DNA of 50,167 bases from NCBI GenBank assembly GCA_022822085.1, contig JAJECK010000027.1, forward strand, positions 1-50,167, in the 5' to 3' direction. How positions within the stretch are numbered: position 1 is the stretch's first letter; the number at the start of each line of letters is the position of its first letter. Origin of the DNA: Candidatus Poribacteria bacterium. Lineage in GTDB: Bacteria; Poribacteria; WGA-4E; WGA-3G. A model generated the notes under the pieces. It saw only the letters and a program-made list of their open reading frames with translations. It did no database searches and had not been told where the DNA came from. A program made the translations under genes and the position numbers. Positions 1 to 50,167 of this stretch are shown here, one piece after another.

Positions 1-2
1 CT

Positions 3-245
3 CAAGATGCCTCTGAGAAAACCCAAACCGCACACCGAAAGGCGACAAAGATGCTTGAAGAACGAGGACTGAAAAGGTTGAGGAGAGACATCTTGGCGAT
101 CCCAGGAAAAGTCTGCATCCAAAAAGGTCCGAAGGTCGTTGGTATACGGGTCAACCCTTTATACCCCCTCATACACCTTGTTACCACTGCTACAAAGGCA
201 CTTTTCAAACCTTATGAGATACTCGTATTAATGGACAAAATGTAG
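3..245 (+). pseudogene. C-terminal part of a DDE transposase (probable IS1380-like), cut by the window edge
   Basis: The frame is open from the window start to a TAG at 243-245, giving about 80 residues. The segment LRRDILAIPGKV followed by a short strand-like stretch and a hydrophobic helix resembles the C-terminus of IS1380/IS4-group transposases, where an 'IPG(K/R)' motif precedes the final beta strand. No catalytic residue lies in this part, so activity cannot be judged, and the element may be intact beyond the window. I saw no clear terminal inverted repeat in the 47 nt before the next gene. The family call rests on a short motif and is tentative. Confidence 0.42.
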
Positions 246-292
246 GTAGTTTGTACTACAGAAGTGTTCCAATAATTATAGGTTGGACTATA

Positions 293-1831
293 TTACCACG
301 CATCGGTACGGAACGGAGAAACGGGTAATCCCTCTTTGTTCATCAGGTTTGGCTCCGCAGTTTGATGCCAACCTAATCGAACTGCAACTGGAGACTCAAC
401 CGAATCACTTGATACAACAACAGTCTCACCATCAATCACTGCAACCGCATCAGCGAATTGCTGATCCTCACCTGCAATTTGTACCCATGACAAAGGTTCA
501 CCGTCTCGAGAGACTAACCCACTACCCACATGTTCAAAATGGATACGGATTGAGTTCCCTTCAATCTCCATTGATTCATATAGAGGACCGGAACAGACAA
601 GATCGACTTTCTCGTAAGTTTTCGCGAGTGCCCACAACGCAAGTCTTAGACCAACATCCTGCTTGTTTTTGGGATGAATATCCTTGACGTTTCCAATATC
701 GGTTGTTACAACCATACCAGTATTTGGTAGGGCTAAGGTAGCTGCTTGTGCTTCCCATATTTTCGGTAAATGTGTTGGATCGTCTCTATCATAGCCTCCC
801 CAAGGTGCAAGTTGGACAAAATAGAACGGAAAATCACCTTGATCCCAAACTTCACGCCACCCTCTGATAAGTGCCTTCATCTTCTCGTGATACATCATAC
901 CTTCACGCATGTTTGACTCACCTTGGTACCAAAGTGCTCCACGAATTGCATAAGGGACAATGGGATATATCATATTATTGAACATTGCTGTTGGTCTGCC
1001 ACCATTTTTCAACGGATGATCAATTTCTGGCATCTCATAGATAATATCGCTGTCCTCTAATGCAACGCGAGTCTTTGCAATCCACGTTTCAAGTGCTTGT
1101 AAGTTCTCTGGAAGTTCAGCTCGAAAATTTTTCCCTATATCTTGTATTTCATCTGAGACTGAAGCAAGTGCAGGAACTGCAGCAAAACCTTCAGGAGGAG
1201 TCCACGGTTCAATACGACTACCCCCCCAAGAGGCATTGATTAATCCGATTGGCACATTTAGTTCTTTGTTCAGATGTCGACCAAAAGAATATGCTACGGC
1301 AGAAAAATGTCTAATAGAATCAGGTGTTGTAGAACGCCACTCGGCATTGACATCGGGTGATGGGAGCCCAGAGATTTCATTGGGTATATGGAACAGACGT
1401 ATGTTAGGATAGTTTGCTGCTGCAATTTCTTCCTGGCTGTCTTTTGATTGATTGACAGACCACGCCATATTCGATTGTCCAGAACACACCCACACTTCAC
1501 CAAATAGGACATTTGTAAATTCAACTGTGTTATCACCAGTAACCTCAAGCTTATACGGTCCACCAGCTGGCGTGGCTTTCAGGGTTGTTCTCCAACGACC
1601 TTTTTCATCAGCTTTCACTATATAAGTGTCAACTTCACTTTCTATATCCTGTCGACTGATTGAAATAGTAAGTGCTTCATTGGGTTCAGTCCAACCCCAT
1701 ATTGGAGCAGGCATATCCCGTTGCAACACCATGTTGTTGCCAAACACGCGCGGGAGTTTTATCTCTGCAAACGTGGTTGTATGTGTTAAAAAAATTAATG
1801 TACTTATTAAAACAAAAATAAGTAATTTCAT
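293..1831 (-). CDS. Sialate O-acetylesterase-like exported SGNH esterase
   Basis: A 512-residue protein with a signal peptide (about residues 1-22, hydrophobic core LLIFVLISTLIF). It has the SASA/SGNH-family blocks: the nucleophile motif GQSNM (Ser120), the ALWYQGESN block in the middle, and a C-terminal D-x-H region (DIGNVKDIHPKNK) supplying the Asp/His of the triad. Family members remove O-acetyl esters from sialic acids and other acetylated glycans, or deacetylate plant and algal polysaccharides, in the periplasm or outside the cell. Length is normal for the family. An AAAGGAG site lies 8 nt before the ATG. The gene is last of the minus-strand group and 57 nt from the helicase gene. The exact substrate cannot be read from sequence. 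Confidence 0.88.
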   Translation of the reverse strand: MKLLIFVLISTLIFLTHTTTFAEIKLPRVFGNNMVLQRDMPAPIWGWTEPNEALTISISRQDIESEVDTYIVKADEKGRWRTTLKATPAGGPYKLEVTGDNTVEFTNVLFGEVWVCSGQSNMAWSVNQSKDSQEEIAAANYPNIRLFHIPNEISGLPSPDVNAEWRSTTPDSIRHFSAVAYSFGRHLNKELNVPIGLINASWGGSRIEPWTPPEGFAAVPALASVSDEIQDIGKNFRAELPENLQALETWIAKTRVALEDSDIIYEMPEIDHPLKNGGRPTAMFNNMIYPIVPYAIRGALWYQGESNMREGMMYHEKMKALIRGWREVWDQGDFPFYFVQLAPWGGYDRDDPTHLPKIWEAQAATLALPNTGMVVTTDIGNVKDIHPKNKQDVGLRLALWALAKTYEKVDLVCSGPLYESMEIEGNSIRIHFEHVGSGLVSRDGEPLSWVQIAGEDQQFADAVAVIDGETVVVSSDSVESPVAVRLGWHQTAEPNLMNKEGLPVSPFRTDAW

Positions 1832-1888
1832 ATAGTAACTCCTTTGTTTTGATGTTACCCTTATGGATCTACATTTGATAATTTGAAT

Positions 1889-4213
1889 TTAGAAATTATA
1901 TGAAGCATTTTCAAGCCGTTCCGCAAGATAACTATTTCGCTTCATCACCTGATTATTACGGACGCATATACTAAGTGCCTGTTTCGTACCTACAATTACA
2001 ACCATTTCTTTTGCCCGTGTGATCCCAGTATAGAGTAAATTACGTTGTAACATAATATAATGTTGAGTATGCAATGGAATAACAACAACGGGATACTCAC
2101 TCCCCTGTGCTTTATGTACAGTTGTCGCATAGGCAAGAACAAGTTCGTTCAGGTCTGCTATATCATAAGCAACCTGTTTATCTGGAAATCGCACATCAAC
2201 AATCTTTTCTATCTGATCTATCTCCACTATTCGACCTATATCTCCATTGAACACATCATAATCGTAATTGTTCCGTATTTGCATCACCTTATCGCCATTA
2301 CGAAATGTATGCCATCCTCTGAGTGATTGATCGGTATTAGGATTTAAGACTTCTTGAAGACATGTGTTGAAATTTTCAGAACCGAGTATACCGCGTCGCA
2401 TTGGACATAACAATTGAATGTCGTCTATAGGATGGTAACTGTAATGTCGGGGAAGACGGTCGGAAATTAGCGATGTGATCTGTTGAACTACCTCTTCAGG
2501 CTCTTCTTCCTCAATAAAGAAAAAATTTCGATCCTTTGGACCTGATAATAGTGGTCTATCTCCAGTGTTAATCAGATGTGCATTGGTTACAATCATGCTC
2601 TGTTGCGCTTGACGAAAGATTTCTGTCAGTCTGACAACAGGAATGCGTCTGGAATCTATCAATCCTTTGAGAACATTACCCGCACCAACAGACGGAAGTT
2701 GATCAGTATCCCCTATGAGGATAACGGTAGCATGTGTTGGTATAGCCTGCATTAATCTATTCATCAAGACAATGTCAACCATTGACATTTCGTCAATAAT
2801 GACAACATCTGCATCCAGCGGATTCTCACGATTTCGTTTGAATCCGTTTTCATGAGGAGAAAATTCAAGGAGTCTATGTATTGTTTTCGCTTCTCTGTCG
2901 GTCGTTTCGCTGATTCGTTTCGCTGCGCGTCCTGTAGGTGCTGCCAAAACAATACGTCTCCTTTCTGCCTCAAATAGCCGAATCATTCCTATAGTAGTAG
3001 TTGTTTTGCCGGTGCCGGGTCCACCAGTGAGAATCAATGCTTTTTTTGTGAGTGCAGCAATAATAGCTTCCTTTTGCTGAGAGGCAAATTGGATGTCCAT
3101 CTCCGTTTCTAATTGTGTCAAAGACGCGGAAATGTCTATTTGACTGGAATGTCGTTTTCCACTTGAGAGTAGCCTCATAAATTGGTTGACTACACCCATT
3201 TCAGCATAGTAAAATGGAGCAAGATAGACCGCACTGTTTTCATTCGTATTGAGTAGTTGATTCGGTTCTTGTTCATCAGTGTATTCTTCAGTTTCATCAC
3301 ATATCTTAATATATATGTTTTCTTCTGCAGGTTGTGTTTTCTTCGTTCCACTATTGAGCCAATCATTGATCTTGCTGTGTTCAGCAATGATTTCTACTTG
3401 TCCATCCTCAGAAGATAAAACTACCTCCTCCTTTTGATTTAGAGCAAGGATTCCCATTTCAATTGTTTGCTGTTCTTGTTCCAGAATATCTCCACATGCC
3501 TCTATCAGTTCATCAGGATGTTGAAAGACATGTCCTTCATCTGCTTTTTGACTCAGTACATATTTGATACCTGCTTGGATACGGTGCGGGTCGTTTTTAT
3601 CTATCCCGAGTTTCTGTGCAATTGTATCTGCTGTGACAAATCCGATGCCGTAAATATCATCAGCAAGACGGTATGGGTTTTTAGTAACGATTGGGATCGC
3701 TTCATTTTGGTATGTTTTGTATATTTTAGTAGCATGGGATGTGCTAACGTTGTGAGATTGTAGAAACAACATCACATTTTTAATTTCGCGTTGTTCCTCC
3801 CACGCTTGTTGTATCATCTTCACCCGTTTATTACCGATTCCCTCTACAGCTGCCAATTTTTCAGGTGTTTGTTCAATAACATCAATGGTATCCATACCAA
3901 ATTTACTAACGATACGTGTTGCCATCTTGGGGCCTATACCTTTAATCATACCAGAACCGAGATATTTTCTTATACCGAGTACATTTGCTGGTTGGATAGT
4001 TTCATATCTGTCTATTTGAAATTGATATCCGTATTTTGGGTTGTTTGTCCACTCACCGCTCAATAGAAGACTCTCTCCTGCGTTGACTGACGCAAGGTTA
4101 CCGACAATCGTGACAAGTTCTGAGTGTCCGCGCGCAGAAAACCTACCGACAGTATAACCGTTCTCGGGGTTTTCATAGACTATACGTTCAAGAATCCCAC
4201 TGAGTGTTTCCAT
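1889..4213 (-). CDS. recD2: RecD2-type ATP-dependent 5'-3' DNA helicase
   Basis: A 774-residue superfamily 1B helicase. An N-terminal OB-like region and tandem helix-hairpin-helix motifs (GIGPKMATRIV near 92-102, VEGIGNKRV near 123-131, YGIGFVTAD near 188-196) precede the motor. Helicase motifs are intact: Walker A GGPGTGKT (397-404), Walker B IIDEMSMVD (472-480), motif III GDTDQLPSVG (501-510), and the C-terminal VHKAQGSEYPVV and YTGITRAKE motifs. This order matches RecD2/YrrC, which acts without RecBC in replication-fork and mismatch or strand-break repair. An acidic, low-complexity stretch (about 285-330) between the HhH region and the motor looks longer than usual. It starts 12 nt after the Uma2-like gene, so they are probably cotranscribed. 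Confidence 0.92.
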   Translation of the reverse strand: METLSGILERIVYENPENGYTVGRFSARGHSELVTIVGNLASVNAGESLLLSGEWTNNPKYGYQFQIDRYETIQPANVLGIRKYLGSGMIKGIGPKMATRIVSKFGMDTIDVIEQTPEKLAAVEGIGNKRVKMIQQAWEEQREIKNVMLFLQSHNVSTSHATKIYKTYQNEAIPIVTKNPYRLADDIYGIGFVTADTIAQKLGIDKNDPHRIQAGIKYVLSQKADEGHVFQHPDELIEACGDILEQEQQTIEMGILALNQKEEVVLSSEDGQVEIIAEHSKINDWLNSGTKKTQPAEENIYIKICDETEEYTDEQEPNQLLNTNENSAVYLAPFYYAEMGVVNQFMRLLSSGKRHSSQIDISASLTQLETEMDIQFASQQKEAIIAALTKKALILTGGPGTGKTTTTIGMIRLFEAERRRIVLAAPTGRAAKRISETTDREAKTIHRLLEFSPHENGFKRNRENPLDADVVIIDEMSMVDIVLMNRLMQAIPTHATVILIGDTDQLPSVGAGNVLKGLIDSRRIPVVRLTEIFRQAQQSMIVTNAHLINTGDRPLLSGPKDRNFFFIEEEEPEEVVQQITSLISDRLPRHYSYHPIDDIQLLCPMRRGILGSENFNTCLQEVLNPNTDQSLRGWHTFRNGDKVMQIRNNYDYDVFNGDIGRIVEIDQIEKIVDVRFPDKQVAYDIADLNELVLAYATTVHKAQGSEYPVVVIPLHTQHYIMLQRNLLYTGITRAKEMVVIVGTKQALSICVRNNQVMKRNSYLAERLENASYNF

Positions 4214-4225
4214 ATTCCAATCACT

Positions 4226-4789
4226 TTATTCAAACAATAATTCAACAGCGCACGAGAAACCAGGGACTACACCGTCTCCAGTTAGTGTGTCATCACGAGT
4301 TAGTGTCTTGATATCTGTTTCAGATTTATACACTGTCACAGTTTTTGAAACAGGTTCTACCACCCAAACACACCGCGTTCCTGCGTCAAGATAAGCCAGC
4401 ACTTTCCTTACAACTTGATATTGGATATCTATTGGTGAAACCACCTCAATTGCCAAGTCAGGTGGAATTGGGTAACCTTTGTCTTTATCTTCGCTTAAAC
4501 GAGCCGTGGAGACAAACGCAAGATCCGGTTTTAGTACGGAATTTCCAACTTTAAACGATGTTAACAGATGCAGTTGTCCAATTTTATTTTCAACAATAGG
4601 AGAATATAAATACCGAATCACATTTACGCCTATTTCACCGTGTCTTTTTGCACCTGTCGTCATCGGAACCAATTCTCCTTCAATGAATTCATAACCTTCT
4701 ACATCGTTCTCAAGAAATTCTTCCAATGTCATAGCAGCATGCTGTGAGGATGAATCCTGTGAAAGTTCGTCCGTTTCTACCTGTGACAT
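4226..4789 (-). CDS. Uma2-family (DUF820) PD-(D/E)XK nuclease-fold protein
   Basis: A 187-residue protein with the whole Uma2/DUF820 pattern: an N-terminal helix and E-G-Y-E-F-I-E-G-E strand (about 30-40), then KPDLAFV (about 92-98), then PPDLAIEVVSP (about 109-119), supplying the Asp/Glu metal-binding positions of a restriction-endonuclease fold, and a C-terminal WVVEP strand. These proteins are very numerous in cyanobacteria and some other phyla; their biological role is unsettled and nuclease activity is inferred from fold. An AGAGGA site lies 8 nt upstream of the start. It sits between threonine synthase and RecD2, which gives no clear functional hint. Confidence 0.88.
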   Translation of the reverse strand: MSQVETDELSQDSSSQHAAMTLEEFLENDVEGYEFIEGELVPMTTGAKRHGEIGVNVIRYLYSPIVENKIGQLHLLTSFKVGNSVLKPDLAFVSTARLSEDKDKGYPIPPDLAIEVVSPIDIQYQVVRKVLAYLDAGTRCVWVVEPVSKTVTVYKSETDIKTLTRDDTLTGDGVVPGFSCAVELLFE

Positions 4790-4838
4790 GTAATCATCCT
4801 CTAAGTCCTGCTACAAGGTTAAGAATATAATAAACAGA

Positions 4839-6071
4839 TTACTCAATATTTGCCATCAGTTTACGAAACGCATTCAATTGTGGGGCGATGATATGCGGTT
4901 CATCCGTTTTGTTTTCAAGTGCCTCAATTGTTTTGAATCCGTTACCAGTAATTGCGACTACAATCCTTTCATCACGTCCGATGTGTCCATCATCAATAAG
5001 TTTTTTCGTCGCTGCAAGTGTTACGCCGCCTGCAGTTTCCGTGAAAATACCTTCAGTTGCGGCAAGTAGTTTAATTGCTTCTACGATTTCTTCATCATTG
5101 GCATGTTCACCGACACCACCCGATTTTCGTACGGTCCCAACTGCATAGATACCATCTGCAGGGTTTCCAATTGCAAGTGACTTTGCTATGGTATCAGGTT
5201 TGACAGGTTTGACAAAATCAGTGTTATCTTTGTATGTGTTGACAATGGGGCCACAACCTTCTGCTTGTGCGACATGTATTTTAGTATTTGGTTCATCAAT
5301 CAAACCTAAAAGATGAAATTCTTTCAATGCTTTACCGATCTTCGTGATAAGAGAACCACCGGCAGCGGGCGCAATGATGTGGTCAGGAGCTTCCCAACCG
5401 AGTTGTTCAATTAACTCGAAACAGAGCGTTTTTGAACCTTCCGCGTAGTAAGGACGGATATTGATGTTGACAAATGCCCAAGGATATACACCTGCGATTT
5501 CACTACAGAGGCGGTTAACCTCATCATAAGTCCCCATGATACCTACAACCGTCGGTGCATAAACTAAAGATGCAACAACTTTACCGAGTTCTAAATCGGC
5601 GGGAATAAAGATAAAACAGTTCAAGTTTGCTATAGCGGCATGTGCAGCAACCGCATTAGCAAGGTTACCTGTGGATGCACACGATACAGTATCAAAATCG
5701 AATTCCTTTGATTTACTTAAAGCAATTGCTACAACGCGATCTTTAAATGACAGTGTTGGGTGGCAAACAGAATCGTCTTTGATATATATTTCCTGGACAC
5801 CGAGCGCATCCCCAAGATTCTTGGCTCTGATGAGTGGTGTCCAACCAGATTTTAGTCCATCAGTGGGTTCACCATCAATTGGCAATAAATCAATGTATCT
5901 CCATAGACTATCTGGTCCTTGTTCAATTGATTTTCTTGAGATAGATTTTTGTATTGCTTCATAGTTATAGTTCACCTCTAAAGGACCGAAACAGAACTCG
6001 CAAACATGAAGCGGTTCCTTTGGATACTCGCGTTCACATTCACGGCATTTTAAGCCTAAAACTTTTTCCAT
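4839..6071 (-). CDS. thrC: Threonine synthase
   Basis: A 410-residue fold-type II PLP enzyme that converts O-phosphohomoserine to threonine. The N-terminus carries a zinc-ribbon with Cys9, Cys12, Cys24 and Cys27, as in many long-form threonine synthases. The PLP lysine is in PTLSFKDRV (Lys110), with the phosphate and carboxylate loop STGNLANAVAAHA downstream and the AAGGSLITKIG phosphate-binding region in the second half. The length fits the family. A GGAGG site sits 6-8 nt before the ATG. No other threonine-pathway gene is next to it. An alternative PLP lyase of the cysteine synthase group is unlikely, given the zinc ribbon and overall similarity. Confidence 0.93.
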   Translation of the reverse strand: MEKVLGLKCRECEREYPKEPLHVCEFCFGPLEVNYNYEAIQKSISRKSIEQGPDSLWRYIDLLPIDGEPTDGLKSGWTPLIRAKNLGDALGVQEIYIKDDSVCHPTLSFKDRVVAIALSKSKEFDFDTVSCASTGNLANAVAAHAAIANLNCFIFIPADLELGKVVASLVYAPTVVGIMGTYDEVNRLCSEIAGVYPWAFVNINIRPYYAEGSKTLCFELIEQLGWEAPDHIIAPAAGGSLITKIGKALKEFHLLGLIDEPNTKIHVAQAEGCGPIVNTYKDNTDFVKPVKPDTIAKSLAIGNPADGIYAVGTVRKSGGVGEHANDEEIVEAIKLLAATEGIFTETAGGVTLAATKKLIDDGHIGRDERIVVAITGNGFKTIEALENKTDEPHIIAPQLNAFRKLMANIE

Positions 6072-6236
6072 ATTTCCTCCAAAATAGTATTATGAAATTC
6101 GTTATTTTATATTTTACATAATGTGTTTCTTTATTAGTAGACTTAACGTGAACTTGGTGTATTTGTTGTAGGTTCAGTTGAATTATTAAACTCACGTCAT
6201 TTTTAATTAGAATTCACCATGCAAAATTTTGTTATT

Positions 6237-7625
6237 TCAGATTGATAGCACGACTTCAAAATCGTTATCACCTTTTTCTAAATCAAGTCTAATAAAAAGC
6301 AGGTATTTGTCTACCCATGTAACTTCTTTTGCATTTGACTTTTCTAAGTGTAAACCGAGGTGATTACCCCAAATAACAACTGCATAAGGCATGGATTTTG
6401 TTGACTCTATAGTAAAATTGATATGTAATCTTGTGCGTTTCCGAATCGGTTGATAATTTGTAACTTTTGGTAAATGGAATTCTATACCATGATTAGAATA
6501 ACTGTGTTCTGAAACGTCAAGATAAAGATTCTCAATAACAGGTGGTGAGATATAATTCTTCATCTCAACAGGCCCCAGAGCATCTTCAACAAAAAAACAT
6601 TGGCATTCTGAATCGTAATAGGAAAACTCCAACTTTTTTCCACTTTCGGAGTCGGCGTTGTGAGGGTCATTGCTTTCAGTTTCGGCATTTGCGACCACAG
6701 ATGTTTCAACAAAAAATGTCGGTTCTGTCATCTGACAATTTGCCCAATAATCGTCAACTATTTCAGATAGTGGTAAGAACTTTGTGGAGTCGTTGTTTGT
6801 TATATGTTCAAAATAAGCATCCAACATCGCTAATGTTTCTTGGCCTAACTCTATGACTTCCATTGCATCAAAATGTTCCACAAAACTGAGCCACCGATTC
6901 CATTGATTATTACCTGCATACAGATCAAAATGCTGTTGACTTATATTATTTATCAGGGATGATCGGAGATTGTGTTCCTCTTTGAGTATATGTGAAGCAG
7001 TATTATAAGGAATACCTGCGATACTTCCTGCTGCAGGCGTGCTGAAGTTATGTTGTTCTTTAGAAGGATAAAAGAAACCGAACGGACACCCGCGATCTAC
7101 TTCTGCTATTGAATCGCGTTCATCCCAACGATACCCCCATAATCCACGGAAACCGACTTGCTCCAGAGCATGAACCAACACATGGTTCTTCCATTCTGCA
7201 CCAGCGATATTGGGAACTGCCCAATCCAATGACCGCTCTAATTTCTTCCATTCTGATCGGATATATCTCGGGACATTCCCTCTCATTCTTACGAGATGTT
7301 CTGCAATAGTGTTTTCTGAAGCATTTACGTAGAGTGAATTTATGTTTCCACGCTCTATGTCTGTCCCAGATTCAGGTTGTTCTGTAATGGCATACCAACC
7401 TTCCTTCCATAAAGATGTTATATCTAACATCAACAAAGGTTCATCCCCGTATTCGTGATGCCATTCAGTCAATTCCTTCTTGAAAAATTGGGCAATATCT
7501 GCAGTTATTGCCCACGATATTGGTATCTTGTATTTATGTGCAATATTGGCTAATAGACACATCCCCTCTCGCAGTCTCTGTCTATCTTCATCTATTGCGG
7601 TGCATACGAGTCCATAGTATAACAT
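6237..7625 (-). CDS. Unrecognised protein, possible polysaccharide-deacetylase-like barrel with C-terminal beta domain
   Basis: A 462-residue protein of no family I can name with confidence. The first 75 residues (start, CLLANIAHKYKIPISWAIT, then LTEWHHEYGDEPLLML) resemble the opening strands of NodB-like or glycoside hydrolase/deacetylase barrels, where an 'HxIP(V/I)(S/T)W' strand is followed by a helix and a second strand. Later there is a Gly/Trp-rich segment (GFRGLWGYRWDERD) and, after an acidic linker near 315-330, a C-terminal all-beta region rich in Lys/Glu that could be a carbohydrate-binding or jelly-roll domain. There is no signal peptide. It follows the HpcH/HpaI aldolase gene by 8 nt, suggesting cotranscription and a role in the same carbohydrate or keto-acid route. 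Confidence 0.6.
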   Translation of the reverse strand: MLYYGLVCTAIDEDRQRLREGMCLLANIAHKYKIPISWAITADIAQFFKKELTEWHHEYGDEPLLMLDITSLWKEGWYAITEQPESGTDIERGNINSLYVNASENTIAEHLVRMRGNVPRYIRSEWKKLERSLDWAVPNIAGAEWKNHVLVHALEQVGFRGLWGYRWDERDSIAEVDRGCPFGFFYPSKEQHNFSTPAAGSIAGIPYNTASHILKEEHNLRSSLINNISQQHFDLYAGNNQWNRWLSFVEHFDAMEVIELGQETLAMLDAYFEHITNNDSTKFLPLSEIVDDYWANCQMTEPTFFVETSVVANAETESNDPHNADSESGKKLEFSYYDSECQCFFVEDALGPVEMKNYISPPVIENLYLDVSEHSYSNHGIEFHLPKVTNYQPIRKRTRLHINFTIESTKSMPYAVVIWGNHLGLHLEKSNAKEVTWVDKYLLFIRLDLEKGDNDFEVVLSI

Positions 7626-7633
7626 CGTTAATA

Positions 7634-8341
7634 CTATTCTAAAAATACGGTAACACCCATATCACCATACTTTTGACGTGTGCTTGGATTACCGTTTCTA
7701 AAACAGACAGTAGTTGAGCAACCCTCTAATTCTTTGACGACATACTGTACGCATGCATCCACGGTTTGTAAAGCATGATTTGGATGCCCTTCCATGCTAA
7801 AAGTCAAATCCGTGGGACCAAAAGAGAGACAATCCACACCTGACTTTGCAAGACGGCGTGCATTAGTTACTGCCTCAATAGATTCAATCTGCATCCACAA
7901 CATACCGTTGTTATTCCACCAATCAGCATATTCCAATCGTTCCATGTTTGCTGAATTTTTTCTTGCAGCACCACCCCAACTTCGTATGCCTTGTTGTGGA
8001 TAATAGAAGAATGCAACCGCTTCATCCACAGTAGTTTCTAACTCTACTTGCGGCACTTCAATTCCTGATGGTCCAAGATCGAGGTAGTTCCCGATGAGAT
8101 ATGCGTTTCGTGTATGCTTAATCCGAAAGTTGACTGGTATATCCAATTCATCAGCCATATTACAAAATTCCACCAGCCTGTCTTCACTATATGGAGCATG
8201 TTGGCTATCTACGGCAACAAAATCGTATCCACCTTTTTCAACCCTTTCAGCAAGGCTGTCACGATCTATCATCATAGAGACGGAAGCCCCATAGATATGT
8301 TCTCCATCACGAATACGTTGTTTCAAGTTTGTTCCCGACAT
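7634..8341 (-). CDS. HpcH/HpaI-family class II aldolase
   Basis: A 235-residue protein of the HpcH/HpaI aldolase/citrate lyase beta family, which cleaves or forms 2-keto-3-deoxy acids with a divalent metal. Visible features are the early DSQHAPYS motif containing the catalytic His, an Arg in NFRIKHTRN, the metal-binding Glu in MLWMQIES, and the Asp in SFGPTDLTFS. The protein is a little shorter than HpaI (about 260) but the core is complete. TTTGGAGGAG lies just before the ATG. It is divergent from the oxidoreductase gene starting at 8551 and upstream of the unknown gene ending at 6237. A role in sugar-acid catabolism is an inference. Confidence 0.88.
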   Translation of the reverse strand: MSGTNLKQRIRDGEHIYGASVSMMIDRDSLAERVEKGGYDFVAVDSQHAPYSEDRLVEFCNMADELDIPVNFRIKHTRNAYLIGNYLDLGPSGIEVPQVELETTVDEAVAFFYYPQQGIRSWGGAARKNSANMERLEYADWWNNNGMLWMQIESIEAVTNARRLAKSGVDCLSFGPTDLTFSMEGHPNHALQTVDACVQYVVKELEGCSTTVCFRNGNPSTRQKYGDMGVTVFLE

Positions 8342-8489
8342 TTCTCCTCCAAATAGAGATGTGTCCTTTTATACGAGTAAAACTATTGTGTTTTGCGTTC
8401 TCAATTTCACAAAATTGATATATCCATTTTATTATATCATATTTCATTCTTCAATGCCAAAAACAATTGGACAGGGTGGACAATTAGAC

Positions 8490-8518
8490 TTGTCAATTTC
8501 CCACTTCTATGCTAATCT
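8490..8518 (+). promoter_or_regulatory. Sigma-70-like promoter for the 8551 operon
   Basis: TTGTCA (8490-8495), 17 nt, then TAATCT (8513-8518). It lies in the 209-nt gap between the divergent HpaI-like and Gfo/Idh genes and would give a leader of roughly 25 nt before the AAGGAG site of the downstream gene. Assigned from consensus only. Confidence 0.4.
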
Positions 8519-8550
8519 CTTAACATCCCATACAAAAAGGAGCAAACTCA

Positions 8551-9576
8551 ATGTATCGTGTAGGTATTATAGGATTAGGGAGTATCGCTGCTCGTTATTC
8601 AACTCCCGATGATGAATATCCGTATTGTCATGCCGGCGGCATCCGCTTGTGTGATACAACCGAATTGGTAGCAGTTGCAGATATGTCTGCTGATCGTCAA
8701 GCTGACTTTAAAAGCACATGGGGACCGGGGTTTCCTGACAATTCAATCAAGTATTATGAAACAGATGTCCAAATGTTAGAGAGTGAGAAATTGGATATTG
8801 TTGCAGTTTGTGTGCGCGGTCCACACCATTTTGAGGTAATGCAGAATGTTTTGAGAGCAGACATCAAAGCAATCTTTCTTGAGAAACCTGCAGGATGTTC
8901 ACTTGAAGAGGTAGACACCATGACCGCGGGTGCTGATGCTAAAAAAATCTCAATCGTTGTTGACTATACACGTCATTGGGGTCCCCATCTCATTCGACTA
9001 CAATCGTTGATAAAGGATGGTCTTATTGGTGAAGTGCAAAGTGTCATCGGGTATTGTGGTGGTGGAGTACTATCCTTCTCAATTCATACCACAGATATGA
9101 TCTGTCAGTTCGCTGGATATGACCCTGTTTCAGTCACAGGATTTGTTGAAGGTGGTGGGAATGTGCCAGAACCTTATGAACCAGAACCTGCAATTGTCGG
9201 TGCTACTATAAAGTTTGAAAACGGAGCTATCGGTTACCATGTTGGAAAGCATGGGGTGAGAGGTGCATTTTCTGTTGATGTACTCGGTAGTGAAGGATCG
9301 GTGCAAGCAGGATTTTATAGTGGGACAACAGTGCAGAAGGGTGGTAATGTAATTGATAATTCAACGCTTGATTTACCTGAAAATGCAAGTCCATTTAAGG
9401 TTGTGTACAAACAGATTACGGATTATCTTGAAGGTGGACAACTACCTCACTGTTCGCGTGATGATTATACTGCTGTCAATGAAATCGGATTTGCTACGAT
9501 TGAAAGTGCGATCACTGGACAAACCATAGAACTTCCTTGTCAGAACAGAAAAAGACTTATCTATGCGAATGGATAA
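8551..9576 (+). CDS. Gfo/Idh/MocA-family NAD(P)-dependent oxidoreductase
   Basis: A 341-residue protein. The N-terminal Rossmann domain starts with YRVGIIGLGSIAARY (GxGxxA dinucleotide loop) and contains the family signature EKPAG near residue 110, followed by the alpha/beta C-terminal domain with a conserved H-x-x-D (SIHTTDMICQF), the usual catalytic region. Family members oxidise or epimerise sugars, inositols and related polyols. An AAGGAG site is 9 nt before the ATG. The restriction-modification gene starts just after its stop. Substrate is unknown. A second member of the family is in the same gene group (13522-14583), which points to carbohydrate turnover. Confidence 0.9.
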   Translation: MYRVGIIGLGSIAARYSTPDDEYPYCHAGGIRLCDTTELVAVADMSADRQADFKSTWGPGFPDNSIKYYETDVQMLESEKLDIVAVCVRGPHHFEVMQNVLRADIKAIFLEKPAGCSLEEVDTMTAGADAKKISIVVDYTRHWGPHLIRLQSLIKDGLIGEVQSVIGYCGGGVLSFSIHTTDMICQFAGYDPVSVTGFVEGGGNVPEPYEPEPAIVGATIKFENGAIGYHVGKHGVRGAFSVDVLGSEGSVQAGFYSGTTVQKGGNVIDNSTLDLPENASPFKVVYKQITDYLEGGQLPHCSRDDYTAVNEIGFATIESAITGQTIELPCQNRKRLIYANG

Positions 9577-9583
9577 GGAAATT

Positions 9584-12500
9584 ATGACAATCGCTGAATA
9601 TCTTAATGGAATTGAGACTTCATTACAATCTGGGGATGCAACTGAGCATTCCTATCGTCCAATTCTCCAACAGTTTTTAAGTGAATGGAGTCAAGCCTTT
9701 TCTACTTCCACAGCTTACAGAATTACAAATGAACCTAAACGTGTTGCAGGAAATGCCCCTGATTTCCTTGTGCGGCGTGGAGAAGTATCTTTAGGATGGA
9801 TCGAGACAAAACCTCCTGGCACAGATTTAGGTAATGAAGAAAAATCTGAACAACTTCAACGGTATCGTAAAGCGTTTTCCAATCTTATATTAACCGATTA
9901 CATAGAGTTTCGGCTCTATAGTTCAGGTGAAAATTGCCTTTCTGTCCGTATCGCGGACCTTGATAATACCGCAAATCGTTTGATAAACAGAAATGCAGAC
10001 GACTCTGAAGTTTTACGCTTTTTAACAGCGTTTTTTAGTACAGAACCCATAAGGATCGGTAGGGCATCGGAACTTGCGCGGATGCTCAGTGGCAAAGCAC
10101 AATTGCTCAAAGCGGCAATTGCCACCCTCCTTAGAGATACATCAAATAACGAACTCAAGAATCGGTTAGCAGCATTCCGTGAACATCTCATCGCTGATCT
10201 GTCTGAAGCAGACTTTGCAGATATGATGGCACAGACGATCACCTACAGTCTTTTCGCTGCACGGTGCCATCATACCCACGACACCTTTAACCGCGATCGC
10301 TCTTTTGAAATTCTTGACGAAATGAACCCTTTTCTCTCAGAACTTCTTTGGGTATCTATCCAAAGATTGACGCAGTTACATTGGATTATTGATCCTATTA
10401 CTGAATTACTTGACCTCGCTGATATGGAAAGTATTATTTCCGATTTTGGGACAGAAAGTAGACAAGCGGGTCCAATTATTCACTTTTATGAAGACTTTCT
10501 CAGTGACTACGATCCCGAAATCCGCAAAAAACGTGGCGTTTATTATACGCCTGAACCAGTTGTTTCTTACATTGTCCGAAGCGTTGATAAAGTCCTAACT
10601 GACCAGTTCAATTTGTCTGATGGGCTGGCACATACAGGCAAAGTTGATGTGAACGGAAAACAGGTGTCGAAAGTGCAAATCCTCGATCCAGCCGCGGGGA
10701 CTGGAACATTTCTACGGTCGGTGATCGCACAGATACATCACACCGTTATCACCAGTGGCATGGGTGGCGCGTGGCAGGAATATGTATCACAGCACCTCTT
10801 ACCGCGGCTTCATGGGTTTGAACGTATGGTCGCACCTTATACGATGTGTCACCTAACCCTCACACATCAACTTATGCAACTTGGATACAATTTAAAGGAT
10901 GGAGAACGCCTCAATGTCTACCTTACAGATACACTTGAGTCAAGCGATCCTCAAGAAGGATTGTTTACCTATTTAGATGAAATTGCCAGAGAAGCCGAAT
11001 CCGCTGCTACTGTTAAACGTGATCTGCCAGTGATGGTAATCGTCAAAAATCCACCATATTTGGGAGAGTCAGAAAACAAAGGTGAATGGATTACAAAACT
11101 CTTACGAGGGCTTGATGGAAGTATCGTGACAGAGAGTTATTTTGAAGTGGAGGGGCGACCGCTTGGAGAAAATACACAAAGATGGTTAAGTGACGATTAT
11201 GTCAAGTTTATCCGTTTTGCGCAATGGCGTATTGCATGCACCGGATACGGAGTCTTCGCTTTTATTTCTAATCACGGTTTCCTAAACAATATCACATTTC
11301 GCGGCATGCGCCAAAGTCTTTTGAAAACCTTTGACACTATTTACATTCTTGACCTGCATGGGAATAAGCGAACCAATGAAAAACCACCCGATGGAGGGAT
11401 AGACGAGAACGTTTTTAAAATTCAGCAAGGTGTTTCCATCGGCATCTTTGTTAAAAATGCTTCAGAAAAACTTTCTCCAGCGCGTGTTTACCATACAGAG
11501 TTATGGGGAAACCGAGAAGACAAGTACAACTGGCTTGAGGCAAACACTATTGACACAACCCCGTGGACAGAATTGACTCCAATCTCTCCGAACTATCTCT
11601 TTGTGCCACATAGCGAAAGCATAACTGAAGAATACGAACGTTTTTGGAAACTCACCGATATTTTTTTGTTGAAGATTAGTGGTATATCAACAAAGCGGGA
11701 CAGAATGGTGATGGATTTTGAACAAGAACCGATACTTAAACGGGTGAATTATTTCCGCAATTCAACGGAATCTAATGAGAGACTATGTGAACAATTACCT
11801 ATAAATATGATTGATGAATGGGATATCAGTATGGCACGAGAAACACTTCGGACTGAACAAGATATCAATCAATATATTCAATCAATCTTATATCGTCTCT
11901 ATGACAAACGTTCGATTTTCTATCATGATGACTTAGTTGCCAGACCACGTGGGGATGTGATGAAACACCTCATCGCTGGTGAAAACATAGCAATGTGTGT
12001 CGGTAGAGCCGGTCAAGCGGTCGAGGATACTACTTGGAATCTCGTCTCAATCTCCGATGTAATCGTTGATTTGAATATATTCCGGCGTGGTGGAAACCTT
12101 GTCTTCCCACTTTACTGTTATGCAGATCAAGGAGTACAAAGAGCCCCTAATATATCACAACAATTTCAGGAAGAAGTCTGTCGGTACCTCAACTACGAAA
12201 ACGATCATGATGCTGAGATACGTTTCATTCATAATGGAAAGGGAGACTGCAACACGACTATTGGTCCAGAAGATATTTTCCATTATATCTACGCAATTTT
12301 GCACGCACCAGGGTACCGACAACGGTATGCCGATCAACTCAAAATGGATTTCCCATATATACCGTTGACAACTAACCGATCGCTGTTTCAAAAATTGGTT
12401 TTGTTAGGTGAACAACTGACAACTTTGCACCTCTTGCAGAGTGAAGATGTAAACCTATCTGCTTTTCCAATAAGTGGAAATGCACAAGTGGAAAGGGTTG

Positions 12501-12766
12501 AGTGGAATGAGTCAGACCAACGCGTTTGGGTAAATCAAACTCAGTATTTCGAACCCGTTTTACGGGAAGTCTGGGAATTTCGTGTAGGTGGACACCAACC
12601 TGCTAAAAAATGGCTTAATGATCGGAAATCAAGAGCTCTGACGTTTGATGAAATACAACACTATAGTCGTATCTGCGGCGCACTTGAGAAAACAGTAGAA
12701 GTTATGGAAACTATTGACAGGACTATTGCTGACCATGGTGGATGGCCGCTTGAAAATAGTGCGTAA
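9584..12766 (+). CDS. Solitary restriction-modification fusion enzyme (type IIG / type ISP-like)
   Basis: A protein of about 1,060 residues that joins nuclease and N6-adenine methyltransferase parts. Near the N-terminus, APDFLV (Asp60) followed by WIETK (Glu74, Lys76) forms a PD-(D/E)XK nuclease core. A helical connector leads to RGVYYTPEPVVSYIV, methyltransferase motif I (LDPAAGTGTF, about 367-376) and the catalytic NPPY motif (489-492). The last 400 residues resemble the specificity region of type ISP enzymes. There is no SF2 helicase block, unlike full type ISP proteins of about 1,600 residues. I chose the ATG at 9584, preceded by AAGGAA at the right spacing; ATGs at 9563 and 9569 are also in frame. 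It sits 7 nt after an oxidoreductase gene with no other defence gene nearby, so it looks like an insertion into a metabolic cluster. Confidence 0.87.
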   Translation: MTIAEYLNGIETSLQSGDATEHSYRPILQQFLSEWSQAFSTSTAYRITNEPKRVAGNAPDFLVRRGEVSLGWIETKPPGTDLGNEEKSEQLQRYRKAFSNLILTDYIEFRLYSSGENCLSVRIADLDNTANRLINRNADDSEVLRFLTAFFSTEPIRIGRASELARMLSGKAQLLKAAIATLLRDTSNNELKNRLAAFREHLIADLSEADFADMMAQTITYSLFAARCHHTHDTFNRDRSFEILDEMNPFLSELLWVSIQRLTQLHWIIDPITELLDLADMESIISDFGTESRQAGPIIHFYEDFLSDYDPEIRKKRGVYYTPEPVVSYIVRSVDKVLTDQFNLSDGLAHTGKVDVNGKQVSKVQILDPAAGTGTFLRSVIAQIHHTVITSGMGGAWQEYVSQHLLPRLHGFERMVAPYTMCHLTLTHQLMQLGYNLKDGERLNVYLTDTLESSDPQEGLFTYLDEIAREAESAATVKRDLPVMVIVKNPPYLGESENKGEWITKLLRGLDGSIVTESYFEVEGRPLGENTQRWLSDDYVKFIRFAQWRIACTGYGVFAFISNHGFLNNITFRGMRQSLLKTFDTIYILDLHGNKRTNEKPPDGGIDENVFKIQQGVSIGIFVKNASEKLSPARVYHTELWGNREDKYNWLEANTIDTTPWTELTPISPNYLFVPHSESITEEYERFWKLTDIFLLKISGISTKRDRMVMDFEQEPILKRVNYFRNSTESNERLCEQLPINMIDEWDISMARETLRTEQDINQYIQSILYRLYDKRSIFYHDDLVARPRGDVMKHLIAGENIAMCVGRAGQAVEDTTWNLVSISDVIVDLNIFRRGGNLVFPLYCYADQGVQRAPNISQQFQEEVCRYLNYENDHDAEIRFIHNGKGDCNTTIGPEDIFHYIYAILHAPGYRQRYADQLKMDFPYIPLTTNRSLFQKLVLLGEQLTTLHLLQSEDVNLSAFPISGNAQVERVEWNESDQRVWVNQTQYFEPVLREVWEFRVGGHQPAKKWLNDRKSRALTFDEIQHYSRICGALEKTVEVMETIDRTIADHGGWPLENSA

Positions 12767-12785
12767 ACTGCAGGAGCAAAGAAAT

Positions 12786-13529
12786 ATGGCATCTATCAGT
12801 GAACTTGAACCCTTATTCCGTTTCTTTATGCGGTTTTATCGTGGGCAACGATATAGCCACACACCAAACACGCCGCTCAGCAAACCTTTGCCCGATTGTA
12901 ATATTGCGTTGATTACCACAGCAGGTTTTTATATCAATGGACAACAACCTTATGGAAATGGTGATTGTTCATATCGGGAAATTCCGAATACAATCCGGAC
13001 ACACGAACTAAAAATAGGACATAAAAGTGTTGCCTACGATAAAACTGATACCAAGACCGATGCAAACCTTGTGTTTCCGCTTGATAGATTCAGAGAATTG
13101 GAATCTGAAGGTAAAATCGGTTCACTCAACCACAGACACTTTAGTTTTATGGGATCAATTTCCAAACCGAAAAGATTAATTGCAAAGACTGCTCCTGAGG
13201 TTGCACAGATGCTGAAATCTGATGGAGTTGATGTTGCATTTATAACGCCAGTCTGACCTTTATGCAATCAGTCTGTAGGATTGATCCAACGTGCAGTTGA
13301 GGAAATCGGAGTAGCAACTGTGTCTATTACACTCTTAGAAGACATTACACAGAAAGTGAAACCGCCGCGTGCATTACTTGTCCCGTATCGTTTTGGACAT
13401 CCACTCGGTGAACCGAACAATCCAGAATTACAACATGCTATTATTGCTGAGACGTTGGCACTTTTTGATGATGAAGGAACACCTCCGATTCTAAAACATA
13501 GTATTCAAATGGGAGAACAACATGGATAG
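12786..13529 (+). CDS. GrdB/PrdB-family reductase-like selenoprotein (in-frame UGA = selenocysteine)
   Basis: The frame opens at ATG 12786 (AGGAG 9 nt upstream), meets TGA at 13254-13256 and continues in the same frame to TAG at 13527-13529: 247 residues with Sec157. Sequence on both sides of the TGA belongs to the glycine/sarcosine/betaine/D-proline reductase selenoprotein B family. Before it are LITTAGFYINGQ, ANLVFPLDRFREL and NHRHFSFMG; the join reads FITPV-U-PLCNQSVGLIQR, a UxxC redox motif; after it come TVSITLLED and RFGHPLGEPNN. Total length and Sec position are close to those of D-proline reductase PrdB as I recall it. Other genes here end in TGA, so the codon is not reassigned generally. 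The stop overlaps the next gene by 8 nt. The true substrate is unknown; many stand-alone homologues are not amino-acid reductases. Confidence 0.85.
13257..13290 (+). promoter_or_regulatory. Candidate bacterial SECIS hairpin
   Basis: Immediately 3' of the UGA, CAATC (13265-13269) can pair with GATTG (13279-13283), leaving a 9-nt loop (13270-13278) with G at its second position, as bacterial SECIS elements prefer. The loop begins 13 nt after the UGA, slightly closer than the commonly used 16-37 nt range. The stem is short, so the structure is plausible but not proven. Confidence 0.4.
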
Positions 13530-14583
13530 ACTCAGGATAGGTATTATTGGATGTGGCGGTATTTTCCGCGCACTTCACGCACCCTATTACCAAGAACCAA
13601 CACGTCGTGCAGACATCGTTGCAATTGCCGACATTAATGAGACATCCGCGAATGAACAAGCTGAACGATTTGGTGCAGACGTATACACAGATTATCAGGC
13701 ACTGCTGGACAGACAGGACATAGATGCAGTTGATGTATGTGTACATCCACGTCCACACCTTGAGATTACACGAGCAGCTGCTGATGCAGGCAAGCATATC
13801 CTCATGGAAAAACCGATGTGTTGTAATGTCGCAGAAGGTGACGAAATGGTTAAAGCAGCGGAAGATGCTGGAGTACTTCTAATGGTAGCATATATGATGC
13901 GATTTGATCCGGGATATATGAAATTAAAATCACTACTTGATGATGGAACTCTCGGTCCTCTACAGATGGCATATAATAATCAGGTCGGTTATTTTTCACC
14001 CGAAAGACACCCTTGGCTTTTTATAAAAGAAGAATCGGGGGGTATGCTTGTTGAACAAGCGATCCATATCTTAGACTTATGGTTGTGGTTATATGGACCT
14101 GCGACCTCTGTGTATGGATATACAACACATGTTCCACTCGGTGGCACTTATCCAACTCCCGATAAAGCAGTGGAAAACAATGCTGTGTTGACTGTTCACT
14201 TCAAAAATGGCGGTGTTGGTATGATGATAAAAAGTTGGGCTGCACAAGTTGGACACAGTGGTAGCGGTCTCGTCACCAGCAAAGGATCAGCTAATTTCAT
14301 ACGACACGGATTACGTTGGAAAACTCACGATACGGAATCAGCAGAAGAATTCACCGCATCTGTGCCTGATGATGACACATATCGTAATATTCCTGATGAA
14401 CAACGAAATCAACGTTACTGGAGTATCGCTGCAAAAGGGGCAAGTATTGATCATTGGTTGCAATGTATTGTAGGTGAAGCGGAACCAACAACACATGGAC
14501 AGATTGGAAGAGACGGTATAGAGTTAGCTGAAGCGACCTATCTATCATCTCAATCTGGTGTTCCAATATCACTCCCTTTATAA
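13522..14583 (+). CDS. Gfo/Idh/MocA-family NAD(P)-dependent oxidoreductase
   Basis: A 353-residue protein with the N-terminal Rossmann loop RIGIIGCGGIFRA, the signature MEKPMCCN near residue 95, and a C-terminal domain containing SGGMLVEQAIHILDL, which carries the H-x-x-D typical of the catalytic site. It is a separate paralogue of the 8551-9576 protein, not a recent duplicate, since the sequences differ throughout. The ATG overlaps the stop of the selenoprotein gene by 8 nt (translational coupling likely) and GGGAG precedes it. The likely job is oxidation or epimerisation of a sugar or cyclitol; coupling to a thiol/selenol redox protein is suggested only by position. Confidence 0.9.
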   Translation: MDRLRIGIIGCGGIFRALHAPYYQEPTRRADIVAIADINETSANEQAERFGADVYTDYQALLDRQDIDAVDVCVHPRPHLEITRAAADAGKHILMEKPMCCNVAEGDEMVKAAEDAGVLLMVAYMMRFDPGYMKLKSLLDDGTLGPLQMAYNNQVGYFSPERHPWLFIKEESGGMLVEQAIHILDLWLWLYGPATSVYGYTTHVPLGGTYPTPDKAVENNAVLTVHFKNGGVGMMIKSWAAQVGHSGSGLVTSKGSANFIRHGLRWKTHDTESAEEFTASVPDDDTYRNIPDEQRNQRYWSIAAKGASIDHWLQCIVGEAEPTTHGQIGRDGIELAEATYLSSQSGVPISLPL

Positions 14584-14594
14584 ATCTTTAGGTT

Positions 14595-14821
14595 GGGTGT
14601 CACTTGCGAAAAACCATAAGCGTCAATTTAGCGTTGATTTATAGGTAGCAGGCACGCTCCGCGTGCCGTTCGCTTTTCATGCTTTGGATATATAACGGCA
14701 CACGGGTATATGGACTACTTTCTGAAAACTATTATCGTGAACGGCACACGGAGTGTGCGGACTACTTTGCGGACATATTCTTAAATTGACGCTTATGGGT
14801 GTCACTTGCGAAAAACCCAAC
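14595..14821. mobile_element. MITE-like palindromic element with long flanking direct repeat
   Basis: A 21-nt sequence GGGTGTCACTTGCGAAAAAC(C) occurs directly repeated at 14595-14615 and 14797-14817. Just inside, a 17-nt perfect inverted repeat is formed by CCATAAGCGTCAATTTA (14614-14630) and TAAATTGACGCTTATGG (14782-14798). The interior has a GC-rich hairpin (GGCACGCTCCGCGTGCC, 14651-14667) and two imperfect 28-nt direct repeats beginning AACGGCACACGG (14694, 14740). No ORF of note. It fills the gap between convergent genes and may also act as a transcription terminator. Confidence 0.6.
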
Positions 14822-14843
14822 ATATCACACATTTTTGATTTCT

Positions 14844-16046
14844 CTAATCTAATACACCAATATCAAGACCACGTTCTTCTAAAGACCGTCTTCGTCGGGG
14901 CAGGTCACCAAAGAGTGGTCTGAAATAACCTGCACCTTCAGGTGAAAGGTGGTACCGATCAGCATCATAAAACCGTGGGTCAAGACTCCGCCGAATCACG
15001 TGTCCAGTTTCATCCCGTTTCAACACTTGATCAATTGGTAACATTATAGGTTGAATACCTGCATCTGTCCGAGTGATTGTTGCAACACTATTCACCATAC
15101 CATCAGCGAGTGAGCGCACTGCAAGCGAACCTGCTTTAATCGCTGTATCTCTATCCAATTCTGTAGGACTACCACATCTTTGCATGTATCCAAGAATCAA
15201 CGCGCGTAAGGCTGAACTTGGTATATCTGTAAGTCGTTTTTTCATCGCTTCCACGATAATTTCAGAACATCCACCAGGTTTTGTGTGCCCAAAAGCATCA
15301 AGTTCCGCTTGAGATGTAATCATCAATTCTCCATCGTCATTACGTATACCCTCTGAAACTACGACAATAACATTTCCTTGAAGTGCATGTTTTTCTCGAA
15401 TTGCTTCAGCCAACCTATCGGGTTGATATGGCACTTCTGGAACGACGATAAGGTCTGCCAAACCGTATGCAGCGGACAGTGTGAGCCATCCTGCATCTCG
15501 CCCCATCGCTTCTACAACAATGACGCGGTCGTGCGAATAGGTAGTTGTTCTTAAATCTCGGACTGCATTGATAACTCGATTTGCAGCGGTTGGAAAACCG
15601 GGACAGAAATAGTTGACCATTTTGGAATAGTCAACGGAATCTCCAGCTGGGGGATTGATTCCCACATCATTATCTATGGTTTTCGTAACAAATACTGTCG
15701 TAAATTGCTCTGATAGTGTTGATCCTACCGTAAGGGTATCATCCCCACCGATAGGGATAAGACCGCTTATACTCAATTTTTTTAGGTTTTCAATTGCTTC
15801 GTCTAACTTGTCCATAGCGATAAGGTTTGTCCGGGAACTCTTCAGTATTGTCCCACCATGATTCTCATCAATCATGTCTGGTGTCAGGGTTAAGTAACGT
15901 CCCCCTTCTAAAACGCCTCTCCACCCTTGCATAAAACCGACAAGTTCAAATCCGAGTTCTTCGGCTTTCAAGGCAATACCTTTGAGAGTAGCATTGAGTG
16001 CACTTGTATCGCCACCTCCTGTTAGAACACCTATCTTTTTTCTCAT
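14844..16046 (-). CDS. pfp: 6-phosphofructokinase, probably pyrophosphate-dependent
   Basis: A 400-residue phosphofructokinase phosphorylating fructose 6-phosphate. The nucleotide/PPi loop is VLTGGGDTSALNA (8-19), unusual because most enzymes have GGGDCPGLN here. IPIGGDDTL puts Asp103 where ATP-dependent enzymes have Gly, and KTIDND (122-127) has Lys where ATP enzymes usually have Gly; both are the accepted signs of PPi use. The sugar-phosphate motif MGRDAGW is present. An AGGAG site precedes the start. The C-terminal 60 residues are rich in Arg and Asp and lack a known domain. PPi dependence is an inference from signature residues; an ATP enzyme of the mixed-substrate group cannot be excluded. 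Confidence 0.85.
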   Translation of the reverse strand: MRKKIGVLTGGGDTSALNATLKGIALKAEELGFELVGFMQGWRGVLEGGRYLTLTPDMIDENHGGTILKSSRTNLIAMDKLDEAIENLKKLSISGLIPIGGDDTLTVGSTLSEQFTTVFVTKTIDNDVGINPPAGDSVDYSKMVNYFCPGFPTAANRVINAVRDLRTTTYSHDRVIVVEAMGRDAGWLTLSAAYGLADLIVVPEVPYQPDRLAEAIREKHALQGNVIVVVSEGIRNDDGELMITSQAELDAFGHTKPGGCSEIIVEAMKKRLTDIPSSALRALILGYMQRCGSPTELDRDTAIKAGSLAVRSLADGMVNSVATITRTDAGIQPIMLPIDQVLKRDETGHVIRRSLDPRFYDADRYHLSPEGAGYFRPLFGDLPRRRRSLEERGLDIGVLD

Positions 16047-16131
16047 TAAATACTCCTATCTTACATACATATAATAATCCAACTTGATGAACAAAATTAT
16101 GTTCTGAAATCTATGGGACTGTATATTTCAC

Positions 16132-17691
16132 TTACTTCATTACTTCTACCAAAACTGGCTTATTCAGTGCAAGTGCCTTCTCTAATGTTGGTCTAAAATC
16201 CTCAAGGTCTTCTACACGTAAACCGATGGCTCCAAATGACTCTGCAAACTTCACAAAATCGGGATTAACCAATTCTACACCTATTCGTTTTCCAAACCGA
16301 CGCAACTGCCCTCGTTCAATGGAAGTGTATTGGTTGTCATTCATCACAATTGTTACGACTGGTAGGTCATACATCACAGCAGTAGCAAGATCTGGACTGG
16401 ACATTAGGAAACCACCATCACCGCAGAGTGCAACTACCTTCCGATTAGGATAAGCGACTTGTGCTCCGATTGCTGCTGTTAATCCTATCCCCATAGCCAC
16501 TGATATTCCTGAAAAGATATAACTTCCAGAAGAATAAGTTGGAAAATGCGATAGTGCGCCATATCCTGTTATATTGACATCAACAGATAAAATTGCATCG
16601 CGAGGCATAACATCCCGCATTTCTCTAAGGATACGGGGTGGTTCAATAGATATAAATTGGTTATGTAGTTGTCTTAACCCATCACCCCAACCACAAGTCA
16701 GTTTTTCATCAAGGAGTGCTGTATTCAACTGTTGCAGCACCAACTTCGGATTTGCACCAATTCCAACCGTGGCAGGATACTCTTTATGAATCTCATCTGT
16801 ATCTGCTTCAATATGAATGAGTGGCTGTGTAATATTCAGTGACCAATTACCTGTGTCACGATAAGTGAATCGCGTACCGATAGCAATGAGAAGGTCAGAT
16901 TCTTTCATTGCTGCTTGTGCTACACCATCACGAAATAGACCTATGGAATACGGAGAATCTTCAGGGATAGAACCTTTCCCCATTCCTGTCATAGCCACAG
17001 GAGAATTGAGCAATTGTGCGAATTCAAGTCCCTCATTGGTTGCCCTTGTATGATTAATTCCACCGCCTGAAATTATCAAAGGTCGTTCTGATGCTCTGAT
17101 TAATTCCACTGCAGCATCTATATCATTATCACTTGCTTTTGTCTGAATCCCGTTATTCATTGTTGGAATAGGTAGATCTAAATCTGACTGTAGTGCGTCC
17201 GTAGCAAGTTCCATCAATACCGGTCCAGGTCTTCCTGAACGTAACTCTCTAAATGCCCGATTTACTGCATCAGGAATCTGTTCGCCACGGTGGACGATTT
17301 CGACATGTTTAGTCATTGGAGCGAAGGCAGCTGCTTGATCTAATCCGTGAAAACTTTTACGCGGATCCTTTTGAGATAATTGGGATGGATTTTGTCCAGT
17401 GATCCATAGAACTGGTGAACAAGCAGTATATGCTTCACAGATACCGATTGAAGCATTGTTTGAACCAGGTCCTGGTACCGTCATGCATACACCAACATCG
17501 CCAGTTGCACGTGCATATCCATCCGCCATAAATGCAGCTCCACCTTCATGACGTGTTACATAGTGCTGAATTGTATCCTGATTGTTGTAGAGTGCTTCGT
17601 ATACGGTATCAAGGTGGTTTCCCGGTAGACCGAAAATTACTTCAACACCTTGAGTTTTCAAACATTCAACGAATAGCGTGCCACCTGTCAT
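16132..17691 (-). CDS. ThDP-dependent acetolactate-synthase-like enzyme
   Basis: A 519-residue enzyme with the three domains of the acetolactate synthase / benzoylformate decarboxylase superfamily. The catalytic Glu is in VTRHEGGAAF (Glu49), the central domain carries the RPLIISGGG strand, and the ThDP-binding motif GDGG (424-427) is followed by Asn451 at the proper spacing. A typical AHAS catalytic subunit is about 560 residues with an adjacent small subunit gene (ilvN). Here the protein is shorter and no small subunit is found, so a decarboxylase or another carboligase is as likely as valine/isoleucine synthesis. AAAGGAT precedes the ATG. Confidence 0.85.
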   Translation of the reverse strand: MTGGTLFVECLKTQGVEVIFGLPGNHLDTVYEALYNNQDTIQHYVTRHEGGAAFMADGYARATGDVGVCMTVPGPGSNNASIGICEAYTACSPVLWITGQNPSQLSQKDPRKSFHGLDQAAAFAPMTKHVEIVHRGEQIPDAVNRAFRELRSGRPGPVLMELATDALQSDLDLPIPTMNNGIQTKASDNDIDAAVELIRASERPLIISGGGINHTRATNEGLEFAQLLNSPVAMTGMGKGSIPEDSPYSIGLFRDGVAQAAMKESDLLIAIGTRFTYRDTGNWSLNITQPLIHIEADTDEIHKEYPATVGIGANPKLVLQQLNTALLDEKLTCGWGDGLRQLHNQFISIEPPRILREMRDVMPRDAILSVDVNITGYGALSHFPTYSSGSYIFSGISVAMGIGLTAAIGAQVAYPNRKVVALCGDGGFLMSSPDLATAVMYDLPVVTIVMNDNQYTSIERGQLRRFGKRIGVELVNPDFVKFAESFGAIGLRVEDLEDFRPTLEKALALNKPVLVEVMK

Positions 17692-17745
17692 TACTTATCC
17701 TTTCCAGAATTTATGCTTCTACATAAAGATATGTAGATACTATCT

Positions 17746-19938
17746 TCAAACCGTTGATTCCAATTCTTTTGCTTTTGCAAAATCTGTTTCTGCCTCTTCA
17801 TGCATACTCAAGGCATTCTTTACTTTTCCTCGATTGTAGTAAGCTATAACATATTCCGGATTTAACTTGATAGTTTTATCCAAATCCATTTTGGCATCTT
17901 TATAGTATTCTCTCGCTTTTTCTTCATTTCCAAGACGACATTCAGATAAACCATAGCAATACTTTGCATATCCACGATTGTTATAAGCAAGAGAATATTT
18001 GGAATTATATGTGATCACTTCAGAATAATCAGCAATTGCTTCTTGGTAAAAATTTTGTGCTTCTTCAATATTCCCTTGATCAACCAAAGAACTTCCAAGT
18101 CTACGTTTAACCCTGCCTCGATTAATGTAAATATAGGAATTCTCGGAAGCTAACTGTATAGCTTTGTTAAAATCTTTTAATGCATCTATATATAACTTCT
18201 GTGTTTTATCAAGATTGCCTCTCTCTGCATTAGATTCTGCAAGATCGACTTTAGTATATCCAAGATTGTAGTGTGCAGAAACATGCTTTGGATCTAACTG
18301 TATAGTTTTTGTATAGTCTTCTTTAGCTGCCTCAAATTGTCCTAATGCTTTCTTTACATTACCTCGATTATTGTATGCATTAACATGTTTTCGATTTTTT
18401 TGGATAGTCCTATTTAAGTCTTTAATTGCATCTTCATAATACCTTTTTGCATCCTCTGCATTTCCACGTTTAGTTTCATTCTTCCCCAGCTGATACTTCG
18501 CAAGACCACGATTATAATAAGAAGAAATATGCCAAGGAAATCGTCTGATAACTTCAGAATAATCTTCTATTGCTTCTTGAAAGTAATTTGATGCTTCGTC
18601 TTGGTTCTCTTGACTTACTAATGAAATTGCAAGTTTGTGTTGGACAATTCCTCGTCTGAAGTAGGGATAATTTTTCTCTGGGTCTAACCTAATTGCTATG
18701 TTATAATCTTCTAATGCTGCACGATTTAAGTTGTATGCTTCATCAACGTTGCCTTCATTCGCATATTTTCGACCAAGAACCTGAAAAATTTTTCCTCGAT
18801 TGTAATAAACCACATGATCAGCTGGCTTTAATTGTATTGCTTGTGTATAGTCTTGTATTGCCTCATCTAAGTTACCAAGGTTGTTATTCACTTCCGCTCG
18901 AAAAAAGTAAATTTGAAAAAGTTCAACAGAATCTCGGAAATGTTGGAACAAAAAGTCAAGGTCTGACAGAGCACCTTCAAAATCCTGCAAGCTCTTCTTA
19001 GCTACAATTCTATTTGTATAGGATTGAACTAAATTAGGATTGAGTCTAAGTGCAGCATCACAGTCAGATATAGTACCTTCGTAATCATTCAACATACACT
19101 TCGTGAGACCGCGATTGACATAAGTCTTAACTGAATTTGGATTCAGTTTTAGTGCTTTGTCAAAGTTCATTAAAGCTGAATAATACTGACCTTTATTCAG
19201 ATTTATATTTGCATGAATATCCTCTACATACGCACGAATATCTGAATGTTTTTGCCAAGCCGCTAAAGGTTCAACATTATCTGATTTTCCAATCATAACT
19301 TTTAAAGCATTAGAAGGACTGACATAAGTAAAATCTGTAGTGCCGATAGTATCACTCGTTTTTTGATTTATGGAATTTACAATACCAATTACTTCACAAT
19401 ACCTATTTAATATAGGAGTCCCACTGTCCCCTGGCGTAAGTTGTCTATTTATACGGAACCATCCATCTTGGGTGATGCCCAAATTTATAGTGTCTTCTTC
19501 TGTCTTATATTTTGCTTTAGAGTATGTAAAAGTAAAAATACTGTCCCCTTGACTGACGGTGTTGCTGTTACCAATTGAAAAATAATCTGAACACTGCTCT
19601 TTGACCTTTAAGATAACCAAATCATTTATAGAATCAAATGCAATTACTCCTTCAATTGAAAACACTGATGGTTCTTTTGAACTTTTCACATCAAACTGTT
19701 TTATTGTAATTGATCTCGCCGAGACAACAACATGAATGTTTGTTACGATCAAGTTAGGTGCAATGAAAAAACCAGTTGCATATCCATAAACTTTGGCTGA
19801 TTTCACAGATGATTTATTTTGGATGTGCGAAATATAAGAACCTATTTTGGTATTAGGTACTATTTCAATATATACGATTTTGTTTCTGCTGTTATCTTTA
19901 ATCTTCTGAAGCATTTCACCTTTATCTTGTTCTTTCAT
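17746..19938 (-). CDS. Trypsin-like serine protease fused to TPR array
   Basis: A 730-residue two-part protein. Residues 50-195 form a chymotrypsin/HtrA-like domain with an intact triad: His69 (TNIHVV), Asp106 (NDLVIL) and Ser172 (TPGDSGTPI). Residues 235-730 hold about ten tetratricopeptide repeats, several with the 'YYNRGxxKxxLG' pattern and inserted EEA-rich helices. No signal peptide or membrane segment is visible, so it is probably cytoplasmic. The TPRs would present or recruit protein substrates. Start is uncertain: ATG at 19938 has no good ribosome site, whereas the in-frame ATG at residue 9 (19914) follows AAAGGTG. It is the upstream gene of a minus-strand group, 54 nt from the ThDP enzyme. 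Confidence 0.85.
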   Translation of the reverse strand: MKEQDKGEMLQKIKDNSRNKIVYIEIVPNTKIGSYISHIQNKSSVKSAKVYGYATGFFIAPNLIVTNIHVVVSARSITIKQFDVKSSKEPSVFSIEGVIAFDSINDLVILKVKEQCSDYFSIGNSNTVSQGDSIFTFTYSKAKYKTEEDTINLGITQDGWFRINRQLTPGDSGTPILNRYCEVIGIVNSINQKTSDTIGTTDFTYVSPSNALKVMIGKSDNVEPLAAWQKHSDIRAYVEDIHANINLNKGQYYSALMNFDKALKLNPNSVKTYVNRGLTKCMLNDYEGTISDCDAALRLNPNLVQSYTNRIVAKKSLQDFEGALSDLDFLFQHFRDSVELFQIYFFRAEVNNNLGNLDEAIQDYTQAIQLKPADHVVYYNRGKIFQVLGRKYANEGNVDEAYNLNRAALEDYNIAIRLDPEKNYPYFRRGIVQHKLAISLVSQENQDEASNYFQEAIEDYSEVIRRFPWHISSYYNRGLAKYQLGKNETKRGNAEDAKRYYEDAIKDLNRTIQKNRKHVNAYNNRGNVKKALGQFEAAKEDYTKTIQLDPKHVSAHYNLGYTKVDLAESNAERGNLDKTQKLYIDALKDFNKAIQLASENSYIYINRGRVKRRLGSSLVDQGNIEEAQNFYQEAIADYSEVITYNSKYSLAYNNRGYAKYCYGLSECRLGNEEKAREYYKDAKMDLDKTIKLNPEYVIAYYNRGKVKNALSMHEEAETDFAKAKELESTV

Positions 19939-20182
19939 AAGGAGTCTAAAAATTAATTTCTTATATTTCTTATATATTTAGTGAATGATATATTTTTTAG
20001 TAGACGACTAAAAGTCATTTGCTCACTACAAATTTTACGGAGGGCACTCTCCAGATCTTTTTAATTTGTATCAAAGTCTAATATTGTCACAAGATGAAAT
20101 ATCACAACTTGATTTTTAAATCGTATCCAAAAATAAAGTTTCTGTCAAGAATAATTACTCTTATTCTCCTATTCCTTTGATA
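19939..20182. other. Non-coding gap upstream of divergent genes
   Basis: An AT-rich stretch between the divergent protease-TPR and PHP genes with no credible ORF. It contains a 22-nt segment (20018-20039, TTTGCTCACTACAAATTTTA...) partly shared with 29282-29301 near uvrB, and a small GGAG...CTCC hairpin (about 20039-20052). Presumably it holds the promoter of the minus-strand gene, but I could not place its boxes. Confidence 0.35.
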
Positions 20183-20212
20183 TTGACATACGACAATAGT
20201 ATATGGTAGAAT
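20183..20212 (+). promoter_or_regulatory. Sigma-70-like promoter for the PHP-glycosyltransferase operon
   Basis: A consensus TTGACA (20183-20188), an 18-nt spacer and TAGAAT (20207-20212), about 95 nt upstream of the PHP start. It is the best promoter match in the window, in the right orientation, in a non-coding gap. Confidence 0.6.
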
Positions 20213-20308
20213 AAACATTGTGATGTTGAATAACATGCATAATAGAAATAATGTATTTTGGAACTATTACAATATCAATTTGTATAATGTAGTTATAAGG
20301 AGGCTACA

Positions 20309-21184
20309 ATGCTCAATAGAAACCCTTTTCAAGCACCGGGACAATGGTACCGTGGTAATACTCACAGCCACAGTACGGAATCTGATGGGAGACTGTCTGT
20401 TTCAGATCGGTTCGCCGCATATCAAGATGCAGGTTATGACTTTTTAGTGTTAACTGACCATCGCAAAGTCAACGATGTGGATGCCTACACCTCTTCTGAG
20501 TTTCTTGCAATATCTGGAAGTGAAGTCCATCCATCCAATCCGTATGGTGGTCCAACATACCACATCGTAGCGATAAACATACATGAACAAGTGAACTGTG
20601 CAAAGATGCACCCCAATGCTGTCATTGATGATATTAAGGAGCAAGGTGGCGAAGCAGTGTTATGTCATCCTTATTGGTGTGGACATACCATTACTGATTA
20701 TCTTCCGTTGCGTGGGTACTTCGCAGTTGAAGTATACAATGATACCTGTATGGGAATTGGAAAAGGGTTTTCAGAACAGTCATGGGATGAGCTGTTAGAC
20801 AAGTGTGGGCCTGTCCTTGGAATTGCTGCAGATGATGCACACGGCACAGAACACGACTGTTTCCATGGGTGGATAATGGTGAAATCTGAGGATCTAACTC
20901 TTGACAGTATAATGGATGCACTTAGAACCGGATCATTTTATTCAACACTCGGGCCTGAAATTCATGACATACAGTTAATAGATAATGAATTAAGTGTAAA
21001 ATGTTCAGAAGCGAAATCTATTGTGTTTATAGCAGAACGTAGTCGTGGTAGACGTTTCTTACCAAAAAATGGAGAACTCCTAACTGAAGCATCATATCCA
21101 ATTTCAGATAGTGCGAAATATGTCCGAATAGAAGTGACGGATGAAACCGGTAAAAAGGCGTGGTCTAATCCATTCTTTTTCTAA
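20309..21184 (+). CDS. PHP-domain metal-dependent phosphoesterase
   Basis: A 291-residue PHP-family protein. The metal ligands of this fold are in order: THSHS (His19/His21), the following Asp of ESDG, LTDHR, the Glu/His of SGSEVHPS, CHPYW, and DDAHG near residue 177. The last 70 residues form a small beta domain. The layout matches the CehA/McbA-type stand-alone PHP proteins rather than polymerase-associated PHP domains. These hydrolyse phosphate or carbamate esters; the substrate here is unknown. The start is certain: a perfect AAGGAGG is 6 nt upstream. The stop overlaps the next start (TAATG), so it is translationally coupled to the glycosyltransferase. Confidence 0.88.
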   Translation: MLNRNPFQAPGQWYRGNTHSHSTESDGRLSVSDRFAAYQDAGYDFLVLTDHRKVNDVDAYTSSEFLAISGSEVHPSNPYGGPTYHIVAINIHEQVNCAKMHPNAVIDDIKEQGGEAVLCHPYWCGHTITDYLPLRGYFAVEVYNDTCMGIGKGFSEQSWDELLDKCGPVLGIAADDAHGTEHDCFHGWIMVKSEDLTLDSIMDALRTGSFYSTLGPEIHDIQLIDNELSVKCSEAKSIVFIAERSRGRRFLPKNGELLTEASYPISDSAKYVRIEVTDETGKKAWSNPFFF

Positions 21185-22233
21185 TGCAAAAGATACTTGT
21201 GTGCCATACAGGGGCTTGGATTGGTGATATGGTTATGCTCACACCGTCTTTGCGCGCATTGAAACGAGCATTTCCTGAATCCTGTCTGGTTTTTCTGCTG
21301 CGACAAAATGTTGCGGAAATGATGAACACAAACCCTTATGTTGACAAATGTATTGTAGATTCTAAAACTAATGGTCGTTTGCAATCCTTTATCAGACTGG
21401 TTCGTAAAATTCGTGAGTTTCAGTTTGACATGGCAGTCATCCTTCATCCTACCTCAATCCGCAATATTTTATTACCTTTTTTGGCAGGAGTACCAATCCG
21501 AGTAGGTTCAAATTATAGAGGACGAGATATTTTTCTTACCCAATCTTGCGAAAATAAAACTGATATTCATGAAGTTGAGAGATACCTTAATGTAATAGAA
21601 TCTTTGGACAATAATACTGCACATTTTGCAGATGACTTCGTCAAGAAACAGAATGCTATTTCTATAAATTTAGAGTATTGGCACACTGACGAAGAACGTC
21701 AATCAGTACAAGCTTTACTTTCAAGTGAAGGTATATTAAATAATGATAGACTTATAGCGATAAATGTAGGTACAACTTGGCAAACAAAACAGTGGGACCT
21801 GATTAATTTCTCTCAAGTTATTAGCGAATTATCAGATAGATTACAAAATTACAAAATTATACTAACAGGTTCTTCGTCCGAAACTGCTTATGTTAAGGAC
21901 ATTAAACTTTCAAATATAACGATTAACCTGATAGGCAAAACTGATATTTTACAGCTTGGGGCATTATTAGAAATGTGTGATGTGTGTCTCACGTGTGATA
22001 GTGGACCGATGCATATTGCTGCAGCAGTTGGAACACCCACTGTAGCACTATTCGGACCAACTGCCCCCAACCGGCACCGACCTTATGGTGAAGAAGATAC
22101 CATCATTGAAAAACCTGTACCATGTAGACCATGCTATAAACGCACCTGTCATCGACAAGATACACAATTCTTGTGCATGAAGGAAATATCTACAGCTGAG
22201 GTAGTACAAACATTAGTAAATAAGTTGGATTAA
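21184..22233 (+). CDS. Glycosyltransferase family 9 (heptosyltransferase-like)
   Basis: A 349-residue GT-B glycosyltransferase similar to ADP-heptose:LPS heptosyltransferases (WaaF/WaaC). The N-terminal half begins with ILVCHTGAWIGDMVMLTPSL, the family's 'GDxxxxTP' acceptor loop. The C-terminal half contains the donor-binding segment CDSGPMHIAAAVGTPTVALF followed by GPTAPNRHRPYG. A Cys-rich C-terminal stretch (PCRPCYKRTCHRQD) is common in the family. It would act at the cytoplasmic face of the inner membrane in building envelope polysaccharide, implying a diderm envelope. Coupled to the PHP gene by a 1-nt overlap and followed 48 nt later by a HAD hydrolase. Confidence 0.9.
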   Translation: MQKILVCHTGAWIGDMVMLTPSLRALKRAFPESCLVFLLRQNVAEMMNTNPYVDKCIVDSKTNGRLQSFIRLVRKIREFQFDMAVILHPTSIRNILLPFLAGVPIRVGSNYRGRDIFLTQSCENKTDIHEVERYLNVIESLDNNTAHFADDFVKKQNAISINLEYWHTDEERQSVQALLSSEGILNNDRLIAINVGTTWQTKQWDLINFSQVISELSDRLQNYKIILTGSSSETAYVKDIKLSNITINLIGKTDILQLGALLEMCDVCLTCDSGPMHIAAAVGTPTVALFGPTAPNRHRPYGEEDTIIEKPVPCRPCYKRTCHRQDTQFLCMKEISTAEVVQTLVNKLD

Positions 22234-22281
22234 TAAGTACAAGAATATAATTACGAGTAGACTAAGGAACAATATATATAG

Positions 22282-23025
22282 ATGATAAAAGCATTAGTTT
22301 TTGACTTTGGTGGAACATTAGATGGAAACGGGACACATTGGTTAGAACGAACTTATAAGTTTATACAACGACATCATCCTGAAATCACTCGAGAGCAATT
22401 TGATAAAGCTGATCAAGCAACAATATCAGAATTTGCATTCGGAGATACTGCCGTTGAATGGTCATATCAAGAAGGTTCAATGTTACCAGTCGGTGCAGTT
22501 GCTAATCGTGAAGCTGCAAAATGTAGTTTACGTGAAACTGTAGATGCAATTGGAACCGGAATCTTTAAGCGACTTGAATTGAGTCCTGGATTAAAGGATG
22601 AGTATGTAGACTGGTTCTGCCAAGGTGCTGATGAAAACCTATATGAAAATCGTGAATGGCTAAAAACCCTACATGGCAACTATAAGCTTGGAGTAATTAG
22701 CAATAACTTTGGCAATACACAGGGATGGTGTGATGAATATCAACTTACACCTCTACTTGATGTAATCATTGATTCCACTGCATTTGGTGCAGCAAAACCT
22801 GATCCGAGTATATTCAAAGCCTCGCTATCGGAACTAAATGTAGAACCAGCTGAAGCTATTTATGTTGGGGATAGTTATAATGCAGATATGGTTGGTGCAA
22901 AAAATGTTGGAATGTGGACAGCATGGATGGTAGGGAATCAGCAGAAAGAATGTCCAGACTTGTCTGTTGTTGATGTCCAACTTAACCATTTGCACGAATT
23001 AACTGACTTCTTGTCTAATTCATAA
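22282..23025 (+). CDS. HAD-superfamily hydrolase
   Basis: A 247-residue HAD hydrolase of subfamily I with a helical cap. Motif I is VFDFGGTLD: nucleophile Asp8 is present, but the usual second Asp (position 10) is Gly, as in several accepted HAD phosphatases of the 'DFGGTL' type. Motif II is in LGVISNN, motif III Lys in AAKPDPSIF, and motif IV is YVGDSYNADMVGA. Likely a phosphatase for a sugar phosphate or nucleotide; position after a heptosyltransferase-like gene makes a sugar phosphate attractive but unproven. AAGGAA lies 12 nt upstream of the start. Confidence 0.85.
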   Translation: MIKALVFDFGGTLDGNGTHWLERTYKFIQRHHPEITREQFDKADQATISEFAFGDTAVEWSYQEGSMLPVGAVANREAAKCSLRETVDAIGTGIFKRLELSPGLKDEYVDWFCQGADENLYENREWLKTLHGNYKLGVISNNFGNTQGWCDEYQLTPLLDVIIDSTAFGAAKPDPSIFKASLSELNVEPAEAIYVGDSYNADMVGAKNVGMWTAWMVGNQQKECPDLSVVDVQLNHLHELTDFLSNS

Positions 23026-23105
23026 ACTTTGCTGCACTTGATGATGTAATGTGCTAATTATAAACAATATTGGGATGTTTAACGTATTTAACTCGAGGAT
23101 ACATT

Positions 23106-23729
23106 ATGTTGCGGAAATTAATTATCAGTTTAGGCCTCTTTTGTATTGTAACCTGTATCACTGTTGCCTCAGAAAAAGAAACAAAGCAGTTAGTGAAAAT
23201 TGATGAGAAGGTAAAAGAATGGGGTCTTAAGGATACCGAGAATAAAATTCATTCGCTAAAGAAACTTAGTGAGGAAAAAAAAGTCATTGTGCTAATTTTT
23301 CTTGCTACTCAGTGTCCTGTTGTAGATGAGTACATTGACCGAATCAATTCACTGAATAATGACTACAAAGAGAAAAAAGTTCAGTTAGTTGGTATTCATT
23401 CAAATAAACACGAAACAATTGAAGAGATACAAAAGTATTCTGAGAAACACAAATTGGAGTTTCCTATTCTCAAAGATCCTGATAACGAATTAGCTGACTA
23501 TTTCAATGCACGTAGAACACCAGAAATCTTTCTTATAGATTCTGAACATTTTCTAAGATATAGGGGGGCAATTGATGATAGTCGAAAAGCACCTAAAAAC
23601 CATTTTCTTCGATCTATTTTAGACCTTGTATTGGAGGGAAAAATAATACCCGAAAAACAGAAAAAAACAAGGGCAATCGGATGTCTCATTAAAAGAGTCA
23701 GAAAAACTGATATAGATCGAACACCTTAA
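23106..23729 (+). CDS. Exported redoxin (AhpC/TSA-like thioredoxin-fold protein)
   Basis: A protein of about 207 residues with an N-terminal signal peptide (LIISLGLFCIVTCITVAS) and a thioredoxin fold. The active-site strand is VLIFLATQCPVVDEY: a single Cys (Cys70) in a T-x-CP context, rather than the CxxC of TlpA/ResA. It is followed by GIHSNKHET, FPILKDPDNELADYF and the cis-Pro region RRTPEIFLID. The C-terminus (RAIGCLIKR) holds a second conserved Cys. Start chosen at 23106 (GAGG before it, signal peptide follows directly) instead of the upstream ATG at 23070. Probably an envelope thiol peroxidase or reductase; cognate partner unknown. Confidence 0.82.
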   Translation: MLRKLIISLGLFCIVTCITVASEKETKQLVKIDEKVKEWGLKDTENKIHSLKKLSEEKKVIVLIFLATQCPVVDEYIDRINSLNNDYKEKKVQLVGIHSNKHETIEEIQKYSEKHKLEFPILKDPDNELADYFNARRTPEIFLIDSEHFLRYRGAIDDSRKAPKNHFLRSILDLVLEGKIIPEKQKKTRAIGCLIKRVRKTDIDRTP

Positions 23730-23768
23730 CGTAGATTTTATAGATCTTACTCCAAAATCTAAAAACAA

Positions 23769-26282
23769 ATGGACATAAATATGCGACGTTTTTTCATAAA
23801 TATATTGCAGGCAGTATTAAGCGCATTCTTCGTAGCCATCATTCTTGTCTTCTTCATCATCTGTTTCGGAATTGGTGTTGCAGGTGGATTTGTGCTCGGA
23901 TGTTGGGAAGATGTGGCATCACTCAATTTACAAAAATTAGAATATAAACAGGACACACACACTTGGCGGCAACATCTTGAGGTGTATTCCTCAATTTGTA
24001 AAGTGCAGCTGAAAGATACTGCTGTTTTTTTAGTTGATAAATTAGATCGATTAGAATACGAAAAATTATCTCCTGATGCTCGAGGTATCAATTCTCAAGG
24101 ACAGTATTTTGTACAATTGAGTGGTGAAAAGGGTAAACAACGTGGAACAATTGAAGTATTCACACGACAATTTGACTATCCTATAATGGAAGAAGAAACA
24201 GAAGCAAAACGAATATACATCACAATAAACAGTGGAAAGATTGAGACTATTAAAAACGTTAAAGGTATATCAATACGAAATTTCTATCTTGAGCCAGAAC
24301 TTCTTGATGAATTTGCTGCAGATGACGCTGGTACAACACGAAGGATTATTCCACTTGCTGAAATGCCAAATAAATTAAAGGATGCATTTATAGCTATTGA
24401 AGATAGGCGATTTTATCAACATTCTGGAATTGACATTGTCCGACTCGTAGGGGCAATTGTCTATTCCTTAAAGGGTGGAGATAGAATTAGCGGAACAAGT
24501 ACCTTAACCCAGCAGCTCACACGAAACGTGTATTTAGGTGATGCACGAACTCCTGCAAGAAAAACACGTGAGATCTTATTAGCATTCAGAATTGAAAAAT
24601 CATTGTCAAAAGATCAAATTTTAGAAGGATATCTGAACTTCATTGACTTCGGAAGGTTCAATCGTCAGCAACTATTTGGAATACAGAAAGCTGCTATGGA
24701 ATTTTTTGGGAAAGAAGTATCAGAACTGGAGTTCCATGAATGTGCTCTGCTCGCTGCCTTACCAAAGGGTACAACACAATTTTCACCAATAAGAAATCCC
24801 AAAAATGCTCTCTCCCGACGTAATGTTGTTCTCAGGGCTATGTACACACAAGGATTTATTACACAAAAGGAGTATGAATATAGTAGAAATCAACCTTTGG
24901 GAGTGAATCAAGAAGAAAAGGCATCAATAACCAAAAATAGAGATTTAGCAGGACACTATATCGCACAGATTAGGTCTGAACTTGATAAAATTCCTGAACT
25001 ACAATCCAGTTTATATAAGGAAGGTTTAAAAGCATACACCACTATTGACATGTCTATGCAATCTGTAGCCGTAAAGGCTGTTGGTGACCATCTCCGTGAA
25101 TTAGATAAAAGGAGTAGATTACCAAATTACGATGTGAACAAAATACGTGATAACAGAATAGATCCAATAAAAAGTTATCTACAGGCAGCTCTCATTGCAT
25201 TTGACCCACGCACAGGTGACATAAAGGCATTGGTTGGGGGACGAGATTATACAATAACTGAGAAAAAAAGAAATGGCTATGCAGATATCAATTTCTTTAA
25301 TCGGACTATTGGTAACAAGAGTGATCCTGCCCGAAGACAACCGGGTTCTGCATTTAAGCCGATTGTGTTTGCATCGTTGATGGAAGAACCATCCATTGTC
25401 ACCCCCGCAACTATCTTTATTGATGAACTTTGGGGTATAGTTCCAGCACCCGGGCAAAAAAAATGGCATCCGCGGAATTATAGTAGAACATATAAGGGCC
25501 CTCTAACAGTTCGAGAAATAATCAAAAAATCAATCAATGTTCCGACAGCAAGGGCAGCATTAGAAACACCTGTCAATGACAACGGTCTATGGGAAGGGAT
25601 TGATAGAATTGTCCAATTCACCAAAAAAATGGGTATAGATAGTCCAATGCAGCCAACACCTGCTCTAACTTTAGGTGCATCAGGCATGACAGTCCTTGAA
25701 TTAACTGCAGCGTATGGGGTATTCGCAAATCGAGGCATGCTGGTTGAACCAAGTTACATCAAGTATGTCGTAGATGCATCAGGTAAACCTGTCTATACTT
25801 TCCAACCAGATCGTACTCGTGTATTAGATGAAAGAATTGCCTATCAGGTCAATTCGTTCTTGGAAAGCGTAATTAAAAACGGCACAGGGATCCGGGCAAT
25901 TTCACACGCGCACGATTACAAGATCACTCGTCCTATAGCGGGAAAAACAGGAACGACTAACAATAATGTGGATGCTTGGTTTGTAGGATATAGCACCGAT
26001 TTGGTCGTTGGTGTTTGGGTAGGATTTGATGTGTATAGACGTAATCGACACAACTATAATGAAGAAGGTGCAAAGGCAGCATTACCTATTTGGGCACGAT
26101 TTATGAAAGATGCATCAAGAGGACCTGAAAAGACATTTCCTGTTCCTGAAGGAATTGAGTTCTGGGAAATAGATAAAACTACAGGACTTTTGAGAAATAA
26201 AGATAAATGTCCGCCAGAAAATATTAGCAACGAACCATTTCTTGAAGGACAAGCACCTACTAAAATTTGTGACCAGCATTAG
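23769..26282 (+). CDS. mrcA: Class A penicillin-binding protein (PBP1A-like)
   Basis: An 837-residue bifunctional peptidoglycan synthase. One N-terminal membrane helix (about 10-40) anchors it. The glycosyltransferase (GT51) domain has EDRRFYQHSG (catalytic Glu211) and GTSTLTQQLTRN (about 242-253). The transpeptidase domain has S527-x-x-K530 in QPGSAFKP, SIN (588-590) and KTGTT (726-730). Both activities should be intact. A stretch of about 120 residues between the membrane helix and GT51 is rich in charged residues and not a standard domain. Neither ATG (23769 or 23781) has a good ribosome site. The gene sits in the plus-strand envelope group with the glycosyltransferase and redoxin. Confidence 0.92.
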   Translation: MDINMRRFFINILQAVLSAFFVAIILVFFIICFGIGVAGGFVLGCWEDVASLNLQKLEYKQDTHTWRQHLEVYSSICKVQLKDTAVFLVDKLDRLEYEKLSPDARGINSQGQYFVQLSGEKGKQRGTIEVFTRQFDYPIMEEETEAKRIYITINSGKIETIKNVKGISIRNFYLEPELLDEFAADDAGTTRRIIPLAEMPNKLKDAFIAIEDRRFYQHSGIDIVRLVGAIVYSLKGGDRISGTSTLTQQLTRNVYLGDARTPARKTREILLAFRIEKSLSKDQILEGYLNFIDFGRFNRQQLFGIQKAAMEFFGKEVSELEFHECALLAALPKGTTQFSPIRNPKNALSRRNVVLRAMYTQGFITQKEYEYSRNQPLGVNQEEKASITKNRDLAGHYIAQIRSELDKIPELQSSLYKEGLKAYTTIDMSMQSVAVKAVGDHLRELDKRSRLPNYDVNKIRDNRIDPIKSYLQAALIAFDPRTGDIKALVGGRDYTITEKKRNGYADINFFNRTIGNKSDPARRQPGSAFKPIVFASLMEEPSIVTPATIFIDELWGIVPAPGQKKWHPRNYSRTYKGPLTVREIIKKSINVPTARAALETPVNDNGLWEGIDRIVQFTKKMGIDSPMQPTPALTLGASGMTVLELTAAYGVFANRGMLVEPSYIKYVVDASGKPVYTFQPDRTRVLDERIAYQVNSFLESVIKNGTGIRAISHAHDYKITRPIAGKTGTTNNNVDAWFVGYSTDLVVGVWVGFDVYRRNRHNYNEEGAKAALPIWARFMKDASRGPEKTFPVPEGIEFWEIDKTTGLLRNKDKCPPENISNEPFLEGQAPTKICDQH

Positions 26283-26340
26283 GTCATAATTACAGCATCA
26301 AGTCATAGACAAACAGAAGGTTAGATAAAAGGATAACAAT

Positions 26341-28503
26341 ATGAAAGTCAAACATTTTTTATTGATGTTACTGATTGGGTTTGGGATCCTTTTCTGTGTA
26401 ATCTTTCTAATTAAAAACCTAATTCAGCAAGTTAACGAAAGACAACGAACTTACGACAAATTTTTCTCAAATAATGATAATCCTGTTCCACATATACCCC
26501 GTAAGGTGGAGATACCAATTGAAATTCGACAGAAATTCGCTGCTGTTCCTGAAAAGCCCGTTCTCATCGCAGAGATCGCACAAGGTGATAGAATGGAGTC
26601 AGTCAAATTTTCTCCATCAAATCCTAATTTAGTAGTGAGTATTGGTAGCGATAAAAACTTTAAGAGTAAAGTCAAATTGTGGAATATTGACAAGCCGACT
26701 ACACCCTTAGCAGAATTCAGTGGAAATACAGCTTCATTCTCTCCTGATGGCAAAATACTTGCAATTTCTGATTTAGATTTAGATGATATTATGGCTCGTG
26801 TTAAATTATGGAATATCGCAGACATATCATTGATCAGCTCTTTACGTGTTTCTGCTTTTGCATCAGCTTACTCACCAAATGGAAATCACATAATAGTTGA
26901 AACTTTTGGTTTAGAATTATGGGATGTAAGTAATCCAACAAATCCTGTAGAAGCATTCAAGTTGAAGACTAAAAACTTTCAAGAGGATCATACATTTTCT
27001 ATAGATGGAAAACTAATGGCAACAGTAGAATCAATAACTGACATCGTTAATATCTGGGAGGTCAATGGGAATCATGTCAACAAGAAGAACTCAATTAATG
27101 TAATTGACGAAGAAGTTGGATGGATTGAGGCAATGCAGTTTTTACCTGATCCGAAGAATCCCATCCTTGCAATTGCAGATAACGATGAAGATATAAGATT
27201 ATATTATCCACCTGATTGGCAAAATTATAACACAATTCATGCTGGAAATGTCTATGATATTGCTTTTACTCCAGATGGAAAGACCATTATTAGTGGAGGT
27301 ACCAATGAGATCGAATTTTGGGCTGTGGAGAATGGAAACCGAATTACCTCAATAGAAGGATATTCCAGCTGGGTAAAGTGTGTTGATGTATCTGCTGATG
27401 GTAAGTATGTCGCTGCCGGTGGTAATGATGGTGTGATTCGTATCTGGGATATAACACACTTTTTACCTACAAGACAAAGTGTTATTCCAAATGTCGTAGT
27501 CCCGATTTACTTCTTACCCACCAACCGTCTACCTCAGACCGACATACCAGAGGAAATAGATAAAATCTTGAGAGATGTTCAAACATATTTTGCAGATGAA
27601 ATGGAACGACATGGCTATGGAAGAAAATCATTTGATTATGCAAAAAATAGTGACGGTTCTGCGAAGGTATATCTAATTGAAGGTAAAACAACTGATGAAT
27701 ACTATAATGTATTTTCAAATTCAAGGGTGAGGAAAGAAATTAGACAGCATTTTGATTCGTTTCACAATTTGTATTTCATCGTTGTGGACATAAGTGATGA
27801 AATTAAACCAAAAAGAAATATACCTACTCCTACTGAATTAGAACACATTAAATCTAAAATACAAGATCTTGAATTTAGTATAGGAAATATTGAGTTAACA
27901 CATAAGGAGGAGGAGATAATCCTAGAAACTTCACTCAGCAGTTACTCAAATTCTACTTTTGTTTCTAAATTTGCACAATCATTCGGTTTAAACCGTGATT
28001 ACAGGAACCCATCTTATCTGATGTCAAACAGTGCCCAGTCTAAACATTTATCCAATAGTAGTGCCGCGTGGCTAAACAAATGTAAGTTCTTTAATATCGA
28101 GAATAAATTTTTTAATGAACAAACTATAATTGAGGAACTTCCACGATCCAAAGAAAAAGCGAGATTTGAAGTAGAGGATGCTGATGGAATATATCAGGTT
28201 CGGTTATTAGTGACACCATCCAATGAAAACCCTCCACCAAGTTTTCAATGGAAGAGTGATCCTGTTCAAAACAAATCGGTTTGGGAAAAGCAATTTATGG
28301 GAAGATATGAAGTTTTACACGACTTCATGTTATTGAATGGCGAAAAGAAGGTGACGGTGGAATTGAATTATCCAAAATTTACGGAAGATATGGTTGAAAT
28401 ACATGTGTTGGATGGACTTGGAAACAGAGTCTATAAATACTTAGATCTAAATGGCAAAAGAGGAAATTCGATTGGATACTTACTACGTCGTATTTTTGAC
28501 TAA
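26341..28503 (+). CDS. Membrane-anchored WD40 protein with degenerate metzincin-like domain
   Basis: A 720-residue protein. Residues 5-28 are a membrane anchor. Residues about 70-380 carry WD40-type repeats (SFSPDGKILAISD, AFTPDGKTIISGG, DVSADGKYVAAGG with KLWNI, ELWDV, RIWDI strands), a single beta-propeller. Residues about 385-575 (from PIYFLPTNRLPQ) look like a zinc metalloprotease domain in which the HExxHxxGxxH site is replaced by VSKFAQSFGLNRD (541-553); the later Met-turn-like YLMS and the AAWLNKCKFFN helix remain. A C-terminal Ig-like beta domain follows. The domain is probably non-catalytic and may bind peptides. AAAGGAT precedes the start; the gene is 58 nt after the PBP gene. Confidence 0.82.
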   Translation: MKVKHFLLMLLIGFGILFCVIFLIKNLIQQVNERQRTYDKFFSNNDNPVPHIPRKVEIPIEIRQKFAAVPEKPVLIAEIAQGDRMESVKFSPSNPNLVVSIGSDKNFKSKVKLWNIDKPTTPLAEFSGNTASFSPDGKILAISDLDLDDIMARVKLWNIADISLISSLRVSAFASAYSPNGNHIIVETFGLELWDVSNPTNPVEAFKLKTKNFQEDHTFSIDGKLMATVESITDIVNIWEVNGNHVNKKNSINVIDEEVGWIEAMQFLPDPKNPILAIADNDEDIRLYYPPDWQNYNTIHAGNVYDIAFTPDGKTIISGGTNEIEFWAVENGNRITSIEGYSSWVKCVDVSADGKYVAAGGNDGVIRIWDITHFLPTRQSVIPNVVVPIYFLPTNRLPQTDIPEEIDKILRDVQTYFADEMERHGYGRKSFDYAKNSDGSAKVYLIEGKTTDEYYNVFSNSRVRKEIRQHFDSFHNLYFIVVDISDEIKPKRNIPTPTELEHIKSKIQDLEFSIGNIELTHKEEEIILETSLSSYSNSTFVSKFAQSFGLNRDYRNPSYLMSNSAQSKHLSNSSAAWLNKCKFFNIENKFFNEQTIIEELPRSKEKARFEVEDADGIYQVRLLVTPSNENPPPSFQWKSDPVQNKSVWEKQFMGRYEVLHDFMLLNGEKKVTVELNYPKFTEDMVEIHVLDGLGNRVYKYLDLNGKRGNSIGYLLRRIFD

Positions 28504-28579
28504 ATCAAACACAATACATGTTATACTATAGTAGATTTTGAAATTTTACCAATTCTAATTATTTTTGGACCATTCTTCC

Positions 28580-28654
28580 GTAGGTCGGGTAGAGGCACGA
28601 AACCCGACACGTATTGTGGTTGTCGGGTTTCGCTCACGCTCTACCCCGACCTAC
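28580..28654. repeat. REP-like palindrome
   Basis: An inverted repeat whose arms begin GTAGGTCGGGTAGAG and end CTCTACCCCGACCTAC; inner arms CGAAACCCGAC and GTCGGGTTTCG flank an 11-15-nt loop. GC-rich within an AT-rich gap, as expected for a repetitive extragenic palindrome or a decayed short element. It could terminate transcription of the WD40 gene. Confidence 0.65.
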
Positions 28655-28752
28655 ACTTAAATTCACGGATGTGAAAATAATTGCCCAAAAAATAGAAAAC
28701 TAAATAACCCTGCTATTTTCATATTATAATGGTTAAAATTCAATGTATGTGG

Positions 28753-28758
28753 TATAAT
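28753..28758 (+). promoter_or_regulatory. -10 box just before the 28767 gene
   Basis: A perfect TATAAT ends 8 nt before the ATG, with only a poor -35 (TGGTTA, 28730-28735, 17-nt spacer). No ribosome-binding site exists between it and the ATG, so transcription from it would give an almost leaderless mRNA. Confidence 0.35.
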
Positions 28759-28766
28759 TCTATATT

Positions 28767-29192
28767 ATGTCAAGTAATGAAAATGATTATGTATCATTAG
28801 TTAGAATACCGCGAAAATGGTTCAATGTATTTGTTGGAATTTTTTTAACACTTATCCTCACTAATACTTTTGTTGAAATAATAACTGATTGGAAATGGGA
28901 ATTACTTGGTGATACAATATTAACACAAATGGCAGTGTTAATGACACTTATAGTTGGTTGGTTTTTCATAATATCACATATATGGGAGTTCATCATGTTA
29001 GGTTATGCAAGAATCTTTAGAGATAAAGTATTTGCAGAAGGCGAAGCTAAAGGCGAAGCTAAGGGTGAAGCTAAACATCACCGTAAGGTACTTGAATGGA
29101 ATCATAGAAGAATACAAGCTGAAAAGGAAGGTAAGGAATTCACTGAACCTATACCTGAACCAACACAGATTAAAGAATCCGAAAAGTTATGA
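28767..29192 (+). CDS. Small two-helix membrane protein with GEAK repeats
   Basis: A 141-residue protein that I cannot assign to a named family. Two hydrophobic helices (about 19-40 and 52-76) are followed by a charged cytoplasmic tail. Three tandem copies of Gly-Glu-Ala-Lys (about residues 93-104) are encoded by a 12-nt DNA repeat (GGCGAAGCTAAA and variants, 29041-29075), likely prone to slippage. The tail is Lys/Glu/Pro-rich. No Shine-Dalgarno is visible. Function unknown; the reading frame is supported by clean membrane helices and a strong hairpin right after the stop. Confidence 0.7.
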   Translation: MSSNENDYVSLVRIPRKWFNVFVGIFLTLILTNTFVEIITDWKWELLGDTILTQMAVLMTLIVGWFFIISHIWEFIMLGYARIFRDKVFAEGEAKGEAKGEAKHHRKVLEWNHRRIQAEKEGKEFTEPIPEPTQIKESEKL

Positions 29193-29233
29193 TATAAAAT
29201 AGCGTGTAATTTTCATTACGCGTTATTTTATAT
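29192..29233. terminator. Strong bidirectional hairpin after the 28767 gene
   Basis: Arms ATATAAAATAGCGTGTAAT (29192-29210) and ATTACGCGTTATTTTATAT (29215-29233) pair over 19 bp with two G-U wobbles and a 4-nt loop (TTTC). The T-rich 3' arm can serve as a U-tract. It begins on the last base of the stop codon. Confidence 0.65.
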
Positions 29234-29364
29234 GTTATCCTACAAGTCAGAAACCATTTGCTGCATATATTAATCTTAGTGTTTGCTACACAAATTTTAC
29301 GCTCAAGCACACGCCAGCTCAGGTACAAATCCTTATAGTAATACAAAATAAATTCAGTGATATA

Positions 29365-31428
29365 ATGAGAGAACATTTTGACGCGCGCCCCACAATATCT
29401 CCAATCAATGTAAATCCAGAAATCCCTTCTAATCCCTTCGAGTTAGTCTCTGAATTTGATCCACAAGGCGATCAACCGCAAGCAATTGAAAAATTAACTA
29501 ACGGCATCTTACGCGGTGATAATGCACAGACACTTCTCGGTGTGACGGGATCTGGTAAAACATATACGATGGCGAATGTAATTCAGAATATCCAACGTCC
29601 AACACTTGTTATCTCACCAAACAAGACCTTATCCGCTCAACTTTACAATGAATTCAAATCCTTTTTCCCTCGCAATGCTGTCCACTATTTCGTCAGTGAT
29701 TATGAATACTACCAACCAGAAGCATATATCCCCTCTACAGATACCTTTATAGAGAAGGATGTTCGCATAAACGAGGAGATTACTCGAATGCGTCTTGCTT
29801 CTACTGCATCTTTAATGTCCCGGCGTGATGTTGTTATTGTAGCAAGTGTTTCATGTTTATACGGTTTGGGTTCGCCGCGTGAATTTGAAGGACAGAAGGT
29901 CGATTTAGAAATTGGGAAAATGATACGTCGAGATGAATTCTTACGTTCATTAGTTGATATTCAGTATGTCCGCAACGATGTGGATTTTTGGCAAGGCACA
30001 TTCAGAGTTCGGGGTGATGTGATTGAGGTATTTCCTGCTTATAGTGAAAGTGCCTTTCGTATTGAACTTTTCGGTGATGAAGTTGATAGAATCTGTGAAA
30101 TTGACACAACTACCGGTGAAATATCAGGTAAACAGAACACCCTTGAAATTTATCCTGCCAAACACTTTATGACAGATGCAGACATATTTGAAGAAGCATT
30201 AGTAAATATTGAACTTGAACTCCATGATCGTATTGCAACATTTGAGAAAGAGAATAAACTGTTAGAAGCTCAACGTATAGAACAACGAACACGTTTTGAT
30301 TTGGAGATGCTTCGTGAAGTTGGCTACTGTTCAGGGATTGAAAACTATTCACGCCACCTATCTGGATTGCAACCGGGTGAACCACCGTACTGTCTCCTCA
30401 ATTACTTTCCTGAAGATTTTCTCCTATTCATTGATGAATCCCATGTGACAATTCCTCAATTGAAAGGGATGTACCGTGGTGATCGCGCAAGAAAAACAAC
30501 TCTTGTTGAGTATGGATTCCGTTTGCCATCAGCATTAGACAACCGTCCCCTCAAGTTTGAAGAGGTAGAGGCGTATTGGGACCAAGTTATTTTTGTTTCT
30601 GCTACACCAGGTAAGTATGAGATCGAGGAGGAAGGTGGCGGGCAAATCGTTGAACAAATTATACGTCCCACAGGATTGATTGACCCACAAATTTCTGTGC
30701 ATCCAGTACGTGGACAGATTGATCATCTCATCGGCAAAATACATGAACGTGTAAAACAGAAACAACGCGTTCTTGTCACAACTCTAACAAAACGGATGGC
30801 AGAAGACTTAAGCGAGTATTTTATTGAAGCTGGAATCCGTGCAAACTACATGCATTCCGAAATAGATGTGTTTGATCGTGCACGCATTTTAAGACAACTC
30901 CGTGAAGGAGAGTTTGATGTACTCATTGGTATCAACCTATTACGTGAAGGACTTGATCTTCCTGAGGTTTCACTGGTTGCAATTTTGGATGCAGATCGTC
31001 CCGGTTTCCTCAGATCCGTTACTTCTTTGGTTCAAACCTCTGGACGTGCTGCTCGAAATGTTGATGGTGAAGTGCTACTGTATGGAGATACCATCACAGA
31101 AGCGATGGCTGAGGCTATTGCTGAGACACAACGAAGACGCGACATTCAACTTAAGTATAATGAAGAAAACGACATCACACCTGCAACTATTCAAAAAGCA
31201 ATTGAACAACTCATTTCTGAATCCACAGAGGAATACATCACCAGTAAACCTGAAGATATTGCTCCTGTCCCTGTAATTGAAGAAACTAAGGAAGAAGACA
31301 TAGTTGCAACAATAGACGATCTAACTCGTCAGATGCATAAAGCTGCAATAGACCTTGAATTTGAACTTGCAGCTTCATTACGCGATCAGATTACTGCACT
31401 AAAAGCAAAAATTCCCGGACTAAAATAA
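29365..31428 (+). CDS. uvrB: UvrABC excinuclease subunit B
   Basis: A 687-residue UvrB. The core starts at FELVSEFDPQGDQPQAI; Walker A is GVTGSGKT (59-66); the beta-hairpin that clamps damaged DNA is YYQPEAYIPSTDTFIEKD; the DEAD-like box is FIDESHVT; C-terminal helicase motifs include ATLTKRMAED-type and SGRAARN blocks; the UVR domain that contacts UvrC is at about 650-685. UvrB loads at lesions in nucleotide excision repair. The protein has about 25 residues before the usual start, and no ribosome site precedes ATG 29365; no in-frame ATG lies nearer the conserved core, so the start is uncertain. No uvrA or uvrC is adjacent. Confidence 0.95.
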   Translation: MREHFDARPTISPINVNPEIPSNPFELVSEFDPQGDQPQAIEKLTNGILRGDNAQTLLGVTGSGKTYTMANVIQNIQRPTLVISPNKTLSAQLYNEFKSFFPRNAVHYFVSDYEYYQPEAYIPSTDTFIEKDVRINEEITRMRLASTASLMSRRDVVIVASVSCLYGLGSPREFEGQKVDLEIGKMIRRDEFLRSLVDIQYVRNDVDFWQGTFRVRGDVIEVFPAYSESAFRIELFGDEVDRICEIDTTTGEISGKQNTLEIYPAKHFMTDADIFEEALVNIELELHDRIATFEKENKLLEAQRIEQRTRFDLEMLREVGYCSGIENYSRHLSGLQPGEPPYCLLNYFPEDFLLFIDESHVTIPQLKGMYRGDRARKTTLVEYGFRLPSALDNRPLKFEEVEAYWDQVIFVSATPGKYEIEEEGGGQIVEQIIRPTGLIDPQISVHPVRGQIDHLIGKIHERVKQKQRVLVTTLTKRMAEDLSEYFIEAGIRANYMHSEIDVFDRARILRQLREGEFDVLIGINLLREGLDLPEVSLVAILDADRPGFLRSVTSLVQTSGRAARNVDGEVLLYGDTITEAMAEAIAETQRRRDIQLKYNEENDITPATIQKAIEQLISESTEEYITSKPEDIAPVPVIEETKEEDIVATIDDLTRQMHKAAIDLEFELAASLRDQITALKAKIPGLK

Positions 31429-31436
31429 ACATTAAG

Positions 31437-31471
31437 TCTATCAATAAAATGAATGTCATTTGATTGATAGA
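31437..31471. terminator. Hairpin after uvrB
   Basis: TCTATCAAT + AAATGA pair with TCATTT + ATTGATAGA around an ATG loop, giving a stem of about 15 bp with one mismatch, 9 nt after the uvrB stop. There is no long T-run, so it is either a factor-dependent terminator or a 3' stabilising hairpin. Confidence 0.5.
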
Positions 31472-31552
31472 TGCCAACAACCTTTCTACATTGCAAATCT
31501 ACCATCCATAAAAAGAAAGAATAAAAACTAATACTTCCTGGAGAACTACACA

Positions 31553-33478
31553 ATGAAAAGGACTGTATTTCTGATATTCACTATTATGTTAGTAATTTAT
31601 TGGTTCATTCTGCTGGGTTTCACGCAATTAAGTAACCTACCTTTACCAGAGAATGCTGTGATGCGTCTCGGCAATGGATGGAGTACTTCAATAGATTATG
31701 CTTCTGATGGGAAACACATTGCCGTAGGAGGAAATAATGGTATTTGGATTCATGATGTTCAATCAGGTGAAGTTCTCAAGCTGTTAACAGACTATCAGAG
31801 TGATGTCTGGAGTGTTCGCTATAGTCCTGACGCAAGAATTTTGGCATGTGGTTGTTCTGACTCCACGGTGCAGCTTTGGGATATTGAGATAGGTGAACTG
31901 ATTAACAGACTCGTTGGGCATTCTGGGATTGTCTATAGTATCGCTTTCAGTCCTGATGGTATGACACTTGTAAGTGGAGCAACCGATGGCATTGTCCAGT
32001 TGTGGGATTTGATCACAGGAAAACAACTCAGTCTGTATATTGGGCATACTGACAAGATTAATAGCGTGACGTTCAGTCAGGATGGAAAGTTGGTTGCAAG
32101 TGGAAGTGATGACGGTACCGTTCGCGTATGGTCAATACAAACAGAAGTATCAAGTTCAAATAACAATCTAATTTGCTTCACGAGTGCACCTGTCAATAGT
32201 GTAATGTTCAGTCCAGATGCAAAGACAGTCGCAAGTGGTGGAAATGATATGAACATTGTCCTATGGGATACTAAAACAGGTAAATCTATCAGAACCTTTT
32301 CCGGGCACAGTGATTGGGTTCGTAGCATTGCCTTTAGTCCGGATGGAAAGTTACTCGCAAGCTGCAGTGATGACACAACTATACGACTGTGGAACGTAAA
32401 AAGAGGAGAACAACTACGGCTGCTTAAGGGACATACATCAAGGGTTGAGAACGTAGTTTTCAGTCCAAATGGGAAAACACTTGCAAGTGAGGGGTTAGAT
32501 GGAACGATTCGTCTATGGGATGTAGATTCAGGGAAACACCTTCGTATTTTCACCGAGTACCCGGATGTTATTTATAGTGTAACTTTCAACTCCGATGGTA
32601 ACGTATTGGCAAGTCGTGGTAAGGACAACACAATACGCCTGTGGGATTCAGGAACAGGTGAACAACTTCACAGAATTCCTCTGGCTTCAGATGAGGTGAA
32701 TTCATTCATAACTGGTCTAACCAATATTTCATTCAGTCCGGATGGAGATATATTGACAACTGGAAGAGGTAACGATACTGTTTTGATAACAGATTTTATG
32801 TCAGATAAAAACATCCCTTTAGATTCTAATAGAGACAATAGCATACGAACAATTTCAGGTCATATAGATTTGGTCAGATGTGTGGCATTCAACCCCGATG
32901 GAGATGTCCTTGCTACTGGGAGTGCTGATGGCACTATCAGAATATGGGATATACATTCAAGGCAAGAACTTCGGATGCTTGGCGCACATATACATTGGGT
33001 CAATTGTGTTGCATTTAGTCCGGATGGAAAAATACTTGCGTCAGGAAGCCTTGATAATACAGTCCGACTTTGGGATCCAAAAACAGGGGTACAACTTCAA
33101 ATCCTTGAAGGTCATACGAGTTCTGTTAATAGTATTGCCTTTGATCCGGATGGTCGAATCCTTGCAAGTGGGAGTAGTGATAACACAATTCGTTTATGGC
33201 ATCCAGAGTTTGGCGAGCACCTACACACCTTTACAGGTCATGCTGGACGGGTGCACAGTGTAGCATTTAGCCAAGATGGACAAACACTCGCATCTGGATG
33301 TGATGATACGACCGTCTATCTATGGAAGATGTTCACAGATAATCCACCCACGATCCTTACTGGACATAGCAGTATAGTATATAGTGTGACCTTTAGTCCA
33401 AAAGGTAATATACTCGCGAGCGGTAGTCTTGATGGCACAATACTATTTTGGGATTTAACCGCTTTAGATAAAGAATGA
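31553..33478 (+). CDS. Exported double WD40 beta-propeller protein
   Basis: A 641-residue protein with an N-terminal signal peptide or anchor (TVFLIFTIMLVIYWFILLGF) and then WD40 repeats to the very end. I count about 14 blades ending in LWD, IWD, LWN or similar strands, one of them degenerate (around residues 390-420, VLITDFM). That fits two seven-bladed propellers in tandem. No enzymatic domain is attached. It should be an extracytoplasmic protein-protein scaffold. TGGAG is 11 nt upstream of the ATG. The repeats are highly alike (SPDGKxLASGSxDxTIRLWD), suggesting recent internal duplication. Confidence 0.9.
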   Translation: MKRTVFLIFTIMLVIYWFILLGFTQLSNLPLPENAVMRLGNGWSTSIDYASDGKHIAVGGNNGIWIHDVQSGEVLKLLTDYQSDVWSVRYSPDARILACGCSDSTVQLWDIEIGELINRLVGHSGIVYSIAFSPDGMTLVSGATDGIVQLWDLITGKQLSLYIGHTDKINSVTFSQDGKLVASGSDDGTVRVWSIQTEVSSSNNNLICFTSAPVNSVMFSPDAKTVASGGNDMNIVLWDTKTGKSIRTFSGHSDWVRSIAFSPDGKLLASCSDDTTIRLWNVKRGEQLRLLKGHTSRVENVVFSPNGKTLASEGLDGTIRLWDVDSGKHLRIFTEYPDVIYSVTFNSDGNVLASRGKDNTIRLWDSGTGEQLHRIPLASDEVNSFITGLTNISFSPDGDILTTGRGNDTVLITDFMSDKNIPLDSNRDNSIRTISGHIDLVRCVAFNPDGDVLATGSADGTIRIWDIHSRQELRMLGAHIHWVNCVAFSPDGKILASGSLDNTVRLWDPKTGVQLQILEGHTSSVNSIAFDPDGRILASGSSDNTIRLWHPEFGEHLHTFTGHAGRVHSVAFSQDGQTLASGCDDTTVYLWKMFTDNPPTILTGHSSIVYSVTFSPKGNILASGSLDGTILFWDLTALDKE

Positions 33479-33486
33479 ATGATTGA

Positions 33487-33517
33487 ATTGTCTCTGATAC
33501 GGATCAACAGAGACAAT
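33487..33517. terminator. Hairpin after the double WD40 gene
   Basis: A 10-bp perfect inverted repeat, ATTGTCTCTG (33487-33496) and CAGAGACAAT (33508-33517), with an 11-nt loop, 8 nt after the stop codon. No strong U-tract follows. Confidence 0.5.
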
Positions 33518-33616
33518 AATATATACAAAGATACAAAGTTTTAGTTTCAAGGTATAAAACAAGTCCAGTAATAAAAATCGAGATATTGTAAGAATCCAAA
33601 ATAGGAGTATATTTAA

Positions 33617-36600
33617 ATGAAATATTTGAAAACATCTATTTTCGTAGTTGTTCTTGTGTTTGGTATTGTGTCTAACTACATAGGTCAACTTGATGCAGAC
33701 GAGATTAACGATGAAGGACTGCAAGCAGGCTTTCAAGAATTCATCAAAATGGCAAATGACTATGAGAATCAAAACAAAATTGACCAAGCTATAGACATAT
33801 ATGAACGAATTATAAAAGCAGATCCTAAAAACCAAGAATCTCACTCAAAACTTGCATCACTCTACACCCGAACAAATCAACATGAAAAGGCATCACAGAT
33901 CTGGGATAGACTGCTTGAAATTGACCCAGATAAAATAGATTACCAAGATAATTTGATTAATAGTCTACAAGCTGCCGGAAAACATAACGAGGCAATTGAC
34001 TTTGTGCAGGCATACATTCAAACACAACCAGATGTTGGAATCCATTACGCAAGACTGGCAAAACTATATGCGGACAATCAGAACGAAGATGAAGCAATCG
34101 CCAACTATGAAAAAGCAATTGAATTAAGATATTCTGACAAAGATACATATCTCAAAATTGCAGAACTCTATTTTGTTAAGGGTAATTTTGAGGGATCTGA
34201 AAAAGCATTGAAGAATGCCGTTCTATCCACTACATCTGAATGGGATCAACAGAATATTGAAAAACGCTTGATAAACCTATATCGTTATCAAGGCAATTTG
34301 GAACAGAAGCTAAAAGAGGCAGAAGATGATGGCAATATATCAGTCGAGATGCAAAAAGCACTTGGAGAAATCTACCTAAGTAATGGTGAATTTGAAAAAG
34401 CTGCTCAAGTCTATAGGAATGCACTTGATATGATAAATAACCCATACACAAGGAATAGAGTCACGGAAACATTGATCAAGGCTTACATAAAACAAGGAAG
34501 ATCAGATTTAGCAATAACATACTATGAATCTGAATCGATGAAGTTACCGAGAAATACATCAACAACTTCAACATACAGTACCTCAGGTATTACAACGACA
34601 TTTGGTGGGGATGATATTCGCAAAGCATTGATAAATGCCTATAAAAATCAAGGTAAACTTGATGAAATAAAATCTACTTTTAAAAGTAAATACGAAAAGG
34701 ATGCTTCTAATCCTACAATCATAGAAATGCTTGCCGAAATTTATTGGAATGCAGAAGAATACCAACAATCTGCTGAAGCATATCAACTTCTTAGCAAAGT
34801 AGAACCCAAAAACATCCGCAGTTTATATCTCGCTGCTGTTGCTTATAAAAAATGTAATCAACTTGATAAGGTGATGGGGATATTAAAACAAGTTGACACA
34901 GCACTTGCATCCGGCAGACATAGACGCGATACATCGTTCCTTGGTGCAATGGCAACAATCTGTAGAAATAACAAGATGTACGACACTGCGATTAAACTTG
35001 CAATTGATGCTATCACTGAAATAGAAAAAAGGAATGACAAATGGGGTTTGCAATATTACTATAGTATCCTTGCGAAGAGTTACCAAGGAGCAAAACAGTA
35101 TGAAAAAGCGTATAAGACATATCAAAAGGCAATTAAATATGATGAACACAATTCCATGAAAAGAACAGCAGAATCTGAAATGAAAAAAATAGCAAAAGAG
35201 GGGAAACTCTATGAAAAATGGATACCAGAACAGATTAAGAATGTAACGGAAAATCCAAACGATATAAAATATATCTTAGAACTTGCTGAAAGTTATGTGA
35301 TGAATGACAAGATTGAAGAGGCAGTTACCCTATATGAAAGACTTGCTGAACTTGATTCAAATAATCCTGAATGGTATAAAAAACTCGGTCACTATTATCA
35401 GACTATGCTGCCAAAAAGACGTGAAACAGGTGAAATACATGAAGGAACTGCCCTGACACTTAGTGGAAACGGTAGTTTCGTTGAAATTAATGACAGTGAG
35501 TCTTTAGATAAAATAACAGATCAAGTGACGGTGTCTGCGTGGATAAAACCTACCAGTTTTCCAAACAACTATGTACGAATTATTTTTAGAAGTGATGAAG
35601 AAAAGCAAAATTATAGACAACGTAGTTACATCCTTGTAATTAGATCTGATGGCAAACTTAAAATTTCTTCATCGCCAAAAGATGAGGGTTATGCTTCACT
35701 TTATTCTCTACCTGGTCTCATCAAACTCAATGAATGGACTCACATTGCGGGAGTCATTGATTCCAGGAAAGATTATATGAAGCTTTTCATTGATGGTAAC
35801 ATTGTCGGTCATAGACATTACAATGGACAAAATAGCTTCGTAAGTTGCCGTTTACCGCTACGTATAGGGGTTACACATATTCCTGACCAAGTTCAAGATA
35901 CTTCTTTCATAGGACAAATTGATGATGTGCGTGTATGGAACATACCACGTACTGAAGCAGAAATACGTGCTGATATGAACAAGCAGTTGAATGGAGATGA
36001 ACCTGGATTAGTCGGATACTGGAAATTTGATGAAGAGAAGGACGGTAGAATCTTTGATTCAACGCAAAATAAAAACGATGGTAATCTCATAGGAGATGCC
36101 AAAATTGCATCTTACTCACGGCCAATCCATGAGAGACCAAGGTCGGAACAGTTTGAAAAATCAATTAATGCGTACCAAATTGCAATTGGACTTGAGCCTT
36201 TATCCTATCAACTCTATGATAAATTAGCACAAACTTATGTCTTGGCTGGTGAGACAGCAAATGCGGAGGAAACGTATCAACGCGCATTAGATGAGCCACT
36301 AAAACAGAGTCAACACGATTCTGCTATTCGTGCTATTTCCAAACTTTATTCTGCAGATGAGATGGCTGACAAAATCATTCTTATTCTTGAAGGAATTGAA
36401 CCGAAAATGGAAAAGAGTGCTGTATTGTCCGAACTATTAGGTGCTAACTATAAAAAAGTGGGAGAAAATGAAAAATCTGAACATGCTTATGCAAAATGGT
36501 TGTCAATTCGACTGAAAGCACTGAATCGACAAAATAATGAGTATCAATATCGTAGTTTTGCTGTAGAACTCCTTAATAAGAATCTCTATCCTGAAACAGC

Positions 36601-37477
36601 ACTAAAATTGGCTAAACGCGCATACTATAAAAACGCATATTCTAACTATTGGTATCCAGAAACTGTTGGGATTGCATACACTGCAAATGGACTATATGAT
36701 GAGGCATTAAAATTTTACAAATATGCATTCACAGTTATTTCAGATGCATCTTCATTTGGTCGTTTCTGGGGTAAAATCACTGACGAAGGTAAAAAGGTAG
36801 AAGATAAGGGGCGTTATTATCAAATGTTGGATTCATTGGCAGAATCCATTCCATCAACATACACTGGTCATCGCATTGAAATTAACCGAATACTTGTAAA
36901 ACTCAGATTAGCAGAATATTATAGTCAGAACAACATGCGAGAAAAAGCGATGGAAATGATCCAGCAAACAGGTATTGTTGCTGAAAATGCTTGGCTAACT
37001 ATCGGTCCTTTTGATAACATAGCAGGAATCGGATATAATACAGAATATATCACCGAAGATACACCACAGTTAGACCTAACTGCGAAATATGATGGGGTAA
37101 GTGAACAAATCAGTTGGAAAAAATTGACTGATAAAACTCTGAACGGTTTTATTGATATGGGACAGGACAAAAGTTGGAGTGTTGCTTATGCTACGGCAAC
37201 TATTACCTCACCTGAGGAACGTCAGGTACAATTCCGTTTTGATAGCGATGACCAAGGTAAAATGTGGTTGAATGGTGAAGAGATTTATGCAAATTCTCAA
37301 GACAAAAGTATTAGTCTTGATAGAGAGATTATACCTGTAACACTCAATGCAGGTAAAAACACCGTTCTCGTCAAAGTTTGCAATGAGGAAAAGGAATGGG
37401 GTTTCTATCTTCGCATCACAGATATTGAGGGTAAACCAATTGAGGATCTAATTATAAATGAGGCACAAGACAAATAA
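33617..37477 (+). CDS. Large exported TPR protein with LamG-like and PA14/sandwich-like domains
   Basis: A 1,286-residue protein with a signal peptide (TSIFVVVLVFGIVSNYIG). Residues about 35-610 are tetratricopeptide repeats. Residues about 610-815 form a LamG/concanavalin-like jelly roll (ALTLSGNGSFVEI, VSAWIKP, WTHIAGVIDS, IDDVRVWNI, GYWKFDE), inserted into the TPR array, because TPRs resume at about 840 and run to about 1,115. The last 160 residues are a beta-sandwich (WLTIGPFDN, VQFRFDSDDQGKMWLNGEEI, NTVLVKVCNE) that resembles a PA14 or carbohydrate-binding fold. A surface or periplasmic glycan-binding scaffold is the most reasonable inference. AGGAG precedes the start. Confidence 0.88.
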   Translation: MKYLKTSIFVVVLVFGIVSNYIGQLDADEINDEGLQAGFQEFIKMANDYENQNKIDQAIDIYERIIKADPKNQESHSKLASLYTRTNQHEKASQIWDRLLEIDPDKIDYQDNLINSLQAAGKHNEAIDFVQAYIQTQPDVGIHYARLAKLYADNQNEDEAIANYEKAIELRYSDKDTYLKIAELYFVKGNFEGSEKALKNAVLSTTSEWDQQNIEKRLINLYRYQGNLEQKLKEAEDDGNISVEMQKALGEIYLSNGEFEKAAQVYRNALDMINNPYTRNRVTETLIKAYIKQGRSDLAITYYESESMKLPRNTSTTSTYSTSGITTTFGGDDIRKALINAYKNQGKLDEIKSTFKSKYEKDASNPTIIEMLAEIYWNAEEYQQSAEAYQLLSKVEPKNIRSLYLAAVAYKKCNQLDKVMGILKQVDTALASGRHRRDTSFLGAMATICRNNKMYDTAIKLAIDAITEIEKRNDKWGLQYYYSILAKSYQGAKQYEKAYKTYQKAIKYDEHNSMKRTAESEMKKIAKEGKLYEKWIPEQIKNVTENPNDIKYILELAESYVMNDKIEEAVTLYERLAELDSNNPEWYKKLGHYYQTMLPKRRETGEIHEGTALTLSGNGSFVEINDSESLDKITDQVTVSAWIKPTSFPNNYVRIIFRSDEEKQNYRQRSYILVIRSDGKLKISSSPKDEGYASLYSLPGLIKLNEWTHIAGVIDSRKDYMKLFIDGNIVGHRHYNGQNSFVSCRLPLRIGVTHIPDQVQDTSFIGQIDDVRVWNIPRTEAEIRADMNKQLNGDEPGLVGYWKFDEEKDGRIFDSTQNKNDGNLIGDAKIASYSRPIHERPRSEQFEKSINAYQIAIGLEPLSYQLYDKLAQTYVLAGETANAEETYQRALDEPLKQSQHDSAIRAISKLYSADEMADKIILILEGIEPKMEKSAVLSELLGANYKKVGENEKSEHAYAKWLSIRLKALNRQNNEYQYRSFAVELLNKNLYPETALKLAKRAYYKNAYSNYWYPETVGIAYTANGLYDEALKFYKYAFTVISDASSFGRFWGKITDEGKKVEDKGRYYQMLDSLAESIPSTYTGHRIEINRILVKLRLAEYYSQNNMREKAMEMIQQTGIVAENAWLTIGPFDNIAGIGYNTEYITEDTPQLDLTAKYDGVSEQISWKKLTDKTLNGFIDMGQDKSWSVAYATATITSPEERQVQFRFDSDDQGKMWLNGEEIYANSQDKSISLDREIIPVTLNAGKNTVLVKVCNEEKEWGFYLRITDIEGKPIEDLIINEAQDK

Positions 37478-37644
37478 TTTTGAGATTTAAAACAAATATC
37501 TCTCAATCCATAAGATAGATCGTGGTACAGATATTTTAAATATTGCACTTCAAAATGAATTCTGCTACAATGGCAATATTCAAGATATTTATTTCTATAA
37601 ATCGTAATAGCACTGTATAGTGCCAATAAAGAGAGGAAATTGCT

Positions 37645-37902
37645 ATGTTTGTATGTATTGCTTGTGGATATTTGTGGAAAGAAGCCGATGAACCCCCAGA
37701 TGAGTGTCCTGCTTGCACTGCTCCAAAAGAAAAATACATCCCTTATGATGACAGAGCAGAACGATGGGTAAAACGTGCTGTCGCGGCACATGTCATGTAT
37801 CCTGATGAAGAAGGTGCAGATCTTCGGGCAGAGAATTCTGCTCTCTCTTCTCACATAAGATTTGCTTGTGTTGGACTATTGGAAGACCTCAAGAAAGAGT
37901 AG
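37645..37902 (+). CDS. Rubredoxin-like small protein
   Basis: An 85-residue protein. The first 35 residues form a rubredoxin knuckle pair, Cys4-x2-Cys7 (CIACGYLW) and Cys21-x2-Cys24 (CPACTAPK), with the short 13-residue spacing seen in the C-terminal domain of rubrerythrins, so it should bind one iron (or zinc) with four Cys. The remaining 50 residues are helical and charged and are not part of rubredoxin. It probably works in electron transfer or redox sensing in the cytoplasm. GAGAGGAAA precedes the ATG and a good terminator follows, so it may be monocistronic. Confidence 0.82.
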   Translation: MFVCIACGYLWKEADEPPDECPACTAPKEKYIPYDDRAERWVKRAVAAHVMYPDEEGADLRAENSALSSHIRFACVGLLEDLKKE

Positions 37903-37906
37903 ACGT

Positions 37907-37940
37907 AAGAAGTTCCGGTTTTATATCGGGACTTCTTTTT
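37907..37940 (+). terminator. Rho-independent terminator
   Basis: AAGAAGTTCCGG (37907-37918) pairs with CGGGACTTCTT (37927-37937) with one bulge, followed by a T-run. It sits 5 nt after the rubredoxin-like gene and is the most typical intrinsic terminator in the window. Confidence 0.8.
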
Positions 37941-37975
37941 CTGTATAAAACTTTAAGAACCTAAACAGAAAGGAA

Positions 37976-38016
37976 CGGCATTTACAGACATATATGCAGA
38001 TACATTATAAATGCCG
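37976..38016 (+). promoter_or_regulatory. Leader hairpin upstream of the M16 protease operon
   Basis: CGGCATTTA (37976-37984) and TAAATGCCG (38008-38016) form a perfect 9-bp stem. AAAGGAA lies directly 5' of it and TATAATAAAATG directly 3'. With the hairpin folded, the AAAGGAA is about 9 nt from the ATG at 38026, the ideal Shine-Dalgarno spacing; unfolded it is about 50 nt away. It may therefore control translation. Confidence 0.4.
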
Positions 38017-38025
38017 TATAATAAA

Positions 38026-39546
38026 ATGAAACATATACGATCATTGCTGATACTATTATTTCTTACATTGAGTAGTGTTGTATCAGCACAAAACCTTGCT
38101 GACAGGGTGGTGGAACATGAATTTGACAATGGACTAAAACTATTGATGATTGAACGTCACACATCCCCAACAGTCGCCCCTTATATTTTGTTTAAAGCCG
38201 GGGCAGTTGATGAGTCTGACGATGCGCGCGGTATAGCACATATGCTTGAGCACATGTTGTTTAAAGGAACAAAGACTATCGGAACGACAGACTATGAAAA
38301 AGAAAAAGAGGTACTCGCTGAAATTGATACATTAGGAGATGCTTTAGATAGAGAACAAGCAAAAGGTTCGAAAGCAGATGCATCAAAAATTACTGAATTA
38401 GAGGGTGCACTCAGGACAAAGCAAGAAGAAGCCAAGCAATGGATCGTCTCTGGAGAATATACCAAAATCTACACACAACACGGAAGTACAGGATTCAACG
38501 CAGGAACTTCTGTCGACTACACAATATATACAGTTGAACTTCCTTCTAACAAGTTAGAATTATGGGCAATGTTAGAATCTGACCGACTCAAGAATGCAGT
38601 ATTGCGCGAATTTTATGTAGAACGGGAAGCAGTCAAAGAAGAACGGCGAATGGCAGTAGATACGCGCCCGGGTGGAAAACTATATGAACAGTTTATTGCG
38701 GCAGCATTCACCGCACATCCTTACGGTATGCCTATCATCGGATGGCCCTCCGATATTGCAATGCTCAATCGTAATAAAGCGAAGGAGTTTTTCAAGATAC
38801 ACTATGCACCAAACAACTCCGTCATGGTAATTGTTGGTGACATTAACATTGAAAATACGATCAAATTGATAGACAAATATTTTGGGGATATTCCATCACA
38901 ACCACTGCCGGATGAGGTTACCGTCCGTGAACCTGAACAAGAAGGTGAACGTCGAATAGAAGTTGAATTTGACGCTGAACCACAGATGATGATTGGCTTC
39001 CATAAACCGACAATCCCACATTTTGATGACTACGTACTTGACATGATAAGTGCTATACTATCGGACGGTCGAACATCACGTTTTTACAAAAACATCGTTG
39101 AACAAAGTATCGCTGTATCTGCAGATTCTATTAATGGATATCCGGGAGCACGTTATGATAATCTCTTTGTTATCAGTGCCACCCCACGTTCACCGAATTC
39201 TACAGTGGACGTTGAAGAAGCACTCTATGCAGAATTGGAAAAACTGAAAACAGAACCTGTTGAAGAGAAGGAATTCAAACGTATCCTCAAACAGATTGAT
39301 GCCGGTTTTATTCGTGCCTTGAGTTCAAACGCTGGAATGGCAAATCAACTTGCATTTTATGAAGGTATTGCAGGAGACTGGCGATATATACTCAATTGGC
39401 GGGAAAAAATGTATGAAATCAAACCTGAAGACATCATGAGAGTCGCTAAAACCTATTTCAAAAAGAGCAACCGCACCGTGGCAACACTTGTCAAGAAGGA
39501 TGTTGAAACATCAGAAGATATGGTTGACGAGGAGGAAAGTGAATGA
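38026..39546 (+). CDS. M16-family zinc protease, catalytic subunit
   Basis: A protein of about 506 residues with a signal peptide (HIRSLLILLFLTLSSVVSAQ). It carries the inverted zinc motif HxxEH in IAHMLEHMLFKGT and the distal Glu in VEREAVKEER, so it is an active M16B-type peptidase (like the YmxG/PqqL group). A Lys/Glu/Ala-rich insertion of about 50 residues follows the zinc motif. The ATG at 38026 directly precedes the signal peptide and is preferred; ATG 38011 lies inside the leader hairpin. The stop overlaps the next M16 gene by 4 nt. Known bacterial M16B enzymes of this type work as a pair of one active and one inactive subunit in the periplasm, degrading small peptides. Confidence 0.9.
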   Translation: MKHIRSLLILLFLTLSSVVSAQNLADRVVEHEFDNGLKLLMIERHTSPTVAPYILFKAGAVDESDDARGIAHMLEHMLFKGTKTIGTTDYEKEKEVLAEIDTLGDALDREQAKGSKADASKITELEGALRTKQEEAKQWIVSGEYTKIYTQHGSTGFNAGTSVDYTIYTVELPSNKLELWAMLESDRLKNAVLREFYVEREAVKEERRMAVDTRPGGKLYEQFIAAAFTAHPYGMPIIGWPSDIAMLNRNKAKEFFKIHYAPNNSVMVIVGDINIENTIKLIDKYFGDIPSQPLPDEVTVREPEQEGERRIEVEFDAEPQMMIGFHKPTIPHFDDYVLDMISAILSDGRTSRFYKNIVEQSIAVSADSINGYPGARYDNLFVISATPRSPNSTVDVEEALYAELEKLKTEPVEEKEFKRILKQIDAGFIRALSSNAGMANQLAFYEGIAGDWRYILNWREKMYEIKPEDIMRVAKTYFKKSNRTVATLVKKDVETSEDMVDEEESE

Positions 39547-41696
39547 TTCAGAAACACATGAAGAGTCTAATCGGAATAATCACATTAATCACATGTTTAC
39601 TTGCTTTAGGTGTCATACCCACTGATGCAAAACCACATGAAGAACTTGAATTTGAACCAATTCAATTCAAACCGCCTGTACCACAGAAACATGTATTATC
39701 CAATGGTATGATATTATATTTGCTTGAAGATCATGAATTACCTATATTTGACATAAGTGGTCTTGTAAAGACTGGAACTATTTATGATCCAGCCGATAAA
39801 ATCGGATTAGCATCTATTTTCGCAAGTGTCATGCGAACGGGTGGAACTATATCACGGGAACCGGATATCCTGAATGAAGAACTTGAATCTATGGCAGCTT
39901 CTGTTGAGATCGGTATGTCGCCTGAATACGGTTCAGTGAGTCTTTCTTCTTTAGCTGAGGATATAGAAAAAGGATTAGAAATCTTTTCAGATATACTGCA
40001 AAATCCAGCATTCAGAGAAGATAAATTAGAACTACGTAAACAGCAGGCGATTGAAGCAATTCGCAGGAGAAATGACAATCCTATCCAATTGGCCTGGCGA
40101 AATTTCTCATCTACGCTATATGGTAAAGATCATCCATTTGGATGGTATTCAGAAATTGAACATGTTGAGAGTATTACTGTAGAGGATCTTCAGGCATTCC
40201 ATTCCAAATACTATCATCCCAACAATATCATGCTTGCTATCACCGGTGATTTTGATACAGATACGTTAATCATGCAACTTGAGACAACGTTTGATGGATG
40301 GGCAACATCGGAGATTGAATTACCAAAAATTACTGAAGTAGAAAACGCACCAGTCCCATCTGTCAACTATATTCACAAGGATCTTCCCCAGACGACTATG
40401 TTGATTGGGCATTTTGGTATCAAACGCACACCAGATTTTCCAGATTTCTTCGCGCTCCGTGTAATGAATGAAATACTTGGTGAAGGCGGTTTTACTTCAC
40501 GTTTGATGGCAGAAGTCCGTGAGAAACATGGACTGGCATATATGGTCGGAAGTTTGATGTCAATGAGTTTCTATACGAATCCGGGTGAATGGTTTGCGTA
40601 TTCTCAGACGCGGACCGAGAAAACTGCTGAAGCTATTGAACTGATTATCAACGTTGTCAAAGATTTGCGCGAAAACCCAGTTCCATCAGATGAGTTACAA
40701 CGAACCAAAGATTCACTCATCAATTCTTTTGTATTTAGTTTTGAAAGTAGTTCTCAAATAGCATTTCAGCAAATGATGCTGGCATATCGTGGGTTTGCAC
40801 CAGATTATCTGGAGACCTATACAGACAATATCGCGGGAGTCACTGCTGAGGATGTTCAGAATGTAGCACAGAAATACTTACATCCAGATGCCCTGACGAT
40901 TGTAACTGTTGGGAATCAGGAAAACTTTGATCGTCCATTAAGTGAATTCGGTGAAGTGAATGTGATTGAAATTAAGCAGCCAGATCCACCGCCAACAGAA
41001 CCGATACCAGAAGCAAGTGACACTGACATAGCCAAAGCCAGGGAAATCCTTGATGCATCCGTTGATGCATACGGGGGATTAAATAAACTTGCAGCAGTGA
41101 ATAACTTTGTTTTGGAATCAAATAACACATTAAATACGCCAGGTGGACAGATGGAATTAGAAGTCGGTATCACTCTTCTATACCCTGATAAATATCGCCA
41201 AGATATCAATACGCCTCAGGGAACAATTAGTATGATTTATGATGGGGAAGCAGCATTTGCAACTTCTGCAATGGGAATACAACCATTGCCACCTGAAATA
41301 ACTACTGCGATCAAGGATGCTGTTTTCAGAGATCCGATACATCTCCTTGTCCATCTTTCTCAGAGTGAATCCGCGCAAATACAATTTGCTGGTTCTGAGG
41401 ATGTTGCTGGATCGCCCGCATCAATTCTGGTGACTGAACAACCTTCAGGAGAAATGTTAAAGATCTATATCAGTGAAGAAACAAATTATATCGTCAAATT
41501 GGTCTATCGCGAAACAGAACAAGGCGTAACTCTGAATAAAGAAAATATCTATTCTGATTTTCGTGAAATAGATGGAATTATGATTCCACACGGTTATGTG
41601 CAGAATATTGAAGGAAATCCATACATTGATAGTCGCAGTACCAGTGTTAAGTTAAACGCTGAGATTGATGAATCATTATTTGAGAAACCAGAATGA
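39543..41696 (+). CDS. M16-family non-catalytic partner with LolA-like C-terminal domain
   Basis: A 717-residue exported protein (signal peptide about 6-29). The first 470 residues have the M16 fold, but the HxxEH position reads GLASIFASVMRTGGT, with Ser91, Ala94 and Ser95 in place of His, Glu and His, so it cannot bind zinc there. This is the classic inactive partner of the preceding gene. After a Pro-rich linker (PDPPPTEPIPE) comes a 200-residue beta-rich domain resembling outer-membrane lipoprotein-sorting (LolA-like) folds, an addition not found in the simplest partners. AGGAGG lies 8 nt before ATG 39543, which overlaps the upstream stop, so the two subunits are coupled for matched synthesis. 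Confidence 0.88.
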   Translation: MIQKHMKSLIGIITLITCLLALGVIPTDAKPHEELEFEPIQFKPPVPQKHVLSNGMILYLLEDHELPIFDISGLVKTGTIYDPADKIGLASIFASVMRTGGTISREPDILNEELESMAASVEIGMSPEYGSVSLSSLAEDIEKGLEIFSDILQNPAFREDKLELRKQQAIEAIRRRNDNPIQLAWRNFSSTLYGKDHPFGWYSEIEHVESITVEDLQAFHSKYYHPNNIMLAITGDFDTDTLIMQLETTFDGWATSEIELPKITEVENAPVPSVNYIHKDLPQTTMLIGHFGIKRTPDFPDFFALRVMNEILGEGGFTSRLMAEVREKHGLAYMVGSLMSMSFYTNPGEWFAYSQTRTEKTAEAIELIINVVKDLRENPVPSDELQRTKDSLINSFVFSFESSSQIAFQQMMLAYRGFAPDYLETYTDNIAGVTAEDVQNVAQKYLHPDALTIVTVGNQENFDRPLSEFGEVNVIEIKQPDPPPTEPIPEASDTDIAKAREILDASVDAYGGLNKLAAVNNFVLESNNTLNTPGGQMELEVGITLLYPDKYRQDINTPQGTISMIYDGEAAFATSAMGIQPLPPEITTAIKDAVFRDPIHLLVHLSQSESAQIQFAGSEDVAGSPASILVTEQPSGEMLKIYISEETNYIVKLVYRETEQGVTLNKENIYSDFREIDGIMIPHGYVQNIEGNPYIDSRSTSVKLNAEIDESLFEKPE

Positions 41697-42466
41697 AATC
41701 ATTAAATTTACGTGTTAGATATTTTCAGGATAGCACTCCTGCAGATGTGCCATGCCGTGAAACTGCATTCATCCATCGTGAGTTTGAAATGCCGCTGCCT
41801 ATTGCTGAAACTGCTTTGGTTTTAGTCGATTTGTGGAACGTGCATTTCATTGAGAGTTGGATTGAACGCGCAAAACAAGTTACAGTAGATTGTGTCGTTC
41901 CAGTCATAGATGCAGCTCGCAAAGTTGGTATGACAATCGTTCATGCACCTTCTCCTTCCGTTGCAGCACAATATCCACAACTTAAACTACACAAACCACC
42001 GCAACCTTCCACACCACCTACATGGCCACCACCTGAATTCAGAAGTCGATCTGGTGACTATGATGTCTACCGCGGCCCTCGTAGTCAACCCCCGGGAATA
42101 GGTATACATTGGGACAAACTTTCATCACAACTTTCAATGTCTCCTGCAATTGATGTTCAAGAGGATGACTTTGTAATTGCAACTGGACAGCAACTACATG
42201 AACTGTTAGAAGAACGTCGTATCCTACATCTTTTATATGCAGGATTTGCTACGAATTGGTGTGTATTAGGGAGAGATTACGGTATCCGCTCAATGGCCCG
42301 TTATGGATACAATATCATTCTGCTACGTGATGCGACCACAGGCGTGGAGTTTCCTGATACCTATGATAATCTGTTCACAACTGAAATTGCAATACGTGAA
42401 GTAGAACAACAATACGGTTTTAGTGCATCAAATGCAGATTTCTTTACTTCAACATCTAATGAATAA
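41693..42466 (+). CDS. Isochorismatase-fold cysteine hydrolase
   Basis: A 257-residue cysteine hydrolase. The Asp of the triad is in LVLVDLWNVHF (Asp46) and the nucleophile is in YAGFATNWCVLGRDYG (Cys190). The catalytic Lys usually found about 30 residues before the Cys is not evident: the segment reads DDFVIATGQQLHELL. A Pro-rich insertion (about 101-118) is also unusual. No signal peptide. The start overlaps the M16 partner stop (ATGA) and the stop is overlapped by the TPR gene. Family members hydrolyse amides such as nicotinamide, N-carbamoyl compounds or ureas; the substrate here is unknown. Confidence 0.85.
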   Translation: MKSLNLRVRYFQDSTPADVPCRETAFIHREFEMPLPIAETALVLVDLWNVHFIESWIERAKQVTVDCVVPVIDAARKVGMTIVHAPSPSVAAQYPQLKLHKPPQPSTPPTWPPPEFRSRSGDYDVYRGPRSQPPGIGIHWDKLSSQLSMSPAIDVQEDDFVIATGQQLHELLEERRILHLLYAGFATNWCVLGRDYGIRSMARYGYNIILLRDATTGVEFPDTYDNLFTTEIAIREVEQQYGFSASNADFFTSTSNE

Positions 42467-43739
42467 TCAATATGTTATAAGTATTCTTGCCGTATTCATC
42501 TTCATTATTTCTGTTGAAAACTTCGCTAATGCTGAACACATCAACGAACACTATCAACGCGGTATAGAATACAGAAAAGCAGGTCAATTCCAAAATGCGA
42601 TCACTTCATTTGAGAAAGTTATCAATATTACAAAATCAGATGTAGACATAAACCTTCTTGCCGATACACATTATCAGATAGCATCAACTCTACACAGAAT
42701 GGAGGAATATAATAAGGCAATTATACAATATCAGCAAGCCATCTCGTTAAACTCTAATTCTTATATCTACCATAATGCCATCGGTATCACTCACTCGGAA
42801 CTCAAACAGTATAAATCAGCGATTGAAGCATTTAAGAAAGCAATAGAATTATCACCAAAGACTACACAACCACACTACAATCTGGGTTTAGTCTATCTCA
42901 AACAAGGGGTTTTCTCTCTTGCTGAAACTGCCTTTAAGAATGCACTTGCAGTTAATTCCAATTGGACAGATGCCTATATTGGTCTCGGTGAAATATACCT
43001 CAAGCAGGGGAATCTTGACAAGGCAGAAAATGTATACTTGAAGCTGACAGATACCAAATCAAATGGTAGTAGCGGTTGGTCTGGTTTAGGTCAGGTGTAT
43101 GCAAAACAGATGCGTTACGAACAGGCAAAAAATGCATTTAATAAAGTAATAAACATTGAAAGTGATAATACACAAGCACATTACCATCTTGCTCAGTTAT
43201 ATAACAAATTGGGTGAAAAGGAATTAGCAGCTTCCACAATGGCGTTCTTCAAAGTTCTACGGCAAACCGACCCACTTCTGGAGAAAGCAAAAAAGTGGAT
43301 CAAAATCCATCCTAATGATCCAAGAGGATATAATAACATTGGAATCATCTATCTAATGCGAAAACGTTTTGACAAAGCAATAGAAAACTATAGACATGCT
43401 ATTTCACTATCTCCAAAATTAGCCACTACGCACTATAACTTAGGTCATGCTTACCATAAGCATGGCAAGTTGAATCTTGCAATCAAGGCATATCAAAATG
43501 CAATTTCTTATGATGGAAAGCTTGCAATCGCACACAATAATATCGCAGTCTGTTATGCGGATTTAGACCAAAAACTTGAGAAAGCACTCATCCACGCTAA
43601 AACTGCAACAAATCTTGTCCCGAATGATGCAAATTATTGGGATACACTCGCCACTGTTTACACGCACCTTGGATTAGACAGTCAAGCAAAGAAAGCCCTT
43701 CAAAAGAAAAATATATTACTTTCCCAATCGAATAAATGA
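42459..43739 (+). CDS. Exported TPR protein
   Basis: A protein of about 426 residues with a signal peptide (QYVISILAVFIFIISVENFANA) and about ten tetratricopeptide repeats to the C-terminus (for example HYNLGLVYLKQGVFSLAETAF, repeated at about 34-residue steps with 'A-x-x-x-Y/F' helices). I chose ATG 42459 because the signal peptide begins there; it overlaps the stop of the hydrolase by 8 nt. Its own stop overlaps the next gene by 4 nt (ATGA). A scaffold for periplasmic or outer-membrane assemblies is the likely role; pairing with an ASPIC/UnbV protein is common in related genomes. Confidence 0.88.
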   Translation: MNNQYVISILAVFIFIISVENFANAEHINEHYQRGIEYRKAGQFQNAITSFEKVINITKSDVDINLLADTHYQIASTLHRMEEYNKAIIQYQQAISLNSNSYIYHNAIGITHSELKQYKSAIEAFKKAIELSPKTTQPHYNLGLVYLKQGVFSLAETAFKNALAVNSNWTDAYIGLGEIYLKQGNLDKAENVYLKLTDTKSNGSSGWSGLGQVYAKQMRYEQAKNAFNKVINIESDNTQAHYHLAQLYNKLGEKELAASTMAFFKVLRQTDPLLEKAKKWIKIHPNDPRGYNNIGIIYLMRKRFDKAIENYRHAISLSPKLATTHYNLGHAYHKHGKLNLAIKAYQNAISYDGKLAIAHNNIAVCYADLDQKLEKALIHAKTATNLVPNDANYWDTLATVYTHLGLDSQAKKALQKKNILLSQSNK

Positions 43740-45424
43740 GATGTCTATATCCAATTCTATTCTGTTGTTTCATCATAAACACACATTCATATTCTCAGGT
43801 GAAGTTCACTGACGTAACTGATCATGCTGGGATAAATTTTCATCATTTTGACGGTAGAACTGGCGATAAGTATCTGATAGAAACACTTGGATCTGGCGCA
43901 CTTTTTATTGACTATGATGTGGATGGAGATCAGGACATATATATTGTCAACGCTTCACACATCACCCCACCTACTAACCCCACAGAAGTATCAATTAATC
44001 CAACAAATAAACTCTATAAGAACAACGGTGACGGCACTTTTACTGATGTGACGAAAAAAGCAGCAGTTGGAGATACAGGTTATGGAGTTGGATGTGCTGC
44101 TGCTGATATCAACAACGACAGTTATCCTGAGATATATGTTACAAATTTCGGTGTCAATCGATTGTATCACAATAATGGCAATGGCACATTTACAGACATA
44201 ACTGAAAAATCGGGGGTTGGAGACAAACGATGGGGCACAGCTTGTGCTTTTCTTGATTACAATTTAGATGGATATATTGATCTATATGTCGTCAATTACA
44301 TGCAATATTCTGTTACATCAGAAAAAGGATGGATAATACGCGGTGTTAGAACATATTGCAGTCCCACTGACCAGATAGATATAAGCAACTTCAAAAGCGA
44401 ACCTGATATATTATACCGTAATAACGGAAATGGAACGTTCACTGATGTAACACATAATGTTGGGATCAGACATCGTTCACTCGGTCTTGCCATTGCTGTG
44501 GGAGATTATGATAACGATGGTGATCCTGACATACACATCGCTAACGATATGGAGCCCGACTTACTCTATCAAAATAACGGAGACGGAACTTTTACCGATG
44601 TCACCGACCTTTCTGGCGCAGGATATGACGAAAACGGTATGCCTGGAAGTGGGATGGGAAGCGCATTTGCAGATTATGATAACGACGGTTTCCTTGATTT
44701 AGTGGTAAGTAATGCATCATCAGAACCGATTATTCTCTATCAGAATGAAAATTCGCTATATTTCAACGATGTATCCTATCCATCAGGCATCGGTGCAGTG
44801 ACGTTGCCATATTTTAAATGGGCAGTTGATTTCTTTGATTACAACAATGACGGTCTTCAAGATTTGTATGTAAGCAATGGGCATTTGCAGGATAACATAA
44901 ATTTATTCACTGATGCTACCTATTCGCAAACAGACATTCTTATGCAAAACCAGCAAAATAGAGATTCCAATTCCTTTTCTAATGTTTCTGATGAAGTAGG
45001 TTTGTCACAACACACGTTGATGGTAGGTCGCAGTGCCGCCTTCGGCGATTACGATAACGACGGTGATATTGACATTTTCCTAAATCACTCCAATCAACCT
45101 GCTAAATTATTACGTAATGACGGTGGCAATAGTAATAATTGGGTAATAATACAGACAATTGGATCACAAAGCAATACATCTGGAATTGGAACACGAATGA
45201 AACTAACTGCAGGAGGTCTTTCTCTTACCAAAGAAGTTCACAGTGGATCCAGTTATCTCTCACAAAACGACCTACGCCTACACTTCGGACTTAATAAAGA
45301 AACAGTGATCGATAAACTTGAACTCAAATGGTCAAGTGGAAAGACACAGCAATTTTTCAATATAAATGTTAATCAGTTGCTCATAATACATGAAGAAAAA
45401 AGAATGATTAACGCACAGAAATAA
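43736..45424 (+). CDS. FG-GAP/VCBS-repeat protein with ASPIC/UnbV domain
   Basis: A 562-residue exported protein (signal peptide about 1-20). Repeated calcium-binding loops of D-x-D-x-D-G type (DYDVDGDQD, DYDNDGDPD, DYDNDGFLD, DYNNDGLQD, DYDNDGDID) lie in FG-GAP/VCBS blades alternating with 'NNGDGTFTDVT' strands, giving a seven-bladed integrin-like propeller. The last 90 residues are an ASPIC/UnbV domain (SGIGTRMKL, VHSGSSYLSQNDLRLHFGL, IDKLELKWSSG). Such proteins are secreted or surface-bound and may bind glycans; the biochemical role is not settled. It closes a five-gene overlapping chain starting at 38026. Confidence 0.92.
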   Translation: MRCLYPILFCCFIINTHSYSQVKFTDVTDHAGINFHHFDGRTGDKYLIETLGSGALFIDYDVDGDQDIYIVNASHITPPTNPTEVSINPTNKLYKNNGDGTFTDVTKKAAVGDTGYGVGCAAADINNDSYPEIYVTNFGVNRLYHNNGNGTFTDITEKSGVGDKRWGTACAFLDYNLDGYIDLYVVNYMQYSVTSEKGWIIRGVRTYCSPTDQIDISNFKSEPDILYRNNGNGTFTDVTHNVGIRHRSLGLAIAVGDYDNDGDPDIHIANDMEPDLLYQNNGDGTFTDVTDLSGAGYDENGMPGSGMGSAFADYDNDGFLDLVVSNASSEPIILYQNENSLYFNDVSYPSGIGAVTLPYFKWAVDFFDYNNDGLQDLYVSNGHLQDNINLFTDATYSQTDILMQNQQNRDSNSFSNVSDEVGLSQHTLMVGRSAAFGDYDNDGDIDIFLNHSNQPAKLLRNDGGNSNNWVIIQTIGSQSNTSGIGTRMKLTAGGLSLTKEVHSGSSYLSQNDLRLHFGLNKETVIDKLELKWSSGKTQQFFNINVNQLLIIHEEKRMINAQK

Positions 45425-45524
45425 TGCAAATTATGCATTGTGTCTTCTATTTATAGTAAAATCCGAAAATATGTTCACATTTCAATGAACAACAATCCCC
45501 CACACTCGCGCTGGCGAGGCGGGG

Positions 45525-45655
45525 AATGCCTTATGAAGATAATTTATTAATTCGGTAATTTTTTATCCGTACGAGGCAGGTTTCCCTCCGCCGCTGGCGA
45601 GGTTTCCTAACCTCGCCAAATTACCGATTTATTTTCTTAATCTTCATATGGCATT
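45525..45655. mobile_element. Short inverted-repeat element, copy 1
   Basis: Terminal inverted repeats of about 35 nt: left arm starting AATGCCTTATGAAGATAATT, right arm ending AATCTTCATATGGCATT. The centre holds a GGCGAGG-TTTCCTAA-CCTCGCC hairpin (about 45596-45618). No ORF. It shares the TIR and the hairpin with 46598-46727 and 49942-50167. It occupies the middle of a 364-nt gap (45425-45788) in which I otherwise see only a small AATGCA/TGCATT hairpin and the ribosome site of the next gene. Confidence 0.7.
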
Positions 45656-45788
45656 TATACCGTCGATTTCTTCCTAACCTCGCTAATGTAAAGGTAATTA
45701 TGGATTTAACTATAAAATTCAACGTATATGTAATTTTATTTGCTTTTTCCAAAAGAACTTGTTACAATTTCACGGAAAGGAGGACAAT

Positions 45789-46574
45789 ATGGTTGAACTC
45801 ACACATGAAGATATTGCGTTTTTCAAAGATAATGGTTATCTGATAAAAAGAAATGTGCTAAACTCAGAGCTTATGGAAAGAGCACGAACAAGGTTATGGG
45901 AAGGGGCACCAGAAGGAAGAACACGCGAAGATCCAGATACCTGGGTCGGTCCATTCAAAACTGAGGAGGAAAATGAAGATAATTCCAATAGGAGAAAGGG
46001 ATTCCGTTGGAACTTCCGCGAACCTGGGGGTGAAGAGTGGATGGTAAAACTTCTTGCTACTGACCCTAATGTCTGGAGAATGGCTGAGCAGTTCTTGGGT
46101 GAGGGTAATTTAGTCATACCTGAACGTATACGCGGTATATATTGTACATTACCTTATGGTGATGTACCGAAAAAGTCTATTGGATGTCACGTAGATGCAC
46201 ATCCTTTCCATCTTGGGGTAGTAGGATATATTGACGATGTACTCCCTGAAGGTGGCGCGTTTACGGTCTGGTCCGGAAGTCATAAAGTCTTCTATTACGA
46301 CTACAAATCACAATATAAAAACGAACCGACACCACAATACGATGTTGATAGGGAACGTCTTAGTAGAGAACCGGGTGTTGAATGCCATGGCAATGCGGGT
46401 GATATTGTCTTCTGGCATCATCGTATTGGACATGCAGCAGGACATAACTATACCCATCAGATACGTCAAGCTGTACTGTATGATTTTAGAAAAACGGAAT
46501 TGTCAGAAACACAAGAAGAACCGCCAAATGAAGATATGTGGCGAGATTGGCCTGGTATTAAAGCATTAGAATAA
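45789..46574 (+). CDS. Phytanoyl-CoA dioxygenase (PhyH)-family Fe(II)/2-oxoglutarate oxygenase
   Basis: A protein of about 261 residues with the PhyH jelly roll. The iron facial triad is the H-x-D of GCHVDAHPF and the distal His in HHRIGHAAGHN; an Arg for the 2-oxoglutarate carboxylate is in IRQAVLYDFRK. The N-terminal helix (FFKDNGYLIKRNVL) is typical. ATG 45789 is chosen because AAAGGAGG lies 7 nt upstream; the frame extends further 5' only through a TTG. PhyH-family proteins are strongly expanded in Poribacteria-like genomes and hydroxylate diverse substrates; this one is unlikely to act on phytanoyl-CoA specifically. Confidence 0.9.
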   Translation: MVELTHEDIAFFKDNGYLIKRNVLNSELMERARTRLWEGAPEGRTREDPDTWVGPFKTEEENEDNSNRRKGFRWNFREPGGEEWMVKLLATDPNVWRMAEQFLGEGNLVIPERIRGIYCTLPYGDVPKKSIGCHVDAHPFHLGVVGYIDDVLPEGGAFTVWSGSHKVFYYDYKSQYKNEPTPQYDVDRERLSREPGVECHGNAGDIVFWHHRIGHAAGHNYTHQIRQAVLYDFRKTELSETQEEPPNEDMWRDWPGIKALE

Positions 46575-46577
46575 CCC

Positions 46578-46869
46578 AAGTTGCTACCTATGTAGCACAA
46601 ACTTTATGAAGATTAACTTATTAATTGGGTGATTTTCCTACTGGGCGAGGGCAGTTGTACTCCTGCTGGCGAGGTTTCCTAACCTCGCCAAATTACCGAT
46701 TTATTTTCTTAATCTTCATAAAGTTTGCGGTACAAAATTTATGCAAATATTGCACTATTTTCGATTATAGACTGAGTTCACAAGTGTAATTCTTAGTAGG
46801 TAGCAACTTAGAATAAAATAATAACTCTAACAGTAAGTATTAAATTGACACTTATGTGTTAACTCAGTT
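46578..46869. repeat. Additional inverted repeats around copy 2
   Basis: AAGTTGCTACCTA (46578-46590) is matched exactly in inverse by TAGGTAGCAACTT (46797-46809), bracketing copy 2. A second imperfect pair is ACTGAGTTCACAAGTGTAAT (from 46771) and the stretch ending at 46867 (AAATTGACACTTATGTGTTAACTCAG); its AAATTGACxCTTATG part resembles the TIR of the 14595-14821 element. Together they fill the gap between the convergent PhyH and isomerase genes. Confidence 0.5.
46598..46727. mobile_element. Short inverted-repeat element, copy 2
   Basis: Perfect 19-nt outer arms CAAACTTTATGAAGATTAA (46598-46616) and TTAATCTTCATAAAGTTTG (46709-46727), an inner arm pair with mismatches, and the same GGCGAGG...CCTCGCC hairpin as copy 1. 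The right 60 nt match copy 1 almost exactly, while the left interior has diverged. It lies between convergent genes. Confidence 0.72.
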
Positions 46870-47692
46870 ATTGCCTGAGTCCTAATTCCTTCAATGTTCT
46901 TGACATCATCTGGTATGCTATCTGTGCCTTTTCCATTCGCATGTGTGGAAAGGTTTCAACAGAAATATATCTATTGTAACCTGATTTACCTAAACTCTCT
47001 GCGAATGTTCTGAAGTCCAATTCGTCTCCTTCTTCTCCCGGTATTAGGAAAGTACTATAAGGATACATTCCAGTAACACCCTTTACATGACAGTGAGTAG
47101 TAAGTCCACCAAGTTTTTCGGTAACTTCAGCGATATCCTCTCCTAAATGGTAGAAATTGGTAATATCATTCAGGACCCTCAAAGATTCAACACCGACATG
47201 TTCAATAAGCAGTAACACTTTAGAGGATGTATCAACTGTATTTGCCTCATGGTTATGGATATTCATGGTAATCCCAAGTTTCTCAGCACGTTGACATATA
47301 GGCTTTAGCACATCAACGAGGAGTTTCCATGCAAACGCATCTCCTTTGGCTCCACCATAACCGGTAAGGAAATTGACCCCTCCCGCATCAAGGGCAACGG
47401 CTACATCCTGTAGAATCGCATAATGATCAATCGCCGCCTGCTTGTCTTCTAATGCAAGTTGATACAAACCTTTTCCAGTAAAAGGATTGATGACCGATAC
47501 CTTCAATCCATGATTTTCTGTCATCAATTTGACATCTCTAAGTTTGGATTCTGTAATCTCACCTGAAGGAATGTGTGCATCTGGTCCACACATCATCTCA
47601 ATTGCATCATATCCAACATCGGAGAGTATAGATATAATTTCCTGAAGCTGCAGATCTTTCATTCCACCTGCATGATACGATATTCCAATCAT
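46868..47692 (-). CDS. Sugar phosphate isomerase/epimerase (xylose isomerase-like TIM barrel)
   Basis: A 274-residue AP endonuclease 2-type TIM barrel. Diagnostic points are the first strand IGISYHAGG, the metal-binding Glu/His positions in YDAIEMM, NIHNHEAN, a central VLNDITNFYHLG (Asp/His), CHVKGV, and the final SVETFPH Glu. Length is typical. Members isomerise or epimerise sugars, inosose and hydroxypyruvate; this could work with the Gfo/Idh dehydrogenases elsewhere in the window, but they are not adjacent. AGGAAT is 6 nt upstream of the ATG. Confidence 0.88.
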   Translation of the reverse strand: MIGISYHAGGMKDLQLQEIISILSDVGYDAIEMMCGPDAHIPSGEITESKLRDVKLMTENHGLKVSVINPFTGKGLYQLALEDKQAAIDHYAILQDVAVALDAGGVNFLTGYGGAKGDAFAWKLLVDVLKPICQRAEKLGITMNIHNHEANTVDTSSKVLLLIEHVGVESLRVLNDITNFYHLGEDIAEVTEKLGGLTTHCHVKGVTGMYPYSTFLIPGEEGDELDFRTFAESLGKSGYNRYISVETFPHMRMEKAQIAYQMMSRTLKELGLRQ

Positions 47693-47926
47693 AATTACAT
47701 TCCTATTTCAACAAAACATAATAGCAGATAATACATGACTTATTACATTACTTCTGCTATACTTGACCGAAATACTCCATTTCAAATATTAAGTTAATTC
47801 CATATTAAGCAATATATGATGTTATAATATCAGATTTATCAACATACTGCAATAAAGGTGACTTTTATTTTCAAAACTCTGGTGGATTTTAGAAGTAATA
47901 ATAGATTAGGAAATTGTAGGAGGGAA

Positions 47927-47968
47927 CTCCGATTCCCGACTATCATTGAGTTTAGTCGCAATTCGGAG
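47927..47968. promoter_or_regulatory. Leader hairpin upstream of the GH106-like gene
   Basis: CTCCGA (47927-47932) with TCGGAG (47963-47968), and CGACTA (47937-47942) with TAGTCG (47953-47958), form a two-part stem with a 10-nt apical loop and an internal loop. An AGGAGGG (47918-47924) lies just 5'. The hairpin spans the proposed TTG start at 47946, so the structure could govern translation, or the true start may be elsewhere. Confidence 0.4.
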
Positions 47969-49889
47969 ATCGATCCTTCAGGTGAAGTGTCTATCCATTT
48001 ACTTACTTGACCACTATGCATTTAGGAATAATAGCAAATTGCACCAAAATTTTACATTACCCACCAATAGTTATATATTAAATTACCCAAGAAATCAGAC
48101 ATCTGTAGCACATCATAAAGAGTTAACCAAACTAACTCGTTTAGGTAAGAAAATATGGATTAAATTTGATGCTGCTGCACTTAATACACGGTATCAGTTA
48201 AATGTATTGGAAATAAATTTTCAGTCATCTGAGTCTCCTCAGACCATCCATGTATATTTACGACATTTATTTTTTCATAAAGATAAAAAAGTACCCGATA
48301 CATCATTTCGTCAATTTTTTCTTGTAGCTCAAGAAGGTTCAGAATCAATATATTATAACATCACAGAATACATCCAAAATTGTGCTATTGGTGATCTATC
48401 CGTTGCTGAAAGACTGATTGGTAGGACAATCCTTTACATATATCAGACAGATAATTCAGGATATGACTTACTTAGTGATTCAGGTGTTAACGAATTCATA
48501 AGACATTACCCCGACAATTACATCAAAACTTATGGATCTGATGCATTAATTGGTTTTGTGATTGAACCGCCAAAGTTTCTGTCTGTCCTTGAAGCTGATG
48601 TATCATCATTACCTTGGAGCAGCACTGTATCCGATAGTCTTCGTGATGCTAACTTTCAATTAAATGAAACCACAACGCCAAATACACATCAAATTTATAT
48701 CCCCTTTATATTTTATGATAAATATAATTCTCCTGTCATCAGAAGTGTATACTGGCAAGAATTGACATCTCAATTTGTTCAAAGTTTCATATCTGGTATG
48801 CGTGATTTTTGTCAAAAACATCATATCAGATTGGCAATCGCTATTCCGGAAAGTTCTCGGTCACTTCAATATGACTTGAATACGCTTTTACAACAGATTG
48901 ATTGTCCAATTCTTGTTAAAACAAAATCTAATACAGACCGTCAATTAATTGTTGCTAAATCCGTGTGTAGTAATTCGCAACATGTAGGGATAATGAGAAA
49001 AGAGAATAATTCACCGAATCTACATATTAATGATGCTGTGTTCGGTTTCAACAACTGGATTTCAGAAAGGATTACTCAAAAAAATAACAATAAAGATTCT
49101 TATCAACAATTTGACGAAATTCAAAAAGGTTCTCCTATCCGACAAATTCTAATGTTGTCACCTACTCAGAGTCTTTGGATGAAACCTGATGAAAAACAGT
49201 GGAGTTCACTAACAAAATCTTGGGGGTGGTTCTGTCGTACTGTATGGAATATCGGATATGACTTTGATATAGTCTCAGAAGTACAACTCTTTAAGGCAAA
49301 AATTGTAGAGAACTCAGGTTTGATCAATCTCAATGGACAAGAATATAACTTAGTCCTACTACCAAGTTGTCTTTCTCTACATGGCAACACAGTTCAATGT
49401 TTAACATCATTCACTAAATCAAAAGGAAAACTCATCATAAATGCCCCTATTCCATATCTATTGAATGGAAAAATAGGACTTGAACCTTATCTATTAGAAC
49501 GACTTATTTATGGTAGAAGAACAACTATCATTGAAGGTCCAGAAGGAGAGAGGGAAATTGAACTCCGAAAAATACTACAGAAGCAGATAACTCCTATTAT
49601 CTCAATCTATGTTGGAGAACAGAATCAACAATTACATACTATCAAGATACATCATAGAAGGCATGAGGAACATCAATCATTTTTTCTCAACAACACAGAA
49701 AATAATTCTTATAAGACTTTGGTAGAAATATACGGAATAGCAGAGAAAGTAATTGAATTTCAATTAACAACGAATACACATAATCAATTAGATTTTTGGC
49801 ATGCTAATGGAAATACTTACGTGAATTGCACTTTTTCACCAAGACAGAGTAGACTTATTTCCGTATTTTATAGTGAAACGAAAAAATAA
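47946..49889 (+). CDS. GH106-like glycoside hydrolase (alpha-L-rhamnosidase-type)
   Basis: A protein of up to 647 residues. Segments in order resemble large GH106/rhamnosidase-like enzymes: a beta N-part with WIKFDAAALNTRYQLNV, LIGFVIEPP at the usual 'TDEP' strand, a barrel helix SVYWQELTSQFVQSFISG with FCQKHHIRLAIA, and after about residue 400 a Rossmann-like GATase domain (ILMLSPTQSLWM, YDFDIVSEVQLF, YNLVLLPSCLSL, FTKSKGKLI). The acidic catalytic pair is not obvious, so activity is uncertain. The start is unclear: no in-frame ATG is found before residue 270, the TTG at 47946 lies 21 nt from AGGAGGG, and the first 40 residues are not conserved-looking. It may have lost its original N-terminus. 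Confidence 0.65.
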   Translation: MSLVAIRRSILQVKCLSIYLLDHYAFRNNSKLHQNFTLPTNSYILNYPRNQTSVAHHKELTKLTRLGKKIWIKFDAAALNTRYQLNVLEINFQSSESPQTIHVYLRHLFFHKDKKVPDTSFRQFFLVAQEGSESIYYNITEYIQNCAIGDLSVAERLIGRTILYIYQTDNSGYDLLSDSGVNEFIRHYPDNYIKTYGSDALIGFVIEPPKFLSVLEADVSSLPWSSTVSDSLRDANFQLNETTTPNTHQIYIPFIFYDKYNSPVIRSVYWQELTSQFVQSFISGMRDFCQKHHIRLAIAIPESSRSLQYDLNTLLQQIDCPILVKTKSNTDRQLIVAKSVCSNSQHVGIMRKENNSPNLHINDAVFGFNNWISERITQKNNNKDSYQQFDEIQKGSPIRQILMLSPTQSLWMKPDEKQWSSLTKSWGWFCRTVWNIGYDFDIVSEVQLFKAKIVENSGLINLNGQEYNLVLLPSCLSLHGNTVQCLTSFTKSKGKLIINAPIPYLLNGKIGLEPYLLERLIYGRRTTIIEGPEGEREIELRKILQKQITPIISIYVGEQNQQLHTIKIHHRRHEEHQSFFLNNTENNSYKTLVEIYGIAEKVIEFQLTTNTHNQLDFWHANGNTYVNCTFSPRQSRLISVFYSETKK

Positions 49890-49941
49890 AAAGACACTTT
49901 CCCCTACTGTAGACGAGGTTTGCTAACCGTACTTTGTAGGA

Positions 49942-50167
49942 CAAACTGTATGAAGATTAATTTATTAATTCAGTCCTTTTCCTTCCGGACAAGGCAGGTG
50001 TCCTCCACCGCTGGCGAGGTTTCCTAATACCATTTCTAATTGAAAATGTCTCTTTATTGTCCCACATTCTTCCAGATTGTGCCGTTCCACGCTTCATTTC
50101 TAAACAGCCGGTAATGAGAGAAAAACTAATAGAAATGGTATAACCTCACCACAGGACCGAAATTATT
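49942..50167. mobile_element. Short inverted-repeat element, copy 3 (interrupted, runs off the window)
   Basis: Left arm CAAACTGTATGAAGATTAAT (49942 on) and GCTGGCGAGGTTTCCTAA (50010-50027) match copies 1 and 2. The expected next bases AACCTCGCC appear only at 50142 (AACCTCACC), after a 113-nt insertion. The sequence then follows the right arm in degraded form to the window end. Confidence 0.65.
50028..50140. mobile_element. Second short element inserted in copy 3
   Basis: A 113-nt insert with ends TACCATTTCTAAT (50028 on) and CTAATAGAAATGGTA (to 50140), an imperfect inverted repeat of about 12-15 nt, flanked on both sides by TAA (50025-50027, 50141-50143). TA(A) duplication is the pattern of IS630/Tc1-mariner-type MITEs. 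No ORF. Family is an inference. Confidence 0.6.

Follow-up and report, generated by a model that had tools for sequence, protein, structure and literature searches.

The O-glycopeptidase OgpA of Akkermansia muciniphila (PDB 6Z2D) is described as a protein with a signal peptide, a metzincin-type catalytic domain including a Met-turn, and a beta-sandwich domain (PMC7518263). According to the same description its catalytic residues are H205, E206, H209 and H215, and Y116, F166, K198, W199, N235 and Y236 serve glycan recognition (PMC7518263). Metzincins that have lost their catalytic residues are also known. In ADAM22, ADAM23 and UNC-71 the zinc ligands and the Glu are replaced and the Met-turn is typically kept (PMC11266112). 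ADAM-family pseudo-metzincins are transmembrane proteins, some of which serve complex assembly, and the pseudo-metzincins treated in the cited part of that review are animal proteins (PMC11266112). For bacteria, an inactivated family is named in NCBIfam (NF052323, T9SS-dependent M6-like inactivated metalloprotease). The NF052323 match obtained lies at the C-terminal end of one intact paralogue and is no evidence of kinship with the window protein. Poribacterial single-cell genomes are reported to be very rich in WD40 domains (PMC3909097), and the words protease and peptidase are absent from the main text of that paper. No report of pseudoproteases in Poribacteria was found in the literature searched, which leaves out most subscription papers. 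Pseudo-metzincins with a kept Met-turn (ADAMs) and OgpA are already known, and what is new here is a bacterial variant with an unusually legible history.

The window analysed is the whole stretch of 50,167 nucleotides of contig JAJECK010000027.1 (Candidatus Poribacteria, assembly GCA_022822085.1). Its forward strand carries at 26341–28503 a gene for a membrane-anchored WD40–pseudo-metzincin of 720 amino acids; all features given in this paragraph lie on that strand. An N-terminal membrane anchor (residues 6–24, 26356–26412, mean hydropathy 3.15) without apparent cleavage site is followed by a WD40 beta-propeller (residues about 76–375, 26566–27465), which matches Pfam PF00400 with E 4.8e-18 as well as related propeller models. 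Residues about 385–610 (27493–28170) represent, by homology, an OgpA-like metzincin-type domain with its catalytic residues lost. The domain contains a charged insert of variable length (residues about 486–528, 27796–27924), which has no invariant residue among 16 proteins of clade A, as we call the window protein and its orthologues. Intact relatives possess a glycine- and cysteine-containing loop in its place. The former zinc site VSKFAQSFGLNRD (residues 541–553, 27961–27999) was located by alignment with intact relatives, and a Met-turn-like YLMS is kept at residues 559–562 (Met561; 28015–28026). The C-terminal region (residues 611–720, 28171–28500) is homologous to intact relatives across its length and is probably a beta-sandwich as in OgpA, with strands visible only in a low-confidence model. 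The first-pass annotation had described a propeller fused to a metalloprotease domain with an altered site at residues 541–553. Reading frame, coordinates and site were all found as claimed, and the two parts in one frame are borne out by the Pfam WD40 match and by the homology to OgpA and to intact relatives. The domain had been given as residues 385–575; its start stands but its end does not, the homologous region reaching from about 385 to 720.

We assign a probability of roughly 0.6 to the following account as a whole. An ancestor would have encoded an active protease upstream of coaD, and the copy at this locus would have lost its zinc ligands in the window genus. The dead copy would then have been duplicated to a new site, giving the window gene, and this duplicate would later have entered a sister genus. 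The product would be a periplasm-facing, anchored propeller whose dead OgpA-like domain acts by binding beside the propeller, as an adaptor or ligand-holder, and not by cutting. The lost ligands, the descent from proteins with an intact site, the constraint on the rest of the domain and the hydrophobic anchor are shown by the data below; the binding role is a proposal.

The domain alone (residues 385–720) gave no match above the cut-off in Pfam and NCBIfam, the best being PF12044 with E 0.035. Enzyme-derived heads on WD40 proteins in these genomes can escape both collections. Intact relatives match the reprolysin, matrixin and PF12044 models of Pfam. The nearest of them share 36% identity with the window domain over 320 aa (E 7e-74), their site reading AHELGHAFGLHHD, and an intact paralogue in the same genome shares 29% over 253 aa (E 1e-35). 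Judged by sequence, the homology of the window domain to intact metalloproteases is far beyond chance. OgpA was reached by phmmer with the single domain sequence (E 5.6e-5 over 68 residues), by a profile of dead orthologues only (E 5e-7) and, spanning the zinc motif, by a profile including intact relatives (E 5e-12); the alignment to OgpA is weak past the first 90 residues. The profile E-values and the intact relatives support the metalloprotease kinship proposed earlier and specify the kin as OgpA-like. An AlphaFold2 model computed from only four sequences, the window protein and three orthologues, reached a mean pLDDT of 38.8 and a pTM of 0.32; the metzincin fold attributed to the window domain rests on homology. 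The window protein thus resembles OgpA in the sequence of the N-terminal part of the domain. Unlike OgpA, it has all four catalytic residues replaced and bears the domain on a membrane-anchored WD40 propeller. With the ADAM pseudo-metzincins it shares the replaced ligands and Glu, the kept Met-turn Met and the membrane anchorage, whereas those are animal proteins with disintegrin domains, another architecture and an independent loss.

HExxHxxGxxH, the motif of the metzincin clan MA(M), is absent from the window domain. The aligned site reads S542-K543-F-A-Q546-S-F-G-L-N-R552-D. S542 stands for the first His (H1), K543 for the Glu, Q546 for the second His (H2) and R552 for the third ligand (H3), and G549, D553 and Met561 are unchanged. 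The annotated loss of both His, the Glu and the third ligand is therefore correct, none of the four being retained, and the FGL and Met-turn-like YLMS are indeed kept, as G549 and Met561 align with intact relatives. Among 18 aligned clade A rows none keeps H1, Glu or H3, and H2 is still His in three. The Gly, the Asp and the Met-turn Met are retained in 18 of 18, Met561 aligning with the Met of the intact relatives as far as sequence alone tells. A real HExxH elsewhere in the domain had been named as an observation that would speak against a dead protease. A pattern scan of the whole window protein (HE..H, H...H or E..H) found neither HExxH nor HxxxH, its only matches being ELEH, ELTH and EVLH at residues 499, 518 and 657, and HE..[HQN]..G does not occur in the aligned orthologues. 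On this alignment the window domain should be unable to bind a catalytic zinc.

The replacements in clade A are non-random, with Lys at the position of Lys543 and Arg at that of Arg552 in 15 of 18 rows each. Such constancy would be expected of a domain that is still catalytic by other chemistry, through a repositioned metal site or through these Lys and Arg residues. However, the scan gave no HExxH in any part of the protein, and inspection by eye of the invariant positions near the site revealed no other conserved His/Glu cluster; we consider continued catalysis highly improbable. As a speculation, Lys and Arg at the dead site could replace the charge of the zinc and hold the pocket folded.

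The named relatives of the window gene belong to Candidatus Poribacteria assemblies. Its own genome yielded 20 matches, which were grouped by hand into 15 family genes. In twelve of these the three His and the Glu of HExxHxxxxxH are all present, eleven having the full HExxHxxGxxH and one Ser for Gly. Active-type paralogues, for which a family alignment had been suggested, are thus present. The other three are a short divergent copy, the clade A gene of the window itself and, on contig C64, a clade B paralogue. One intact copy (L086 7957–10269, G000:C25) is an OgpA-like metzincin with a signal-peptide-like start and subsequent internalin-like leucine-rich repeats, hence an enzyme–LRR fusion. 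Another (L087 3246–5861, G000:C64) is an intact WD40–metzincin whose C-terminal stretch is similar, just below the cut-off, to a type IX secretion sorting tail. Clade A, counted by hand from match tables, occurs in 20 of 84 genomes of the phylum, namely 15 of 18 of the window genus and 5 of 38 of one sister genus.

A tree was calculated from a 61-row alignment with the motif columns left out; its rows are selected top matches and own-genome copies, a subset of all matches. Eight rows were dropped beforehand: the divergent own-genome copies L093 and L094 and the fragments L123, L124, L075, L076 and two from L125. Clade A and the dead clade B copies of the window genus form one clade (100/100), and five intact B copies from the sister genus lie next to it. 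A 51-row tree had the same topology. The alternative of a single clade of B copies from both genera, with A as an early lineage of its own, was rejected (p-AU 0.0003), with long-branch attraction not wholly excluded. The tree places the loss in the ancestor of the window gene and the dead paralogue upstream of coaD. In the window genus the clade B copies are part-lost, with H1 Arg and H3 Asn in 5 of 5 and with Glu and H2 remaining in 3 of 5, and in the sister genus clade B is intact (5 of 5). In clade C, the neighbour of clade B at the coaD locus, eight dead rows are sister to 11 intact rows (99/96); H1 is Tyr in six of the eight, and an insert follows the motif. On this tree clade C is a second, independent ligand loss, and the minimum number of changes between the intact and the dead state is two. 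A Trp five residues before H1 is found in intact B and C copies and is missing from clade A.

Clades B and C share one gene row, which ends with coaD (a Pfam cytidylyltransferase-like gene, identified as coaD by how its sequence begins) and has a TonB-dependent receptor gene facing it; macB- and lpxI-type genes, assigned by Pfam, precede the row in the window genus. The loci were picked as query matches, so that the following counts are no census: at least one intact copy is present at 13 of 13 loci examined in the sister genus, and at 0 of 5 in the window genus. Dead subunits pair with active ones in other peptidase pairs. The main rival to our account is that the dead domain likewise pairs with, chaperones or inhibits intact WD40–metzincins or secreted metzincins of the same cell. 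Five sister-genus genomes (G030, G066, G078, G073, G025) indeed combine a dead C-type copy with an intact B-type and/or C-type copy in one row, and the window genome holds its 12 intact paralogues. Yet the five window-genus genomes examined have no intact copy at the coaD locus, and clade A genes are solitary, their surroundings varying between genomes. The case for pairing with intact proteases is stronger in clade C than in clade A; overall we judge such pairing unlikely, though the strongest competitor. In G066 an extra clade C-like copy in two overlapping frames (L125 9224–11304, G066:C90) lies beside the full-length dead C.

Clade A sits outside the coaD locus. In the window and in G010 it is flanked by a class A penicillin-binding protein gene and uvrB, and in other genomes its neighbourhoods are different. 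A conserved operon partner for clade A was rejected, given these several differing contexts, and this counts against our account. A hydrophobic protein of 141 aa with a GEAKGEAKGEAK repeat and without Pfam match is encoded between the pseudo-metzincin gene and uvrB of the window (28767–29192, forward strand); at the corresponding place in G010 the ORF list contains no frame of at least 90 aa. Four sister-genus clade A rows are nested within the window-genus rows, and the window-genus rows as one clade were rejected by a topology test. Both genes flanking clade A are common to G030, G061 and G075, and the sole readable flank of the copy in G025, which meets a contig end on its other side, matches them, as would be expected after one arrival. 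Apparently, the dead clade A copy reached the sister genus once.

Pseudo-metallopeptidases, a class defined by function and not by phylogeny, descend from an enzyme with an intact site, have lost the catalytic residues, are kept by selection and have a non-catalytic role. For the window domain such descent and loss are shown by the trees and the AU test. The selective constraint was measured as dN/dS (NG86, domain only) in 20 hand-chosen, mostly near pairs. For the dead domain it was 0.26–0.52 in all nine clade A pairs (median about 0.32), 0.10–0.15 in three clade B pairs and 0.36–0.47 in two clade C pairs; for intact relatives it was 0.11–0.24 (six pairs). The dead domain is under purifying selection, and A and C are less constrained than intact copies. 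Intact paralogues, loss in all 18 aligned orthologous rows and dN/dS below 1 agree with the pseudoprotease reading of the annotation.

The same values bear on a slow decay, in which the propeller alone works and the dead domain is tolerated baggage heading for deletion. Since dN/dS in clade A exceeds that of intact relatives, constraint is relaxed there, which also counts against our account. Furthermore, genes with only anchor and propeller adjoin the B and C copies. In 6 of 6 queries these propellers were nearest to C-type propellers when compared with eight other WD40 proteins (in one example 192 bits vs 75 for the best control). From this similarity we infer that these genes lost the whole peptidase domain, the apparent end state. 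Against decay, however, dN/dS is below 0.6 in 14 of 14 dead pairs and lowest in clade B, and 16 of the 20 genomes with clade A carry the gene at full length. Of the shorter copies, that in G025 ends at a contig end, those in G017 and G073 are split across contigs, and the G017 match has a TAA. The clade A copy of G012 (L068 8429–10600, G012:C67) shows one in-frame stop where the propeller ends and before the dead domain starts; this reflects a broken gene, a split gene or an assembly error and counts against our account. Across 16 clade A proteins, conservation of the first 100 residues of the domain equals or exceeds that of the propeller, and that of its C-terminal part is lower. We therefore rate decay as quite improbable, below pairing with intact proteases. 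Apart from the short Met-turn stretch 554–565, the best-conserved part of the domain is 385–485. The old catalytic cleft as a specially conserved binding site was rejected: residues 546–565 rank 111 of 316 windows, an average conservation that makes a role of the former cleft less likely.

The annotation had placed the domain on the outer face of the membrane. Clades A, B and C have one N-terminal hydrophobic segment with basic residues ahead and no evident cleavage site, and signal-peptide-like starts with Ala-Gln after them were noted in 9 of the 11 intact own-genome paralogues of the tree set (all by eye). The C-terminus of the window protein is predicted to be out, a topology derived from charge and paralogues. 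Because of the apparently uncleaved anchor and the starts of the paralogues, the domain probably lies on the periplasmic side of the inner membrane, in support of the earlier placement.

A dead domain that has been duplicated, has spread from one genus to another and is maintained by selection probably binds instead of cuts, and it is from this that we infer the adaptor role in our account. A broader version appears doubtful to us: the propeller would be constant and the protease head disposable, going through an active, a dead and a deleted state in at least two independent instances at one locus; the dead form would have been favoured by selection as an independent module that binds or inhibits the cell's OgpA-like proteases or host glycoproteins, and would have spread between genera. 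In this sponge-symbiont lineage the same domain is found intact, half lost, wholly lost and, apparently, deleted; one gene row has undergone two independent losses, and a dead copy has moved from one genus to another while remaining under selection. Natural proteins separated by known steps thus make it possible to test directly why a dead protease is kept.

The genome of the window is very rich in WD40 proteins (150 candidates scored of 1714). A second one of 648 aa is encoded after uvrB in the window (31532–33475, forward strand), and its WD40 repeats are among the best-scoring of the genome.
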